A program made the translations under genes and the position numbers. Of a DNA stretch of 64,000 bases, positions 1-64,000 are shown piece by piece. Position 1 is the stretch's first letter. Every line of letters begins with the position of its first letter. This DNA is from Allobosea robiniae (GTDB taxonomy: Bacteria > Pseudomonadota > Alphaproteobacteria > Rhizobiales > Beijerinckiaceae). Where the stretch lies: contig NZ_FNBZ01000001.1 of the NCBI RefSeq assembly GCF_900102525.1, positions 248,001 to 312,000 of the forward strand, read 5' to 3'. The notes below the pieces were generated by a model. It made no database searches. It was not told the origin of the DNA and worked only from the letters and a program-made list of their open reading frames with translations.

Positions 1-1840
1 TGTCATAAGTCACTTCGTCGCCACCTTTGACGTCGGCGAGCGCGTAATCCTCTCCCCCATTTTCCTTGATCAGGTCGAACGCCTTGCGGATGCAGGTCAG
101 CATGCCCAGAGCCAGCACATCGACCTTCATCAGCCCGAGCTCGTCGATGTCGTCGCGGTCCCATTCGATGAAGGTGCGGTCTTCCATCGCCGCGTTGCCG
201 ATCGGCACGGTCTCGTCGAGGCGCCCGCGCGACAGGACGAAGCCGCCGACATGCTGCGAGAGATGGCGCGGATAGCCCAATAACCGGGTGGCGAAATCGA
301 CGGCGCGGCGGATCGTCGGATTGGTCGGATCGAGCCCGGCCTGACGGACGCGGGCATCGCCGATCTCGCTGCCCCAGCTACCCCAGTTCGTATCGGCGAT
401 GCGGGCTGTGACGTCCTCGGTCAGGCCCAGTACCTTGCCGGCCTCGCGGATGGCGCTGCGCGGCCGGTAATGGATCACGGTCGCGGCGATTCCGGCGCGA
501 TGTCGGCCGTATTTCCAGTAGATCCACTGGATCACCTCCTCGCGCCGCTCATGCTCGAAATCGACATCGATATCGGGCGGTTCCTTGCGCTCGGTCGAGA
601 TGAAACGCTCGAACAGAACGTCATTCTCGGCGGGGTCGACGGCAGTGATGCCGAGCACGTAGCAGACGGCGGAATTGGCGGCAGAGCCGCGGCCCTGGCA
701 GAGGATGCCCTTGCTCTCGGCGAATTCGACGATCTGGCGGATGGTCAGGAAATAGCGGGCGTAGTCGAGCTTTCCGATCAGATCAAGTTCCTTCGCCAGC
801 AGCTTCTCGACCTTCTCCGGCACACCGTCGGGATAGCGGATCAGGCAGCAGCGGCGGACCAGCTCCACCAGCCAGTCCTGATCCTTCCAGCCGGGTGGGA
901 TCGGCTCGTCGGGATATTCGTATTTGAGCTGGCCGAGATCGAACTCGATGCGGGAGAAGAGATGTTGCGTCTCGGTGATGGCCTCGGGCGCGTCGCGGAA
1001 CAGGCGAGCCATCTCCTGCGGTCGCTTGAGATGGCGCTCGGCATTGGATTCGAGCAGGCGCCCCGCTCGCTCGATGGTGACGCCCTCGCGGATGCAGGTC
1101 AGCACATCCTGCAGGTCGCGCTGAGCGATGGAACCGTAGAGCGCGTCATTGCTCGCGATCAGCGGCGTGCGGGTCGCAGCGGCGATGGCCTTGAGGCGCG
1201 CAAGGCGGCGGCGGTCGTCGCCGCGCCGGTGCATGCTGGCGGCAAGCCAGACCGCGCCGGGTGCGGCATCGTCGAGCCGGGCGAGCAATGCGGGCAGGCC
1301 ATCGAGGCTGCGGCCGGGCATCAGGATCAGCAGCAGGTCACGGGCATCATTGAGGAGATCGTCGAGGACGAGGCGGCATTCGCCCTTCTTCACGCCGTCC
1401 TTCAGATTGCCATGGCTGAGCAGGCGGCAGAGCCGGCCCCAGCCGTCACGATTGGCGGGATAGACGACGATGTCTGGCGTACCGTCGGCGAAGACGAGGC
1501 GGGTGCCGGTCGCGAGCTTGAAGCGCTCCGCCTTCGCCTTCATCTGCGCCGGGGTGAAAGGCAGGGCGGCGAATTCGGCGTTCTCGACCCAGTAATACTC
1601 ACCGGGGCTGCCACCTTCCCGGATCTTGTCCGGTGCCGGCAGGCCGTCCTCGCGCAACTGCTTCAGCGCCGCCCAGGCACGCACCACGCCCGCCACCGTG
1701 TTCCGGTCGGCGATGCCGATGCCGGAGTAGCCGAGCAGCAGCGCCGTCAGCACCATATGCGGCCCCGGCGAAGCGCCGCGCAGGAACGAAAAATGCGAGG
1801 CGGCAACGGGTTCGGCGAAGCTGTTCGCAATCTGATTCAT
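1..1840 (-). CDS. dnaE2: Error-prone DNA polymerase DnaE2 (ImuC), 3' part beyond window
   Basis: This is the catalytic C-family polymerase of the ImuA-ImuB-DnaE2 mutasome, which bypasses DNA lesions during the SOS response. The frame is open from an ATG at 1840 to the left edge, giving about 613 codons of a protein usually near 1,080 residues. The N-terminus has the PHP-domain start typical of the family (SHFSFLRGASP). Further in are the catalytic PDIDVDFEHERR motif and the GQGSAANS-like segment (CQGRGSAANSAVCY) of C-family polymerases. The ATG overlaps the imuB stop by four bases (ATGA), so translation is probably coupled. The C-terminal part cannot be judged here. Confidence 0.95.
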   Translation of the reverse strand, partial: MNQIANSFAEPVAASHFSFLRGASPGPHMVLTALLLGYSGIGIADRNTVAGVVRAWAALKQLREDGLPAPDKIREGGSPGEYYWVENAEFAALPFTPAQMKAKAERFKLATGTRLVFADGTPDIVVYPANRDGWGRLCRLLSHGNLKDGVKKGECRLVLDDLLNDARDLLLILMPGRSLDGLPALLARLDDAAPGAVWLAASMHRRGDDRRRLARLKAIAAATRTPLIASNDALYGSIAQRDLQDVLTCIREGVTIERAGRLLESNAERHLKRPQEMARLFRDAPEAITETQHLFSRIEFDLGQLKYEYPDEPIPPGWKDQDWLVELVRRCCLIRYPDGVPEKVEKLLAKELDLIGKLDYARYFLTIRQIVEFAESKGILCQGRGSAANSAVCYVLGITAVDPAENDVLFERFISTERKEPPDIDVDFEHERREEVIQWIYWKYGRHRAGIAATVIHYRPRSAIREAGKVLGLTEDVTARIADTNWGSWGSEIGDARVRQAGLDPTNPTIRRAVDFATRLLGYPRHLSQHVGGFVLSRGRLDETVPIGNAAMEDRTFIEWDRDDIDELGLMKVDVLALGMLTCIRKAFDLIKENGGEDYALADVKGGDEVTYD

Positions 1841-3381
1841 GCGAAGAGCCCGTGCAGGAACCAGCGCGGCGGGTTGTTTCCGGCCTCGTAGAAGCCGATC
1901 CGGTAGAGCCAGAAACGGCGCCCTTCAGCATCCTCGACGCGATAATAGTCGCGCATCGGTTCGTCCGAACCGTCGCGCCACCATTCGGGCGCGATGCGCT
2001 CGGGACCTTCGGCGCGGGCGACGTCATGGATGAGGCGCCGCCAGCGGAAGCGGATCGGCGGGCCATCCGGTACTTCCGCGATGGCCTCGACAGGCTGGGG
2101 CGGCTCGAAGAGCTGGAGCGGGCGGGTCGGTGGCTCCTGCGGCTCCGGTGCGGACCAAGCTGCATCCGGCAATGGCGCGGCGGCCGAGAGCGCCTTGGCG
2201 GCGCGGACGGGATGATGCGTATCCTGCGCCGCGAAACGCAGCACCCGGTCGCGGCCGAAGCGGGTGACGAGCCGATCGACCAGATCGGCCACCGCCTCCT
2301 CCTCGATGGCACGGCCGTCAAGGCTATGCTGCGGCGTGTCGAGCGGCTCGCAGAGTGGCACTGCGAGCTTGATCGCATCGAAGCCGAAGCCGGGATCGAG
2401 CGGATCGGACAGGGTCTCGATGCGCTCGCGATAGAGCCTGAGCAGTGCTTTCGCATCGCGCGAAGGTCGGCCGGTTTCGAGGGCGAGGCGGCGCACCGCG
2501 CCGTCGCTGCGAAAGAAGCCGAGCTCGAAGACGCGACCGCCCTCGCCGCGGGCTTCCAGCACCCGCGCCGCCTCCCCGATCAGCCTGACGACGACAGCCT
2601 CGAGGCTCGCCGTGTCGGCGAAAGGCTCGGCGAAATGGCGCTCGACCACGCAATCGGGCGGCGGGCGCAGCGGCGTGATGCGACGGTCCTCATGGCCGAG
2701 GATACGCCGGAGCTTGACCGCCATCGCCTCGCCGAAGCGGGCCGAGAGCGTTTCCGAAGGGCGCTCCGCGAGATGAGCCAGCGTCTTGAGGCCGGCACGG
2801 GAGAGCGCGATCACGGTCTCGGCGTCGGTATCCAGCGCGGCGGTCGGCAGCGGGCGGAGCCACGCCTCCTCCTGGCCGGGCGGGATGATGCCGCCGAGAC
2901 CGTGCCGCGCGCAGGCACGGGCGGCGTCGGGCGTGCCGGCGATGGCGGCCTTGAGCTTGAGGCCGCCGCGCTGCATGGCGCGCCCAGCCAGATTACCGAG
3001 CCCCCTCTCGCCGCCGAAGAGATGGGCGCAGCCGGTGATGTCGAGGATCAGGCCATGCGGTTCGTCGAGCGCGACAAGCGGCGTGAAACGGTCGCAGAAA
3101 CCGGCGAGCGCTTCGAGGAATTCGCAATCGGCCTGAGCTTGCGTCTCCAGCGCGACGAGATCGGGAATGCGAGCGCGAGCATCGGCCAGCGTCATCCCGC
3201 GCGTCAGGCCGAGATCGACGGCGCGCCGGTCGCAATCGACGAGGCGCAGGGCATTGCCCTGCATCTCGGTCAGCACGTGCGGCTTCTCAGCCAGCGCGCC
3301 GGAGGCGGGTATCGCGCCCGTCCGCCGCAATCTGTCCGTCGCCAGAAAGGGGAACCAGAGGGCGAGATAGCGGCGCGGCAT
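1837..3381 (-). CDS. imuB: ImuB, inactive Y-family DNA polymerase homologue
   Basis: ImuB is the hub of the SOS mutasome: it binds the beta clamp, ImuA and DnaE2, and lacks the catalytic carboxylates of active Y-family polymerases. The protein from 3381 is 514 residues and begins MPRRYLALWFPFLATDRLRR, the usual ImuB N-terminus; an ATG at 3462 would add 27 atypical residues. The Y-family palm follows (LDITGCAHLFGGE, with G where active polymerases have catalytic acids nearby). Its first 95 bases overlap the 3' end of imuA, and its stop overlaps dnaE2 by four bases. Confidence 0.93.
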   Translation of the reverse strand: MPRRYLALWFPFLATDRLRRTGAIPASGALAEKPHVLTEMQGNALRLVDCDRRAVDLGLTRGMTLADARARIPDLVALETQAQADCEFLEALAGFCDRFTPLVALDEPHGLILDITGCAHLFGGERGLGNLAGRAMQRGGLKLKAAIAGTPDAARACARHGLGGIIPPGQEEAWLRPLPTAALDTDAETVIALSRAGLKTLAHLAERPSETLSARFGEAMAVKLRRILGHEDRRITPLRPPPDCVVERHFAEPFADTASLEAVVVRLIGEAARVLEARGEGGRVFELGFFRSDGAVRRLALETGRPSRDAKALLRLYRERIETLSDPLDPGFGFDAIKLAVPLCEPLDTPQHSLDGRAIEEEAVADLVDRLVTRFGRDRVLRFAAQDTHHPVRAAKALSAAAPLPDAAWSAPEPQEPPTRPLQLFEPPQPVEAIAEVPDGPPIRFRWRRLIHDVARAEGPERIAPEWWRDGSDEPMRDYYRVEDAEGRRFWLYRIGFYEAGNNPPRWFLHGLFA

Positions 3382-4195
3382 GGTCCGTCCGGAAAGATCG
3401 ATCGAAAAGGCTGCATTCCGCAAAGCGATGTCGGTCACGGTCCCACTCCACACGCCACTCACGCTCGGCCACGCCGCCGCGCTGGCGCAGCAATCTCAGG
3501 GCGAAGGCCGGCGCGCCCGGCGCATTCGCCTCCAAGGCCCGCGAGGCCAGCGCCCTCACCTGCCAGCGCGTGCGCGCCGCGCTCGGCGCCTCGGTCGCCG
3601 CGACGCGCAGCAGCAGTACCGGCACGCCCGAGGCTTCCGCCGCCAGGGCGAGACGACGGCTCGCCGTCAGGTCGAAAGGGCGCGGCTCGCCCCAGGGCTC
3701 AATCAGCACGGCCCCGAGCGCCGAACAGCGCGCCGCCTCGGCGCCAGCCCGCAACACGCCCTCGCCGTCGCGCGCCCGCACCAACAGGAGGCGTGACGGA
3801 TCGAGGCCAAATTCGTTCAATCCCGGCGCGTGCAATCGCCCGGCTTCGGCATCGACGAAATCCTGCCGCGCCCACAGGATGGAACGCTCGCTGGAGCCAT
3901 TCCGCGTTTCTTCACGCGAACCGGGGGCGGCTTCGCTCGAAAATGCTCCGGCCTTCTCATCTGCCGCCCCCGCCCGCAGCGCGAGGCCGAGCGCGAAGCC
4001 GGTCGCGGCGGCGAGATCGGCGACCTCGGCAGCGTAGACCTCATGCAGCGCCGCCCGTGCGAGCCCGCCGTTCAGGACTTCGTCCAGCGCAGGCACGCCG
4101 AGGCCGATCCGCCCGGCCGCAACCGGCCCGCCCCGCAAGGCGGCCTCTGAGAGGCTGCGGCGCAGATCGGACAGGGTCGAGGCGGTTTCGGACAT
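3287..4195 (-). CDS. imuA: ImuA, RecA-like mutasome partner
   Basis: First gene of the imuA-imuB-dnaE2 operon; ImuA is a RecA-fold accessory protein needed for SOS mutagenesis. At 302 residues it is longer than the typical 240-270. It carries the family signature LGVPALDEVLNGG with LHEVYA near residues 28-55, and LDPSRLLLVRA mid-protein. Between GLALRA and RSILWARQDF there is an extra stretch of about 28 residues (AGAFSSEAAPGSREETRNGS and flanks). It is encoded by a copy of a palindromic repeat (3907-3949) also found in two intergenic sites nearby. A LexA box lies 15 bases upstream of the ATG. Confidence 0.92.
   Translation of the reverse strand: MSETASTLSDLRRSLSEAALRGGPVAAGRIGLGVPALDEVLNGGLARAALHEVYAAEVADLAAATGFALGLALRAGAADEKAGAFSSEAAPGSREETRNGSSERSILWARQDFVDAEAGRLHAPGLNEFGLDPSRLLLVRARDGEGVLRAGAEAARCSALGAVLIEPWGEPRPFDLTASRRLALAAEASGVPVLLLRVAATEAPSAARTRWQVRALASRALEANAPGAPAFALRLLRQRGGVAEREWRVEWDRDRHRFAECSLFDRSFRTDHAAPLSRPLVPLSGDGQIAADGRDTRLRRAG
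3907..3949. repeat. Palindromic repeat family 1, copy inside imuA
   Basis: Core TTTCTTCACGCGAACC...CTTCGCTCGAAAATGCTC, nearly identical to copies at 4438 and 7757. The outer arms (TTTTC-type/GAAAA) and inner arms (GCGAA/TTCGC) can form a hairpin. This copy lies inside imuA and keeps its frame. Confidence 0.85.
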
Positions 4196-4209
4196 GGGGC
4201 AAGGCTTCT

Positions 4210-4224
4210 GTTCTCTCTTTGTTC
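4210..4224 (-). promoter_or_regulatory. LexA (SOS) box of the imuA operon
   Basis: The plus strand reads GTTC-TCTCTTT-GTTC, an exact match to the alphaproteobacterial LexA operator GTTC-N7-GTTC. It ends 15 bases before the imuA ATG and abuts a -10-like TATAAA (minus strand, about 4226-4231), so a bound repressor would block the promoter. Confidence 0.85.
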
Positions 4225-4304
4225 TTTATAGAACGCTCCCCACCGGAAGGCGAGTCGAGTCTTCCCGCCTTCCCCATGCCCCTGCCAGAGAGTGACGCGG
4301 GGCG

Positions 4305-4349
4305 GGTCTCGTCATTCCGAAGCTGCTTGCGCAAACAGCTCTCGAGACC
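4305..4349. repeat. Intergenic hairpin element
   Basis: Outer inverted repeat GGTCTCG (4305-4311) / CGAGACC (4343-4349) encloses a second near-perfect palindrome, AGCTG-c-TTGC/GCAA-a-CAGCT (4321-4340). It lies between imuA and cls. No function is evident; it may be a divergent-promoter-region repeat. Confidence 0.5.
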
Positions 4350-4437
4350 ACGGCGCTGACATGTGCAGAGGCGCATTCGGAAGAGCAGCGCCCGGAATAT
4401 CCGCTCCGCCGAGGCTCTCGGTTTTCATTTATCGCAA

Positions 4438-4481
4438 TTTCTTCACGCGAACCGACGCCCACTTCGCTCGGAAATGCTCTA
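4438..4481. repeat. Palindromic repeat family 1, upstream of cls
   Basis: Second copy of the element found in imuA: TTTCTTCACGCGAACCGACG followed by CCCACTTCGCTCGGAAATGC and TCTA. It ends 11 bases before the cls ATG, so it may affect translation initiation by folding. Confidence 0.85.
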
Positions 4482-4492
4482 GCCTCAGCGGC

Positions 4493-5938
4493 ATGTGGGG
4501 GATTCTCTCGAGCTATTGGCCGCATATCCTCGCGGTCATCACGATCGCACTGTCGGCGGTCGCCGGCGCGCATGCGGTGATGACCAAGGACGAGGTGCGC
4601 GCCGCCATCGGCTGGGTTGGCGTCATCATCCTCTCGCCGATCATCGGACCGCTGCTCTACGCCATCGCCGGGGTCAACCGCATCCGCCGCGCCTCGATCC
4701 TGGCCCAGCGCCCCGGCCATGGCATGGCGGCGGCCGATTTCCATGTCGAGGACGAGGCGGTCGCGACGCATTTCGGCCGGCGCTTCCTCGCGCTCAAGAC
4801 GCTCGGCGACCGCGTCGCCCGCCACCCGCTGACCACCGGCAACCGCATCGACACGCTGGAGACCGGTGACGAGGCCTATGGCGCGATGCTCGCCGCCATC
4901 GCGGCGGCTGAGCGCAGCATCATCCTGGAAAGCTACATCTTCGACCGGGACCCGATCGGCCTGCGCATCGCCGATGCGCTGATCGAGGCGCAGAAACGCG
5001 GCATCGCGGTCCGGGTGCTGATCGACGCGGTCGGAGCGCGCTATTCGGTGCCGAGCATCGCCGGGCATCTGCGCGAGGGCGGGGTCGCGGTCGACGTCTT
5101 CAACGGCAACATCATCATGGGCCTGCGGCTGCCCTATGCCAATCTCAGGACGCACCGGAAGATCATCGTCGTCGACGGCATCATCGGCTTCATGGGCGGG
5201 ATGAACATTCGCGAGGGTTTCACCCGCGAATTCGCCGGCGACGCCTTCGCCCATGACACGCATTTCCGCATCGAGGGGCCTGTGGTGGCCGATCTCTTCG
5301 CCGTCGCGGCCGAGGACTGGTGCTTCGCCACCGGCGAAGCACTGGCCGGCCCGGCCTGGGAGATTCCGGCGCTGGCGCGAAGCGGCATGCCGGTGCTGGC
5401 GCGCGCGGTGCCCACGGGGCCGGATTCCTATCTGGAAACCAATCACAAGCTGTTGATGGGTGCACTGTCGGTGGCGCGCCAGTCGGTCAAGATCATGTCG
5501 CCCTATTTCCTGCCCGACCAGGAACTGATCAGCGCGCTCGTCACCGCGGCGCGACGCGGCGTCGACATCGATATCGTCGTGCCCTCGGTCAACAACCTCG
5601 TGCTGGTCGACCGCGCCATGACCGCGCAATTCGACCAGATCCTGAAGAATTATTGCCGGATCTGGCGCTCCACCGGCGCCTTCGACCATTCCAAGCTCCT
5701 CGCCGTGGATGGGAGCTGGGCCTATGTCGGCTCCTCCAATCTCGACCCGCGTTCGCTGCGCCTGAACTTCGAGATCGACCTCGAGGTTCTCGACCATGGA
5801 TTCGCCCGCGCGATCGAGCGCCGGATCGAGACGGTGATGTCGACTGCGACCCCGGTCACGCTTGCCGGCCTGCGCGCCCGGCCCTATGTCATGCGTCTGA
5901 TCGACAGGCTGATCTGGCTCGGCTCGCCCTATCTCTGA
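4493..5938 (+). CDS. cls: Cardiolipin synthase, phospholipase D family
   Basis: Membrane phospholipid transferase that makes cardiolipin from phosphatidylglycerol. From the ATG at 4493 the protein is 481 residues, the normal Cls length, with two N-terminal membrane segments (about 8-28 and 40-60). There are two HxKxxxxD motifs: HRKIIVVDG (H221, K223, D228) and HSKLLAVDG (H399, K401, D406). Both are complete, so the enzyme should be active. An upstream in-frame ATG at 4292 is rejected because it would translate the intergenic repeats. An EEP-family nuclease gene follows 88 bases downstream, as with clsB-ybhP in E. coli. Confidence 0.92.
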   Translation: MWGILSSYWPHILAVITIALSAVAGAHAVMTKDEVRAAIGWVGVIILSPIIGPLLYAIAGVNRIRRASILAQRPGHGMAAADFHVEDEAVATHFGRRFLALKTLGDRVARHPLTTGNRIDTLETGDEAYGAMLAAIAAAERSIILESYIFDRDPIGLRIADALIEAQKRGIAVRVLIDAVGARYSVPSIAGHLREGGVAVDVFNGNIIMGLRLPYANLRTHRKIIVVDGIIGFMGGMNIREGFTREFAGDAFAHDTHFRIEGPVVADLFAVAAEDWCFATGEALAGPAWEIPALARSGMPVLARAVPTGPDSYLETNHKLLMGALSVARQSVKIMSPYFLPDQELISALVTAARRGVDIDIVVPSVNNLVLVDRAMTAQFDQILKNYCRIWRSTGAFDHSKLLAVDGSWAYVGSSNLDPRSLRLNFEIDLEVLDHGFARAIERRIETVMSTATPVTLAGLRARPYVMRLIDRLIWLGSPYL

Positions 5939-5982
5939 GCCGAAGCAGTCATATCCCTGATGCTAGAGGCGCCTAAACCGTT

Positions 5983-6003
5983 ACCCGCCCCACCAAGGCG
6001 GGT
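5983..6003. repeat. Hairpin between cls and the EEP nuclease gene
   Basis: Perfect 7-base inverted repeat ACCCGCC / GGCGGGT with a 7-base loop and no T-run. It could stabilise the cls mRNA end or mildly attenuate read-through; it does not look like a full terminator. Confidence 0.4.
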
Positions 6004-6026
6004 CCGGAGCACGAGCCGGCGGAGCG

Positions 6027-7061
6027 ATGCAGAAGAAGAACCAGAGCCTGCCCGCCAGCATCATCGCCTCGCTGCGCCAGCGCAACAACCGCCCCGGCAC
6101 CGTTTCGGCCGGAGAGAACGGTCGTTCCGGGGGCACGCTGGTCGCCTCCTACAACGTCCATAAATGCGTCGGCGTCGATGGCCGCTTCGATCCCGGCCGG
6201 ATCGGGCAGGTGATCCGCGAGATCGCGCCGGATGTCATCGCCCTGCAGGAGGCCGACAAGCGCTTCGGCGCCCGCCACGGCCTGCTCGACCTCGCCCGGC
6301 TGAAAGACGAGACCGGCCTCGTCCCCGTTCCCGTGGAAAGCACCAATGCCGCGGCGCATGGCTGGCACGGCAATGTCGTGCTGTTCCGGCAGGGGCTGGT
6401 GCGCGACGTCCATCAGGTCTCGCTGCCGGGGCTGGAGCCGCGCGGCGCGCTGGTCGTCGATATCGACCTCGAGAGCGGCGCGGCACTTCGGATCGTCGCG
6501 GCCCATCTCGGCCTGCTCAGGCGCTCGCGCTCGCAGCAGGCCCGGATGATCATCGACCTGATGCGCAGCCGGGACGAGCGCCCCACCCTCCTGCTCGGCG
6601 ATCTCAACGAATGGCGCCTCGGCGGCCGCTCGGCACTGAGCGCGCTTGATGCCGCCTTCGGCGCGATGCCGGTTCCGGTCCCGAGCTTCCCGGCCGGGCT
6701 GCCCTTGCTGGCGCTCGACCGGATCATCGCCAACCGCCCGGAAATCCTGTCGCAAGTCGCGGTCCACGATACGCCGCTCGCGCGCATCGCCTCAGACCAT
6801 CTGCCGATCAAGGCCTTCGTCGATCCGGCCATGGCGGCACTGCCGGTCAGCGGCCCCGATTTCATGATCGCGCCGGCCGAGCCGCCGGGCCCCGGCAGGG
6901 CAGCCTTGCATGCCAAGGAGACGCCCCTGCCCCTTCCCGCGTCCTCGCCAGGCGGCAAGGGACGCGCGGGCAGCAATCGCGAACTCGTGCGCAAGGCCGG
7001 CGCCCAATTGAAGCGCGCCGTCAAGCGCACCTTGCGACGGTCGGACGCTCCGACTCGCTAA
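6027..7061 (+). CDS. Endonuclease/exonuclease/phosphatase family protein
   Basis: Metal-dependent hydrolase of the EEP (DNase I-like) fold, 344 residues. The N-terminal strand SYNVHKCVGVDGRFDP supplies the Asn (N43), LQEADKRFG the metal-binding Glu (E75), LLGDLNEWR the Asp/Asn pair, and SDHLPIKA the C-terminal catalytic Asp-His. The last about 60 residues are a basic, Pro/Gly-rich tail outside the fold. It follows cls as ybhP follows clsB in E. coli, so a lipid or phosphodiester substrate is possible, but the substrate is not known. Confidence 0.88.
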   Translation: MQKKNQSLPASIIASLRQRNNRPGTVSAGENGRSGGTLVASYNVHKCVGVDGRFDPGRIGQVIREIAPDVIALQEADKRFGARHGLLDLARLKDETGLVPVPVESTNAAAHGWHGNVVLFRQGLVRDVHQVSLPGLEPRGALVVDIDLESGAALRIVAAHLGLLRRSRSQQARMIIDLMRSRDERPTLLLGDLNEWRLGGRSALSALDAAFGAMPVPVPSFPAGLPLLALDRIIANRPEILSQVAVHDTPLARIASDHLPIKAFVDPAMAALPVSGPDFMIAPAEPPGPGRAALHAKETPLPLPASSPGGKGRAGSNRELVRKAGAQLKRAVKRTLRRSDAPTR

Positions 7062-7169
7062 CGACCGCCGCCTGCGCGAAGCGTTGCAGAGCACGGCTTC
7101 ATGCCGGCAATGCGCTTCAGCGCTGGCCAATCCCGGTGAAGCCTGCTTTCTGGATTCATCAGCCGTACC

Positions 7170-7733
7170 ATGGCGCAGAATCAGATGCCGGATAACTTGG
7201 CCGAGCGCCCGAGCGCGCCGCAGCTCTTCCTGATCTTCACGCGGATCGGGCTGACCAGCTTCGGCGGCGGCCTGAGCGGCTGGATGCTCCGGGAATTCGT
7301 GCAGCGCCGGCGCCTGATGAGCGAAGAGGATTTCCTCAACGGGCTCTCGGTCGCGCAGGCCCTGCCCGGCGTCAACGTCACCAACATGGCGATCTGGATC
7401 GGCTACAAGCTCGGCGGACGCAACGGCGCCATCGCCTCCTGGCTCGGCATCGTCGTGCCCGCCGCCTTCGTCATCGTCCTGATCGGCAGCGCCTTCGCCT
7501 CGCTCAGCGGCTATGAACTCAGCCATGTCGCCCTAAGCGGCGCGGCTTCGGGCGCGATCGGCCTGTCGCTGGCGATGGGGCTGACCGCCGCGCGACGGGT
7601 GCCGCGCCGGGTCTTCCCGCTCGCGATCATGGCCGCGACCTTCGTCGCGGTCGCGATCCTGAAATGGCCGCTGCTCTGGACGGTGCTCGGCTTCGGCTCG
7701 CTCAGCGTCGCCGTGACCTACCGGGACGGTTGA
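7170..7733 (+). CDS. chrA: Chromate transporter, N-terminal-half protein
   Basis: Short-chain CHR-family membrane protein (187 residues) equivalent to the first half of a full ChrA chromate efflux pump. It has the family motif FGGGLSGWMLREF in the first membrane segment, LPGVNVTNMAIWIGYKLGG, and several hydrophobic segments through residue 187. The other half is encoded 72 bases downstream; short-chain CHR proteins act as pairs in opposite membrane orientation. Confidence 0.9.
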   Translation: MAQNQMPDNLAERPSAPQLFLIFTRIGLTSFGGGLSGWMLREFVQRRRLMSEEDFLNGLSVAQALPGVNVTNMAIWIGYKLGGRNGAIASWLGIVVPAAFVIVLIGSAFASLSGYELSHVALSGAASGAIGLSLAMGLTAARRVPRRVFPLAIMAATFVAVAILKWPLLWTVLGFGSLSVAVTYRDG

Positions 7734-7756
7734 GCTCTTTTTTGTTTCAGTCGCAT

Positions 7757-7800
7757 TTTCTTCACGCGAACCGGTGCCCACTTCGCTCGAAAATACTTTA
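7757..7800. repeat. Palindromic repeat family 1, between chromate transporter genes
   Basis: Third copy: TTTCTTCACGCGAACCGGTG then CCCACTTCGCTCGAAAATAC. It fills most of the 72-base gap between the two chromate transporter genes and ends five bases before the second ATG. Confidence 0.85.
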
Positions 7801-7805
7801 GGCCG

Positions 7806-8342
7806 ATGCAATCCCTGCCCTTCAGCATCCTGCTCGTCTTCCTGCCGCTCTCGCTGGTGACCATCGGCGGCGGCCAGAGCGCCATCGCCGACATGCATCG
7901 CCAGATCGTCGAGGTGCATCAGTGGATGAGCGCCGCGCAATTCGTCGACGCCTTCGCGATCGCGCGGCTGGCGCCGGGGCCGGGCTCGCTGCTGGCGACG
8001 CTGATCGGCTGGCAGATCGCCGGGTTCTGGGGCGCGCTCGCCGCCACCGCCGGCATCTTCGGGCCGACCGCCTTCCTGATCTACGGCGTCGCCCATATCT
8101 GGTCGCGCTACGAGGGCGCCCGCCTGCTGCGCGCGCTTGAGAGGGGCTTGCGACCGGTCGCTGCGGGCATGATCCTGGCGGCGAGCTATGTGCTGATCCA
8201 GTCCCTCGACAGCGGCTGGCTCGGCCGCGGCATCGCGCTGGTCTCGACAGCCCTGCTGATGCTGACGCCGGTCAATCCGCTCCTGCTGATCGCCGGCGGC
8301 GCCGGCTGTTTCGTCGGGCTGCACCTGCTGGCACTGATCTGA
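7806..8342 (+). CDS. chrA: Chromate transporter, C-terminal-half protein
   Basis: Partner short-chain CHR protein, 178 residues. It has the mirrored family motif TIGGGQSAIADMHRQ in the first membrane segment and LAPGPGSLLATLIGW next to it, then hydrophobic segments to the C-terminus (ends LLALI). It should form a heterodimeric chromate or other anion exporter with the preceding product. Confidence 0.9.
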   Translation: MQSLPFSILLVFLPLSLVTIGGGQSAIADMHRQIVEVHQWMSAAQFVDAFAIARLAPGPGSLLATLIGWQIAGFWGALAATAGIFGPTAFLIYGVAHIWSRYEGARLLRALERGLRPVAAGMILAASYVLIQSLDSGWLGRGIALVSTALLMLTPVNPLLLIAGGAGCFVGLHLLALI

Positions 8343-8395
8343 CCGCCGCCCGCGGAGTCGAGCCAAAGCTCCAGCTTCACTGGCCACGGAGCATT

Positions 8396-8505
8396 GAACA
8401 AATTCTCTCTCCATTTGTTCAGATAGGGCTTTACACAACAGGTTATTGTAATAACTATATTATATCGAAGGCTTTTCTTTTGAATTATAGCAATTATTAT
8501 ATTGC
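8396..8505 (+). promoter_or_regulatory. AT-rich control region of the heme operon with three inverted repeats
   Basis: This 110-base stretch is strongly AT-rich against its surroundings. It holds three perfect inverted repeats: GAACAAAT-N9-ATTTGTTC (8396-8420), GTTATT-GT-AATAAC (8442-8455) and GCAAT-N6-ATTGC (8490-8505). The TonB receptor starts at 8582. Operator sites for an iron- or heme-responsive regulator (Irr, RirA, HmuP or Fur class) are the obvious reading, but none is a clear match to a published consensus. Confidence 0.55.
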
Positions 8506-8581
8506 CATCGCGCAAAGAATCAACTTGCGAATCCTTTGAGAAGACTATTACACGCCCCGGACATGGGACTGGGGTTACGTA

Positions 8582-10861
8582 ATGAATAATAATTCTAGAC
8601 TGACTTTCCTGGCAGCTTTGCTGTCGACAACAGCTCTTTCGGTGGCACAGGCGCAAACGCAAGCGCCGCAGGTCAATGCGCCCAGCAGCGAGCAGATGAT
8701 CCCGCTCGACCAGATCACGGTCACGGCATCGCGCGGCGAGAAGCAGGCTCTCGATGTTCCCGGCACCGTCAGCGTGATCACGCGGCAGGAACTCGACGAG
8801 CGGATCACCCGCGACACGCAGGACCTCGTGCGCTACCAGCCGGGCGTCAGCGTCAACCGCATCACCAGCAGCACCGACCCGTTCGGCAATTACGGCGGCT
8901 TCACCATCCGCGGCGTCGGCGGCAACCGGGTGCAGATGCAGGTCGACGGCTCGCGCGTGATCGAGCGCGTCACCGACGGCAACCGCGACTTCGTCGACCT
9001 GCCCTTCCTCAAGAATGTCGAGATCGTACGCGGGCCGGGCTCGGTGCTGTGGGGCGCGGACGCGCTCGGCGGCATCGTCGCCTACCGCACGCTCGATCCG
9101 GAAGACCTGCTGAAGGGCAAGGACAAGCCCTACGCCGCCAGGCTGAGCACCAGCTATGACAGCCTCGACCGATCCTTCGTGAAGACCGGGATCGCGGCCT
9201 TCCGCTTCTCGCCGATGCTGGAGGGCATCGTCGGCGTCAGCCAGAAGAGCGCCCAAGAGGCAAGATTGACCAAGGCGCGCGCCGATGGCGGCCGCTGGGG
9301 CTGCCCGGTGCCAACGATGCGCTTCCTCGGCTGCGACCGGCTCAATCCGCTCGACGTCACTGTCTGGAACAGCTTCGCCAAGCTCGTCTTCAAGCCGACA
9401 ACAGACCACACCTTCAAGCTGACCGGCGAATACTATGACAGCGATTCGACGGTGAACCAGCTCTACAACTACAACGTCGTGAGTTCCGGCATCCGCAACG
9501 GGCCGAACATCCGCAACCAGGTCAAGAGCCGCAAGCGGGTCGCGCTCGAGCACGAATGGCAGGCGGGCTTGAGCTTCCTCGATTCCGTGCGCTGGCAGGC
9601 CTCGTTCTCGCCGCAGGAGCGGACCTTCGTCACCAACAACCTGCAGACACTCGCCAACGGCCAACAGCGCCTGACACGCGGCCTGCACGACTATTCCGAG
9701 CAGTTCTCGCAGCTCGACATCCAGGCGAAGTCGAGCTTCGGGCTCGGCCCGAGCTTCCATCGCCTGACCTACGGCTTCCAGGGCGACATCACCAAGACGA
9801 ACTACAAGCGCCAGGACGACGTCAGGAATCTCGCCACGGGCGTGACGACGACGACGATCGCCGGCGGCTTCAACTTTGCGAACTCGACGACGAACCGCTA
9901 CGATTTCTATCTCCAGGACGAGATCGAGCTGCTGTCCGGCCGCTGGACGATCACGCCCGGCCTGCGCTACGCGAACTATAACATCGATCCCAAGCCGGGG
10001 CCGGGCTACCAGATCGCGGTGGGCAAGGAGCCGCGCGAACTCACCTCGCACCGGCTGGTCCCGCAGATCGGCACGATCTTCAAGCTCGACGACACCTATT
10101 CGATCTATGGCCGCTATGCCGAAGGCTTCAAGATGCCGACGGCCGAGCAGCTCTATACCTCGCTGCCGTCGACGGGCTTCAACCTGATCCCGAACCCTGA
10201 CCTGCGGCCGGAAAGCGTCCGCTCCTACGAAGCCGGTTTCCGTGGCAAGTTCGCGGATGGCTGGTTCTCGGTCGGCGTCTTCCACGCGCGCTACAAGGAC
10301 TTCATCCAGTCCCTGTACAACATCCCCGGCACCAACGATTACACCTCCCGGAATCTGTCGCAGGTGCAGATCTCCGGTATCGAGGCCTCCGCCGAATGGC
10401 GCTTCCACGAGCGCTGGCTGGCGAGCGCGACGCTCAGCTACCAATACGGCAAGCAGCGCATCGAGGCGGGCCTCCCCGTCACGCCCTTCGACGTCAATCC
10501 GTTCAAGGCCGTCACCGGGTTGAAATACATGATGCCCGAATACGGGCTCGAGGCCGAAGTGATCGGCACCTTCGCGGGCGGCGCCACCCGGGCAAGCTCG
10601 CCCACCCTCTTCAAGCAGGGCGGCTATTCGGTGTTCGACGCCTATCTGAGCTGGAAGCCGACCTCGTCCATCACCGTGCGCGGCGGCGTCGATAACATCT
10701 TCGACAAGCGCTACTTCGCAAACCTGGTCGGCGGAACAACCTATGCGAAGACGGCGGCTGTCTGCACCAGCCCGGCCAGTTGCGTTGCCGCCGCCAACCC
10801 ACTGGAACTGCAGACCGCACCGGGGCGCACCTTCAAGCTCTCCGCTTCCGTCGAATTCTGA
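8582..10861 (+). CDS. TonB-dependent heme/hemoglobin-type receptor
   Basis: Outer-membrane gated channel, 759 residues. A signal peptide (about residues 1-24, ending VAQAQ) precedes a TonB box (DQITVTAS), a plug domain (IRGVGGNRVQMQVDG, VEIVRGPGSVLWGADALGG) and a 22-strand-type barrel ending in an aromatic C-terminus (SASVEF). The loop segment GFKMPTAEQLY followed by NPDLRPESVRSYEAGFRG resembles the FRAP and NPDL motifs of heme/hemoglobin receptors. Genes for a HemS-like and a ChaN-like protein follow, supporting heme as ligand. Confidence 0.85.
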   Translation: MNNNSRLTFLAALLSTTALSVAQAQTQAPQVNAPSSEQMIPLDQITVTASRGEKQALDVPGTVSVITRQELDERITRDTQDLVRYQPGVSVNRITSSTDPFGNYGGFTIRGVGGNRVQMQVDGSRVIERVTDGNRDFVDLPFLKNVEIVRGPGSVLWGADALGGIVAYRTLDPEDLLKGKDKPYAARLSTSYDSLDRSFVKTGIAAFRFSPMLEGIVGVSQKSAQEARLTKARADGGRWGCPVPTMRFLGCDRLNPLDVTVWNSFAKLVFKPTTDHTFKLTGEYYDSDSTVNQLYNYNVVSSGIRNGPNIRNQVKSRKRVALEHEWQAGLSFLDSVRWQASFSPQERTFVTNNLQTLANGQQRLTRGLHDYSEQFSQLDIQAKSSFGLGPSFHRLTYGFQGDITKTNYKRQDDVRNLATGVTTTTIAGGFNFANSTTNRYDFYLQDEIELLSGRWTITPGLRYANYNIDPKPGPGYQIAVGKEPRELTSHRLVPQIGTIFKLDDTYSIYGRYAEGFKMPTAEQLYTSLPSTGFNLIPNPDLRPESVRSYEAGFRGKFADGWFSVGVFHARYKDFIQSLYNIPGTNDYTSRNLSQVQISGIEASAEWRFHERWLASATLSYQYGKQRIEAGLPVTPFDVNPFKAVTGLKYMMPEYGLEAEVIGTFAGGATRASSPTLFKQGGYSVFDAYLSWKPTSSITVRGGVDNIFDKRYFANLVGGTTYAKTAAVCTSPASCVAAANPLELQTAPGRTFKLSASVEF

Positions 10862-10905
10862 TCCTGTTCGAGACGCCGGACGCCAAAAGCCCGGCGGATC
10901 AGCGG

Positions 10906-10929
10906 CGCCCCGGCCGAGACCCCGGGGCG
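10906..10929 (+). other. GC-rich hairpin between receptor and HemS-like gene
   Basis: Perfect 8-base inverted repeat CGCCCCGG / CCGGGGCG with an 8-base loop, followed by tcgcaaccctttt. It could lower expression of the downstream genes relative to the receptor. The RBS ttggagacc for the next gene lies just beyond. Confidence 0.45.
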
Positions 10930-10952
10930 TCGCAACCCTTTTGGAGACCATC

Positions 10953-11702
10953 ATGAGCAACGAGACCAACCCGCGCGAAAAGCTCGTGCAATCGCCCGCC
11001 GAAATCCTGCAGAGCCTGCCCGCCATGGGCCGCGTCATGCTGAGCACCCGTTCCGGCGGTGCCACCCATGAACGGATGGGCGCAGTCGAGACCGTGACGA
11101 TCGCCGGGAACGAAGCCCGCCTGTCCGGCGCCTTCCATGACAGCCGCATCGATCTTGCAACCGTCGTCAGCATCGTCGCCGACCGGACCAGCAAGATGCG
11201 CGAGCGCGTGCTGCCGCGGCTGGAATGCCAAGATGCGGCCGGCGAGACGCTGTTCAGCCTGATCGGTCTCGACGGGCTCGAGCCCTTCGACAAGGCGCTT
11301 GAGCCGCTCGGCGCCGGCGAGGTGCTGGAGCCGGTCCAGCGCGAGGCACCGGGCAGCGGCGGCTCCGCCGAGGTGCCGGAGGACGATCTCGGCGCCCGCA
11401 GCTTCGCGGCGATCCTGGCCAGCGGCAAAGCGATCGCCATCGATATCGAGCGCGCCGGCCTGTTCCAGCACTGGCAAGGCGCCCTGCCCGAGCCGAAGCC
11501 GGCGATGGGCTTCGTCAACATCATGCAGGGCGATTTCCATCTGCATCTCAAGGCCGGCGCGGTGTCGGACTGGGCGCGAACGGAAAGCGGGGGCGTCGTT
11601 TCCCTTCAGGCCCGCGACGCCGAGGGCAAGAGCTTCGGCCTCGTCCTGCGCGGTCCGGCGGCGGCTTTCGCAGAGGTGCCGGGTGTCGATGCCCGCGGCT
11701 GA
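10953..11702 (+). CDS. HemS/ChuX-like heme-utilisation protein
   Basis: Cytoplasmic protein of 249 residues, shorter than HemS/ChuS (about 345). The C-terminal part FVNIMQGDFHLHLKAGAVSDW followed by VVSLQARDAEG matches the HemS C-domain pattern (FNVLDPxFNLHL...AIAEVW...VTSLEAFD). The N-terminal part (GRVMLSTRSGGATHERMGAV) matches the HemS repeat GRVMALTRN...HEKVG. Role: heme carrier or degradation factor. Start at 10953 has an RBS (TTGGAGACC). Its last 14 bases overlap the next gene. Confidence 0.65.
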   Translation: MSNETNPREKLVQSPAEILQSLPAMGRVMLSTRSGGATHERMGAVETVTIAGNEARLSGAFHDSRIDLATVVSIVADRTSKMRERVLPRLECQDAAGETLFSLIGLDGLEPFDKALEPLGAGEVLEPVQREAPGSGGSAEVPEDDLGARSFAAILASGKAIAIDIERAGLFQHWQGALPEPKPAMGFVNIMQGDFHLHLKAGAVSDWARTESGGVVSLQARDAEGKSFGLVLRGPAAAFAEVPGVDARG

Positions 11703-12579
11703 CGCCAGCCCGGCCGTCGCAAGCTTCGCCCATCCGCGCGCTAGCTGGCTCTGCCCGGAGTCGGGCCGGCTGCTGGCGCAGGGCGAACTGATGCAGGCGA
11801 TGGCGCGCAAGCGCGTCGTCCTGCTCGGCGAGACGCATGACGTCGCCGAGATCCATCGCTGGCAGCTCCATGTCGCGACCTGCCTGCACCTGCTGCGGCC
11901 GCAGATGGCGGTCGGGTACGAGATGTTCCCGCTGCGCATCCAGCCAGTGCTCGACGCCTGGGTCGCAGGCGAGCTGGATACCGCGACCTTCATCGAGCGC
12001 AGCGAATGGGCTGAGGTCTGGGGTTTCGATCCCGAGCTTTACCTGCCGCTGTTCCATTTCTGCCGGCAGCAGCGGGTGAAGATGCTGGCGCTGAACTGCC
12101 ATCGGCCTCTGGTCACACGGGTCGGACAGGTCGGCTGGGAAGCGATCCCGGTCGAGGAGCGGGACGGCGTCACGCCGGCCGCCCCTGCGACCGAGGGCTA
12201 TCGTGCCTATCTCGCGGCGATCACCGGCCGGTTCAGCGGATCGGCCCGACCGGAAGCGATGGCGCCGGAGCGGTTCGACCGCTTCGTGCGGGCGCAGCAG
12301 TGCTGGGATCGCTCCTTCGCCTGCCGGATCGCCGACCATCTCGCGGCAACGGAGGACGATCCGCTAGTCGTGGGGATCATCGGGCGTGGCCATCTCGAAT
12401 ACGGCCATGGCACGCCGTTCCAGCTGCGCGATCTCGGCATCGAGGATGTCGCGGTACTGCTGCCGGAGACAGCCGCAACCCATGACCCCAGCGCCGTGGC
12501 CGGCATCGCCGACGCGCTCTTCCGACTCGATACGCCCGAGCCTCCGCAATCGCGGCGGACGACGCGGGCCGCGTCATGA
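11689..12579 (+). CDS. ChaN-like heme/iron-regulated protein
   Basis: 296-residue member of the ChaN/DUF399 family; Campylobacter ChaN is an iron-regulated heme-binding lipoprotein. Key family segments are [44 protein letters not shown] and a C-terminal [12 protein letters not shown]. No lipobox or signal peptide is visible at the chosen start, which differs from lipoprotein members, so this one may be cytoplasmic. It overlaps both neighbours (ATGA with the ABC gene), indicating a tight operon. Confidence 0.8.
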
Positions 12580-14318
12580 GGGCCGTGCTCTCGCAGATCG
12601 TCGGGCTGACCCGGCTTTGCATCGCCGGGCCGGGCGGCAAGGTCGGCGCGCTCTATTTCCTGCTGATCTTCGGGCTCGGCCTCGCCAGCGTTCAAGTCAT
12701 GGTCCGGCTGATTTCCTGGACCGCAGATTTCTACAACGCGCTGCAGAAGCTCGATGTCGACGGCGCGCTGCGGCAGATCGCGATCTTCTTCGGCCTCATC
12801 GCGATCAGCGTGGGCCTGCATCTCTCCAGCGCCTATCTGCGCAAGATGGTGCAGATCCGCTGGCGGCGCGCGCTGACCGAGGCGGCGCTCGACCGCTGGC
12901 TTGCCGGCAAGGCCTATTGGCATCTGCGCGAGCGCACCGACCACGGGCTCGACAATCCCGACCAGCGCATCGCCGAGGACTGCCGCATCTTCGTCGAGAA
13001 ACTCACGATCGAAGGCATGGAGCTCGCCACGAACAGCGTCGCGCTGGTGACCTATGTCTCGATCCTCTGGTCGCTTTCAACGTTCGCGCTGTCGTTCAGC
13101 CTGTTCGGCTACGCGATTGAAATCCCGCGCTACATGGTCTGGGCCGCGCCGCTCTACGTGGCGATCGCCACCTTCATCACGCATGGGCTCGGGCGCCCGC
13201 TGAAGGCGCTCAACATCGAGCAGCAGCGGCGCGAGGCCGATTTCCGCTTCTCGCTGGTCAGGCTGCGCGAGCATGTCGAGGCCGTGGCGCTGGCCAATGG
13301 CGAGCCGGCCGAGCGAAGGCTGTTCCGCGAGCGCTTCGGCGCGATCGCCGGGAACTGGCAGAGGCTGGCCAATCGCGAGCTGATCCTCGGCTTCTTCACG
13401 CGGCCCTATTTCCAGACGGTGCTGCGCATCCCGCTCTTCCTGGCGCTGCCAGCCTATCTTGCCGGGCGCGTCACCTTCGGCGGGCTGATGCAGATCGGCT
13501 CGGCCTTCCAGAACGTGGTGACGACGCTGTCCTGGTTCGTGTTCTCCTATCGCGACCTCATCGAACTCGCAGCGGCAGCGAGCCGCCTGTCGCATTTCAT
13601 GAGAGCTGCCGAAGGCGCCGCCGCGCCGGTGGCGGGCCCTGCCCTGCACAAGACGGGCGAGGCGAGGCTGCGGCTGCGCGATCTCATGCTCGCGACGCCC
13701 GCGGGACGCCATCTCGCGCCGATCCCGAATCTCATGCTGGAGGCCGGCGGCAGCTATTGGCTCGCAGCGCCTTCCGGCCATGGCAAGAGCACGCTGGCCA
13801 AGGCCATCGCCGGGCTCTGGATATATGGCGAGGGCCGGATCGAACAGCCGGAGGGACGCATCCTCGTCCTGCCGCAGCAACCCTATCTGCCGCTCGGCGA
13901 TCTCCGCACCACCCTCGCCTATCCGCAATCGCCGGAGGCCGTCGACGACGAGAGGCTGCGCGAGGCGCTCGCCGCCGTCGGGCTGGAAGCGCTCTGGCCG
14001 CTCGACGCGGAAGGCTGGATGGACATGCGGCGCGGCCTCTCCGGGGGCGAGCGCCAGCGCTTCGCCCTGGCGCGCGCATTGCTTCAGGAGCCCGACTGGC
14101 TCGTGCTCGATGAGGCGACCAGCGCGCTGGATGCCGAGAGCGAGGCGCAGGTGCTCGCCGCGCTACGGCAGGCACTGCCCGCGAGCGCCCTGATCCTGAT
14201 CGCGCATCGCGCGCCACAGGGCCTCGGTTCGCTCCGGATGATCGAACTCGCGCGGCCGCCGTCGCGAGCGGATACCGGTCTCGCCACGGCCGTCGTGCAG
14301 GTCGAACCGGTAGGCTGA
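12576..14318 (+). CDS. ABC transporter, fused permease-ATPase of the YddA/SbmA type
   Basis: 580 residues: an N-terminal six-helix membrane domain with the YddA/SbmA-family segments [32 protein letters not shown] and [20 protein letters not shown]. This is followed by an ATPase domain (about 375-565) with Walker [10 protein letters not shown], signature LSGGERQR and Walker [13 protein letters not shown]. This family includes SbmA/BacA peptide importers and Rv1819c, a cobalamin importer. It sits where heme operons normally have a periplasmic binding protein and HmuUV. Its substrate is inferred only from context. Confidence 0.88.
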
Positions 14319-14340
14319 GTGGCGTCGGGGCTCGCCGCGG

Positions 14341-15618
14341 CTATCGCCCGCGGATCAGGTCGGCGGCCTGGTAGCCCCAATAGGTCAACTGGACGGCGGC
14401 GGTGCCGAAAGGACCGCCGTTCCAGACCAGGCCGAAGGGCGCGAAGAGCTTGTAGCGGTCGCTGGCGCCCCGGATCGCCTCGGCGATGACGGTGCCACCG
14501 ATCGCGGTGGTGTTCATGCCGTGGCCACCGAAGGCCGTGCAGTACCAGACGCCCGGCCGATACTGGCCGATCTGCGGCATGAGATGGCGCGCATAGGACA
14601 TCAGGCCGGACCAGGCGGCCTCGACCTTGAGTTCGGCGAGCTGCGGATAGGTCGTGACCATCTCGTGGCGCAGGATCGCGGCGACGTCGCCGGGCTCGGT
14701 CGTGCGCGTGGTGATGCGCCCGCCCCAGAGGATGCGCGAGCCGCCCTCGACCGTGCGGTAATAGTCACCCGCCCGCCGGTCGTCGCCGACGCCGGTACCG
14801 ATGCGGATCGCCTGGCGGATCAGGTCCGGCGCAGCCTCGGTCAGCAGCACATAGGTCGCGATCGGGATATAGGCGCGCCGCAGCGCCGGCAGCACGTCGC
14901 CGGTATAGCCGCCGGTGGTGAACAGCACCTGCTCGGCCTCGATCGTCGCCTTGGCCGTCTTCAGCCGCTTCACGGCGCCGTCGAGTTCACAGGAGATGAC
15001 CGGCGAGCCTTCATGGATCTTGCCGCCAAGCCGGACGATCTCGCGGGCGAGCGCGCGGGCATAGTTCAGCGGATGAAAATGGAAGGAATCGTCGGCCGCG
15101 AGCGAGGCGTGGTATTTTGGCGAATTCAGGAGCGCGCGCGTCTCGTCGCGGCCGAGATAGCGAAGCTTGCGTCCGAAACGCTTCTCCTGCGTGTCGCGCA
15201 CGGCCTGAAGCCCGGCGCCACCGTCATAGCGGACGACCTTCATGATGCCCGGCGACGGAGCCGCTTCCGTGATCGCGAGGCTTTCGATATTGCCGCGGAC
15301 GATCTCGACGCCTTCCATCGTCAAGCGATAGAGCTCGTCGGCCTGCTCGCGCCCAGTCTGGCGCTCGATCGCGGCAAGCGAGGTCGCATAGCCCGGGCTG
15401 ACGAAGCCGCCATTGCGGCCCGACGCGCCCCAGGCGACGCGCTGCGCCTCCAGCAACAGGACGGAGCGGCCGGCGCGGGCAAGGTTGAGCGCGGCGGTGA
15501 GGCCGGCCAGGCCGCCGCCGACGATGCAGATATCCGTCTTCAGCGTGCCTTCGGCCGGCGGATAGCTCTCCTGCGTCGCGAGGGTGCGGCGGTAATAGGT
15601 GTCGATATAGGAGGACAT
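14341..15618 (-). CDS. FAD-dependent amine/amino-acid oxidoreductase (PuuB/DAO-like)
   Basis: 425-residue flavoprotein of the D-amino-acid-oxidase superfamily. The N-terminal Rossmann motif ICIVGGGLAGLTAALNLARAG binds FAD, and GASGRNGGFVSPGYA is the second family signature seen in gamma-glutamylputrescine oxidase PuuB. The C-terminal FGGHGMNTTAIGGTVIAEAI is the FAD-contact loop. No signal peptide. It is the last gene of a minus-strand run starting with an AapJ-like binding protein and converges on the ABC transporter gene with a 22-base gap. Confidence 0.85.
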   Translation of the reverse strand: MSSYIDTYYRRTLATQESYPPAEGTLKTDICIVGGGLAGLTAALNLARAGRSVLLLEAQRVAWGASGRNGGFVSPGYATSLAAIERQTGREQADELYRLTMEGVEIVRGNIESLAITEAAPSPGIMKVVRYDGGAGLQAVRDTQEKRFGRKLRYLGRDETRALLNSPKYHASLAADDSFHFHPLNYARALAREIVRLGGKIHEGSPVISCELDGAVKRLKTAKATIEAEQVLFTTGGYTGDVLPALRRAYIPIATYVLLTEAAPDLIRQAIRIGTGVGDDRRAGDYYRTVEGGSRILWGGRITTRTTEPGDVAAILRHEMVTTYPQLAELKVEAAWSGLMSYARHLMPQIGQYRPGVWYCTAFGGHGMNTTAIGGTVIAEAIRGASDRYKLFAPFGLVWNGGPFGTAAVQLTYWGYQAADLIRGR

Positions 15619-15711
15619 GCGGTCTCGCGGAGGCAGGCGGCGGGTTGTTTCGTCGTCGGCGCGCGCGCTCCGCCACCGGTTTTCCCAGCGGCGGATCGCG
15701 GATTTCGGTGT

Positions 15712-18060
15712 TTACTCGGCGGCTTCCGCCGTGCGCGACCCCGGCGGATCGAAGGCCTGGATCGGCGGCAGATTGCCGTCGAAGCGCGCGACCTGCACTG
15801 TGGTGAGCTGCCCGGTGCAGCCCTGCGCCAGCGCCGAGGTGCCGATATCGCGGGTCAGCACGTTCGGATTGCCGTGGACACAGAGCGGCTTGTCCTCGTT
15901 CGCGTCGGCGGGGTCGTACCAGGCGCCGGTCGGCAACTGGATCACGCCCTTGCGGATACCGTCGGTGACATGGACGGCGGCCAGACAGGCGCCGCGCTCG
16001 TTCGAGAGCCGGATGATGTCGCCATCGGCGATGCCGCGCAGGCCTGCATCGTCCGGATGCATATGCGCGATCTCGCGCCCGCGATGCTTGGCGTCGTTGC
16101 TGTGGCCGCCGAAATCGAACTGGCTGTGCAGGCGGGTCCGCGGCTGGTTGGCGACGAGCACATAGGGATTGGCGTCATCGGGGACATTGGTCGCGCCGAG
16201 CCAGGTCGGGTGGCCGGGGCAATCCGCCTCGCCGAAGCCGGCGATGGTCTCGGAGTAGATCTCCAGCTTGCCGCTCGGGGTCCGTAGCGGCGAAGCGTCC
16301 GGGTCGGCCCGGAAGGCGCGCAGATTGCCGCCATCATCCGGCTGCTGCGGCAGGTCGAAACCCTCGCCCGCCCAGAATTCGGCGAAGCTCGGCGCCGGCA
16401 GGCCTTTCTCGGCAAGAGCCGTGCGGGTCGGCTCGTAGAGATGCTCCAGCCATTGCCGGGCGGTGCGGCCCTCGGTGAAGGCCTCGCCGGTGCCGAGGCG
16501 CTCGGCGAGATCGGCGAAGATCGCGTAATCGTCGCGGGCCTCGCCATAGGGCGCGACCACCGGGTGCATCGGCACCAGCAGCGGATCGTTGGGGTTGCCG
16601 CCGATATCCTCGCGCTCCAGCGTCATCGTGCAGGGCAGCACGATATCGGCATGGCGCGCGGTTGCGGTCCAGGCGAGCTCGTGCACGACCAGCGTGTCGA
16701 TGCGGGCGAAGGCCTCGCGCAGGCGGTTGAGATCCTGATGATGGTGGAACGGGTTGCCGCCGGCCCAATAGACCAGCTTGATCTCGGGATAGGTCCGGGT
16801 CTGGCCGTTATAGCGATAGGTCGTGCCCGGGTTGAGCAGCATGTCCGCGATGCGCGCAACCGGGATGTAGTCGCTGATCGGGTTCCTGCCTTGCGAGAAG
16901 GTCGGCATCGGCACGGCATTGTAGCGCCGGCCGTAATAGGCGATGGCACCGAGGCCGTAGCCATAGCCACCGCCGGGCAGGCCGATCTGGCCGAGCGCCG
17001 CAGCGAGCACCATGCCCATCCAGACCGGCTGCTCGCCATGGGCAGCGCGCTGCAGGGCATGGGCCACGACGATGAGCGCGCGCTTGCCGTGGAGGCGCTT
17101 CGCCAGCGCGACGATCTCCTCGGCCGGCAGGCCGGCAATCGGAGCGGCCCAGTTCGCGTCCTTGGGCTGGCCGTCGGTCTCGCCGAGCAGATAACGCTCG
17201 AAGACCGGCCAGCCGGCCGTGTAGCGGTCGAGGAAGGCGCGGTCGTGCAGGCCGTTGACGACGAGCGTGTGGACCAGCGCCAGCATCAACGCCGTGTCGC
17301 TGCCGGGCTTGTTCGCCACCCAGTCGGCCCTGGCTCCGGCCGGCAGGTCGCTGCGCAGCGGGCTCACCAGCACGAATTCGCAACCGCGCTCCTGCGCCCG
17401 CTCCATCGCGCCGCGCTCGACATGGCGGCTGGTGCCGCCGCCGGCGACCATGCTGTTCTTCAGCGCCATGCCGCCGAAGGCGAGCACGATCTCGCTGTGA
17501 TCGGCGATCTGCTCCCAGGAGACGTTGCGCTTCACCAGGTCCTCGTAGTCGCCGATGATATGCGGCACGAGGACGGAGGAGGCGCCCGAGGAATAGCTGT
17601 TGACCGACTTCACATAGCCACCGGTCGAGGTGTTCAGGAAGCGGTGGATCTGGCTCTGGGCATGGTGGAAGCGGCCGGCGCTGGCCCAGCCATAGGAGCC
17701 GCCGAAGATCGCGCCGGGCCCGAAATCGTCGCGCACGCGGCGCAGTTCGGCCGCGAGCTTGTCGAGCACGGCAGACCAGGACATCGGCACGTATTCGTCG
17801 CGTCCGCGGCGATCGTCGGGACCCGGCCCGTTCTCCAGCCAGCCGCGGCGGACCATCGGCTGCGCGATGCGGGCGCGATGGCGCAGCGCCGCCGGGAAAT
17901 TCTGGATGATCTCGTTGGGATCGGGATCACCCTCATGCGGACGGACCTCAAGCTGCCCTTCCTTCATGCGGGCCGAGAACACGCCCCAATGCGAGGTATG
18001 CGGGCGGAACGCCTCGCTTTCGGCCACAGCTTCGCTTGCCGGAACGATCGGAGCCGTCAT
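15712..18060 (-). CDS. Molybdopterin S/N-oxide reductase, BisC-like
   Basis: Mo-bisMGD enzyme of the DMSO reductase family, 782 residues, close to BisC (about 777). No Tat signal is present, so it is cytoplasmic like biotin sulfoxide reductase and unlike TorA/DorA. The VNSYSSGASSVLVPHI segment holds the likely Mo-ligand serine. Other family segments are WASAGRFHHAQSQIHRFLN and, near the C-terminus, QPRTRLHSQFDFGGHSN. The start at 18060 is preferred over the ATG at 18105 because a GGTGAGGG ribosome site precedes it. Likely substrates are biotin or methionine sulfoxide. Confidence 0.85.
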   Translation of the reverse strand: MTAPIVPASEAVAESEAFRPHTSHWGVFSARMKEGQLEVRPHEGDPDPNEIIQNFPAALRHRARIAQPMVRRGWLENGPGPDDRRGRDEYVPMSWSAVLDKLAAELRRVRDDFGPGAIFGGSYGWASAGRFHHAQSQIHRFLNTSTGGYVKSVNSYSSGASSVLVPHIIGDYEDLVKRNVSWEQIADHSEIVLAFGGMALKNSMVAGGGTSRHVERGAMERAQERGCEFVLVSPLRSDLPAGARADWVANKPGSDTALMLALVHTLVVNGLHDRAFLDRYTAGWPVFERYLLGETDGQPKDANWAAPIAGLPAEEIVALAKRLHGKRALIVVAHALQRAAHGEQPVWMGMVLAAALGQIGLPGGGYGYGLGAIAYYGRRYNAVPMPTFSQGRNPISDYIPVARIADMLLNPGTTYRYNGQTRTYPEIKLVYWAGGNPFHHHQDLNRLREAFARIDTLVVHELAWTATARHADIVLPCTMTLEREDIGGNPNDPLLVPMHPVVAPYGEARDDYAIFADLAERLGTGEAFTEGRTARQWLEHLYEPTRTALAEKGLPAPSFAEFWAGEGFDLPQQPDDGGNLRAFRADPDASPLRTPSGKLEIYSETIAGFGEADCPGHPTWLGATNVPDDANPYVLVANQPRTRLHSQFDFGGHSNDAKHRGREIAHMHPDDAGLRGIADGDIIRLSNERGACLAAVHVTDGIRKGVIQLPTGAWYDPADANEDKPLCVHGNPNVLTRDIGTSALAQGCTGQLTTVQVARFDGNLPPIQAFDPPGSRTAEAAE

Positions 18061-18179
18061 CGCCTTTACCCTCACCTTTTCGGACTGAAACAGCCCCTCC
18101 CTCATTCCGCTGGTCCGCGAACGATCGCAAGGGGTTTTCGCGGATTGCGGACAAGCGCCGCACGCTTGGCCCCATGCAG

Positions 18180-18212
18180 AAAGGCCCGGCTGCTCGTCGC
18201 AGCCGGGCCTTT
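18180..18212 (-). terminator. Terminator-like hairpin after the AapJ-like gene
   Basis: Perfect 14-base stem AAAGGCCCGGCTGC / GCAGCCGGGCCTTT with loop TCGTC, 30 bases past the stop at 18243. Only the stem-derived TTT follows on the minus strand, so termination may be partial, allowing read-through into the BisC-like gene. Confidence 0.7.
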
Positions 18213-18242
18213 CCCTGTTCCGTCAACCGGATCGCGTCGTGA

Positions 18243-19256
18243 TCAGCGGATCGGCGCCGCGTATTGCAGGCCGCCATTGGTCCAGAGCGCATTCTGGCCG
18301 CGCGCGATCTTGAGGAGCGAGCCCTGGCCGAGATTGCGCTCGAACATCTCGCCGTAATTGCCGGTCGCCTTGATGGCGTTATAGGCCCAGTCGTTCTTGA
18401 GGCCGAGCGCCTCGCCGAAGGTGCCTTCCTTGCCGAGCAGGCGCTTGATCTCCGGATTGTCGGACTTCTCGCGCATCTCGTCGACATTCGCCTGGGTCAC
18501 GCCGAGTTCCTCGGCCGTGACCTGCGCGAAATGGACCCAGGTGACGATGTCGAACCACTGGTCGTCGCCATGGCGGGTGACGTAGCCCAGCGGCTCCTTC
18601 GAGATCGTCTCCGGCAGCACGATGTGATCGGCCGGGGCCTTGAAGCGCATGCGCTCGGCATAAAGGCCGGACGCGTCCGTGGTGAAGGCGTCGCAGCGGC
18701 CGCTCTCATAGGCCTCGGTCGCCTCGTTGTTGGTGGCGAAGGTCACCGGCTCGAACTTCATGTTGTTCTTGCGGAAATAGTCCGCGGTGTTGAGCTCGGT
18801 CGTGGTGCCCTGCTGGATGCAGATCGAGGCGCCGCTGAGCTCCTTCGCCGATTTGATGTTCAGCGACTTCTTCACCATGAAGCCCTGGCCGTCATAGTAG
18901 TAGGTCGCGCGGAAGTTCTGGCCGAGCGTGGTGTCGCGGCTCATGGTCCAGGTCGTGGTGGCGGCGATGAGATCGGTCTCGCCCGACTGGAGCGCCGTGA
19001 TCCGGTCCTTCGAGGGGAGCTGGATGAACTTCACCTTGGACTTGTCGCCGAAGACGGCCGCGGCCAGCGCCCGGCAATAATCGGCGTTGATGCCGGTCAG
19101 GACGCCATTCGCGTCCGGAACCGCGAAGCCGGCGAGATTCGCACCGGTCCCGCAGTTCAGGACGCCGCGCGACTGAATGGTCTTCAGGGTCTGCGCTTCG
19201 GCCGACACCGAAACGGCGCAAACGGCAGCAGCGGCAAGCGCCAAGGTCAACTTCAT
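18243..19256 (-). CDS. Periplasmic amino-acid-binding protein, AapJ-like
   Basis: Solute-binding protein of the general L-amino-acid (Aap) ABC system, 337 residues with signal peptide MKLTLALAAAAVCAVSVSAEA. The mature start TLKTIQSRGVLNCGTGANLAGF, then DLIAATTTWTMSRDTTLG and SICIQQGTTTELN are characteristic of AapJ. No aapQMP genes are in the window, so this is an orphan binding protein that may borrow a permease encoded elsewhere. The neighbouring redox enzymes suggest use with amino-acid S-oxides, which is only an inference. Confidence 0.88.
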   Translation of the reverse strand: MKLTLALAAAAVCAVSVSAEAQTLKTIQSRGVLNCGTGANLAGFAVPDANGVLTGINADYCRALAAAVFGDKSKVKFIQLPSKDRITALQSGETDLIAATTTWTMSRDTTLGQNFRATYYYDGQGFMVKKSLNIKSAKELSGASICIQQGTTTELNTADYFRKNNMKFEPVTFATNNEATEAYESGRCDAFTTDASGLYAERMRFKAPADHIVLPETISKEPLGYVTRHGDDQWFDIVTWVHFAQVTAEELGVTQANVDEMREKSDNPEIKRLLGKEGTFGEALGLKNDWAYNAIKATGNYGEMFERNLGQGSLLKIARGQNALWTNGGLQYAAPIR

Positions 19257-19359
19257 TGTTCCATCCCCATATTACGGTAGTGCCGACGATGTTCCACGCG
19301 GCCCGGCTTCCGTCAATCGGCAGCACGGGCCTTTCCTTCCGGAAGCTTGCCGTTCCGTC

Positions 19360-20544
19360 TTATTGCAGGTCGGCGAAGGCGAGCTTCAGGCGCTCGACCG
19401 CCTCCGTGACCACATCGCGCGGCGTCGCCAGGTTGAAGCGCAGGAAGCTCTCGCCGCCCTTGCCGAAGGTCGGGCCGTGATTGATGGCGATCTTCGCCTG
19501 CTTCTCGACGCGCGCCGTGAACTCGGCCGTATCCATCCCCGTTCCCGAGAAATCCGCCCAGGCGAGATAGGTCGACTCGAGCGGCATCGAGCGCACGCCC
19601 GGAATCGCGTTGATCCCGGTGTCGAAGATACGGCGGTTGCCGTCGAGATAGAGGTTGAGGGCATCGACCCAGGCGGCGCCCTCCGGGCTGTAGGCCGCGG
19701 TCGCCATCGCCATGCCGAAGGAATTCGGGGAGATGCCGAGCGCTTCCATGCGCCCGCGGAACAGGTTGCGCAGCCGCTCGTCGGGGATGATGACGTTGCC
19801 GATATGGGCGCCGGCGATGTTGAAGGTCTTGGTCGTCGCCGTCATCATGACCAGACGGTCCATGATCTCGGGCGCCGCGACCGGCATCACCATGTGCTTC
19901 TGGCCGGGCATGACCAGGTCGTGGTGGATCTCGTCCGACACGAGGATGAGGTCGTGGCGCTTGCAGAAATCGGCGATCGCCCGCAATTCGTCGCGCGTCC
20001 AGACGCGCCCGCCCGGATTATGCGGCGAGCACAGGATGAGCATGCGCTCGGTGCCGGTCATCGCGGCATCCCAGGCGGGGATGTCGAGGACGTAGCGTCC
20101 TTCCTCCAGCGCCAGCGGGCATTCGACGACGCGCCGCCCGGACGAGGCCACGATACGCGCGAAGGCGTGATAGACCGGCGTCATCAGCACGACGCCGTCG
20201 CCGGGCTTGGTATAGGCCTCGACGCAGAGCGCCGTGCCGTTGACGAGGCCATGCGTGGTGAAGACCGAGTCGGGCGAGACCTCCCAGCCGTGCCGGTTCG
20301 ACATCCACCAGCGGATCGCCGCGAGATAGGCCCGGTCATCGCCGAAATAGCCGTAGATGCCATGGGCGTTCATGCCATCGAGCGCGGTCTGGACGCAGGC
20401 CGGCGGGCGGAAGTCCATATCCGCCACCCACATCGCAATGCCGCCATCGGCCGGCACGCCATAGACGGTTTCCATCTTGTCCCATTTGGCCGAATGGGTG
20501 CCGCGGCGATCGATCCGCTCGTCGAAATTGGGAGAAAACTGCAT
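19360..20544 (-). CDS. MalY/PatB family PLP enzyme (C-S beta-lyase / aminotransferase)
   Basis: 394-residue fold-type I PLP enzyme. MWVADMDFRPP near residue 38 and YGYFGDD are MalY/PatB signatures; SDEIHHDLV gives the Asp that pairs with the PLP nitrogen, and TATTKTFNIAGAH contains the Schiff-base lysine. These enzymes cleave cystathionine, cysteine conjugates or djenkolate to pyruvate, ammonia and a thiol. It is in the same orientation as the AapJ-like gene, with a 103-base gap, so co-expression is not certain. Confidence 0.88.
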   Translation of the reverse strand: MQFSPNFDERIDRRGTHSAKWDKMETVYGVPADGGIAMWVADMDFRPPACVQTALDGMNAHGIYGYFGDDRAYLAAIRWWMSNRHGWEVSPDSVFTTHGLVNGTALCVEAYTKPGDGVVLMTPVYHAFARIVASSGRRVVECPLALEEGRYVLDIPAWDAAMTGTERMLILCSPHNPGGRVWTRDELRAIADFCKRHDLILVSDEIHHDLVMPGQKHMVMPVAAPEIMDRLVMMTATTKTFNIAGAHIGNVIIPDERLRNLFRGRMEALGISPNSFGMAMATAAYSPEGAAWVDALNLYLDGNRRIFDTGINAIPGVRSMPLESTYLAWADFSGTGMDTAEFTARVEKQAKIAINHGPTFGKGGESFLRFNLATPRDVVTEAVERLKLAFADLQ

Positions 20545-20694
20545 GAGACCCTGCCGGCTAACACGGAGAATATCCTTCCCCTAGCAGGTCCCGCGGGAGA
20601 ACACAGCCGCTGCCGGGCGCAACCCGGGAGAACGGGGAATGCATTCGCCGCGGGGCAGAGGCGATGGGCGATGGGTGATGCCCGACCTCGTTCC

Positions 20695-21972
20695 TCAACG
20701 CTGCTTGCGGACCTCCTCCGCCGTGACAGTCGGTTGCTGGCCGCCCCAGCTTGCGCGCAGCCAGTTGGAGAGATCGGCGACCTGCTGGTCGGTGAGATGC
20801 GCGGCAAAGCCGGGCATGGGCTGCATGCGCTCAAGCCCCGGGAAGCGTTGGGCAGGAATGCCGGAGAGGATGACCTTGTTGAGGTTGCGCGCATCCGCCA
20901 GGCGCAGCGAGGCATTGGTCGCGAGCGGCACCACGACATGCGGAATGCCCTGCCCTTCGCCGCCATGGCAACTGGCGCAGACGGCGAGATAGCTGGCGCG
21001 CGCCGAGGCCGCGACATCCGCGGAAACGGCAACGGGCTGCGGCGCCGCCGGCGGGGTCGTGCGCTCCGGCAATTTGTCGAGATCGAAGAGATAGGCCGAC
21101 ATCGCAGCGAGGTCGTCGGCGGTGAAATACTGGGTCGAGAAATGGACGACCTCGAACATCTGGTTGGTCATAGCGCCTTGCGCCGAGATGCCCGATTTCA
21201 TGAAGCTCGCGAACACCAGCGGATCGAAGCCCATCCGCGTCAGCCCGGCCTTGGTGATGTCGGGCGCGACGACGCCTTCGAGTTCCGCGCCTTGCAGATA
21301 GGCGCTGTCCTTCATCCCCATCGTGAGGTTGCGCGGCGTATGGCATTCGCCGCAATGGGCGAGCGCGTCGGTCAGATAGCGGCCGCGATTCCATTGAGCC
21401 GAGCGGCCGGCGATCTCCGTTTTGGTATCGGAAGACAGGTTGACGAGGTTCCAGAAGGCCAAGCCCTGCCGGATGTTGAAGGGAAAGGGCAGATGATTGG
21501 CCTTGTTCGCCACCTTCATCGGCTCGCGGCTCATCAGGAAGGCATAGACCGCGTCGACGTCCTCGACCGTCAGCTTGCGATAGGAAGCATAAGGCATGGC
21601 CGGGTAGAGATGGCCCTGCTTGCCGACGCCGTCGCGCACCGCGCGGTGGAACTCGGCCCGCGTCCAGGCGCCGATGCCGTGCTCCTTGTCGGGTGAGATA
21701 TTGGTCGAATAGATCGTCCCGAACGGTGTCTCGAACGGCAGACCACCTGCCCAGGGCGCGCCGCCCTTGGTGACGTGGCAAGCATAGCAATCGGCGGCGA
21801 CGGCGACATAGGCGCCGCGCTTGGCCAGCGTCTTCATCTGCTCGGCCGAGAGCGGCTGCTCGATATCCTTGGCCACGACACTGCGTTCGAACAGGCCGAG
21901 GAAGACGGCTCCCGCCGCAAGCACCCCGAGGACGGCGATCGTCAGAACCGCCAGAAGCAGTTTCCTCGCCAT
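20695..21972 (-). CDS. Triheme cytochrome c subunit of aldehyde/alcohol dehydrogenase type
   Basis: 425 residues with an N-terminal signal-anchor (KLLLAVLTIAVLGVLAAGAVFLG is hydrophobic, residues about 4-26) and three CxxCH heme sites, CYACH, CGECH and CASCH, spaced as in the cytochrome subunit of acetic-acid-bacterial alcohol and aldehyde dehydrogenases. It would take electrons from the Mo/2Fe-2S dehydrogenase encoded upstream and pass them to quinone or oxidase at the periplasmic face. It starts five bases after the 2Fe-2S subunit gene. Confidence 0.9.
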   Translation of the reverse strand: MARKLLLAVLTIAVLGVLAAGAVFLGLFERSVVAKDIEQPLSAEQMKTLAKRGAYVAVAADCYACHVTKGGAPWAGGLPFETPFGTIYSTNISPDKEHGIGAWTRAEFHRAVRDGVGKQGHLYPAMPYASYRKLTVEDVDAVYAFLMSREPMKVANKANHLPFPFNIRQGLAFWNLVNLSSDTKTEIAGRSAQWNRGRYLTDALAHCGECHTPRNLTMGMKDSAYLQGAELEGVVAPDITKAGLTRMGFDPLVFASFMKSGISAQGAMTNQMFEVVHFSTQYFTADDLAAMSAYLFDLDKLPERTTPPAAPQPVAVSADVAASARASYLAVCASCHGGEGQGIPHVVVPLATNASLRLADARNLNKVILSGIPAQRFPGLERMQPMPGFAAHLTDQQVADLSNWLRASWGGQQPTVTAEEVRKQR

Positions 21973-21977
21973 GCGCA

Positions 21978-22523
21978 CTACGCCTTTACCAAGCCGGGAG
22001 TCTTGAGGACGAGGTCGCGCACGGCCTCGAAATAGCGGACATAGCCGGTGCAGCGGCAGATATGGCGGTCGAGCGCCTCGCTGATCACCTGCTCCAGCGC
22101 CTCGCGCCTGACCGGATTGCGCTTCAACTGGTCGAGCAGCACCGTCGCGCCGGTGACGAAGCCCGGCGTGCAATAGCCGCACTGGAACGAGAAATGCTCG
22201 ATGAAGGCCTGCTGGACCGGCGAAAGCGCGGTGATGGTCCCGCTGGCGTCGCGTTTAGCTTGCCCTTCCACGGTCCTGACCTTGCGCCCGGCGAACCAGT
22301 GCGCGCCGGTGATGCAGGTGCGCATCTCCTCGAGCGAGCCATCGGGCTTCTCCAGCACCACCGTGCAGGCATGGCAGATGCCCTGGCCGCAGCCCATGCG
22401 CGAGCCGGTCAGGTCGAGATACTCGAAGAGGAAATCCTGCATCATCATCGTCTCGGGCACGTTGATCGGCCCGACGGGCTTGTCGTTGATGGTGAGGGAG
22501 AGCGGCTTCATCGCGATGGTCAT
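21978..22523 (-). CDS. 2Fe-2S subunit of xanthine-dehydrogenase-family enzyme
   Basis: 181-residue small subunit with two clusters: plant-type ferredoxin cysteines in MGCGQGICHACTVVL plus the later RTCITGAHW, and the alpha-helical domain cysteines FQCGYCTPGFV and ICRCTGYVRYFEAV. It matches the IorA/AldG type small subunit of molybdenum hydroxylases that use a cytochrome rather than FAD. The gene overlaps the Mo subunit by four bases. Confidence 0.92.
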   Translation of the reverse strand: MTIAMKPLSLTINDKPVGPINVPETMMMQDFLFEYLDLTGSRMGCGQGICHACTVVLEKPDGSLEEMRTCITGAHWFAGRKVRTVEGQAKRDASGTITALSPVQQAFIEHFSFQCGYCTPGFVTGATVLLDQLKRNPVRREALEQVISEALDRHICRCTGYVRYFEAVRDLVLKTPGLVKA

Positions 22524-25342
22524 GCCAGCGCCTCCCGGATCTTCTCGGATGTGATCGGCAGGCTGTAGAAGCGCTTGCCGATGGCATGGGCGACGGCGTT
22601 CGCGATCGCCGGCACGACGGCGATCATCACCACCTCTGCCATGCCCTTGGGCGGATCGGTGTCGGAGAGCGGCGGCAATACCTCCGATGTCTGTGACCAG
22701 ACGGCGACGTCCTTCGAGACCGGCAATTCATAGCGGTTCCAGTTCCAGGTGCCGTCGCCCGGTCCGTCCTCATGAAGCGGCAGATACTCCTTCAGCGCGT
22801 GGCCGATGCCCATGGCGATGCCGCCCTGGATCTGGCCGGAGACCAGCTCCGGCACGATCTGGTTGCCGCATTCGAGGATCGAGTGATGCGAGAGCAGGCT
22901 GATCTCGCCGCTGCCGGTATCGACGACGATCTCGGCCAGCGTCGCCATCGGCGCGTAATAGGTGACGCCGGCATTGTTGCGCTGCGCCGGCGGGTAGAAG
23001 ACCGCGGCACGTTCGACGAAATGCCAGCCGTCCTGCGTCATCAAATCCCGGCGCGCGGCCGGGGCGCCCTCGCCATATTTCACGGCGAGCGCGTCGATGG
23101 CGAAGCGGCGCTTTCCGGTATCGGGCAGGTCGAATTCCGCTTCGGCCCATTGCCAGCGGTTGAAGCTGTGCACGGTGACGCCGGTGACGAGGCCGAGCCG
23201 GTGCGCTTCCGCCGCGATCTCGGCGAAGGCGAGCGGCTGCATCGCTGCGGCCGTGACCCTGCCATCAACGATACGCAGATCCTCGCGGCGCACCGCCTCC
23301 GGCGCCATCTGGCCGCCGCCGATGCCGCGCGACCAGAGCGAGCGCGCCGCCGGCCAGATCGCGAGATCGACCAGTACCCGCGCGGCCTCGCGCGTCGCAT
23401 GGCCGAGATAATAGACGCTGTTCGAGGCGCTCATCGGCGAGGTGAAGCTCGGCGTCCAGCGCGGATTGGCCTTGCGCTTGTCCTCTTCCTCCTGGGAGAG
23501 CGTGTAGGGCTCGTCGGTGGTCTCCAGCGGCATCTGCGGCCAGCGCACCTTGCCGAACTCGGTCTCGTCGGGTTGCCGCCCGAGCAGGCCGGCGGCCATC
23601 ACCGCCTGCGAGGTCGTGGCGCCCGTACCGATCTCATGCGCGACATGCGAGAGCTTCAATCGCCCGGTCGCATCGAATTCGAGCGCGCAGAGCGCCGACT
23701 CCGCACCGGTGCCGTAGTCCTTGTGCACATGGCCGTAGCCGACGCCGTATTTCTTGCCGGGATTGGCGGCCTCGAAGGCAGCCTTGCGCGTCTGCCTGTT
23801 CGCCCAGAGCGGGTGCTGCTGCGCCCGGTCGAGGATCTCGCCATGGCGCATGGCGCCGGAGGGGATCGCGCCCTGCGAGTTCTTCATCCCCGCCTTCAGC
23901 GCGTTGCGGCGCCGGAACTCCACGGGATCGAGGCCGAGCGCCTCGGCGGCTTCATCGACCATCATCTCGGTCGCCGCCATCGTCTGGAGCGTGCCGTAGC
24001 CGCGCATCGAACCGGCATCGACCGCGCGCGACGAGACGATCGTCGCCGAGAAATCGCTCTTCGGCAGGTAATAGATCGACTGCGCCGCCGTCGCGCCGAC
24101 CGTTCCGACCGAGACCGAGAAGTTCTCGCGCCCGCCACCATCGGTGCGGTAGCGCCCGGTCATCGCCCGGAACCGGCCGGTCTTGCGGTCGATGACCATG
24201 ACCTTCTCCATCTGGAAGGCATGGCGCTTCAGCGCGGTCTGGAACTGTTCGTAGCGGTCGTTGGCGAGCCTGACCGGGCGGCCGTCGCCATAAAGCCCGG
24301 CGAGCACGCAGTAATACGGGAAGATCGCGTGGTCCTTGGTGCCGTAGCCGACGGTGTAGCCGATCTTGAGGTCGATGCTTTTCAGCGGGAATGTCGACTT
24401 CGAGACAATATGGGCCGCCATCTCCGCCACCTCGTAGGGCGACTGGGTGGCGATCAGCGCGTGCAGCAGGCCGCTGGCGCGGTCGTACCAGACATTGCCG
24501 TTATCGGCTTCCATGGCCGAGGCATCGGCGGACTGGCTGGTGAAGGAACGCCGCAGCACCAGCGCGTCATCGCCGGCAGCGGCGATCTCGCGCTCGATTT
24601 CGACCGCCGCCGCCATGCCGCGGGCCATCGCATCGCCGTCGCCGGCGGCGGGCCATTGCGGCTCCTCGCCCTTGAAGCCGGCGCGGATCGTCGTCTCCTT
24701 GAGCGACGAGTAACGGTCCTCGGCGTCGGGGGTCCCACCGTCGATCCGGACATAGCGCGCAGCGCCGTAAGGCCCCGGCGTCGTCGAGGGCCCCTCGGGA
24801 CCGTAGCGCACGACCTTGTCGTTGAAGCGCAGCTTGCGCTTGGCCGCGTCGTAGCGGGCGAAGTCGTGATAGATGAGCATGGCGACGGGCTGGCCGAGCA
24901 GCCGGGCCGTCTGGCCCTTGGGAACGAAGAAGACGTCGCCATAGAAGCCGGGCACGGGAATCGCGACGCCATCGGCAACGAGATCCTCATGCAGGACGAG
25001 CCGGTCGGGCTTCAGGTCATCGCCGAGCAGGCCGAGATCGATGCCGTCGAAGACGCGATCGACCCGCGTCGCCTTGAGCGTGAAGGCGTGCGCCTGCTCT
25101 TTCGGCCAGCCTGCGAGGTCGCGCGCCCGATAGTCGCGCGAGAAGGTCTTGCCGCCGGTCACCTTGGCAATCGCGTCGAGGCGGTATTTCGGCTTGCCAC
25201 CGGCAGCGAGCCAATCGGCGCCGGGACGCGGCGGCGTCTCGATCAGCTCCGCTTGCGTGGGCGACGGCAGCAGCGAAACCTTGATGGCAACGCCGGCTGC
25301 GCCGGCCTTGAGAAAGCTTCTGCGGGACAGGCCTGTCTTCAC
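22520..25342 (-). CDS. Molybdenum-binding subunit, aldehyde/isoquinoline oxidoreductase type
   Basis: Catalytic subunit of the xanthine-dehydrogenase family (IorB/AldH type), 940 residues. The start is a GTG at 25342 with GGAGG seven bases upstream. This places the twin-arginine motif SRRSFLKAGAAG at residues 7-18, so the complex is Tat-exported. An in-frame ATG at 25603 would bury the Tat signal behind 87 odd residues. GSMRGYGTLQTMAATEMMVDE and VVHFVERAAVFYPP-type segments are molybdopterin-subunit features. Gene order is Mo subunit, 2Fe-2S, cytochrome c; substrate unknown. Confidence 0.88.
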   Translation of the reverse strand: MKTGLSRRSFLKAGAAGVAIKVSLLPSPTQAELIETPPRPGADWLAAGGKPKYRLDAIAKVTGGKTFSRDYRARDLAGWPKEQAHAFTLKATRVDRVFDGIDLGLLGDDLKPDRLVLHEDLVADGVAIPVPGFYGDVFFVPKGQTARLLGQPVAMLIYHDFARYDAAKRKLRFNDKVVRYGPEGPSTTPGPYGAARYVRIDGGTPDAEDRYSSLKETTIRAGFKGEEPQWPAAGDGDAMARGMAAAVEIEREIAAAGDDALVLRRSFTSQSADASAMEADNGNVWYDRASGLLHALIATQSPYEVAEMAAHIVSKSTFPLKSIDLKIGYTVGYGTKDHAIFPYYCVLAGLYGDGRPVRLANDRYEQFQTALKRHAFQMEKVMVIDRKTGRFRAMTGRYRTDGGGRENFSVSVGTVGATAAQSIYYLPKSDFSATIVSSRAVDAGSMRGYGTLQTMAATEMMVDEAAEALGLDPVEFRRRNALKAGMKNSQGAIPSGAMRHGEILDRAQQHPLWANRQTRKAAFEAANPGKKYGVGYGHVHKDYGTGAESALCALEFDATGRLKLSHVAHEIGTGATTSQAVMAAGLLGRQPDETEFGKVRWPQMPLETTDEPYTLSQEEEDKRKANPRWTPSFTSPMSASNSVYYLGHATREAARVLVDLAIWPAARSLWSRGIGGGQMAPEAVRREDLRIVDGRVTAAAMQPLAFAEIAAEAHRLGLVTGVTVHSFNRWQWAEAEFDLPDTGKRRFAIDALAVKYGEGAPAARRDLMTQDGWHFVERAAVFYPPAQRNNAGVTYYAPMATLAEIVVDTGSGEISLLSHHSILECGNQIVPELVSGQIQGGIAMGIGHALKEYLPLHEDGPGDGTWNWNRYELPVSKDVAVWSQTSEVLPPLSDTDPPKGMAEVVMIAVVPAIANAVAHAIGKRFYSLPITSEKIREALA

Positions 25343-25697
25343 GTCCGATCCTCCGCCCGCTGGCGAACCGATTCCACTTGCCGACGCGACGGCACCGACG
25401 AGCTGGCCTACGAGATACTTGAATTGTTCTGATTTCAAGTGCCGGAGCCGGAGGGTCGCATGACGTGGGAGGGCGGATGACGGCCGGAATCTTGCGGGCC
25501 TGAACGCAGGGAACCCTCGAAAGGGGGCCTCGAACGTCGCCATGCGGCCGCGCGCCCATGGCCGACAGGCTCTTCCAAAGAAGCGGCTGACATCGCCGAG
25601 CACCCATCGTTCGATCTGATGAAACGAAACGGTCGGAATAATGCAATGGACAGCTGAATTCTTCTCCGGCTAGGTCAGCGGAGAGGACAATTTCCCT
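25343..25697. other. Divergent intergenic region, no gene recognised
   Basis: 355 bases between the Mo-subunit gene (minus) and the YeiH-family gene (plus). It must hold both promoters. I see the RBS of each gene (GGAGG at 25350-25354 on the minus strand; GGAGAGG about 25679-25685 on the plus strand) but no convincing operator or RNA structure. Confidence 0.5.
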
Positions 25698-26801
25698 ATG
25701 GCTACCATGCGTTCTTCCAATCCTTTGCCCCTGTCTCCCGGTTCGATATCGCGGGGAGTGGGACGAATCCTGCCCGGCCTGGGCCTTTGCGTCGGCATCA
25801 GCGCGATCGCCTTCGCGCTGGAGCACGTCGAGGCTGCGACCACGGGCCGGGCCTGGCTCGAGGCCCTGGTGCTGGCAATCCTGATCGGCGCCGCTGTCCG
25901 GTCCGTCTGGACGCCCTCGGACACCTGGCGCGCCGGGATCGCATTCTCGGCGAAAACCGTCCTGGAGATTGCCATCGTCCTGCTCGGCGCGTCCTTGAAC
26001 GCTGCGATGATCGTCGCCGCCGGGCCGGCATTGATCGCCGGCATCGCAGTGGTGGTGGCGCTAACCCTCGCCTTCAGCTTCCTGATCGGGCGGACGCTCG
26101 GTCTGCCGAAGCGCATGGCGGTCCTCGTCGCCTGCGGCAATTCGATCTGCGGCAACTCCGCCATCGCCGCGGTCGCACCGGTCATCGGCGCGGACGGCAA
26201 GGACGTTGCCGCCTCCATTGCTTTCACCGCGGTGCTAGGCGTCCTGGTCGTGCTCGGCCTGCCGCTGCTCGTTCCGCTGCTCAGGCTGTCCGAAACCCAG
26301 TACGGCGTCCTGGCCGGGCTGACGGTCTATGCCGTCCCGCAGGTGCTGGCCGCGACCGCGCCTGTCGCCACCGCCAGCGTCCAGATCGGGACGCTCGTCA
26401 AGCTCGTCCGTGTCCTCATGCTCGGGCCTGTCGTCCTGGTGCTGTCGCTGCTGCGGCACAGGCTGCAGGACGACGCGACCGGGACGGCTCCGGCAGGCGC
26501 GGTCGGGAACAGCGCCACGCGGCAGCGCATCGCCTTCAACAAGCTGGTCCCGTGGTTCATCATCGCCTTCCTGGCGATGGCAGCCCTGCGCACGCATGGC
26601 TTCATCCCGGAGGCCGCGCTCGGCCCGATTTCCCACATCGCAACCGTCCTGACCATCGTTTCGATGGCGGCTCTGGGCCTGGGAGTCGATGTCCGTGTCG
26701 TTGCCAGGGCCGGCGGACGCGTCACCACCGCAGTCACCCTTTCGCTGATCATCCTGGCGATCATCAGCCTCGGCCTGATCCGCCTGCTCGGGATCAGCTG
26801 A
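25698..26801 (+). CDS. YeiH/UPF0324 family membrane protein
   Basis: 367-residue inner-membrane protein with about ten hydrophobic segments. The hallmark VACGNSICGNSAIAAVAPVI lies near residues 138-160, and YAVPQVLAATAPV and LVRVLMLGPVVLVLSLL are typical family segments. Members are annotated as putative sulfate or sulfonate-related exporters and are often controlled by LysR regulators; the actual substrate is not established. Confidence 0.85.
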   Translation: MATMRSSNPLPLSPGSISRGVGRILPGLGLCVGISAIAFALEHVEAATTGRAWLEALVLAILIGAAVRSVWTPSDTWRAGIAFSAKTVLEIAIVLLGASLNAAMIVAAGPALIAGIAVVVALTLAFSFLIGRTLGLPKRMAVLVACGNSICGNSAIAAVAPVIGADGKDVAASIAFTAVLGVLVVLGLPLLVPLLRLSETQYGVLAGLTVYAVPQVLAATAPVATASVQIGTLVKLVRVLMLGPVVLVLSLLRHRLQDDATGTAPAGAVGNSATRQRIAFNKLVPWFIIAFLAMAALRTHGFIPEAALGPISHIATVLTIVSMAALGLGVDVRVVARAGGRVTTAVTLSLIILAIISLGLIRLLGIS

Positions 26802-26853
26802 GCCGACAGCGGCTGGCGCGAATGCGGGAACGATGCGGGCCGCAGAGATACCT

Positions 26854-28011
26854 TCAGCGAGCCGGCGCCTGGGAACCCGCCGGAGCCAGCTCCGCTGCAA
26901 GATTTCGGACCGATTGCCGGATACCCTCGAACATCGCGAAATTGACGCGGCTTGCCGCCACGAAGATGCCGAGCTTGCGATTGGGCGCGAGCACGACATA
27001 GGTCATGAATCCGCCGAGCCCCCCGCTCTTCCCGAGCAGTAGCGGCACGCCGTCGCGGGCGCGGCTGACGACCCAGCCCAGCCCCATGCCTTCCGAATCC
27101 GTGACCTCGACCCCGACAGCGCGGCGCAAGCCGTCATGCGGGCGCCAAAGCGCGTGGGCCAGCGCCATCGTCGCCTGAGCCTCGCCTGAAAGGTGCCAGC
27201 GCATCCAGCGCGCCATATCGTCGGCCGTCGAATAGAGCCCGCCGCTGGCCGCCATGATCGGCGTCGCCTCCCAGTTCGGGTCGGGATTGCCAAACACGTC
27301 GAGCCCCGTCATCAGGCGCGGCTTCTGCGCGTCCGAAAGCCGGGCGACCGTATCGGCCATGCCGAGCGGCGCGGTGATCCTGTCGCGGAGTAGGTCGGGG
27401 AAGGATTTGCCGCCGGCCTGGGCGAGAGCCTCGCCGAGCAGGCCGAAGCCGACATTTGAGTAGATCGCGGTCGTGCCCGGTGCATAAGCCGGCGCGTTCT
27501 GCCGCATCCAGTTCCAGTAGTAGTCGCCCCTGTAGGCGGCAAACGGGTTGCCTTCGCCCGTGACGGCCGGATCACGCAACTCGCGCGGCAGTCCCGCCGA
27601 ATGCGTCGCGAGATCCAGCAAGGTGAAGGGCTGGCCGCCGAAGGATTTCACGCTGCTTCCGGGCGGCGCGTAACGGGTAAACGGATCGCTCAGGCCGACG
27701 CCGCCTTGTGCCGCCATATCCGCCAGGAGATCGCCGGTGAGCACTTTCGAGATCGAGCCGAGGCGCAGGATCGAGCGCCCGTCCGGCTCGACCTTGCTAC
27801 CCGGCGCGGTCTCGCCGACGCCAGCGATCTCGGTCTCGTCACCATGGACGACGGCAACGATCAGGCCGGGCGCGCCGGAGTTCAGGAACATCGCCGTGGC
27901 CGCCATCGAGACGGCATCGCGCAGCGCGAGGTCCTTGGTTTGCGCACCCGCCGTTGCCGTCAGGATTTGGAGCGCCGCCAATGCGGCGCCCGCCTTGCCG
28001 ATGAATGTCAT
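26854..28011 (-). CDS. Serine hydrolase, class C beta-lactamase/AmpH-like
   Basis: 385-residue penicillin-binding-protein-fold enzyme with a Sec signal peptide (cleavage near TAGAQ). The catalytic S-x-x-K is S86-K89 in LGSISKVL; the Y-x-N motif is in AIYSNVGFGLLGEAL; the third motif is K-S-G (LLGKSGGLGGFMTYV) in place of K-T-G. AmpH-type enzymes act as D,D-carboxy- or endopeptidases in peptidoglycan recycling; true beta-lactamase activity is less likely but cannot be excluded. Confidence 0.85.
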   Translation of the reverse strand: MTFIGKAGAALAALQILTATAGAQTKDLALRDAVSMAATAMFLNSGAPGLIVAVVHGDETEIAGVGETAPGSKVEPDGRSILRLGSISKVLTGDLLADMAAQGGVGLSDPFTRYAPPGSSVKSFGGQPFTLLDLATHSAGLPRELRDPAVTGEGNPFAAYRGDYYWNWMRQNAPAYAPGTTAIYSNVGFGLLGEALAQAGGKSFPDLLRDRITAPLGMADTVARLSDAQKPRLMTGLDVFGNPDPNWEATPIMAASGGLYSTADDMARWMRWHLSGEAQATMALAHALWRPHDGLRRAVGVEVTDSEGMGLGWVVSRARDGVPLLLGKSGGLGGFMTYVVLAPNRKLGIFVAASRVNFAMFEGIRQSVRNLAAELAPAGSQAPAR

Positions 28012-28053
28012 GATCGCTCCGTGTCATTCCGATGTGGCGCCGGGTACAGGGGT

Positions 28054-31000
28054 CTAGAACCGGTAGGCCGCGCGCAGGGTCGCCGACTGGTCGAGATAGC
28101 GGCTGGCGGCGCGCGCCGTGTATTCGGCGCGGAGTTCGAAGCCTTTCGCGGTGACCAGCTCCAGGCCGGCCGAGACGTTGCCATAGGTCTTCGGCAGCCC
28201 CGTCACGAGGGTGAAGGGGGCTGCATCGAAGGCGGCGAGATGCAGCTTCGACGTCCAGTCGCTGGTCGGCAGGATGCTGACACCCGCCGAGAGATAGGAG
28301 CGCAACGTCATGCCCTCGAGGTCGTGGCGCATGCCGATCTCGAGGCTCGGCGTCGCCATGACGGTAAAACGATCGCTGCGATGGACCGCGAGATCGAACC
28401 AGCCGGCCCCGCTCTCGCGATGGCCGCGCTGCACCGCGTAGTTGAGATCGAGATCGACGAAGGGCTTGGCGTACCAGCTGCCGAAATCCATCTGGTAGGC
28501 GGCGCGCAGGCGGCCACCGCCGAAATCGAGCTGCGGCTCGCTCGTGGCGATGCCTCCCGGCGCCCGGCGCGACGTCTTCGCCATGTCGCGGCCGATCTGT
28601 ACCGCCGCGGCGAACTGCCAGGGGCCGAGCTGGCGCTTCAGCGTGAGCCCCCCGATGAAGCTGTCATTGTCGCTCGTCGAGCCCGCCGCCGTGCTGGTCC
28701 GCCCGAAGCCATAGCTCGCCGCGCCGCCAAGGAACCAACCGGGTGCGAACTCTCGCTGCGCCCCGAGGCTCAGCGTCGTCTGCCTGATCCGAAAGCCGCT
28801 ATCGCCGGCGCTGCTGCCGCGGCGCATCCAGTTCGAGCCGACCCGCGCCCAGTTGCAATCGCTTTCGGAGAGCGCCGCACCGGGCCCCGTGAAGGCCGGA
28901 CAGCTCATCAGCCGGTTGAAGAAGGCGAAGGCTTCGTTGATCTGGTTGGCGGACCGCGCGCCGACCCCATCATTGGCGATCGCATCGACGACGCTGCCGT
29001 GATGCGCGAGCGACTCGACGCTCGTGAAAGCATCGAACAATGGGCCTGCCCGCATGTCGCCGCTGTCCCACAGCGCCTGGATGTGCTTCGCGACGCGCGA
29101 CCGGTCGGCGCTCAGGCCGCCATTGGCGAGCCCGAAATGGCCGTCGACCGTCAGGAAAAGGTCGCGCCCGTCCGGGCTTTGAAGCATCCGGTAGCTATAG
29201 GCGGTCGTCGCGCTCTTGATCGCGAAGGCGCCGGTCGGCCGATCGTCGAAATGCGCGACCTGCAGCGAGACGCCCGGCCGGGGCTTCTGGAGCTGCGGTT
29301 CAAGCTGGCCGGCCAGTGACGGCGCCGTGCCCGAGCTTGCTACGGAGATCATGTCGGCGGTGCCGGCGCCGAAATCGACGTCGGCCTGATAGATTCCGCC
29401 CGGGCTCTGTTCGAAGACGCTCGCGATCCGCGTCGTGGCGATGCTTCCGCCATGTGCCACCGCACCGCCCGGATTGATCGTCCCGGAGTTGTACAGCCGT
29501 GTCTGATATTGCGCGCCCATTGCAAGGACGCCGCCGGGCCGGTTGTCGATGTCGCTGTTGAAGGGATCTCCGGTGGTAAGGATATCACCGATCATGGTCC
29601 CGCTGTTGCTGATTGACAGGCCGCCATTCGTCGAGCGCCCGGCGACCTTGCCACTGATCACGCCGGCATTGTCGACGCGTGTGTAGAACTCGCTGATCGC
29701 GAGGATCGCGGCATCCCGCTCGCTGGTGACATGCGCACCGGGCGCGATGCTGATCGCAATCGGCGTCGAGCGGTTGTTCACGTCGGGGCTGGCACTCATG
29801 CTGACCGCGACGATCGCCGGCGCCCCGGCCCCGCCCGCATGCACGACGGCATCGCGCCCGACGGTAATCTCGACCTTGCCGCCCTTTGTGTTGGTCCCCC
29901 AACTGCCCTGGTTCGCCTCGAGCAGGATGCCGCCATCCTTGAAGATAGCGCCGCCGCCGAGGCTCATCGCCACGATGGCGGGAGCGCGAGCACCAAAGCT
30001 TGCGATCCAGCCATTGTCCCCGACGGCGACCTTCACCGCACCGCCATTGCCACCTGCACCCTGGACGTTGCCGGGCGCGGACCGGACCAAACCGGGACCG
30101 TAGGAGATCGACGACAGGTCCCCGGCAATGCCGCCGCCGCCGCCGACGCTCTGCGCCAGGATGCCGATGGAGCCCTGTCCATAGGTCTCGACCGATCCGT
30201 CGATCCTGACGCCGACCGCGCCGCCGTCGCCATAGGTCACCGAACCGAAGAGGGAGACCGGATTGAGAGTGGCGAGGCCCGGCTGCGTCGTCAGCGCGGC
30301 CATGCCGCCGCCGGCACCGACGCTCTGGGCGACGATGCCATGCGCCGCCTTGCCCGTGGTCGTGAGATCGCCGTCCTTGCCCAAGGCGACGGCGATGTCC
30401 TGCCCCCAGCCCTGCACGCCGCGGGTGGCATTGAGGGTGAGCGTCATCGGAAAGGCGAGCGCGCCCTGCGTGGCCGCCGTTGCGACATAGCCGCCGCCGG
30501 CGCCGACGCTCTGGGCGAGAACGCCGAAGGCGAGGTCGCCGGAGGTCCTGATCAGGCCGTCGACGGCGACCCTGACCTTGCCGCCATCGGCCTTGCCACG
30601 CCCAGTTTCCGCCCCGAGCGTGATGTCGTGCGAGCCGGAGGCGGGGCGGTCGAACACCAGGCTCGCCGCGCCGCCGCCACCGCCGATGCTCTGGGCCATG
30701 ATCGCGTGCGACAGCAGGCCCGAGGTTTCGATTCGGCCAGTCGACCGGGCGAAGACATTGCCGCCGTGCCCGTTCGCGCCGAAGGCTCCGACCTTGGTCG
30801 CACCGCTGAGCGAGATCGGCATGTTGCCGACGCCGGCACCGCCACCGAAGCGGGACGCGCTGCGCCCGCCGCCGCCGCCGACGCTCTGGGCAAGGATGCC
30901 GGGTGAATCCACGCCGAAGGTGCTGATCCGCCCGCGGTTCTCGATCACGACCGCATAGTCGGTCGGATCATCGGCGACGCGTAGTCCGCCACCGCCATGG

Positions 31001-34000
31001 CCGCCGGCTCCGCCGCCGCGGCCGATGTTCAGGCCGATATTGAAGGACTGGTTGCCGAGCGCCGTATGGCTGCTGCCGGCATTGCCGCCGCCACCGCCGA
31101 CCGTCTGGGCGAAGATGCCCGGCGCCTGATCGCCATGGGTCGCGATCTGGCCGCCATTGATGATCTCGACATGGCCGGCATCGCCGCCGCTAGCGCCGGC
31201 GCCGCCGACATTGAAGGACAGGCTGGCCCCGCCTTGCGCCTGCAGGAGCGGAACCGCGTCGAGCAGCGCGCGCAGAACGGTCGTGCGCATGTTGGCATCG
31301 GAGAACAGATCCCTGGCGATGTCCTCGACGCTGCGGCCGACACTGCCGCCATTGCCGCCGCCTCCGCCGATGCTCTGGGCGAAGATGCCGGCTGCTCCGG
31401 CGCCGCCCGTTTCGATCGTGCCGCTATTGGCGACCTTGACCGCGCCGCCATCGCTGGAGCCGCCGCCGCGCCCGCCGAGATTGAGGTTGAGGCCGAAGGT
31501 CTCGGGAAACTGTCGGAAATTCGCGCCGGCAGCGGCGAGCGTTCCGAGCGCATCGACCAGGGTCGTCGTCAGCGTGCTGATCGCATGGGAATCGGCGCTG
31601 CCGCCATTGCCGCCGCCGCCACCGATGCTCTGCGCGACGATCGCATGCGCGCCGGTTCCTGCCGTCCGCAATGTTCCGGCATTGTCGATCGCGACCGTAC
31701 CGCCATGGCTGCCGCTACCGCCATTGCCGCCGACCGTGACATTGCTGGTGAAAGAGGGCGTGAACTGGCTCGTCACCCATTTGTCGGCCGAGACCGCGCG
31801 CAATGTGCTGATCAGGCGGAAAAGTGCGCTGATGTCACCGCCGATCGCGGATGCCAACGAATTGCCGGTGAGCCGCTCCGCATTGCCGCCATCGCCGCCG
31901 CCCCCGCCGATGCTCTGCGCGAAAATCCCATAGGACATCTCGCCGGCCGTCGAGACGGTGCCGCGGTTGGCGATCGTGACCGAGCCGCCGTGATTGCCGC
32001 TGCCGCCGGTGCCGCCGACCGTGATCGCGCTGGTCCCGCGCTGCGACGGGCTGGTCTTGCCCTGGGAACTTCCACCCGCCCCGCCACCGCCGCCCACGCT
32101 CTGGGCATAGATGCCGGCCGCGGCGATGCCCGTGCTGGTGATCGTCCCCTCATTGCTGACGACGACGCTGCCGCCGATCGCACCGAGGCCACCATGCCCG
32201 CCAACCGAGGTCGCGACGCCGAACGTCGTCGGCGCAGCCTGCGGCGTTCCTTCCGGCAGGGGCACGATCTGCGCGCCGCTGACCTCGGCCAGCGCACTGC
32301 CGCCGACACCGCCGCTCCCGCCAATGCTCTGCGCAATGATACCCCGGGCGTTGTCGCCACCGGTTGCGATCGCGCCCCTGGTCAGGACGTTGACCGCGCC
32401 GCCGGCGCCGCCGATGCCGCCTGCTCCGCCAACGGCGACGCCGGTGGTGAATTGCGAGGCGGCGAGCAGCGTCAGGCTCTGCGTGGCAGTGGAGCCGCCG
32501 ATGCCACCGCCGCCGCCAACGCTCTGGGCGACGAGACCATGCGCGCCGGCACCTGCCGTCCTGATCGCGCCCAATTGCTGGGCGTCGACACTTCCGCCGG
32601 TCCCGCCACTGCCGCCGGCCCCACCGATAGCGACGCTCAGCGCGGCGGCCGCAGGCCCTGTCGGGCTGCCGCTGATCGGCACGCCCACGGTGAGTTGCTT
32701 CGTCCAGACCGAACCGCCATTACCGCCGCCGCCCCCGATGCTCTGTACGGTCGCGCCGATGCTCTGTGCGCCGGCCGTCGTAACCTCGCCCTCGTTGACG
32801 AGGCTGGCGGTGCCGCCATTGCCGCCGCTGCCGCCACTCCCGCCGATATTGACGCCGACATTGAGCCCGACCCCGATCGCGATCAGGTTCGCGGCGCCGC
32901 CACTGCCGCCGCCGCCGCCGATGCTCTTGACGCTGATGCCGGTGGCATTGGCGCCGAAGGTCGCGACCACGCCGCTATTGCCGACGGAGACGGCGCCGCC
33001 CGAACGGCCACCGCCGCCGCTGCCGCCAAGGCTGACGCCGAGCGGCCCGACGCTGATGGCGCGCGCGATGCCGGCATCGCCGCCGCCGCCGCCGATCGAC
33101 ATCGCGTCGATCCCCGTGCCGAAGGCGCCATGGGTGGCGATGCTGCCGGAGCGCGTATTCGTCACCGTGACCAGGCCGCCATCGCCGGCATTGCCGCCGC
33201 TGCCTCCGGCGGAGACGAAGCCGCCCTGCGTGCTGCCACCGGTGGCACCGCCGCCGCCGATGCTGCGCGCGACGATGCCCTTGGCATTCTCGCTGTTCTC
33301 CGGCGCGCCGCCGCCGGCGCTGATCGCGCCCGCATTGGTGATGCTGATCGCGGCATCGCTGCCGCCGCTGCCGCCACTGCCGCCGCTTGACCAGATCACG
33401 CCATGGTCGTTACCGCCGGCACCGCCCTTCCCGCCCGTGGCAAAGGCGCCGATGCCATAGCTGTCGCGGCCGATCGTGGTGATGCCGATCGCGTTCGAGA
33501 TGGTGATCCGGCCGGTGCCGCCGCCATTGCCCCCGTCATAGCCTTCCGGCCCCGCGACATGGCCCTTGCTGCCATCGCCGCCGTTACCGCCGATGCTCGT
33601 GGCGCGGACGCCGAAGGCGCCGTCTCCCGTCGCCGTGATATGCGAAGCCGTACCGCGCAGGATGATGTTGATGTCGCCGCCCTGGCCGCCGGCACCGCCG
33701 GCACTGCCGGAGCTCAACGCCCCCGCCGGCAACCCGGAGCCGCCATGTCCGCCCACGCTGCTGGTTGCGATGCCGCCGGTCGCCGTCATCAGCACACCGC
33801 TGAAGGTCAGGTCGATCCGCCCGCCGGCGCCGCCAAGGCCCGATTCGCCATCGTAATTGGGATTGACGCTGTTGCCGCGGCCGCCGCCGCCATTCCCGCC
33901 GCTCGAGGCAAGTCCGACCGCGGCTCCGACCATGCTTGGCCCCAGGACCGTGATCGTGCCGGCGGCGATTGTCGAAGCGATATCGCCTCCGCGTCCGCCG

Positions 34001-34650
34001 TCACCGGCCTTCTCGTTGACCGCCAGATGCCGCGCCGCCGCGTCGAAGGCCGAGCCGCCCGCAGTGGTCGCCCACAGGAAATGCCCCGTGACGGTCGCAT
34101 TGGAGAGAGTCAGATCCGTCGTCAGCTTTCCGCCATGACCCGCCTGGCCATAGCTGTGGCCGCCGGTGACGATGCTCGTCGCCCCGCCATTGCCGCCGAG
34201 CGAGATCAGCGTCAGCCCCGGCCCGAGCTGGCTGAAGAACGGGCCGGAGGGGATCTGCGGCGTCGGGCGCGCGATGACTGTGATCGCGCCTCCGTCGCCG
34301 CCATTGCCGCCCCAATGGTTGTGGCGGTCCGAGCTCTCGCCGCCCTTGCCACCATTGCTGCGCAGCAGGACGCCGCCTTGACCGGGAATGGTCGAAGCCA
34401 CTCCGAGTGACGGAATCTGGGTCGTGATGTCGCGTCCCGACTGGCCGTTCTCGCCGTTGTCATTGTGGTTTCCGGCCGATTTCCCGTCGCGCCCGCTGGC
34501 TCCCGAGTTGTCGATGCAGATCACGGCGCCTGAAGGACAGCTCTGGGCGAGCGCCGGCATGCCGGCAAGCAGGTCGGCAGCCGTCACCAATGCCAGGCCG
34601 GAGACGGAACAGGATAGCCAGCGCGACGAGAGACCGAAGCTCCTGCGCAT
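28054..34650 (-). CDS. Giant glycine-rich autotransporter (type Va)
   Basis: 2198-residue surface protein. The ATG at 34650 has GAGGGG upstream and starts a long signal peptide ending MPALAQ. The passenger (to about residue 1900) is a Gly/Ala-rich array in which a unit ending A-Q-S-[IV]-G-G-G-G-G-x-G-G recurs about 19 times, a beta-helix-like pattern. The C-terminal about 280 residues, from RVGSNWMRRGSS to LRAAYRF, form an autotransporter beta-barrel with terminal Phe. The frame stays open upstream to 35571, but that part overlaps the regulator gene and is not coding. Likely role: adhesion or surface structure. Confidence 0.88.
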   Translation of the reverse strand: MRRSFGLSSRWLSCSVSGLALVTAADLLAGMPALAQSCPSGAVICIDNSGASGRDGKSAGNHNDNGENGQSGRDITTQIPSLGVASTIPGQGGVLLRSNGGKGGESSDRHNHWGGNGGDGGAITVIARPTPQIPSGPFFSQLGPGLTLISLGGNGGATSIVTGGHSYGQAGHGGKLTTDLTLSNATVTGHFLWATTAGGSAFDAAARHLAVNEKAGDGGRGGDIASTIAAGTITVLGPSMVGAAVGLASSGGNGGGGRGNSVNPNYDGESGLGGAGGRIDLTFSGVLMTATGGIATSSVGGHGGSGLPAGALSSGSAGGAGGQGGDINIILRGTASHITATGDGAFGVRATSIGGNGGDGSKGHVAGPEGYDGGNGGGTGRITISNAIGITTIGRDSYGIGAFATGGKGGAGGNDHGVIWSSGGSGGSGGSDAAISITNAGAISAGGGAPENSENAKGIVARSIGGGGATGGSTQGGFVSAGGSGGNAGDGGLVTVTNTRSGSIATHGAFGTGIDAMSIGGGGGDAGIARAISVGPLGVSLGGSGGGGRSGGAVSVGNSGVVATFGANATGISVKSIGGGGGSGGAANLIAIGVGLNVGVNIGGSGGSGGNGGTASLVNEGEVTTAGAQSIGATVQSIGGGGGNGGSVWTKQLTVGVPISGSPTGPAAAALSVAIGGAGGSGGTGGSVDAQQLGAIRTAGAGAHGLVAQSVGGGGGIGGSTATQSLTLLAASQFTTGVAVGGAGGIGGAGGAVNVLTRGAIATGGDNARGIIAQSIGGSGGVGGSALAEVSGAQIVPLPEGTPQAAPTTFGVATSVGGHGGLGAIGGSVVVSNEGTITSTGIAAAGIYAQSVGGGGGAGGSSQGKTSPSQRGTSAITVGGTGGSGNHGGSVTIANRGTVSTAGEMSYGIFAQSIGGGGGDGGNAERLTGNSLASAIGGDISALFRLISTLRAVSADKWVTSQFTPSFTSNVTVGGNGGSGSHGGTVAIDNAGTLRTAGTGAHAIVAQSIGGGGGNGGSADSHAISTLTTTLVDALGTLAAAGANFRQFPETFGLNLNLGGRGGGSSDGGAVKVANSGTIETGGAGAAGIFAQSIGGGGGNGGSVGRSVEDIARDLFSDANMRTTVLRALLDAVPLLQAQGGASLSFNVGGAGASGGDAGHVEIINGGQIATHGDQAPGIFAQTVGGGGGNAGSSHTALGNQSFNIGLNIGRGGGAGGHGGGGLRVADDPTDYAVVIENRGRISTFGVDSPGILAQSVGGGGGRSASRFGGGAGVGNMPISLSGATKVGAFGANGHGGNVFARSTGRIETSGLLSHAIMAQSIGGGGGAASLVFDRPASGSHDITLGAETGRGKADGGKVRVAVDGLIRTSGDLAFGVLAQSVGAGGGYVATAATQGALAFPMTLTLNATRGVQGWGQDIAVALGKDGDLTTTGKAAHGIVAQSVGAGGGMAALTTQPGLATLNPVSLFGSVTYGDGGAVGVRIDGSVETYGQGSIGILAQSVGGGGGIAGDLSSISYGPGLVRSAPGNVQGAGGNGGAVKVAVGDNGWIASFGARAPAIVAMSLGGGAIFKDGGILLEANQGSWGTNTKGGKVEITVGRDAVVHAGGAGAPAIVAVSMSASPDVNNRSTPIAISIAPGAHVTSERDAAILAISEFYTRVDNAGVISGKVAGRSTNGGLSISNSGTMIGDILTTGDPFNSDIDNRPGGVLAMGAQYQTRLYNSGTINPGGAVAHGGSIATTRIASVFEQSPGGIYQADVDFGAGTADMISVASSGTAPSLAGQLEPQLQKPRPGVSLQVAHFDDRPTGAFAIKSATTAYSYRMLQSPDGRDLFLTVDGHFGLANGGLSADRSRVAKHIQALWDSGDMRAGPLFDAFTSVESLAHHGSVVDAIANDGVGARSANQINEAFAFFNRLMSCPAFTGPGAALSESDCNWARVGSNWMRRGSSAGDSGFRIRQTTLSLGAQREFAPGWFLGGAASYGFGRTSTAAGSTSDNDSFIGGLTLKRQLGPWQFAAAVQIGRDMAKTSRRAPGGIATSEPQLDFGGGRLRAAYQMDFGSWYAKPFVDLDLNYAVQRGHRESGAGWFDLAVHRSDRFTVMATPSLEIGMRHDLEGMTLRSYLSAGVSILPTSDWTSKLHLAAFDAAPFTLVTGLPKTYGNVSAGLELVTAKGFELRAEYTARAASRYLDQSATLRAAYRF
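29930..33620 (-). repeat. Tandem degenerate repeats in the autotransporter passenger
   Basis: About 19 copies of a 150-300 base unit. Each contains a conserved core reading (plus strand) like ccgccgccgccgatgctctg, which encodes AQSIGGGGG. Units vary in length and sequence, so this is a protein repeat, not a CRISPR-like or satellite array. Such arrays are prone to recombination and unit-number change. Confidence 0.85.
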
Positions 34651-34850
34651 CACGGTACCCCTCGAAACGCTCGGCCGATGCCGGAAAGTCCGCGAATGGA
34701 GGCAACCGAAGCCCTGGCTGGCAAGCCCGTTTCGACCGATCGCCGGCTGGTGCCGACGAATCGACATGCCATTTCGCACGAGGATTAATCCGGCCTTACC
34801 GCCGCGCCGGCAGGATGCCTTGAAACCGTTTGCCCCGAACCTGCCGCGAA

Positions 34851-35777
34851 TCAGATGCCGAGGCGTTCCCGGAGAGCCTGCCGGTAAGAGCGCGAGACGC
34901 TCCAGACCGCCTCGCTGGCGCGCAGCTGCACCGTCCACTTGCCATTGCCCGCGCCTGCCGGTCCGATCTTGCTGACATGCTTCAGGTTGACGATCGCGGT
35001 GCGGTGAATGCGCAGGAAGTCGGCCGCGGGCAGGAGCGCGGTCCACAAGCCCAATGGGCGGGCATCGAGCATGACGGAGCCCCCGATCAACCAGACCTGC
35101 GTATAGTCCCTGGCCGAGCGCAGGCCGAGAATCTCGCCCGGCGTGACGCCCCGGACCTCGCCGGCGCGGCGCAGATAGAGCAGCGGCGGAAATGCGCCCA
35201 CGCTGCGCGCCTGCGCCCCGGGCGGCGGAAGCCCCTCGGCAGTTTGCTTGTAGAGCGCCAGGCCGATCAGTTCGGCGCAGGCTGCGAGCGAGCCCGCCTC
35301 GCTCGCGTTCCATGTCCGCCGCGTCCGCGTCATGTCGAAGCCGATACAGGCCCGCAGCCTGCCCTTGCCGAAGACCGGCACGCTCAGGACGCTCTTGTCG
35401 TCCTGTCGCAGCATTTCGGTCGCCAGGGGGCCGGCGAGCCGCGGCAAGCGCTCGACATCGTGGATCATGACCGCTTCGCCCTTCACCAGGGAGCGATGCA
35501 GCCAGCCGATCATGGTCACCGGGGCGTCCTGAAGGTCCTGGACATGAGAGCACACACCGTCCCGGCACCATTCATGGGTGTTGTGGAAGCGCAGCAGGCC
35601 ATCGTCATACTCGAACATCCAGGCCCGATCGACATCGGCCCGCGTGCCAAGATCCTTCAGGATGCCGGAGATCGCGTCCCATGCCGGTTCTCTCAGCAGG
35701 TGCCGTGCCGCCAGGAACGGCCAGTCCGCTCCGGATCCGCAGGGCTCGCCGACCGGGACATTTTCGAAAGAGCGCAT
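34851..35777 (-). CDS. GAF-LytTR transcription regulator
   Basis: 308 residues. A GAF-type sensor domain (about 30-178; WMFEYDDGLLRFHNTHEW, SVLSVPVFGKGRLRACIGFD) is joined to a LytTR DNA-binding domain (about 200-308) with the signature FLRIHRTAIVNLKHVSKIG at 254-272. There is no receiver domain, so it would respond to a ligand or redox signal directly. The gene lies 200 bases upstream of the autotransporter on the same strand and is the natural candidate for its control. Confidence 0.85.
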   Translation of the reverse strand: MRSFENVPVGEPCGSGADWPFLAARHLLREPAWDAISGILKDLGTRADVDRAWMFEYDDGLLRFHNTHEWCRDGVCSHVQDLQDAPVTMIGWLHRSLVKGEAVMIHDVERLPRLAGPLATEMLRQDDKSVLSVPVFGKGRLRACIGFDMTRTRRTWNASEAGSLAACAELIGLALYKQTAEGLPPPGAQARSVGAFPPLLYLRRAGEVRGVTPGEILGLRSARDYTQVWLIGGSVMLDARPLGLWTALLPAADFLRIHRTAIVNLKHVSKIGPAGAGNGKWTVQLRASEAVWSVSRSYRQALRERLGI

Positions 35778-35814
35778 GGGGGACAGAGCTTCGTGGCGCG
35801 TGCCGACAGGGACT

Positions 35815-36699
35815 TCATCCCATCACGGAAGTGAAACCCACGCAAAGCTGCCTTAGCGCAACGACATACGGGTTCCGTGCCAGAAAGCTGGCTTCGCCGA
35901 AGTAAATGGGAATCTCGGGCAGTTCCGGCAGATCGATCGCGGTAATCGTGGTCTCGGTGCCGTCGATGCACCAGGCGGGGATGATCGCATAGCCGAGCCC
36001 TGCCTCGACGCAGCGTTTGACGCTCGAACTCCCCGAAGTCGAGATCGCGATCTCCATCTCGGTATCGCCCGCCTGCAGGTAGTCGATGGCAAGGTTACGC
36101 AGAAGCTGGCCGGGCTCATAGGTCACGAAGGGGCGCCCCTGGACCCATTGCCTGATCTCTCCTTGTGGCGGCGCGCCCCATTCGCGCGGGAAAACGAGCG
36201 CCGGCCGATACGTGCAGACGAGGTGCTGCGGCACATTGGGGTCGCCGAAATAGCGCTCGGTAATGCACAGGTCGAGGCTGCCATCGCGGATCATCTCCGG
36301 CAGGGCGGTATCGCGCTCGAAGGCGATGATCTCGACCTGCGGGAAAAGAGCGCGGAATTGCGCCAGGATCGGCGGCATCAGATAAAAGAAGATCGCTTGC
36401 GGCAAGCCGATGCGCAGCACCGGCCGCTCCTTCTGAAGCGTCCGGTCAAGCCGGGTCAGCATCGTGTCGAGCTCCGGCAGCAGGAGCTTGTAGAGGCTGC
36501 GTCCGCGCGGCGTCAGGGTCACCGTCTTCGCGCCCTGCTCGGAGACGACCAGCCGTTCGCTCAACAGCTGCTCGAGCCGACGGACATGGTTCGCGGCCGA
36601 TTGGTAGCTCATGCCGAGTTTGCGGGCGGCGGCGGAATACGAGCCGTCGCGCGCGACGATGAAGAACGTCTGGATGAGCGTCAGATTGGCTTCGCGCAT
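35815..36699 (-). CDS. LysR family transcriptional regulator
   Basis: 294 residues: N-terminal winged helix (LTLIQTFFIVARDGSYSAAARKLGMSYQSAANHVRRLEQLL) and a periplasmic-binding-like effector domain from about residue 92 (VLRIGLPQAIFFYLMPPIL). It is transcribed away from the ten-gene catabolic cluster with 155 bases between start codons, the usual arrangement for a LysR protein that activates its neighbour. A perfect palindrome in that gap is the probable binding site. Confidence 0.9.
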   Translation of the reverse strand: MREANLTLIQTFFIVARDGSYSAAARKLGMSYQSAANHVRRLEQLLSERLVVSEQGAKTVTLTPRGRSLYKLLLPELDTMLTRLDRTLQKERPVLRIGLPQAIFFYLMPPILAQFRALFPQVEIIAFERDTALPEMIRDGSLDLCITERYFGDPNVPQHLVCTYRPALVFPREWGAPPQGEIRQWVQGRPFVTYEPGQLLRNLAIDYLQAGDTEMEIAISTSGSSSVKRCVEAGLGYAIIPAWCIDGTETTITAIDLPELPEIPIYFGEASFLARNPYVVALRQLCVGFTSVMG

Positions 36700-36750
36700 G
36701 CGCCCCCCTCGGCCGGTGCGTCACATCTCCTACAACAGCCTGGCTTCGGT

Positions 36751-36774
36751 GACTTGCAAACAATGATGCAAGTC
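36751..36774 (+). promoter_or_regulatory. Probable LysR operator (perfect palindrome)
   Basis: GACTTGCA-AACAATGA-TGCAAGTC, an 8-base perfect inverted repeat that contains the LysR T-N11-A pattern. It sits 52 bases upstream of the LysR start on one side and 81 bases before the flavoprotein start at 36855 on the other. Confidence 0.7.
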
Positions 36775-36854
36775 GAGGCGGATGATTTGGATCGACCCCA
36801 TAGGTGAAGCCGACGAGGTTCGGGCCATCGCTTTACGGGACGAACCGCTTCTGC

Positions 36855-38012
36855 ATGGCCTCCTCTTCACCCCTTCATGTCGCCGTGATCGGCACGGGGA
36901 TCGTCGGCGCCTCCGCCGCCCATTTCCTCGCCGCCGCAGGGGCGCGGGTGACGCTGCTCGATGCTTCCGGACCGGCGGCGGGCGCGACCGGCGCCTCGGA
37001 CGGAGCGGTCTCGGTGGCGAGCAAGCGGCCAGGCCCGATGATGGATCTCGCCCGCCATGCGCGCGCCTTCTACGTGCGCCACGAGCGGGACGGGTTGTTT
37101 CGCGGCCTATTCCACCGTCGCTCGACCTTCCTCGTCGCCCGCACGGCCATCGAGGCCGATCTCGTCACCCGGCATGGCGCGGACCTGGCGGCCGCGGGCG
37201 AACGCGTCGTCGAGGTCGATCGCGCGACGCTTCTCGCGCGCATTCCGGGCCTCGGCGACAGCGTCTGCGCCGCGCTCGAGATTCCCGATGACGGGCATGC
37301 GCTGGGCTACGAGATCACGCAGCGCCTGCTGGCGACGAGCCGTGTCGACATCCGCCGCAACGCGCCCGTTTCAGAGATCGTCATGCGGGCCGGCCGCGCC
37401 TGCGGCGTCCTGATCCGCGACGAATTCCTTCCGGCCGATGCGGTGCTCGTCGCAGCGGGCATCGGCTCGGCGCCGCTGCTCGGCCTCGGTGAGATCCTGA
37501 TCCCGCGGAAGGGCCAGATGGCCGTCACCGATCGAGCGACAACTGCCGGCCCGGCCATCGACGGTCATTTGATGGCTGCTTCATATCTCGCGGCGAAACG
37601 CGGCATCGTACGCGACAACAGCCATATCGGGCTGGTGATCGACCCGCTGATGACGGGCCAGTTCCTCATCGGCGGCAGCCGCGAGGACCATCGCAGCGAC
37701 CACAGCACCGATGCCGTGACGATCGCGGCGATCCTGCGGGAGGCGCTCGATCTCTACCCGCCGCTGGCGGCCCGCCGCGTCCTGCGCAGCTTCGCCGGCG
37801 TCAGGTCGGCATCCCGCGACGGCCTGCCGATCGTCGGCCCGCATCCGCATCGCCCGGGCGTGGTCATCGCCACCGGCTTCGAAGGCGACGGCATCTGCCT
37901 CGGCCCGTTCATGGGCGCGAGCGCCGCCCGCCTGCTGCTCGGCGAGAGACCCGAAGCCGACTTGTCCTCCTTGTCGCCGCAACGCCTGGTCCGGGCCGAG
38001 GTCCACGCATGA
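36855..38012 (+). CDS. FAD-dependent oxidoreductase, HcnC/opine-oxidase beta-subunit type
   Basis: 385-residue DAO-fold flavoprotein with N-terminal VAVIGTGIVGASAAHFLAAAG and C-terminal IATGFEGDGICLGPFMGASAA. In three-subunit dehydrogenases of this type (HcnABC, octopine/nopaline oxidase, D-hydroxyproline dehydrogenase) this subunit oxidises the C-N bond of the amino-acid substrate. The ATG at 36855 starts just before the FAD motif; an ATG at 36804 would add 17 residues. It overlaps the next gene by four bases. Confidence 0.88.
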   Translation: MASSSPLHVAVIGTGIVGASAAHFLAAAGARVTLLDASGPAAGATGASDGAVSVASKRPGPMMDLARHARAFYVRHERDGLFRGLFHRRSTFLVARTAIEADLVTRHGADLAAAGERVVEVDRATLLARIPGLGDSVCAALEIPDDGHALGYEITQRLLATSRVDIRRNAPVSEIVMRAGRACGVLIRDEFLPADAVLVAAGIGSAPLLGLGEILIPRKGQMAVTDRATTAGPAIDGHLMAASYLAAKRGIVRDNSHIGLVIDPLMTGQFLIGGSREDHRSDHSTDAVTIAAILREALDLYPPLAARRVLRSFAGVRSASRDGLPIVGPHPHRPGVVIATGFEGDGICLGPFMGASAARLLLGERPEADLSSLSPQRLVRAEVHA

Positions 38013-38272
38013 CCAGCCATTTCTTCTGGAACGGCGACCCGGTAGCCTTCCAGCCGGGCGAGACGATCGCCGCGGCGCTGCTGCGTGCCGGCCTTGCCGA
38101 TCTCGGCCAGCCGTCGAATGTGCCAGGCGGACGCGTCTTCTGCGGAATAGGCGCCTGCCAGGCCTGCGTCGTCGCCGTGATGGGCGCGGCACCGGTCGAG
38201 GCCTGCCTAACGCCGGCGCGCGAGGGCCTTCGGCTCGGCTCGCTGCCCTTTGTCGGGGCCCAACATGCGTGA
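38009..38272 (+). CDS. Small 2Fe-2S ferredoxin subunit (HcnA-like)
   Basis: 87 residues containing the plant-ferredoxin cysteine pattern CGIGACQACVV and a later Cys (VEACLTPAR). It is the gamma subunit in HcnABC-like dehydrogenases and shuttles electrons between the two flavin subunits. ATGA overlap with the beta subunit gene and 8-base overlap with the alpha subunit gene. Confidence 0.9.
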   Translation: MTSHFFWNGDPVAFQPGETIAAALLRAGLADLGQPSNVPGGRVFCGIGACQACVVAVMGAAPVEACLTPAREGLRLGSLPFVGAQHA

Positions 38273-39551
38273 GGCTCCCATCCTCGTCGTTGGCGCCGGG
38301 CCGGCAGGCGCGAGCGCCGCCGCGACCATCGCGGAAGCCGGGCTGCCCGTCCTCCTGATCGAGCAGCGAGACCAGTTCGGCGGCGCCATCCATCGCCAGC
38401 CGGCCGCGGGCAACGACAGCCATGTCTGGCGCCCTGCCCGGCATCGCCGCAACTGGGCCGGGCTGATGGCCCGGCTGCAAGCCTGCGCCGGCCGGATCGA
38501 GACCCGGACCGAGACCATCTTTCTCGGGGTCGACAGCGAAGGGCGCTTCCTGTTCGACGATCGTCGCGCGGCCTGCGTCTTCGCGCGCCGCCCCCGCGCG
38601 GCGATCATCGCCGTCGGCGCCGTGGAGACGATCCGCCCCTTCCCCGGCTGGGAACTGCCTGGCGTGATGAGCGCCGGCGGCGCGCAGGTGCTGCTCAAGG
38701 AAACCGGCCGCCCTCCGGAAGGCCCGATCCTGGTGGCCGGCAGCGGGGCGCTTCTGCCCGCTCTGGCGGCCCAGCTTGCCAAGGCCGGCAATCCGCCCGT
38801 CGCCGTGCTGGAGCGCGGCCGCCCCTGGAACGCCCCGGCGGCGCTGGCCCGACTCGCTCTGTCATGGGGCCCGATGAGCGAGGCTGCGGCCTATGCAACG
38901 ACGCTCGCTACGAGCCGCGTGCCCTATCGCTGCGGAGCGATCGTCACGCAGGCGGAGCCGGATGGCGACGGGCTCAAGGTCGGCATCCGGGTCGGCGATC
39001 AGCGGCAAGTCCTGCGCGTGCGGCATCTGCTGATCCATGACGGCATCGAGCCGAACCGTACGGGCATTCCGCTGCCGGACCCCGACGCGGCCGTGCCGGT
39101 CCTGCTCGCCGGCGACGGGCGGGAAGCGCTCGGAGCCGATGCCGCGATCCTCGATGGCCGCCGTGCTGCAACGCAGGTGCTCGCCCGCCTCGGCCAGGCC
39201 ACGCGGCGCATGCGATCGGACGAGCGGGGCTTGATCCGGGCGCGCGGCTTCCAGGCCGCCCTCACCCAGGCGCTCCATAGCGAGCCCGTCGTGCCCGCCC
39301 CCGAGACACTGATCTGCCGATGCGAAGGCCGCAGCTATGCGGAGCTTGCGGCTCTGGCTCCGGACGCTTCCGCCCGCGAGATCCGGCTGATGGGCCGCTT
39401 CGGGCTCGGCGCCTGCCAGGGCCGCTTCTGCGGCCCGATGATCGCAGCCCTGCGCGGCCAGCCGCTTCCGGCCGCAATCCCCCCGCGCTGGCCGCTGCGA
39501 CCGGTTTCGGTCGCAGCGCTCGCCCGCCTGACAACCGATGAAACGGAGTGA
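38265..39551 (+). CDS. FAD/NAD(P)-binding oxidoreductase, HcnB/opine-oxidase alpha-subunit type
   Basis: 428 residues. Pyridine-nucleotide-disulfide-reductase fold with ILVVGAGPAGASAAATIAEAG at the N-terminus and a second Rossmann motif ILVAGSGALLPALAAQLAKAG. The C-terminal BFD-like 2Fe-2S domain has cysteines in ICRCEG and GACQGRFCGPMI. The ATG at 38265 is chosen over an upstream TTG at 38250. It completes the three-subunit dehydrogenase. Confidence 0.9.
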   Translation: MREAPILVVGAGPAGASAAATIAEAGLPVLLIEQRDQFGGAIHRQPAAGNDSHVWRPARHRRNWAGLMARLQACAGRIETRTETIFLGVDSEGRFLFDDRRAACVFARRPRAAIIAVGAVETIRPFPGWELPGVMSAGGAQVLLKETGRPPEGPILVAGSGALLPALAAQLAKAGNPPVAVLERGRPWNAPAALARLALSWGPMSEAAAYATTLATSRVPYRCGAIVTQAEPDGDGLKVGIRVGDQRQVLRVRHLLIHDGIEPNRTGIPLPDPDAAVPVLLAGDGREALGADAAILDGRRAATQVLARLGQATRRMRSDERGLIRARGFQAALTQALHSEPVVPAPETLICRCEGRSYAELAALAPDASAREIRLMGRFGLGACQGRFCGPMIAALRGQPLPAAIPPRWPLRPVSVAALARLTTDETE

Positions 39552-40962
39552 CCTGACCGTGCCCCTGTCCCTCGCCAAGCCTGCCCGGGCCACCGCCGCC
39601 TCCATGGTCGAGGTCACCAATCCGTTCGACGGCTCCGTCATCGGTCAGGTTCGCCAGGCCGACGAGATCGCCGTCGCCGACGCCCTGCGCCGGGCGCGCA
39701 AGGCCTGGGCGAGCTTCCGCTTCAGCACGCCTGCCGAACGCAAGGACCTGCTCCATCGCCTCGCTGAACGCCTTGGCGACGAGGCCGAGGCGATGGCCCG
39801 GACGATCTGCGCGGAGGTCGGCAAGACGATCACCGAGGCGCGCAACGAGGTTCGTCGCGCCCGCAACACGCTGCGGCTGAGCGGCGATGCCGTGACCGTG
39901 CTTCATGGCGAGGTGCTGCCGACGGCCATCGTACCGGGCGCGCCGGACAAGCAGGCCGTGATCACCCATGAGCCGGCAGGCGTCCTCGGCGCGATCACGC
40001 CGTTCAACTATCCGCTCAACCTGCTCTGCCACAAGCTCGGCCCCGCGATCGCGGCGGGCAACGCCGTCGTGGCCAAGCCCTCGCCGAAGGCTCCGCTCGC
40101 CGCCCAGCGACTGGCGGAGCTGGCCGAGGAGGCGGGCTTTCCCGCCGGCCTGTTCAGCGTGGTCCATGGCGGCGCCGATGTCGCGGCGATGATCGCGAGC
40201 GGCGATATCGACCTGCTCAGCTTCACCGGCGGGCCGGCGGCGGGCCTGGCGCTGAAGAATGCCTCGGGCCTCGTGCGCTGCCTGATGGAACTCGGCGGCA
40301 ACGACCCGCTGATCGTCATGCCGGATGCGGATCTCGACCGCGCCGCCGAGGTCGCGATCACCCACCGCTTCGAAATCGCCGGCCAGAGCTGCGCGGCCGT
40401 GAAGCGCCTCTACCTGCACGATGCCATCCGCGAGACGATGATCGAGCGCATCGCCGCAAAGGTCGCGCAGGTTTCGACCGGCGATCCGGCCGATGCCTCA
40501 ACCGTCATGGGCACCGTCATCGACGAGCCGGCTGCGGCCGAGGTCGAGCGGCGCGTCAAGCTCGCGGTCGCGGATGGCGCCCGGATCGTCGCCGGCGGCA
40601 GCCGCCGCGGCACGCTGTTCGCGCCGACCCTCATCGATGCCGTTCCGGCGCAGACGGAACTCGTCCGGTCCGAGACCTTCGGGCCGGTGCTCGCGGTGCG
40701 CCCCTTCGACGATCCCGAAGCGGTGATCGCCGAGATCAATGGCGGCGCCTACGGGCTGCAGGCCGGGCTTTTCACCAATGACCATGCGCTGGTGAAGCGC
40801 GTTGCGCGCCGGCTGCGCGTCGGTGGCGTCATGGTCAACGAGGGGCCCGATTTCCGCGCCGAGAACGTGCCGTTCGGCGGCATCAAGTCGAGCGGGCTCG
40901 GCCGCGAGGGCATCCACATGACGTTGCGTGAAATGAGCGAAATCAAGGTCGTCATCGACTGA
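39538..40962 (+). CDS. Aldehyde dehydrogenase family protein
   Basis: 474 residues, NAD(P)-dependent. The general base is E251 in MELGGNDPLIV and the catalytic Cys is C285 in AGQSCAAVKRLYL, a pattern like the GAPN / phosphonoacetaldehyde dehydrogenase branch (GQRCTAVKR). In this cluster it would oxidise a semialdehyde formed from the substrate. The ATG at 39538 lacks an RBS; a GTG at 39559 preceded by GGAG is an alternative start seven codons later. It overlaps the alpha-subunit gene by 14 bases. Confidence 0.88.
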   Translation: MKRSDLTVPLSLAKPARATAASMVEVTNPFDGSVIGQVRQADEIAVADALRRARKAWASFRFSTPAERKDLLHRLAERLGDEAEAMARTICAEVGKTITEARNEVRRARNTLRLSGDAVTVLHGEVLPTAIVPGAPDKQAVITHEPAGVLGAITPFNYPLNLLCHKLGPAIAAGNAVVAKPSPKAPLAAQRLAELAEEAGFPAGLFSVVHGGADVAAMIASGDIDLLSFTGGPAAGLALKNASGLVRCLMELGGNDPLIVMPDADLDRAAEVAITHRFEIAGQSCAAVKRLYLHDAIRETMIERIAAKVAQVSTGDPADASTVMGTVIDEPAAAEVERRVKLAVADGARIVAGGSRRGTLFAPTLIDAVPAQTELVRSETFGPVLAVRPFDDPEAVIAEINGGAYGLQAGLFTNDHALVKRVARRLRVGGVMVNEGPDFRAENVPFGGIKSSGLGREGIHMTLREMSEIKVVID

Positions 40963-40983
40963 CGACGCAGGGGAGTTAAGCCG

Positions 40984-41892
40984 ATGATCGATCCAGAACT
41001 GCGCCGCCGGCTCACCGGTGTCTTCACTGCGCTGGTCACGCCGTTCCGCGACGGGGGGCTCGATATTCCCGCGCTCGAGAATCTCATCGAGGCGCAGATC
41101 GCCGCCGGTGTCGCCGGGCTGGTGCCCGTCGGCACGACCGGCGAGGCCGCGACGCTGAGCGACGAGGAAGCCGACACCGTCATCCGCACCACGGTCAAGG
41201 CGGCGCACGGGCGGGCCTTCGTCATGGCCGGCGCAGGCTCGAACGCGACGCAGCTCGCGATCGGCAAGGCGGTGCGCGCCGAGGCGGCGGGCGCGGACGG
41301 CCTCCTGCTGGTGACGCCCTACTACAACAAGCCCTCGCAGGACGGGCTGTTCGATCACTTCTCGGCCATCGCCAGCGCGGTCGGCCTGCCGATCATGCTC
41401 TACAGCGTGCCAGGGCGCACCGGCGTCGAGATCGCTCCCGCGACCGCGGCCCGGCTCGCGGCGGCTCATTCCAACATCGTCGGCATCAAGGAAGCGGGCG
41501 GCAAGGCGGAGCGCATCACGGAACTCAGGCTGGCACTCGGGCAGGATTTCGTGATCCATTCGGGCGATGACGGGCTGACCCTGCCTTTCCTGGCGCTCGG
41601 CGCCGACGGCGTGACGAGCGTGGCCTCGAACCTGCTCCCAGCCGAGATCGTGGCTTTGTGCCGGGCCTGGTTCGAGGGCGGCCCGCACGAGGCCCGCCGC
41701 ATCCACGAGGCGCTGTTCGACCTGATCGGCGACCTCTTCATCGAGAGCAACCCGGTGCCGGTGAAGACCGCGCTGGCGAGAACCGGCCTGATCGGCAACG
41801 AACTGCGTGCCCCCCTTGCGCCCCTGCGCCCGGAGAACCTCAAGGTGCTGGAAGCAAGCCTGAAGGCCTTCGCGAGCCACCCGAACATATAA
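40984..41892 (+). CDS. dapA: Dihydrodipicolinate-synthase family lyase (DapA)
   Basis: 302-residue class I aldolase-fold enzyme. Every residue of the DHDPS site is visible: T51 and T52 (VGTTGEA), Y114 (TPYYNKPSQ), Y140 and R145 (LYSVPGRTG) and the Schiff-base K169 (GIKEAGG). The conserved Arg argues for a true 4-hydroxy-tetrahydrodipicolinate synthase or a close mimic, yet it lies in a catabolic operon. In hydroxyproline operons a DapA-family deaminase occupies this position, so the reaction is uncertain. Confidence 0.85.
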   Translation: MIDPELRRRLTGVFTALVTPFRDGGLDIPALENLIEAQIAAGVAGLVPVGTTGEAATLSDEEADTVIRTTVKAAHGRAFVMAGAGSNATQLAIGKAVRAEAAGADGLLLVTPYYNKPSQDGLFDHFSAIASAVGLPIMLYSVPGRTGVEIAPATAARLAAAHSNIVGIKEAGGKAERITELRLALGQDFVIHSGDDGLTLPFLALGADGVTSVASNLLPAEIVALCRAWFEGGPHEARRIHEALFDLIGDLFIESNPVPVKTALARTGLIGNELRAPLAPLRPENLKVLEASLKAFASHPNI

Positions 41893-41900
41893 GAAAACCG

Positions 41901-41917
41901 GTAGGAGGGTGTCCTAC
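41901..41917 (+). other. Small hairpin before the ABC transporter genes
   Basis: GTAGGA-gggtg-TCCTAC, perfect 6-base stem nine bases after the dapA stop. The remaining 100 bases before the binding-protein gene show no clear promoter consensus. Confidence 0.4.
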
Positions 41918-42017
41918 TCTCGCATTGTCCGCTCAAGTGTGTCGCATAGGCTTTTGCCGTCCTAGCAACCAGCACAAGACCGAAAAACATCGGCAAAGGG
42001 AACGGAGTGGAAATCTC

Positions 42018-42845
42018 ATGAAGTCGATCATTCGCGCCATCTGCGCCGCCGGCCTTGGATTGCTGGCACTTCAATCCTCGGCCCGGGCCGAGGACACCAT
42101 CGAGGCGATCCGCGCGCGCGGCGTGCTGCGCATTCCCGGGATCATCAACGAGGACCCCTACTTCAACAAGGACCCGCGCACCGGCGAATGGCGCGGCTTC
42201 GCCATCGAGATGGCCCGCGACATCGCCAACACCCTCGGCGTCAAGCTGGAGGTCGTCGAGTCGAGCTGGCCGAACTCCATCCTCGACGTGCAGAGCGGCA
42301 AGGCCGATCTCGCGCTCGGCGTCACGGCCACGCCGCAGCGCTCGCTTTCGGTCGCCTTCTCGAACCCGACCTATTTCAACAGCTTCATCATCGTCTCGCC
42401 CAAGGCGGAACTCTCGAAGCTGAGCTGGGCCGAGCTCAACGATCCGAAATACACCTTCGCGGTCGATCTGGGTTCGTCGCAGGATCTCATCTCCCAGCAG
42501 TACCTGCCCAAGGCGAAGATGCTGCGCTTCAAGTCGCGCGACGAGGCTATCGTGGCTGTCGTCACCGGCAAGGCCGATGGCCTGGTCAACACGATGCTGA
42601 ACGGCCTCGTCATGAGCAAGAAGGCGAGCGGCATCGGCAAGGTGATGGTGCCGTCGCCGGTGCTCTCGACTCCGTCCGTGGTCGCGATGAACTGGAAAGC
42701 CGACGAGAAGTCGCGAGCCTTCATCTCCGCCTGGGCCGAGTACAACCGCCGCATCGGCAACAACCAGACCTGGATCGTCAAGAGCCTGGCGCCCTTCGGC
42801 ATCACGCTCGACGACATGCCCGAAGGCTTCGGCTTCGGCGGCTGA
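42018..42845 (+). CDS. Amino-acid ABC transporter, periplasmic binding protein
   Basis: 275 residues with Sec signal peptide MKSIIRAICAAGLGLLALQ ending SSARAE. Family-3 solute-binding fold: TIEAIRARGVLRIPG, EWRGFAIEMARDIANTLG, KADLALGVTATPQRS. It would deliver a polar amino acid or opine-like compound to the permease and ATPase genes that follow. The 161-base gap to the permease gene holds two hairpins, often seen where the binding protein is made in excess. Confidence 0.9.
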   Translation: MKSIIRAICAAGLGLLALQSSARAEDTIEAIRARGVLRIPGIINEDPYFNKDPRTGEWRGFAIEMARDIANTLGVKLEVVESSWPNSILDVQSGKADLALGVTATPQRSLSVAFSNPTYFNSFIIVSPKAELSKLSWAELNDPKYTFAVDLGSSQDLISQQYLPKAKMLRFKSRDEAIVAVVTGKADGLVNTMLNGLVMSKKASGIGKVMVPSPVLSTPSVVAMNWKADEKSRAFISAWAEYNRRIGNNQTWIVKSLAPFGITLDDMPEGFGFGG

Positions 42846-42869
42846 ACAAGGCCCGGTCAGGCTGCATGA

Positions 42870-42973
42870 TTTCAGGCGGAGTCACCATGATCCGCCTGAA
42901 ACCCGAACCGGACTCCCGTCGCGAATGAGGGCAGGATAACCGCGAAAACGGCTTGCCGACCTTCGCATCCTGC
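42870..42973. repeat. Two palindromic elements between binding-protein and permease genes
   Basis: First, a perfect 11-base inverted repeat TTTCAGGCGGA (42870-42880) / TCCGCCTGAAA (42891-42901) with a 10-base loop. Second, GCAGGAT (42931-42937) / ATCCTGC (42967-42973), whose interior (CGCGAAAACGG...CTTCGC) resembles the element at 49674. Both look like dispersed Rhizobiales repeats and could stop exonucleases from degrading the upstream mRNA. Confidence 0.75.
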
Positions 42974-43006
42974 TTTCGGGCCGTTTCCAACAAAGATTGG
43001 CATGAC

Positions 43007-43669
43007 ATGTACACGTGGAGCTTCGCCCCGATCTTCCAGGCGAGCGACCTGTTCCTTTGGGGCGCCTGGATCACCATCGTCTACACGGTGAGTTCCATCG
43101 CCATCGGGCTGGTCCTCGGGCTGCTCCTCTGCTTCGCGCGGCTCTCGGGCATCCGTCCGCTGAGCTGGCTGGCGCAGGGCTTTCAGGAACTGTTCCGGTG
43201 CACGCCGCTGCTCGTGCAACTGCTCTGGATCTATTACGCCCTGCCGCTGCTGCTCGGCTTCGACCTGGCCAACTGGGCGGCGGCGCTGATCACGCTCTCG
43301 CTCTATGCGGCGGCATTCTATGCCGAGGTCTTCCGCGGCGGCATCGTCTCGATCGACAAGGGGCAGTCCGAAGCGGGCGCCGCGATCGGCATGTCCGGCT
43401 GGCAGGTCATGCGGCGCATCGTGCTGCCGCAGGCGATCCGCCGGATGATGCCGGCCTTCATCAACCAGTCGGTGACGCAGTTCAAGAACACCTCGCTGAT
43501 CTCGGTGATCTCGGTGGCCGAGCTCACCTATATGGCCAGCATCGTCAACGGGCAGACCTACCGCCCGCTGGAATCCTACACCGTCCTCGCGGTGCTCTAT
43601 TTCGTCATCCTGTTCCCGATCACGAAGTTCGCCGACATCGTCGAGAGCCGGACGCGCGGCAGCCATTGA
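43007..43669 (+). CDS. Amino-acid ABC transporter permease
   Basis: 220-residue inner-membrane protein of the HisM/GlnP type with about five membrane segments. The EAA loop [22 protein letters not shown] contacts the ATPase. The ATG at 43007 ([10 protein letters not shown]) is chosen; an in-frame ATG at 42953 would start inside the palindromic repeat. Only one permease gene is present, so the channel is presumably a homodimer. Confidence 0.9.
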
Positions 43670-43683
43670 GCGAGGACCATCCC

Positions 43684-44463
43684 ATGACCACCCTCCCCAC
43701 ATCCGGCGCCCGCGAAACCGTCCTCGAAGCCCGCGCCATCACCAAGAGCTTCGGCGCGTTTCCCGTCCTTCACGGCATCGATCTGTCCCTGACGAGCGGC
43801 GAGGTCGTCGCGATCATCGGCCCCTCGGGCTCCGGCAAGTCGACCTTCATTCGCTGCATGAACATGCTCGAGGTGCCGGACAGCGGAGAGATCCTCTATC
43901 GCGGCCGCCGCGTCGTCCCGAAATTCCGCGGCGACGGCCAGCTCCTCGGCCTCGGCGAATTGAGGCGCCATGTCGGCATGGTGTTCCAGCACTTCAACCT
44001 GTTTCCGCATATGAGCGTGCTGGAGAACGTGATCGAAGGCCCCGTCACCGTGCAGCGCAAGCCGCGCGGAGAGGCGGTCGACATTGCGATGGACTATATC
44101 GCCAAGGTCGGCCTCGCCGAGAAGCGCGATGCGCGACCTGACCAGCTTTCGGGCGGGCAGAAGCAACGCGTGGCCATCGCCCGGGCACTTGCCATGCAGC
44201 CGGACGCGCTCCTGCTCGACGAGATCACCAGTGCGCTCGATCCCGAGCTCGTCGGCGAGGTGCTGGGCGTCGTGCGCAGCCTCGCCGAACAGGGCATGAC
44301 GATGGTCCTCGTCACGCACGAGATCTCCTTCGCCGCCGATGTCTCCGACCGCGTCGTCTTCATGGAAGATGGGCGTATCGCCGAACAGGGCAGCCCGGAT
44401 CACGTTCTGCACGCCCCCGACAACGAACGTCTCAAGTCGTTCCTCGCCCGCTTCCATGCCTGA
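43684..44463 (+). CDS. Amino-acid ABC transporter ATP-binding protein
   Basis: 259 residues of the GlnQ/HisP type: Walker [10 protein letters not shown], signature LSGGQKQR, Walker [12 protein letters not shown], switch His in [10 protein letters not shown]. It starts 14 bases after the permease gene and overlaps the next gene by 8 bases. Walker B ends in E-I rather than the common E-P/E-V, which is conservative. Confidence 0.92.
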
Positions 44464-45604
44464 CCGGCAGGAAAACGGCAGGCGGCGCTTCAAGGTCGCC
44501 ATCATCGGCGCCGGCCGCATCGGCACGGCGCTGGCGCTGCTCCTGCGCGAGAAGCCGGAATTCGACGTCCTCATGGCCGATCCGACGGAACCTGGACGCC
44601 GAAGGGTCAAACAGCTTGGGCTCCCGCTCGCCGACGCCGATCCCAGCCACCCGGCCCGGCTCGATCAGCTCCTGACCGGCGCCGATGCCGTCGTCGCAGC
44701 GCTGCCATCCTCGGCGACACCGATGGTGGCTGCGGCGGCCCGGCGCCACGGCACGCATTATCTCGACCTCGGCGACGACGGGACTGCACTGGAGGCTATC
44801 CGGCGCGAGGCCGAGGTCGCCTCCAGCTGCTTCGTCGCGCAATGCGGCATCTCTCCGGGCCTGGTTTCGGGGCTGGTGCTGGACCTCGCCTCGCGCTGCG
44901 GGAACGAGCCGGACATCGCGGTGCGGATCGGCGGATTGCCGCAGCAGCCGTCCGGCCGCCTGGGCTACGGCTTGATCTGGGATATCGACGCGACGCTGCG
45001 CGAGTACACGCGCCCCTCCGTCGCCCTGATCGACGGCCACAAGACCGAGCTCGCGCCAATGTCGCGCTGCAGCCCCTTGCGCCTCGGTTCCTGCGATTAT
45101 GAGGCCTTCGTTTCGAGCGCCATTCCCGACACGCTCTGCGAGCGCCTGGCGGGGAAGGTCGCGAGCCTGGTCTCCTATACGATCCGCTATCCCGGGCATG
45201 CCGACTCCATCGCGTTCCTGCTGGACGAGCTGAAGCTGCGCGAGCGCCTCTATCTGCTGCGCAATCTCTTCCTCAACGGCTTGCCCGAGATCGCGGATGA
45301 TCGCCTGCTGATCTCGATCGTCGCGACCTCCGGCCATGACGGCAGCGAGATCGCCGAGCATTTTCTGAGAGAGATCGAGCCGGTAGAGATCGGCGGCGTC
45401 GTGGTCGGCGCCATGCGGCGCACCGCTGCGTCCCATGTCGCGGCCGTGCTGGACCTTCTCCGTTGCGGTTCGATCGGGAAGTCCGGGCTCCTCGCGCAGG
45501 AGGACATTCCCTTTGCGCTGCTGCGGGAGAACCGCTTCCTCGCCTGGTTCTTCGAAGCCTCGGCAACAGCGCTGCAGCAGAGCTTATCGGAGCCCCTCTC
45601 ATGA
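44456..45604 (+). CDS. Saccharopine-dehydrogenase-like oxidoreductase
   Basis: 382 residues. The N-terminal Rossmann domain ([49 protein letters not shown]) and the [16 protein letters not shown] segment match the saccharopine dehydrogenase / lysine 6-dehydrogenase family. The C-terminal part ([19 protein letters not shown]) matches the family's substrate domain. It should catalyse an NAD(P)-dependent reaction at an amino-acid or imine C-N bond. Its presence with a three-subunit amine dehydrogenase and DapA is unusual. Confidence 0.82.
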
Positions 45605-46326
45605 CCGATGCCACGACACGCCCGCCGACCGCTGCCGTCAACGATCTGAGCATCGGCGTGCTGATGCTCGACACGCATTTCCGCCGGCTGCCGGGCGATA
45701 TCGGCAATGGCCGGACATGGCGGTTTCCGGTGCAGTTTCGCGTGGTGCGCGGCGCCGATCCGGCGGCGATCGTCCATGGCCGCCCGGAGGAATTCCTGCA
45801 GCCCTTCATCGCGGCAGCACAGGATCTCATCGCCTGCGGCGTGCGCGGCATCACGACGAGTTGCGGGTTCCTGGCCCTGCTGCAGAAGGAACTCTGCGCC
45901 GCACTGCCTGTCCCCGTCGCGACGAGCAGCCTGCTGCAGGCGCCGCTGATCGAGGCGATGCTGCCGGCCGGCCAGCAGGTCGGCATCCTCACTTTCGCGG
46001 CGGAGGCCCTGAGCGCGCAGCATCTCGCGGCCGTGGGCGTGCGCCCGGACACGCCGATCGCAGGGCTGCCGCCGGACACCCTGTTCCGGTCGGTCTATGG
46101 CAACCGTGGCGGTGTTTCCGACTTCGCCGAGCTGGAACGCGAGGCCGTCGCCGCCGCGCAGGCCCTGGTGCATCGTCACCCGAATGTCGGGGCGATTCTG
46201 TGCGAATGCACCAATCTACCGCCCCATTCGGCCGCGATCGCCGCGGCAACCGGCCGCCCGGTCTTCGACATCATCGGTTTCGTCGAGTGGTTCGGGCATG
46301 CGATATCGCCGCCGGGCTTCCGCTGA
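45601..46326 (+). CDS. Aspartate/glutamate/hydantoin racemase family protein
   Basis: 241 residues. The two catalytic cysteines of the cofactor-independent racemase fold are present: C88 in TTSCGFL and C203 in CECTNLPPH. ATGA overlap with the previous gene, so it is the last gene of the cluster. It could interconvert L and D forms of the transported compound so that a D-specific dehydrogenase can act, the role played by HypRE epimerase in hydroxyproline operons. Confidence 0.82.
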   Translation: MTDATTRPPTAAVNDLSIGVLMLDTHFRRLPGDIGNGRTWRFPVQFRVVRGADPAAIVHGRPEEFLQPFIAAAQDLIACGVRGITTSCGFLALLQKELCAALPVPVATSSLLQAPLIEAMLPAGQQVGILTFAAEALSAQHLAAVGVRPDTPIAGLPPDTLFRSVYGNRGGVSDFAELEREAVAAAQALVHRHPNVGAILCECTNLPPHSAAIAAATGRPVFDIIGFVEWFGHAISPPGFR

Positions 46327-46408
46327 GACGCGCCGCCCAGCGCCGCGTAGGCCATCGCCTCTTCTTCGCGGGGGCCGATATTCGCAGTTCTGCACCGGAA
46401 TGGGGGAA

Positions 46409-46483
46409 TGGCGCGGTCTACGGGAGTCGAACCCGTCTCCCCAGCGTGAAAGGCTGGTGTCCTAACCGATAGACGAAGACCGC
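46409..46483 (-). tRNA. tRNA-Glu (anticodon TTC)
   Basis: Cloverleaf on the minus strand: acceptor stem GCGGTCT / AGACCGC, anticodon arm CCAGC-CTTTCAC-GCTGG with TTC in the loop, T arm ACGGG-TTCGACT-CCCGT. Discriminator G is followed by an encoded CCA (46411-46409). Length 75 with CCA. Confidence 0.96.
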
Positions 46484-46523
46484 TCTGCCGCGAACCGGTG
46501 GGGTTCGTGCCGAAGCGGGGCGA

Positions 46524-46552
46524 GGTATAGTGGCAGGCCTGCTCCTCCGCAA
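46524..46552 (-). promoter_or_regulatory. Promoter of the tRNA-Glu gene
   Basis: On the minus strand TTGCGG (46552-46547), a 17-base spacer, then TATACC (46529-46524). It lies between the recJ stop and the tRNA and would give about a 35-base leader. Confidence 0.6.
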
Positions 46553-46585
46553 GCACCCGATCACAAGAAAATAGCCGGCAGCCTC

Positions 46586-48388
46586 TCAGACCGGCCGGGC
46601 GAGATCGAGGATGCGCAGTTCCGCCGTTTCCCGCCCGCCCCAGCGGTTGAGCGAGAGCGTCGCGGCGAGGTGCACGCTCTCGCCGCGCGCGGCGAACAGC
46701 GCCTGCCCCAGCGGCTCCTGCGCAGCGCGGAAGGCGATGCCGCCGATGCTGGCGCCATCGCCCGAACGCAGCTTGATGCGGACATGGCCGCCGGTGCCGA
46801 TTTCGACAGCGTCGGTCAGCCGATGCGCCGGGAAGACGAAGACAGGCTCGGGGCTGCCGGAGCCGAAGGGGCCGGCCTTGTCGATCTCGGCGAGCAGCCG
46901 CGGACTGGCACCGCCGGCGCTGAGCGCGGCATCGACGAGCAGGGCCTCGGCATCGCCGACCGCATCGACCTCGCGCTGAAGATGCGCGTTCAGGAAAGCG
47001 TGGAAGGCGCTGGCCTGGCCAGCCGCCAGCGTCACGCCCGCCGCCATGGCATGGCCCCCGCCCTTGACCGCGTGGCCAGCCTCGACGGCGGCGCGCACGG
47101 CGCGGCCAAGATCGACGCCGGCGACCGAGCGGCCCGAGCCGGTCGCCCCACCCTCCCCGTTCAGCGCCAGCGCGAAGGCCGGGCGGCGGAAGCGCTCCTT
47201 CAACCGGGCCGCGACGAGGCCGACGATGCCGGGATGCCAGTCGGCGCTGCCGGCGAGCAGCACCGGCATCTCGGCCATGCCCGCAAGCTCGTGCTCGGCC
47301 TGCGAGACCGCCTCCAGCACGGCGAGGCGCTCGATCTCCTGGCGCTCCTGGTTCAGGCGGTTGAGCTCGGTCGCGATGGTCCGTGCCTCGACCTCGTCAT
47401 CGGTCAGGAGCAGGCGGGCGCCCAACGCGGCATCGCCGATGCGGCCGCCGGCATTGATGCGCGGACCGAGCAGGAAGCCGAGATGCCAGGGCTGGATCGG
47501 CCCGTCGAGGCCGGAAACGTCCATCAGCGCGGCGAGCCCCGGCCGGGTGCGGCTGCGCATCATGGCGAGCCCCTGCCGGACGAAGGCGCGGTTGAGGCCC
47601 TGCAATGGCACGACATCCGCGACGGTCGCCAGGGCGACGAGATCGAGCGCCGCCAGCAGATCGGGCTCGCCGCCGCGTGCCGCCCAATGGTCCAGTCGGC
47701 GCAGCGCCCGGCTGGTCGCGACCAGCGCGAGGAAGACCACGCCGGCGGCGCAGAGATGGCCGAGGCCGGAGAGATCGTCCTGCCGGTTTGGATTGACCAG
47801 TGCCTCGACGGCAGGCAACCGCTCCGGCGCCTGGTGATGGTCGAGCACGACGACATCGAGGCCGAGCCTGCGCGCCTCGGCGAGCGGCTCCTCACTGGTG
47901 GTGCCGCAATCGACCGTGACGAGCAGGGTTGCGCCCTCGCCCGCCAGCATGCGGATGGCCTCGCTGTTGGGGCCGTAGCCTTCGATCAGACGGTCGGGGA
48001 TATGGATGCGCGGGCGGGCGCCGGCCTGGGCCAGGAAGCCTGCGAGCAAAGCGGAGGAGCAGGCGCCGTCGACATCGTAATCGCCGAAGATCGCGACGCG
48101 CTCGCCTTTCATGCCCGCCTGCGCCAGTCGGGCGGCAGCGGCCTCCATGTCGATCAGGACAGCGGGATCGGGCAGGACGTCGCGCAGCTTCGGCTCGAGG
48201 AAGCGGGCGGCCTCAGCCGGCTCGACGCCGCGCGCGGCAAGCAGGCGGGCGAGGATATCCGGCAGGCCCTGCAGCTGACTCAGCGCCTCGGCGCGGCCGA
48301 GGCCGGCAATGTCGAGCCGGTCGCGCCAGGGGCGGCCGAGCACCGAACGGGTCACGCCGAGAAAGGCACGGGGCGGCATCAGACTCAT
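46586..48388 (-). CDS. recJ: Single-stranded-DNA exonuclease RecJ
   Basis: 5'-3' ssDNA exonuclease of recombination and mismatch repair, 600 residues. DHH-family motifs in order: DYDVDGACS, VTVDCGTTS, VVLDHHQAP, ATVADVVPLQGLNR; then the DHHA1 motif GPRINAGGRIGDA and KGGGHAMAAG. The ATG at 48388 gives the normal RecJ start; an ATG at 48478 adds 30 atypical residues. It lies downstream of glpX in the order found in many Rhizobiales. Confidence 0.95.
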   Translation of the reverse strand: MSLMPPRAFLGVTRSVLGRPWRDRLDIAGLGRAEALSQLQGLPDILARLLAARGVEPAEAARFLEPKLRDVLPDPAVLIDMEAAAARLAQAGMKGERVAIFGDYDVDGACSSALLAGFLAQAGARPRIHIPDRLIEGYGPNSEAIRMLAGEGATLLVTVDCGTTSEEPLAEARRLGLDVVVLDHHQAPERLPAVEALVNPNRQDDLSGLGHLCAAGVVFLALVATSRALRRLDHWAARGGEPDLLAALDLVALATVADVVPLQGLNRAFVRQGLAMMRSRTRPGLAALMDVSGLDGPIQPWHLGFLLGPRINAGGRIGDAALGARLLLTDDEVEARTIATELNRLNQERQEIERLAVLEAVSQAEHELAGMAEMPVLLAGSADWHPGIVGLVAARLKERFRRPAFALALNGEGGATGSGRSVAGVDLGRAVRAAVEAGHAVKGGGHAMAAGVTLAAGQASAFHAFLNAHLQREVDAVGDAEALLVDAALSAGGASPRLLAEIDKAGPFGSGSPEPVFVFPAHRLTDAVEIGTGGHVRIKLRSGDGASIGGIAFRAAQEPLGQALFAARGESVHLAATLSLNRWGGRETAELRILDLARPV

Positions 48389-48502
48389 GATGCATCCGGC
48401 GTCGCGCAAGCGGCCGGCGAGGTCAACCTGTGTCGACCTTGCCGGGCCGTCGGCATCCGCCCTACGCGCCGCAAACAAGTGGAAAAGGCAGCCGGCAGAG
48501 GA

Positions 48503-48598
48503 CCGTCATGCTCGGGCTTGACCCGAGCATCTCTTGACGAGGGAGGCTGCTCACGCCTCTTCCGGCACGAGATTCTCGGATCAGCCCGAGAATGACGT
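48503..48598. repeat. Dispersed palindromic repeat (family 2)
   Basis: GTCATGCTCGGGCTTGACCC-GAGCAT at one end and GAGATTCTCGG...CCGAGAATGAC at the other, the two ends being inverted relative to each other. A related copy is at 56300. It fills the recJ-glpX gap. Confidence 0.75.
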
Positions 48599-48617
48599 CT
48601 CGTCGACTCGGTTCAGC

Positions 48618-49616
48618 TCAATCGAGCTGGAACTTCGAGAACTCGCGGTGCTCGCCATAGATGCGGCGGACCGTGCCGGTGATCGAGCGATAGACCAGCG
48701 TCTCGGTCTCGATGAAATCCTTGCCGAAGCGCACGCCCGAAAGCATGCCGCCATCGGTGACGCCGGTGGCGCAGACGATGACGTCGCCCGAGGCCATTTC
48801 CGACATGTCGTATTTCTTGTTGGGATCGAGCACGCCCATGCCGTGCGCTCGCACACGCTTCTCTTCGGTGTCGAGGATCAAACGGCCCTGCATCTGGCCG
48901 CCGACGCAGCGGAGTGCCGCCGCAGCGAGCACGCCTTCCGGCGCGCCGCCGATGCCGAGATAGAGGTCGATGCCGGTCTTCTCAGGCTGGGTGCAGAAGA
49001 TCACGCCGGCGACATCACCATCGGTGATCAGGCGGATCGAGCAGCCGGTCTTGCGGACTTCCTCGATCAGCTTGGCATGGCGCGGGCGGTCCATGATCAG
49101 CGTCGAGATCTCGTTCGGCTTGACGCCCTTGGCCTTGGCCAGCGCGTTGATGTTGTCGGCCGGCGAGGCGTCGAGGTCGATCACGCCCTTGGCGTAGCCG
49201 GGGCCGCAGGCGATCTTGTCCATGTAGACGTCGGGCGCATAGAGCAGGCTGCCGGCGCCGGCCATCGCCATCACCGCGATCGAGCCGGGCATATCCTTGG
49301 CGCAGAGCGTGGTGCCTTCGAGCGGATCGACCGCGATATGCACCTTCGGGCCCTGCTTGTTGCCAACCTTCTCGCCGATGAAGAGCATCGGCGCCTCGTC
49401 GCGTTCGCCCTCGCCGATGACGATCTCGCCATCGATCGGCAGGCGGTTTAATTCACGGCGCATCGCATCGACCGCGGCCTGGTCGGCCGCCTTCTCGTTG
49501 CCATGGCCACGCAGGCGGGCCGCTGCGACGGCGGCGCGCTCGGTGACACGCACGAGCTCCATCGAGAGATAGCGCTCGATGATCTGGTCGGGGGAGATGC
49601 GGAGATCGACGGACAT
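48618..49616 (-). CDS. glpX: Class II fructose-1,6-bisphosphatase
   Basis: 332-residue cytoplasmic phosphatase of gluconeogenesis and the Calvin cycle. Metal and substrate motifs: IGEGERDEAPML near residues 67-78, VDPLEGTT near 95-102, ASPADNINALAKA, GGAPEGVLAAAALRCVGGQMQGRL, full-length relative to GlpX. It lies between hom and recJ. Confidence 0.95.
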   Translation of the reverse strand: MSVDLRISPDQIIERYLSMELVRVTERAAVAAARLRGHGNEKAADQAAVDAMRRELNRLPIDGEIVIGEGERDEAPMLFIGEKVGNKQGPKVHIAVDPLEGTTLCAKDMPGSIAVMAMAGAGSLLYAPDVYMDKIACGPGYAKGVIDLDASPADNINALAKAKGVKPNEISTLIMDRPRHAKLIEEVRKTGCSIRLITDGDVAGVIFCTQPEKTGIDLYLGIGGAPEGVLAAAALRCVGGQMQGRLILDTEEKRVRAHGMGVLDPNKKYDMSEMASGDVIVCATGVTDGGMLSGVRFGKDFIETETLVYRSITGTVRRIYGEHREFSKFQLD

Positions 49617-49673
49617 GAAATAAGTCCCCTTGCAATGAGTTTGGCGGGTACGGCGCTAGAGCAAGATAGTGTC

Positions 49674-49724
49674 AGAGCAGGATTGGCGCGAAAAACCGGT
49701 TCCCACTTTTACGCATCCTGCTCT
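49674..49724. repeat. Dispersed palindromic repeat (family 3) touching the hom stop
   Basis: AGAGCAGGAT ... ATCCTGCTCT inverted ends around CGCGAAAAACCGGTTCCCAC. This is the common Rhizobiales element also seen in degenerate form at 42931. Its right edge overlaps the stop codon of hom (49723-49725). Confidence 0.8.
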
Positions 49725-51075
49725 AGGCCTGTTCCCGCTCTATGCGGATAACTTGCGGCGGTTCCGCGACATGGCCGTCGGCCGTGACCTTTTCGAGCGC
49801 GGCGCGGATGGCGGCTTCGCTCGTGGCATAGGTAATGAGCACGACCGGAACCGGCGCGCCGGAGCGGCCGCCGGGATCGCGCGTCACGGCCTCGGGCGAG
49901 CGGCGCTGGACGATGCTTTCCAGCGAGATATCGGCCTCGGCCATGCGGGTCGCGATGGCCGCGGCGGCGCCGGGACGGTCGGCCACCGCGAGCCGGACAT
50001 AATAGCCGCCCTCGTGACGCTGCATCGGGGCACGCTTCGGCTCTTCCAGGCGCGCGATCGGCAGGCCGAAGGGCAGGCCGGCGGTGCCGCGCGCGACATC
50101 GGCGATGTCGGCGACGACGGCGGAGGCCGTCGGGTCGCCGCCGGCGCCGGGGCCGACCAGCGTGATCTCGCGGACCGCATCGGCGTCGATCGAGACCGCG
50201 TTGAGCACGCCCATCACCTGCGCGATCGGGGAGGATTTCGGCACCATGGTCGGGTGCACGCGTTGCTCGATCCCGGTCTTGGTCCGCTCGGCCACGCCGA
50301 GCAGCTTGATGCGGTAGCCGAGATCGTCGGCCATCTTCAGGTCGAGCGGCGTGATCGCCGAAATCCCTTCGACATGAATCGCTTCGGCGTCGATCTTCGT
50401 ACCGAAGGCGAGGCTGGTCAGGATCGCAAGCTTGTGGGCGGTGTCGAAGCCCTCGACGTCGAAGGTCGGGTCGGCTTCGGCATAGCCGAGGCGCTGCGCG
50501 TCCTTCAGGCAGGCCTCGAAGGTCAGCCCCTCCTGCTCCATCCGGGAGAGGATGTAGTTGCAGGTGCCGTTGAGAATGCCGGAGATGCGGCTGACATTGT
50601 TGCCGGCCAGCGCCTCGCGCAGGGTCTTCACGACGGGAATGCCACCGGCCGAGGAGGCCTCGAAGGCGAGCGCCACGCCCTTGCTCTCGGCGAGGTCGGC
50701 GAGCGCGACGCCATGCGCGGCAAGCAGCGCCTTGTTGGCAGTGACGACATGCTTGCCGGCCGACAGGGCCGCCTCGACCGCTGCCTTGGCCGGGCCGTCG
50801 GAGCCGCCGATCAGTTCGACGAAGCAGTCGATATCATCCGAACTCGCCAGCGCGACCGGATCGTCGAACCAGGCGAGCCCGCCGAGATCGATGCCGCGGT
50901 CGCGGTTACGGTCGCGCGCCGAGACGGCGGTGACCCGGATTGCGCGGCCGCAGCGCGCTGCAAGCGCATTTTCCTGCCGGCGCAGGATGCGCAAGGTGGA
51001 GGCGCCGACCGTACCGAGGCCGGCAAGTCCGACGCGCAGGGGCTGGGAGGCAGGCGAAAGAGGCACGCTGGTCAT
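49723..51075 (-). CDS. hom: Homoserine dehydrogenase
   Basis: 450 residues; reduces aspartate semialdehyde to homoserine for Thr/Met synthesis. NAD(P)-binding VGLAGLGTVGASTLRIL, VTANKALLAAHG, catalytic-domain GILNGTCNYILSRM and AQRLGYAEADPTFDVEGFDTAHKL (catalytic Asp/Lys region). A C-terminal ACT domain (YYVRLAVADRPGAAAAIA) suggests feedback regulation. The ATG at 51075 fits the family start better than 51123. Confidence 0.95.
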   Translation of the reverse strand: MTSVPLSPASQPLRVGLAGLGTVGASTLRILRRQENALAARCGRAIRVTAVSARDRNRDRGIDLGGLAWFDDPVALASSDDIDCFVELIGGSDGPAKAAVEAALSAGKHVVTANKALLAAHGVALADLAESKGVALAFEASSAGGIPVVKTLREALAGNNVSRISGILNGTCNYILSRMEQEGLTFEACLKDAQRLGYAEADPTFDVEGFDTAHKLAILTSLAFGTKIDAEAIHVEGISAITPLDLKMADDLGYRIKLLGVAERTKTGIEQRVHPTMVPKSSPIAQVMGVLNAVSIDADAVREITLVGPGAGGDPTASAVVADIADVARGTAGLPFGLPIARLEEPKRAPMQRHEGGYYVRLAVADRPGAAAAIATRMAEADISLESIVQRRSPEAVTRDPGGRSGAPVPVVLITYATSEAAIRAALEKVTADGHVAEPPQVIRIEREQA

Positions 51076-51144
51076 GCGCGCGGCGTCGCATGAGGCGGGT
51101 TTCGTGTCAACGGAGAGCCACACTCCGACGCTCCCGGAACCGCC

Positions 51145-51963
51145 TCAAGCCTCGGCTTTCCGAGCCGAAACCACGAAGGCGGAGAGAGCTCCCTCGATCG
51201 TGCCTGAACCGAAGCGGCGCTCCAGAGCCTTCGCCACGGCCTCCGTAACCGCTCCGAGCTCCGGCGTGCCGCGCGCCTCGATCTCGCCACGCATCGGCGT
51301 GCCCTGGCAGAGGCCGATCGCGACATCAGCGGCGGAATCGGCACGGGAACGCTTCTCAACCCGCTCGATCTCCGGCCGCGGAAAGCCACCAGACATGATG
51401 TCGAGCTCGATCGTGCCGACATCATGATAGCCATGCGGCGTGCGCGCGAGAAAGCGCGGCGGATCGCGGGGAAACAGCTCGGCCAGCGCATCCAGCATGA
51501 CCGCCGTGAAATCGTTGCTCTCGACCGCGTCCCAGACATTGAACAGAAAGCGCCCGCCCGGCTTCAGCACGCGGCGCGCCTCGGCATAACCCTTCGCCTT
51601 GTCCGGAAAGAACATCGCCCCGAACTGGCAGGTGACAGTGTCGAAGCTCTCGTCAGCGAAGGGCAGATCGAGCGCATCCGCCTGGCGGCAGGTGATCCTG
51701 CCGTCGTTCGGGAATCGCGCGGCAGCGAGATCGAGCATCGCGGGGTTGAGATCGGTCGCGACGATGCTTCCTCCATCGAGCCGCGCCGCCATTTCCTGTG
51801 TCAGTGCGCCCGTCCCCGCCGCGACCTCGAGAATGCGCCGGGGGTCCCCGGCCATCACGCGGGCCGCCAGGTCTTCGGCATAGGGTTTAAAAATCAGGGG
51901 TACGAGCAGCCGGTCGTAAATCTGCGGAACGGGACCGGCGAAAACCTTGTCCGTCGCTTCCAT
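51145..51963 (-). CDS. Class I SAM-dependent methyltransferase
   Basis: 272 residues. Motif I ILEVAAGTGALTQEMA, motif II VATDLNPAMLDLA, then QADALDLPFADESFDTVTCQF and LKPGGRFLFNVWD: a UbiE/MenG-like small-molecule methyltransferase. Substrate unknown. It lies between hom and the aminotransferase gene, which are close neighbours in many related genomes, so it looks like an insertion into a conserved block. Confidence 0.85.
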   Translation of the reverse strand: MEATDKVFAGPVPQIYDRLLVPLIFKPYAEDLAARVMAGDPRRILEVAAGTGALTQEMAARLDGGSIVATDLNPAMLDLAAARFPNDGRITCRQADALDLPFADESFDTVTCQFGAMFFPDKAKGYAEARRVLKPGGRFLFNVWDAVESNDFTAVMLDALAELFPRDPPRFLARTPHGYHDVGTIELDIMSGGFPRPEIERVEKRSRADSAADVAIGLCQGTPMRGEIEARGTPELGAVTEAVAKALERRFGSGTIEGALSAFVVSARKAEA

Positions 51964-52046
51964 GGCAGCACCTGTCGTTGCAGCCCTCAGACAGGATAGC
52001 GCAGCGACTGACCTAGCGAAACGACCCTGTTCGGATCGACCGCGTC

Positions 52047-52478
52047 TCAACCAAAATGGCAGACGACCTCGGCGGCGACGCGCTTGACCTTGCCGTCCTC
52101 GAAACCGAGATAGATGCGCAGCAGGTTGGTGCCGAAGGCCGTCGCCTTGATGGTATGCAGCGCCTCGATCGTCGTGCCTTCGGACACGGTGCTGTTCTCG
52201 ACAGCGGGAGTCCAGAACCACGGTTTGGGCGGGTCGATCGTCACTTCGGAGAGAACGCGCTCGGCATCGGCCCGGCCAGTCCCGAGCGGGATGTAGCGAG
52301 TGACGATCTCGGTCGCGTCGCGGGCGCATTCGCGGCCATTGGTCACCGCCAGCACATCCAAGACCAGGGCCGAGCGCGTCTGCGGGATACGCCCCCTGGA
52401 ATAGTCGTAGGTCGCGACGAAGCAGACCAGCGCGAAGACGGCGAAAGCGACGCCGAGCAGACGGCCTTTTCGTGACAT
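52047..52478 (-). CDS. Small membrane-anchored protein of unknown function
   Basis: 143 residues: basic N-terminus, one membrane segment (LLGVAFAVFALVCFVATYDY, about residues 6-25), then a soluble periplasmic domain with two cysteines (GRECARDA, VVCHFG) that could pair. No family recognised. The ATG at 52478 is chosen because it places the anchor at the N-terminus. Confidence 0.65.
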   Translation of the reverse strand: MSRKGRLLGVAFAVFALVCFVATYDYSRGRIPQTRSALVLDVLAVTNGRECARDATEIVTRYIPLGTGRADAERVLSEVTIDPPKPWFWTPAVENSTVSEGTTIEALHTIKATAFGTNLLRIYLGFEDGKVKRVAAEVVCHFG

Positions 52479-52583
52479 GGAAACGAGCCTCGGGCGCGAT
52501 GCGGAGCGATCCGTCCGCACCGCATCGGTTCCCATGTTTTGCGGGCGCGGTCCAGAGGCATGCGATGCCGCAGCCGAAGTGCC

Positions 52584-53804
52584 CTACCCCGCCTTCGGCA
52601 TCTGGATGACGTTGTGCAGGGTCGTATCGGCGCCCTTGAGGAAGCGGCCGATATTGCGCGCGGCCTGACGGATGCGCTGCTCGTTCTCGACGATAGCGAT
52701 GCGGACATAGTCGTCGCCATGCTCGCCGAAGCCAATGCCCGGCGCGACCGCGACCTCGGCCTTCTCGATCAGCAGCTTCGAGAATTCCAGCGAGCCGAGA
52801 TGGCGGAACTTCTCGGGGATAGCGACCCAGGCGAACATCGAGGCTTCCGGCGCCGGGAAGTCCCAGCCGGCCTTGCCGAAGCTCTCGACCAGCGCATCGC
52901 GGCGCTTGCGGTAGATCTCGCGCATCTCGCGGATGCAGTCGTCAGGGCCGTTGAGCGCGGCGGCGGCCGCGACCTGAATCGGCGTATAGGCGCCGTAGTC
53001 GAGATAGGATTTCACCCGCGCGAGTGCGGCCAGCAGGCGTTCGTTGCCAACGGCGAAGCCCATGCGCCAGCCGGCCATCGAGAAGGTCTTCGACATCGAG
53101 GTGAACTCGACCGCGACATCGATCGCGCCCGGCACCTGCAGCATCGAGGGTGGCGGGTTGTTCTCGTCGAAATAGACCTCGGCATAGGCGAGGTCGGAGA
53201 GCAGGATCAGCTCGTGCTTCTTCGCGAAGGCGACGAGGTCGCGGTAGAAATCAAGCGAGGCGACATAGGCGGTCGGGTTGGCCGGGTAGCAGGTGACGAG
53301 CGCGATCGGCTTCGGCACCGAATGCATCATCGCCCGCTCCAGCGCCGGGAACATCGCCGGGGTCGGCTCGGCCGGAACGGAGCGAATCACGCCGCCCGCC
53401 ATCAGGAAGCCGAAGGCGTGGATCGGGTAGCTGGGATTCGGCACCAGCACGACGTCGCCCGGCCCGGTAATGGCCTGCGCCATATTGGCGAAGCCTTCCT
53501 TCGAGCCCAGCGTCGCGACGACCTGCGTATCGGGATTCAGCTTCACGCCGAAGCGGCGCTCGTAATAGCTCGCCTGTGCGCGGCGCAGGCCCCCGATGCC
53601 CTTCGAGGCGGAGTAGCGATCGGTGCGCGGCTTGCCAGCGGTCTCGACCAGCTTCTCGATGACGTGCTTGGGCGCCGGCAGGTCGGGATTGCCCATGCCG
53701 AGGTCAATGATGTCGACGCCCTTGGCGCGCTCGGCGGCCTTGATCTTGTTGACCTGTTCGAAAACGTAGGGCGGCAGGCGCTTGATGCGGTGAAAATCGG
53801 TCAT
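52584..53804 (-). CDS. AlaC / LL-diaminopimelate aminotransferase-type PLP enzyme
   Basis: 406-residue class I aminotransferase. DLGMGNPDLPAPKHVIE at the N-terminus, CYPANPTAYVASLDFY, SDLAYAEVYFD for the PLP-binding Asp/Tyr and TSMSKTFSMAGWRMGFAVG with the Schiff-base Lys. In alphaproteobacteria this clade is annotated AlaC (alanine) or DapL-like; sequence alone does not decide. It begins the block that continues with hom, glpX and recJ. Confidence 0.9.
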   Translation of the reverse strand: MTDFHRIKRLPPYVFEQVNKIKAAERAKGVDIIDLGMGNPDLPAPKHVIEKLVETAGKPRTDRYSASKGIGGLRRAQASYYERRFGVKLNPDTQVVATLGSKEGFANMAQAITGPGDVVLVPNPSYPIHAFGFLMAGGVIRSVPAEPTPAMFPALERAMMHSVPKPIALVTCYPANPTAYVASLDFYRDLVAFAKKHELILLSDLAYAEVYFDENNPPPSMLQVPGAIDVAVEFTSMSKTFSMAGWRMGFAVGNERLLAALARVKSYLDYGAYTPIQVAAAAALNGPDDCIREMREIYRKRRDALVESFGKAGWDFPAPEASMFAWVAIPEKFRHLGSLEFSKLLIEKAEVAVAPGIGFGEHGDDYVRIAIVENEQRIRQAARNIGRFLKGADTTLHNVIQMPKAG

Positions 53805-53987
53805 CTCGAACAGGTCCTCGGCCGCCCGGAGGCGGTGTCATGTTTTCGCGCGGATTACATCCTTGCGCCGAGGGTGCTTAGCATCGCATCTTTCGTCATG
53901 ACAGAGCCAATGACGCAATATTGTGCGATTCGCAGTGCGGAGAAGTTGGTCAGCAGCCGCATCGCCCTGCTGGAAGCGAGCCTGTCC

Positions 53988-54350
53988 TCAGTTCTGCGGG
54001 ATCTTCGCCGGTTCCGGTGGCGGCGTCGCGCCCAGCGCCTTGGCCGTGTTGCCAGCCGCTTCGTTGGCCTTCTGCTTGGCGTCGAGCCCGGCCTCGATCT
54101 TCTTGTAGTCCTCGACCGGCTTGCGCGGCGCCGCCCGGGTCACGCTCGACCCGATCGGAACATATTCGAGATCGGTCGGGCGAGCCTCCCGGACAAAGGC
54201 CTTCGATTGCTGCGGGGTAGTTGCCAGACCCGCAGCCTCGGCGACCCCCTTGAAGCCCTCGTCGCTGCCGCAGCCGGCGAGCGCCGTGCCGACCACGACC
54301 AGCGCCGCCGGCATCAGGAGCAGCTTTTTCGCGGAGATTTCAGTCGGCAT
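53988..54350 (-). CDS. Small lipoprotein
   Basis: 120 residues. Signal peptide with lipobox GTALAGCG (Cys at about residue 27), then a Pro/Lys/Ala-rich, low-complexity C-terminal part. The ATG at 54350 places the basic residues and hydrophobic core correctly; an ATG at 54416 would add 22 residues. Family not recognised. Divergent from phaC. Confidence 0.7.
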
Positions 54351-54399
54351 CGGGTCATCCAGCGGTTGTCGATTTTGTTTGGTAAAGCATAGCGGCTGC

Positions 54400-54413
54400 G
54401 TCCTTAATAGGAC
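54400..54413. promoter_or_regulatory. Inverted repeat in the lipoprotein-phaC divergent region
   Basis: GTCCT-TAAT-AGGAC, perfect 5-base arms, 52 bases before the phaC start and 49 before the lipoprotein start. It could be an operator for either gene; no known consensus recognised. Confidence 0.35.
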
Positions 54414-54465
54414 CAAAATGGAGCGCCATGCGCTATCCTATAACGACTGGGGGAAAGGGCGAGAC

Positions 54466-56283
54466 ATGAGCGGGAAAAGCGACAGGCCGAAGGACACCGC
54501 CGGCCCGGCCGAGGCCGCCGCTCCCGATTTCGACCAGTTCGCGCAGAATATGGGGCGGCTCGTCGAGGAATACGGCAAGATCACCGCCGCCTACCTCAAA
54601 CCGATCGAGCGCGGCGAGGCCAAGACCGGCCAGGCCGACGAGGCCAGCGACATGGTCAAGACGCTCGGCCGCGTCGCCGAGCGCTGGGTCAACGATCCCT
54701 CCAAGATCATCGAGGCGCAGGCGTCCCTCACCAGCGACTTCATGAACCTGTGGAGCACGGCGCTGAAGCGTGCGAGCGGCGAGGAGGTCGCGCCCGTCGC
54801 CGAGCCGGACAAGCGCGACGGCCGCTTCAAGGACCCCGACTGGAACCACCCGACCTTCGACTTCATCAAGCAGGCCTATCTGATCGGCTCGCGCTGGGCC
54901 GAGACCATGGTCGACAAGGCTGACGATCTCGACCCGCATACGCGCGAGAAGGCCCGTTTCTACATCAAGCAGATCGCAGGCGCCCTCTCGCCGACCAATT
55001 TCGTCGCCACCAATCCCGAACTGCTGCGCGAGACGATGCAGCAGAACGGCGAGAACCTCGTGCGCGGCATGAAGATGTACGCCGAGGACGTCGAGGCCGG
55101 CGGCGGCGAACTCAAGATCCGCCAATCCGACGGCGGCTCCTTCGAGGTCGGCGTCAATATCGCGACGACGCCGGGCAAGGTAATCTTTCGCAACGAGATC
55201 ATCGAGCTGATCCAGTATGCGCCCTCGACCCCGCAGGTGCTGAAGCGGCCGCTGCTGATCGTGCCGCCCTGGATCAACAAGTTCTACATCCTCGACCTCA
55301 ACCCGGAGAAGAGCTTCATCCGCTGGTGCGTGGCGCAAGGGCTGACCGTCTTCTGCATCTCCTGGGTCAATCCGGATGCGCGACATGCCGCGAAGGATTT
55401 CGAGAGCTATATGCGCGAGGGCATCTTCGCCGCGCTCGACACGATCGAGGAAGCGACCGGGGAAAAGAAGGTCTCGGCGATCGGCTACTGCGTCGGCGGC
55501 ACGCTGCTGGGCGTGACGCTGGCCTATATGGCAGCGGTGCGCGACAAGCGCATCGAGAGCGCGACCTTCTTCACGACGCAGGTCGATTTCTCTCAGGCCG
55601 GCGAGCTCTCGGTCTTCGTCGACGAAGAGCAGATCCGCGCCATCGAGGAGCAGATGGCCAAGACCGGCTATCTCGACGGCGCGCGCATGTCGGGCGCCTT
55701 CAACATGCTGCGGCCGAACGACCTGATCTGGTCCTATGCCGTCAACAACTACCTGAAGGGCAAGGCGCCGACGCCCTTCGACCTGCTCTACTGGAATTCG
55801 GATTCGACGCGGATGCCGGCGGCGAACCACTCTTTCTATCTGCGCAACTGCTATCTCGACAACAAGCTGTCCAAGGGCGGGATGCGGATCGGCGGCAAGG
55901 CGCTCGACCTCAAGCAGGTGACGATCCCGATCTACAATCTCGCGGCGCGCGAGGACCATATCGCGCCGGCCCAGTCGGTCTTCAACGGCTCGCAATGCTT
56001 CGGCGGGCCGGTCGAACATGTCGTCGCCGGATCGGGTCATATCGCCGGCGTCGTCAACTCACCGGCGAAGGTGAAGTACCAGTACTGGACCGGCGGCCCG
56101 GTGGAGGGCCGCTATGCCGACTGGCTGGCCAAGGCGGACGAGCATCCGGGGTCCTGGTGGCCGCATTGGTTCAGCTGGCTTGAAGCCCAGGCGCCGAAGA
56201 AGGTCCCAGCCCGCGAACCCGGCGGCGGCAAGCTCAAGGCGCTCGCCGATGCGCCCGGCACCTATGTGAAGGTGAAGGCGTAG
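54466..56283 (+). CDS. phaC: Class I poly(3-hydroxyalkanoate) synthase
   Basis: Polymerises hydroxyacyl-CoA into PHA granules; 605 residues. Lipase-like box GYCVGG with nucleophile C342; catalytic Asp in [10 protein letters not shown] and His in [10 protein letters not shown]-terminal PhaC domain ([20 protein letters not shown]). The ATG at 54466 follows a purine-rich GGGGGAAAGGG site. No phaP/phaR genes adjoin it here. Followed by a dispersed repeat. Confidence 0.95.
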
Positions 56284-56299
56284 GGCAGTAACTCCCCCC

Positions 56300-56403
56300 G
56301 TCATTCTCGGGCGGAGCGTAGCGCAGACCAGAGAATCTCAAGAAGGTCTGGTTCTTCCGGAGCCTTCGCGTCAGGAGATGCTCGGGTCGAGCCCGAGCAT
56401 GAC
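56300..56403. repeat. Dispersed palindromic repeat (family 2), second copy
   Basis: Begins GTCATTCTCGGGC and ends GCCCGAGCATGAC, with inner arms CAGACC / GGTCTG. Same family as 48503-48598, in the convergent gap between phaC and fadL. Confidence 0.75.
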
Positions 56404-56423
56404 GGCCGCTGGGAACGCCAACA

Positions 56424-56452
56424 ACAAAAAAGCCGGCCCGAAGGCCGGCTCT
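56424..56452 (-). terminator. Rho-independent terminator of the FadL-type gene
   Basis: Minus strand: stem AGCCGGCC-TTCG-GGCCGGCT with a UUCG tetraloop followed by TTTTTTG, 20 bases past the stop at 56473. Confidence 0.92.
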
Positions 56453-56472
56453 TGTCGCGGAAACGGTCCCGC

Positions 56473-57825
56473 TCAGTATTTGCGGACCACCGGCTGCACC
56501 GGGATGTTCTGCTTCGGATCGTCCCAGCGGTAGGTGATGCCAACCGAGGCGATATGAACATAGGGCTTGGCTTCGGCGGCGTAGTAGACCGGCACGGCCG
56601 GGTTCCACTGCGGATGCCCCGGATTGTAGTTCACCGACGCCTTCTTCACGTCGATATAGGTGTAGCCGAGATCCAGCTTGATCCGGTCGGTGATCTGATA
56701 GCTCGCGCCGGCGCTGAGCCAGAGACGATCATTATCGGAGATATAGATGGTGCGGTTGCGGTCGTTGACCGCGGACATCTCGTATCCGATGCCGGCGCGC
56801 AGCGTCAGGTCCTTGCTGTACTTGTACTCGACGCCGCCGCTGAAGAACCAGGCGTCGTCATACTGGAAATTCAGGCTGGTCTGCGGACGACCGTTGAGCT
56901 CGTTGACGATCGGGATGTTGCGGAAGCGGCTCCAGTTCGTCCACTCGACCCCGGCATGGACCTGCCACTGGTCGTTGATGACCTGCGAAACGCCGACGAC
57001 GACCGAGTCGGGCAGGTTCAGGTTGGCCTTGACCGGGAAGCGAGCGAGGATCGGCGTCGGCGTGGCCAGCGACCCTTCGAGCGTCTGGCGGATCGCAGAA
57101 CGATAGGCCACGCCGATATTGGTTCCCTCGAACGGGGTCAGCGTCACGCCGAGGCGATAGCCGAAATCGATCGTGTCGCCTTCGAGAATGACCGGGGATG
57201 CCGCGGGCCCGAGGCCACCGGCCTGCTTCAGCTTGGCGCTCAGATACTGGACCTGCAGGGCGGCGCCGACCGAGAGCCAGTCGTTGACCTTGTAGCCGAC
57301 GGTCGGCGAGACGTTGATGGTCGTGACCTTGGCCGAACGCCCGTAAACCTGGGCGGCGTGAACCTGGTTTTCAGGCTTGGAACGCAGGCCATAGGGGGCG
57401 CCCGTGGTCATGCCGACCCAGAGCCGGTCGGTGAGCTGCCAGGCGCTGGCCGAGGCAGGGATCATCGCGCCGTCGCCACCGAGATTGCCGGTGCCGAACT
57501 GGATCGGGTTCAGCGGCGCCGGCGCGGCCGGACCGCCGATCCGCGAGGGCCTCGTCGGCTCATAGTCGCCATTGGCGTTGAGATAGGTGTAGTTCCAGTT
57601 GCTAGTGCGGCCGGGGAACATGGTGATGGTCGCGGGGTTCCAGGCCATCGCGCTCATGCCGATGCCGCCCGAGGCCGAGCCGGCATAGGCCATGCCGAGA
57701 CCTTCGGCGCCCTGGCCGCTGCGGATGGCGAAGGAACTCGCCGAGGCGGCTCCGGCCGCGAGGAGAGCAGCGAGCGAAACCGAGGCGGCAGCGGCTGTAC
57801 GAACAAGGCCCTTCATCGAATCCAT
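56473..57825 (-). CDS. FadL/OmpP1/TodX outer-membrane transport protein
   Basis: 450 residues with a signal peptide (about 1-30, ASASS). The mature N-terminus SSFAIRSGQGAEGLGMAYAGSASGG is the FadL hatch signature, with AMAWNPATI; the rest is a 14-strand barrel ending VVRKY. These porins import long-chain fatty acids or aromatic hydrocarbons. An alternative ATG lies three codons in (57816). Strong terminator downstream; palindrome about 160 bases upstream. Confidence 0.9.
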   Translation of the reverse strand: MDSMKGLVRTAAAASVSLAALLAAGAASASSFAIRSGQGAEGLGMAYAGSASGGIGMSAMAWNPATITMFPGRTSNWNYTYLNANGDYEPTRPSRIGGPAAPAPLNPIQFGTGNLGGDGAMIPASASAWQLTDRLWVGMTTGAPYGLRSKPENQVHAAQVYGRSAKVTTINVSPTVGYKVNDWLSVGAALQVQYLSAKLKQAGGLGPAASPVILEGDTIDFGYRLGVTLTPFEGTNIGVAYRSAIRQTLEGSLATPTPILARFPVKANLNLPDSVVVGVSQVINDQWQVHAGVEWTNWSRFRNIPIVNELNGRPQTSLNFQYDDAWFFSGGVEYKYSKDLTLRAGIGYEMSAVNDRNRTIYISDNDRLWLSAGASYQITDRIKLDLGYTYIDVKKASVNYNPGHPQWNPAVPVYYAAEAKPYVHIASVGITYRWDDPKQNIPVQPVVRKY

Positions 57826-57980
57826 CCCGGTTCCAAGGTTTTTCGAGGCCAGACACCTCGCTTGATTCGAAGCATGACCTGAGCCGTTTGCGGCCGCAAT
57901 CCTGCTTCACGTGCCACGGATTCGCCTTACGAGCTGCCCATTTGGACCCGTGATCTTCCAAAACTCTCCAAAAATGACCT

Positions 57981-58014
57981 TTTCTGAACAAGCTTCAGCG
58001 GGATCGTTCAGAAA
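57981..58014. promoter_or_regulatory. Palindromic operator-like site upstream of the FadL-type gene
   Basis: TTTCTGAAC (57981-57989) / GTTCAGAAA (58006-58014), perfect 9-base inverted repeat with a 16-base spacer, in the 421-base divergent region between the fadL-type and FAH-family genes. The half-site resembles fatty-acid regulator half-sites only loosely. The rest of this region (57826-58246) shows no gene I can support. Confidence 0.5.
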
Positions 58015-58246
58015 GGTATAGTTTATATGAGAACTATTGCCGGTTTTGAGTGTCTTCGGCCGCCCTTCCCCCCGGCTGCTCCCTTCGTCGGAAACTTCGC
58101 TTTGAAAAGAGTCGTGGCATTCCGGCAACAACCCAGCCGCCTGCGCGCCGCGGATACGCTATGCGCGGTGACGGGCTTGTGTTTCGGGCCGGCATCCGAT
58201 CAGAATCCCCGACCCATTTAGATCGTTTGAAAACGGGGGAAACACC

Positions 58247-59095
58247 TTGAAACTGCTCCGCTACGGCGCACCCGGCCAGGAGAAACCGGCCCTTCTCGAT
58301 GCCAAGGGCGGGTTGCGCGACCTGTCCGGCGTCATTCCAGACCTCGCCGGCAAGGCGCTGACCGCGGCCTCGCTCGCCAAGATCAAGGCGCTCTCGCCGG
58401 AATCGCTGCCCCTGGTCTCAGGCTCGCCGCGCATCGGCGCCTGCGTCGCGGATGTCCGCAACTTCATCGCCGTCGGCCTGAACTTCGCCGACCATGCGGC
58501 AGAGACCGGCGCCGAGATCCCGAAGGAGCCGATCCTGTTCAACAAGGCCCCGAACTGCATCGTCGGGCCCAATGACGACGTGATCATCCCCAAGGGCTCG
58601 CAGAAAACCGACTGGGAAGTCGAACTCGCCATCGTGATCGGCGATGGCGGCTCCTATATCGAGGAGAAGGACGCGATGGCCGCGATCGCCGGCTTCTGTG
58701 TCTGCAACGACGTCTCGGAGCGCGCCTTCCAGCAGGAGCGCGGCGGCCAGTGGGCCAAGGGCAAGGGCTGCCCGACCTTCGGGCCGCTCGGCCCGTGGCT
58801 CGTCACCACCGACGAGGTCAAGGACATCCAGAATCTCGGCATGTGGCTCGAGGTCGATGGCGAGCGCGTGCAGAACGGCTCGACCAAGACGATGATCTTC
58901 GGCGCGGCCTATCTGGTCCATTATATCAGCCAGTTCATGCGCCTCGACCCGGGTGACGTCATCACCACCGGCACGCCTCCCGGCGTCGGCCTCGGCTTCA
59001 AGCCGCCGCGCTTCCTCAAGGGCGGCGAGGTCGTCACCCTCGGCATCGAGGGGCTCGGCGAGCAGAAGCAGAACTTCGTGCCCTACAAGGGCTGA
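58247..59095 (+). CDS. Fumarylacetoacetate hydrolase family protein
   Basis: 282 residues, FAH fold. RNFIAVGLNFADHAAE, metal-binding DWEVELAIVIG (Asp/Glu), GFCVCNDVSERAFQ, GPWLVTTDEV, DVITTGTPPGVGLG. Members hydrolyse or decarboxylate 2-oxo acids in aromatic and sugar-acid catabolism; substrate not predictable here. The start codon is TTG, chosen because GGGGGA stands seven bases upstream and the family N-terminus MKLLRYG fits. Confidence 0.9.
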   Translation: MKLLRYGAPGQEKPALLDAKGGLRDLSGVIPDLAGKALTAASLAKIKALSPESLPLVSGSPRIGACVADVRNFIAVGLNFADHAAETGAEIPKEPILFNKAPNCIVGPNDDVIIPKGSQKTDWEVELAIVIGDGGSYIEEKDAMAAIAGFCVCNDVSERAFQQERGGQWAKGKGCPTFGPLGPWLVTTDEVKDIQNLGMWLEVDGERVQNGSTKTMIFGAAYLVHYISQFMRLDPGDVITTGTPPGVGLGFKPPRFLKGGEVVTLGIEGLGEQKQNFVPYKG

Positions 59096-59102
59096 TCCAG
59101 GA

Positions 59103-59124
59103 GGGGCGCTACGGCGCCCCTTTT
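59103..59124 (+). terminator. Terminator of the FAH-family gene
   Basis: Stem GGGGCGC-tacg-GCGCCCC followed by TTTT, eight bases past the stop. Confidence 0.88.
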
Positions 59125-59148
59125 CATGTCAGCGGGAAGCGTCGGCAT

Positions 59149-59295
59149 GCGGGCAGCGCGAAAAGGCACTGCCGAAGCTGCTTGACCCGGCTTCGGCAGT
59201 GCAAGCTGTGCCCGCCTCCAGGCCTTGCGGCCTTGTCGAGCCGCCCCACCATGGCTGCACAGAACCGATTTTCCACCCCCAAATGGGGGCTTTTT
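59149..59295 (+). ncRNA. Candidate structured small RNA
   Basis: Past the FAH terminator there is a second structured stretch. A 13-base perfect stem GCACTGCCGAAGC / GCTTCGGCAGTGC (59166-59202) sits inside an outer stem GCGGGCA / TGCCCGC (59149-59155/59209-59215). A short AGGCC/GGCCT hairpin follows at about 59220. It ends in a plus-strand terminator CCCCC-aaat-GGGGG-c-TTTTT (59276-59295). No ORF with an RBS lies inside. A promoter is not evident, so it may be read-through 3' UTR instead. No Rfam-like family recognised. Confidence 0.4.
59276..59295 (+). terminator. Second plus-strand terminator after the structured region
   Basis: CCCCC (59276-59280), loop AAAT, GGGGG (59285-59289), C, then TTTTT. 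It ends the candidate RNA. Confidence 0.7.
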
Positions 59296-59398
59296 GCTTT
59301 CTAGACGGAATATCCGGCGGAAAAATCGGCTTATTCCGGCCGCGCCATCGACTTTCCCGATGGCAGCGAACGAATTTCCCGATCTGCTCGCAACGACC

Positions 59399-60505
59399 TC
59401 AGCGCGGCCCGGCCGCGCTCTTCAGCAGGCCGACGAGATCGGCCTGCCGGCGCGTGCCGGTCTTGGCGAGGATGCGTTTCAGCGTCGTGCGCGCCGTGGC
59501 CTCGGTCACGCCGAGGCGCACGGCCGCGGCCCGCGGCGGATGTCCGGCGGCGATGGCCGCTGCCAGCCGCGCCTCGGCCGGAGTCAGATCGAACAAGCCG
59601 GCGATCAGGCCGGCATCAGGCCCCGCCCCCGCTGCAACCGGCGTGGCGACGATGATGGCCCCCGCAAAGGAGAAGATGTCGCGTGCGCGGCCCCGCACGG
59701 GCGCGACATGCACGACCATCGGATTCGTACCGCGCCAGGCCGGAATCGGCAGGGAACGGACGGGCTGGGGCAGGTCCGCGCGCGAGAATCCCGCGATCAC
59801 CGTCGCAAGCATGTCGTCGGCCGGGCCGTAGGCGAGGGAAAGGCGCGCCGCACGATCGAGGAACACCCCTGGAATCAGGTCCTGGAACAGGGCGTTGGCA
59901 TCGAGCACATGGCCACGCAGACCGAGAACCGCCGCCGGAAGCCCCATCAGCTCGAGAGCCTGCGAAGCGGCGCGCGCGCGCTCCATGGCCAGCCGGCGCC
60001 CAAGCAGCCCGGCCCGGGCGAAATGCGGGCGCAAGCGATCCAGCGCGGCGATGGCCTGCCCATTGACGGTGCCTTCGGCAAAGGTCCGCTCGCAATGGAC
60101 GATCGTGGTGTCGCCGGTCGGAGCCGCAATCACCGTCGCGACCCCGGAGCCGTATCCGGCCGGGATCAGGAAGTCCTGATAGACCGGCTCGCGCGCGAGC
60201 TCGTCGCGGCTGAAAACATCCTCGTCGGTGATGAAGCCGTGGCGTCCATGCGCGAGCAGGCGCTGCGCCCGCTCGTTGACCGCAAACGGGATGCGGCGCA
60301 GGACTTCCTCGTAGTCGTCACCGAATTCGGGTGACGAGGCGAGCAGACGCACGTCGTCATGCAGAACCGTTCCGAGCAGCGCCTCGCGGCAGCTGGCGAT
60401 CCGGGCCGTGTCGCGGAGCACGGCGGGCCAACTCTCAGGCACGATCGCGGCTTCGTAGATGCCGTCGATCAACGCATTCTCGAACTCGCTGCCTGCCACG
60501 TCCAT
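59399..60505 (-). CDS. LuxR-type transcriptional regulator
   Basis: 368 residues. The C-terminal helix-turn-helix (FDLTPAEARLAAAIAAG, AAAVRLGVTEATARTTLKRI, about 305-360) is LuxR-type. The N-terminal about 290 residues are an uncharacterised sensor region with PAS-like character (ALELMGLPAAVLGLRGHVLDANALFQDL). No autoinducer-domain or receiver signature. Target unknown; it stands alone between argC and the FAH-family gene. Confidence 0.82.
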   Translation of the reverse strand: MDVAGSEFENALIDGIYEAAIVPESWPAVLRDTARIASCREALLGTVLHDDVRLLASSPEFGDDYEEVLRRIPFAVNERAQRLLAHGRHGFITDEDVFSRDELAREPVYQDFLIPAGYGSGVATVIAAPTGDTTIVHCERTFAEGTVNGQAIAALDRLRPHFARAGLLGRRLAMERARAASQALELMGLPAAVLGLRGHVLDANALFQDLIPGVFLDRAARLSLAYGPADDMLATVIAGFSRADLPQPVRSLPIPAWRGTNPMVVHVAPVRGRARDIFSFAGAIIVATPVAAGAGPDAGLIAGLFDLTPAEARLAAAIAAGHPPRAAAVRLGVTEATARTTLKRILAKTGTRRQADLVGLLKSAAGPR

Positions 60506-60604
60506 CCCTCTCGCGGGACCAACAATCTAACGCTCCGCGCGCAAATGTCTCCTTCAAATGATGGAGATCAGATGCATTTTTAGGTGAAAGCCACAGGCTG
60601 CGGC

Positions 60605-61540
60605 TCAGCCCTCCGGCAGGCCGAGCATCAGGCGGATGTTCTGCACCGCCGCGCCCGACGCGCCCTTGCCGAGATTGTCGAGGCGCGCGACCAGCACCGC
60701 CTGGCCGAGATCGTCCTGCCCGAACACCGTAAGTTCCAGCTTGTTGGTGTCGTTCAGCGCTTCCGGCTCGATCTTGCCGCCCTTGCCATCCTGCGGGACG
60801 ACGCTGACATAGGTCGAGCCGGCATAGCGCTCGGCCAGGGCGTGGTGGAGATCGGCGATGCCGGGCCGTCCGGGAAGCGCATCGAGGTGCAGCGGCACCG
60901 AGACCAGCATGCCCTGCCGGAAATTGCCGACGGAAGGCACGAAGATCGGCCGCCGGGTCAGGCGGGCATAGGCCTGCAATTCAGGCAGGTGCTTGTGGCG
61001 CAGGCCGAGGCCGTAAAGCTCGAAGGCCGGAGCGACGCCGGTCTCGAAATCCTCGATCATCGACTTGCCGCCGCCGGAATAGCCGGAGACGGCATTGACC
61101 GTGACCGGATGGTCCTGCGCCATCAGCCCGGCATCGACGAGCGGGCGCAAGAGCGCGATGGCGCCGGTCGGATAGCAGCCGGGATTGGCGACGCGGTCGG
61201 CTTTGGCGATCTTCCCGGCATGGCCGGGCTCGAGCTCGGCGAAGCCGTAGACCCAGCCCGGAGCGACGCGATGTGCGGTCGCGGCATCGACGATCTTGGG
61301 CGCATCGGAGCCAAGCTGATCAGCCAGCGCGACCGATTCCTTCGCAGCCTCGTCGGGCAGGCAGAGCACGACGAGATCGACGCTCGCCATCATGTCCTTG
61401 CGCGCGGCGGGGTCCTTGCGCTTGTCGGGGTCGATGCTCTTGACCGCGACCTCCGGCACCGCGGCCAGACGTTCGCGGATGCCGAGCCCGGTGGTGCCGG
61501 CTTCGCCGTCGATGAAGATGGTTTTCAGGTTCTGGCTCAT
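60605..61540 (-). CDS. argC: N-acetyl-gamma-glutamyl-phosphate reductase
   Basis: Third step of arginine synthesis, 311 residues (short, type 2 ArgC). Rossmann start TIFIDGEAGTTGLGI, catalytic C122 in ANPGCYPTGAIALLRPL, substrate His in YGLGLRHKHLPEL. The ATG at 61540 is chosen; an ATG at 61624 would translate through the upstream terminator. Upstream lie a terminator and an Arg-rich leader ORF, suggesting attenuation by arginine supply. Confidence 0.94.
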   Translation of the reverse strand: MSQNLKTIFIDGEAGTTGLGIRERLAAVPEVAVKSIDPDKRKDPAARKDMMASVDLVVLCLPDEAAKESVALADQLGSDAPKIVDAATAHRVAPGWVYGFAELEPGHAGKIAKADRVANPGCYPTGAIALLRPLVDAGLMAQDHPVTVNAVSGYSGGGKSMIEDFETGVAPAFELYGLGLRHKHLPELQAYARLTRRPIFVPSVGNFRQGMLVSVPLHLDALPGRPGIADLHHALAERYAGSTYVSVVPQDGKGGKIEPEALNDTNKLELTVFGQDDLGQAVLVARLDNLGKGASGAAVQNIRLMLGLPEG

Positions 61541-61590
61541 CGGGATCCCCGGTGGCTGGGCAGACACAGCAATGGATGGGCTTCGGGCAT

Positions 61591-61614
61591 AAAAAAACCG
61601 CGCCTCGGGCGCGG
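61591..61614 (-). terminator. Intrinsic terminator in the argC leader
   Basis: Minus strand: stem CCGCGCC-cga-GGCGCGG followed by seven T residues (61597-61591), 50 bases before the argC ATG and 28 bases after the leader ORF stop. Confidence 0.85.
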
Positions 61615-61642
61615 TCGCGGGCATTCGGGCTTCAGCCGAACG

Positions 61643-61702
61643 TCATCGCGGGCGCGCCGGGGCGGCCTGGCAGGGGCGACGTCGGGTGAAGCTCGTCATC
61701 AT
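61643..61702 (-). CDS. Putative arginine leader peptide of argC
   Basis: A 19-residue ORF starting with two ATGs: MMTSFTRRRPCQAAPARPR, then TGA. Five of 19 residues are Arg, including an RRR run at 7-9. GAGG stands five bases before the second ATG. The expected transcript start, from the promoter at 61710-61738, lies within a few bases of the ATG, as in leaderless Rhizobium trp leaders. The leader base run GGCGCG (minus strand, 61658-61653) can pair with the left arm of the terminator. High GC makes Arg codons common, so chance is not excluded. Confidence 0.55.
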   Translation of the reverse strand: MMTSFTRRRPCQAAPARPR

Positions 61703-61709
61703 GGCCTCG

Positions 61710-61738
61710 TATATGTTCGCGCTTGAGCGAGCTGTCAA
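61710..61738 (-). promoter_or_regulatory. Promoter of the argC leader transcript
   Basis: Minus strand TTGACA (61738-61733), 17-base spacer, CATATA (61715-61710). The -35 is a perfect consensus. Start of transcription would fall near 61703, at the leader ATG. Confidence 0.6.
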
Positions 61739-61760
61739 TCGGAGCTTGCGCTCCGGTCCC

Positions 61761-61788
61761 GTCACTGCGAGCGCAGCGAAGCAATGAC
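61761..61788. repeat. Short dispersed repeat (GTCACTGCGAGCG type)
   Basis: GTCACTGCGAGCGCAGCGAA-GCAATGAC, with GTCA/TGAC ends, similar in style to common bacterial interspersed repeats. It lies just upstream of the argC leader promoter. Confidence 0.5.
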
Positions 61789-61916
61789 GATGGACTTGTC
61801 GGGCACGAAAGTTGAAGCGCGGGAATCGCTTCGCGGTCTTTCCTCGCAAAGCGATTCAATGCTTTCGCGGATCGTTTCGACATGCCGGTGGCTTCGTCCG
61901 TGGACGTCTCGAACGG

Positions 61917-62201
61917 TCAGCGGCGCGCGGTCAGCCAGACATAGAGGCACCAGGGCAGGATCAGGGCGAGCGCGGTCAGGACGAGCCTCAGCATCGTCCA
62001 GGCATTGGGGTTGTTGAGCGCCCGGCCATCGAGGTCCGGCACGCCGTGGATCAGCCCGAGCGCCACCGCCGGAGCCAGGAAGACGAGCAGCGCCCGGCCG
62101 ATGCGCTGCGCGCGCGGGAGTTCCTCACGCGCCAGCATCAGCAGGGCCGGCACCGCGATCATGCCGAAGGCGATCAGGACAAGAAGGACGCGCATGGGCA
62201 T
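61917..62201 (-). CDS. Small integral membrane protein
   Basis: 94 residues with three membrane segments (about 4-24, 36-52, 70-90) and a basic C-terminus (LTARR). No family recognised. An alternative ATG lies two codons in (62195). It follows the SDR gene after 44 bases on the same strand and may be co-transcribed. Confidence 0.65.
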   Translation of the reverse strand: MPMRVLLVLIAFGMIAVPALLMLAREELPRAQRIGRALLVFLAPAVALGLIHGVPDLDGRALNNPNAWTMLRLVLTALALILPWCLYVWLTARR

Positions 62202-62245
62202 TTGCTACATCAGAGGCGCAGATTGCGCGAGGCCTGCCGCCGAAG

Positions 62246-62998
62246 CTAGCGCCCGCCGGCGACCTTGAGAATGATGCCGGTCGTGTAGCTCGATGCCTCC
62301 GAGAGCAGGAACAGCACCGCCTCGGCGATCTCTTCGGCCGTCGCAGCGCGCTTCAGCGGAATCAGCGGCGCGATCCGGGCGACGCGACCAGCCTCGCCGG
62401 TGGACAGCGCGTGGATCTCCGTCTCGGTGATGCCGGGTGCCACCGCGTTCACGCGGACACCGTGCGGCGCGAGCTCCTTGGCGAGGCCGATGGTCAGGGA
62501 ATCCACGGCTCCCTTCGAGGCGGCGTACCAGACATATTCGCCGGGCGAGCCCAGCTCGGCCGCAACGGAGGAGATGTTCACGATCGCCCTGCCCTGCACG
62601 CCTTCGTTCGCCATCAGCGCGCGGGCCGCCTCCCGCGCGACAAGGATCGCCCCGGTGACGTTGACGTCGATGCATTCGCGGATGAGGGCGGTATCCGCCT
62701 CGGCCAGCGTGCCGGATTTGCCTGTGATGCCTGCATTGTTGACGACATGGGTCAGCGGGCCCAGCGCCGCCTTCGCCTCGGCAAAGATGCGGATGATGTC
62801 GGTGACATCAGCCATGTCGCCCTGCAGCGCCACAGCCTTCGCGCCTGCCGCCTCGCAGGCCGCGACGACTTCGGCCGCGGCCTTGGCGTTGCTCTGGTAG
62901 TTCACCGCGACGTCGTAGCCGCGCCCGGCGGCCATGATGCAGATCGCGGCACCGATGCCGCGGCTGCCGCCGGTGACGAGAAGAACGGGACGGCTCAT
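62246..62998 (-). CDS. Short-chain dehydrogenase/reductase
   Basis: 250-residue classical SDR. Cofactor motif TGGSRGIGAAI, NNAG in VVNNAGITG, catalytic Ser in NISSVAAEL and YxxxK in YAASKGAVDSL. The C-terminal TTGIILKVAGGR is FabG/glucose-dehydrogenase-like. Start at 62998 has AGGAG upstream; the ATG at 63037 lacks one. Substrate unknown. Confidence 0.9.
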   Translation of the reverse strand: MSRPVLLVTGGSRGIGAAICIMAAGRGYDVAVNYQSNAKAAAEVVAACEAAGAKAVALQGDMADVTDIIRIFAEAKAALGPLTHVVNNAGITGKSGTLAEADTALIRECIDVNVTGAILVAREAARALMANEGVQGRAIVNISSVAAELGSPGEYVWYAASKGAVDSLTIGLAKELAPHGVRVNAVAPGITETEIHALSTGEAGRVARIAPLIPLKRAATAEEIAEAVLFLLSEASSYTTGIILKVAGGR

Positions 62999-63041
62999 GG
63001 CAGGCTCCTGCAGATCGGGCGCGACAGTGCCAGCCAATACG

Positions 63042-63069
63042 AAAAGGGCGGCTCTTGCGAGCCGCCCTT
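63042..63069 (-). terminator. Terminator between the right-edge gene and the SDR
   Basis: Perfect 11-base stem AAGGGCGGCTC / GAGCCGCCCTT with loop of four, and on the minus strand TTTTC after the stem. It ends transcription arriving from 63199. Confidence 0.85.
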
Positions 63070-63198
63070 CCGCATACCGGATGATCCGGAAACGATCAGC
63101 GCTTCGCTAACCAGACTCTCTAATTCTCCAACATATTCAAACTATTAAGAAGACGAATTTGTTCTGTGAATTTTTTGTCAACCAAAGAAGCGGCGCCT

Positions 63199-64000
63199 TT
63201 ATTCGACATGAACGACGACATCGTAACCGAGCGACTTTAGGGCTTTCGACGTCCGGCCATTTCGCGGCGGGAATCGATCCGGCATGGCCCAACCAGCCAA
63301 CTCCCCCAAAGCGCTGATCCCAAGCCCGTCAATTTTCCACTTTGGATCGCTGACAGCCGCCCACAAGCGGGTCGGCAAATCCTCCGCTGAGCCACCATAA
63401 AGAACGTGGTTAAGTTGCTCCTTCACATGCGCGCCACTGCCCGTGCTATCCATCCAGATGCGCGCGGCCAATGCCTTGATCTTCTCCGGGATCGAGTACC
63501 GCCGTCCACCCGGAAGTTTGACGGACGCATTGCTCACGCGCCGTGCGTAGTCTGTGATCGCATGCACTTTCGAGCAGATTCCCTCAAACTGCTCCTGCGT
63601 CATCGCCGTCAGCGCTTCTGCCGTCAGCGAATTTCGCAAAAAGGGCGCCGTGGCACTTAGCATGGTCTCTTCGTTAGAGGGGGCGTGTTTGAGCGCTCGC
63701 CACCACTCGACGGCCTCTTGAAGAGCCTCTTCGCGTCGGCTTTTGTTTCGCTCATAGTGAGCTCGGTATTGAGTTTTGCGATGCTCGTCGATGGTGCGTT
63801 CGTAATAGTGAGCATGCAGAAATTGGTCAGCCTGAGCACCTGCGGGCGCTTTCTCGGGGACCCAAATGGGCCTGTTTTCAGCGACGCTTACCAAAGCCCC
63901 GATATTACGAATATCCTGAAGCGTTGCGTGCCATTCGGACAAAAATTGTGAGCGACGTTGCTCCAACGCCGAGCTTGGTGAGTTTTTAACAAGACCAGCC
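63199..64000 (-). CDS. Unknown protein, lower GC, 5' part beyond window
   Basis: The frame is open from the right edge to a stop at 63199, about 267 codons. The first in-window start is a TTG at 63966 and no stop precedes it, so the gene may begin outside. The visible protein has a charged helical N-terminal half (HYERNKSRREEALQEAVEWW) and a C-terminal domain with WMDSTGSGAHVKEQLNHVLYGG and ISALGELAGWAMPDRFPPRNG. I do not recognise the family. Base composition is clearly lower in GC than the neighbours and the 120-base 3' flank is AT-rich, suggesting transfer. Confidence 0.7.
   Translation of the reverse strand, partial: AGLVKNSPSSALEQRRSQFLSEWHATLQDIRNIGALVSVAENRPIWVPEKAPAGAQADQFLHAHYYERTIDEHRKTQYRAHYERNKSRREEALQEAVEWWRALKHAPSNEETMLSATAPFLRNSLTAEALTAMTQEQFEGICSKVHAITDYARRVSNASVKLPGGRRYSIPEKIKALAARIWMDSTGSGAHVKEQLNHVLYGGSAEDLPTRLWAAVSDPKWKIDGLGISALGELAGWAMPDRFPPRNGRTSKALKSLGYDVVVHVE

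Follow-up and report, generated by a model that had tools for sequence, protein, structure and literature searches.

An arginine-rich leader ORF and terminator upstream of argC as a predicted ribosome-mediated attenuator recurring in alphaproteobacteria

The window, that is, the whole 64-kb stretch of DNA analysed, carries on its minus strand an argC gene preceded by a compact arrangement of promoter, leader ORF and intrinsic terminator (Table 1). The gene product scores 397.9 bits against the TIGR01851 profile, whose cut-off is 229.85. Its start was put at 61540 because M[S/N][Q/H]N is common to the 30 relatives read at this point, whereas the distance from the terminator to this ATG, 50 bases in the window, is variable (40 to 102 bases). 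If translation began instead at an in-frame ATG at 61624, ArgC would be 339 aa long and its gene would overlap the terminator. A second argC homologue, 34% identical, lies outside the window in the same genome (G000:C17:217866-218603), and similar second matches occur in other genomes of the genus. Near argC, the ORFs 59399-60505, 61917-62201 and 63199-63966 (-) have no Pfam match at E ≤ 0.001.

Table 1. Features of the argC leader region in the window (positions are those of the whole stretch).
Feature	Positions	Strand	Basis
argC, N-acetyl-gamma-glutamyl-phosphate reductase, TIGR01851 argC_other	60605..61540	-	profile match; start from relatives
Intrinsic terminator hairpin and T run	61591..61616	-	7-bp core paired in 100% of 30 sequences
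ACCGCGCC, terminator 5' arm and predicted antiterminator right arm	61608..61615	-	CCGCGC invariant in 30/30 aligned rows
Leader ORF, 19 codons and TGA, MMTSFTRRRPCQAAPARPR	61643..61702	-	ATG at expected +1 (predicted leaderless)
Leader stop TGA	61645-61643	-	sequence read
Predicted antiterminator left arm GGCGCG, codons 15-17	61653..61658	-	fold with ribosome at RRR; Ala codon preference
Putative regulatory codons CGA CGT CGC (Arg7-Arg9)	61676..61684	-	RRR kept in 30/30 same-genus loci
Leader start ATG	61702	-	7 bases past CATATA
-10 hexamer CATATA, 17-base spacer to -35	61710..61715	-	CATAT[A/C] in 30/30 same-genus loci
-35 hexamer TTGACA	61733..61738	-	sequence read

An earlier note on this DNA had described a TTGACA hexamer with a 17-base spacer, a 19-residue leader with RRR and two more Arg residues, a GGCGCG within the leader, and a strong terminator of a 7-bp stem plus seven T followed by argC. 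All of these elements and their coordinates proved correct. The terminator hairpin (61616-61596, minus strand) has nine pairs as given by the prediction tool, of which seven form the invariant core, and the seven T (61597-61591, minus strand) directly follow it. Since the -10 hexamer reads CATATA, the promoter is missing from the list of the consensus scanner. Just 5' of the promoter, a palindrome-like stretch, GCTTCGCTGCGCTCGCAGTGACG, occurs as a single copy in the window (61760-61782, minus strand); we take it to be similar to the dispersed repeats of alphaproteobacteria.

The arrangement is strongly conserved within the genus. Sixty-one same-genus genomes were searched, the window's own included, and argC of this form is present in 60; the leader adjoins it in all 60, and the terminator is unrecognisable in one. 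The upstream regions of 30 of these genomes, again including the window's own, were read directly, and every one (30/30) contains a leader of 19 codons in which codons 7–9 encode RRR, the ...R.R ending before the stop, CATAT[A/C] 5' of the leader and the terminator. Such sharing of leader length, Arg run and C-terminal ending indicates conservation beyond chance. For 59 of these 60 genomes, a covariance model built from the 30 regions has a match next to argC (E 1.8e-36 to 0.016), as judged by comparing the coordinates of model matches and argC by eye. The remaining genome, G054, has a leader before argC, an unrecognisable terminator and no model match beside the gene (L337, G054:C68:128700-129500), and perhaps represents a decaying attenuator. 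Genome G029 is an assembly without this argC, and its element lies at a contig end. Divergent copies were found in seven same-genus genomes; one is L078, and of the six others that were read, four show leader and terminator. Of the remaining two, L334 has a 30-codon leader, and the other is the G054 copy (L337). The earlier note had regarded loss of the leader ORF or of the Arg run among relatives as evidence against its reading; the Arg run, the stop-codon region and the terminator are all kept in the genus and, in other families, the element recurs before both forms of argC, before argD(-argF) and before argJ.

Outside the genus, the element is patchy. The covariance model had matches with E ≤ 0.1 in 61 of 199 family genomes; a good many of the weaker matches are false. 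Among 21 fetched loci (L058–L078; nine close same-genus ones apart), argC is downstream in all, and an Arg-rich leader ORF ends 5' of the terminator in all 21; at the DNA level, a search through 149 family genomes had low power. For 297 genomes of the order, 18 of the 29 fetched loci were true by the element scan described below, with argC downstream in 16, argD in one (L087) and a Rid-family-like gene in one (L082). Twelve of these 16 argC genes are merely 29–33% identical to the window argC, and L083, the one tested among the twelve, is of the TIGR01850 form. The 385 class genomes gave four true elements besides the window's own genome (G545, G626, G628 and G655; R3 model), three before argC and one before argD (100 residues of argD tested), and a search of 279 phylum genomes yielded no true element among the fetched loci except the window's own. 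An argC match is present in 126 of 130 order genomes, and among the best-scoring 29 order-level argC upstream regions the element is clear in two and doubtful in one. Searches over more than 40 genomes used stricter filters, and weak copies may be missed there.

Several model matches were set aside. Eleven of the 29 order-level matches (L095, L097–L099 and L101–L107) were rejected because they have no Arg leader, and of the loci L294–L331, which are the best-scoring rows of their searches, the element scan accepts just one, L294 (G655 again). In 20 further fetched stretches, the clear leader elements are L120, L124 and L128 only. A second match in the window's own genome (G000:C15:356703) and further weak matches proved to be either ordinary terminators at gene ends or stretches that have no leader, and the match at L296:1554-1615 (-) is a fluoride riboswitch (55.2 bits) and no attenuator.

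Downstream genes were assessed with a gene-blind pattern comprising the stop-codon region and terminator only, searched in one genome per species (84,980 species). In frame, the pattern fixes the last residues A-R-x-R and requires GCGCG, and it is free of the Arg run, the promoter and the gene. It returned 85 stretches, 80 of which (L165–L244) were classified; these precede argC (70), argD (4), argJ (4) and a cupin/efflux-like pair (1), and for one the locus ends too early to show the gene. At least four Arg residues with an RR or RC pair are present in 78 of the 80, the exceptions being L223 and L243. All four argJ targets are Reyranella loci; L169, L175 and L204 are above the ArgJ cut-off, and L225 is a 183-residue ORF matching the first part of ArgJ. 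In L178 and L219, argD is followed by argF. Two copies are carried by one metagenome-assembled genome, on the contigs L219 (before argD-argF) and L222 (before argC), so at least two attenuators can coexist. By record name, the carriers are mainly Bosea and Microvirga; the others are Chelatococcus, Reyranella, Hyphomicrobium, two Bradyrhizobium, one labelled Methylobacterium, and assemblies assigned to Hyphomicrobiaceae, Rhizobiales and Alphaproteobacteria.

Two loci have other neighbours. At L201 (Hyphomicrobium sp. CS1BSMeth3), the Arg leader and terminator are intact, and the genes that follow are a cupin-like gene, recognised by eye, and an RhtB/LysE-like transporter, scoring below cut-offs. 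At L082 (G466:C2), the element lies before a gene for a Rid-family-like protein, and argC was not found in the remaining 1.4 kb of the contig. The genes downstream at L201 and L082 are without a known role in arginine synthesis, which counts against the interpretation given below.

Of 249 loci, 176 passed the element scan, which needs at least four Arg residues and an RR or RC pair, and 125 of these are unique; as the scan itself requires Arg, the Arg share of these elements is biased upward. The distance from TTGAC to the leader ATG is 35–39 bases in 125/125 unique elements (the scan admitting 32–45), and a script finds an in-frame ATG 35–42 bases past TTGAC in 79 of the 80 pattern-found loci. 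From this promoter spacing, we infer that transcription starts at or within 1–2 bases of the leader ATG. The leaderless layout predicted in this way characterises the trans-acting rnTrpL, as described in PMC7298713 and PMC10117765, and a terminated small RNA or peptide might likewise act in trans here, in the manner of rnTrpL/peTrpL, with attenuation of argC being secondary. The element tracks arg genes and has no fixed locus, which points towards a role in cis, and we therefore hold a primarily trans-acting product to be highly improbable.

The attenuator reading requires that the leader and the terminator compete for the left terminator arm. The earlier note had proposed that a ribosome stalled at RRR lets GGCGCG pair with CGCGCC, and that a ribosome at the stop permits termination; the computed folds of the window RNA agree with both proposals. 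When a ribosome is modelled at RRR on a transcript that reaches just past the left terminator arm, the two segments pair in a fold of -27.4 kcal/mol. In the full RNA, the terminator is absent when a ribosome is at RRR; it forms when the ribosome has moved to the stop and also when there is none. Thirty-nine nonredundant, divergent elements, ten of them from the pattern, were compared with controls that have synonymous leaders and shuffled spacers. When a stalled ribosome is modelled, the left terminator arm is sequestered in 39/39 elements vs a mean of 62% in the controls, with mean sequestering probabilities of 0.96 and 0.64, respectively. The value is above the element's own control mean in 38/39 (Wilcoxon p = 3.6e-12), p-values in this set being optimistic because the 39 elements share ancestry. 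In the released state, the terminator forms in 39/39 elements, and with no ribosome it forms in just 26/39. For 23/39, folding the full RNA with a stalled ribosome still gives the terminator as the structure of lowest energy, so the switch must act kinetically. After release, while the right arm is not yet out, the left arm has another partner in 16/39.

The energies of individual pairings are less distinctive. Synonymous recodings of the leader form a duplex with the terminator that is as strong as the natural one (mean z -0.12), and a stem between the Arg run and the stop codon is weaker than recoded stems (z +0.92). Mutual exclusivity of antiterminator and terminator is found in the computed folds only, the bare pairing energy not being above recoded controls. 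No covarying consensus pair was found within the genus; covariation in the terminator is confined to one outer pair (G-C to A-U in 10/30), and covariation of the antiterminator is not demonstrable because its arms hardly vary. A constitutive leader ORF with an ordinary terminator, lowering argC expression with no sensing of arginine, would need nothing beyond the promoter and terminator, and the window terminator is indeed stable without a ribosome. Such an arrangement accounts poorly for sequestering of the terminator arm in excess of recoded controls, for conserved rare Arg codons and for the repeated association with argC, argD and argJ, and we consider it the least probable of the alternatives.

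Spacing and codon usage are consistent with an attenuator as well. In 120 of the 125 elements, the first Arg codon is followed by GCGCG at a distance of 20–33 bases; the five elements without it count against the interpretation. With the pattern-found elements excluded, the figure is 74 of 79 unique elements. The stop codon is located 24–42 bases past the first Arg codon. In 29 nonredundant leaders from outside the pattern search, the Ala codon of the antiterminator arm is GCG in 23/28 cases vs 10/50 of the other leader Ala codons (p = 1.4e-7). In the 39 nonredundant elements, the codons of the Arg run (n = 113) are CGA (42), CGC (42) and CGT (29), with CGG at 0, and CGA opens the run in 32/39. 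In the pooled argC genes, by comparison, CGA makes up 0.7% of Arg codons and CGG 39.8%. The window's genome yielded 44 tRNA genes, and those for Arg have the anticodons ACG, CCG, TCT and CCT, so CGA, CGC and CGT should share tRNA-Arg(ICG), the form expected from inosine modification of the anticodon. According to theory, a sensitive attenuator needs one particular synonymous regulatory codon, as set out in PMC1183508, and the choice among CGA, CGC and CGT offers a natural test of it.

The same data bear on a peptide-based mechanism, in which the Arg-rich nascent peptide would arrest the ribosome upon binding of arginine, ornithine, a polyamine, a drug or another free ligand, as in the SpeFL and erm leaders, and tRNA charging would play no part. 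The C-terminal ends are alike (A.AR.R) across many families, and an arginine-responsive leader exists in Salmonella, as reported in PMC6386406. Against this, the residues from RRR to the end vary among families, and the 12 elements of group f20 lose the C-terminal motif through an earlier stop: their ORFs end at 24–27 bases past the first Arg codon, and GCGCG is kept past the stop, at 27–31 bases, in 10/12, being missing in two. Thus, the RNA and not the peptide seems to be conserved. Moreover, the preference for CGA points to decoding, and arginine-induced arrest would switch argC on at high arginine. Ligand-dependent arrest is therefore very unlikely, even if it is the least improbable of the three alternatives weighed here.

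Collectively, these results support the earlier note's interpretation of the element as an attenuator of argC. Very probably, transcription into argC is attenuated through ribosomes that translate the leader and thereby sense the charging of arginyl-tRNA, and related copies of the element would do the same for argD-argF and argJ. The RNA would start at the leader AUG, or within 1–2 bases of it, and the leaderless 19-codon ORF would be translated immediately. When tRNA-Arg(ICG) is poorly charged, the ribosome would stall at CGA-CGU-CGC and leave GGCGCG free to pair with CGCGCC, the left arm of the terminator; RNA polymerase would then continue into argC past the antiterminator. With ample arginine, the ribosome would reach UGA and cover GGCGCG, and the terminator would form. 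With no ribosome, the leader is predicted to fold on itself, and the terminator would form as well.

ArgR was not found in 31/31 same-genus genomes, in a search positive in 9/14 control genomes, and among the classes studied in PMC5343134, ArgR is reported to be absent outside gammaproteobacteria. The lack of ArgR matches in the genus speaks for the attenuator, which would be a concrete and testable answer to how these bacteria match arginine synthesis to need. A wider proposal is conceivable, albeit doubtful: an attenuator-based arginine regulon may stand in for ArgR in scattered alphaproteobacteria, reading tRNA-Arg(ICG) charging via the rare CGA, and its terminated leaderless RNA and its Arg-rich peptide may have additional functions in trans, as is the case for rnTrpL/peTrpL.

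Rfam contains no family above its gathering score at 61000-62300, and its sole match in the whole window is a tRNA at 46412-46483, with no T-box. An arginine attenuator of this kind was not found in Rfam or in the open-access literature searched, as far as its accessible parts extend; these include surveys of premature terminators and alphaproteobacterial RNAs, in whose available parts no argC case was found. An actinobacterial survey describes attenuators for histidine, threonine and phenylalanine, and arginine T-boxes in other species. The mechanism is thus of a known kind, and its use for arginine, with an arg regulon across gene families, appears to be undescribed in the literature searched. 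Classical attenuation would thereby gain an amino acid that had no such case in that literature.

To our knowledge, none of the E. coli trp, his, leu, ilv, phe and thr attenuators is arginine-specific. They share with the argC element the logic of stalling leading to an antiterminator and arrival at the stop leading to a terminator, as modelled in PMC1183508, and differ in that a leaderless ORF is predicted for the argC element. In the Salmonella ORF34/speF leader, consecutive Arg codons of a leader ORF likewise sense arginine; however, as described in PMC6386406, its target is an ornithine decarboxylase, and its control involves Rho, RNase G and ribosome-site masking in a long leader, so that, unlike the argC element, it is not an intrinsic-terminator attenuator of arginine synthesis. 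The HIRR core of SpeFL/ORF34 (DUF2618), as given in PMC6386406, is absent from the scanned leaders by eye, and argC, argD or argJ, not speF, lies downstream.

Arginine T-boxes (PMC1262725) are another case in which tRNA charging acts on arginine genes at the RNA level, as predicted for the argC element. T-boxes lack a leader ORF and recognise tRNA by direct binding. The uORFC-8-2 leader of cysS in Rhodobacterales is also a predicted alphaproteobacterial ribosome-mediated attenuator found by comparison, differing in its Cys codons and its target cysS (PMC8632094). The rnTrpL/peTrpL system of trpE(G) in Sinorhizobium meliloti is likewise alphaproteobacterial, with a short ORF whose AUG is the 5' end of the RNA, as predicted for the argC element, a run of cognate codons, a terminator and an antiterminator, and a biosynthetic gene on the 3' side (PMC7298713, PMC10117765). 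That system uses Trp codons, controls trpE and, according to these reports, has been demonstrated by experiment, whereas the system predicted here would use Arg codons to control argC, argD and argJ.
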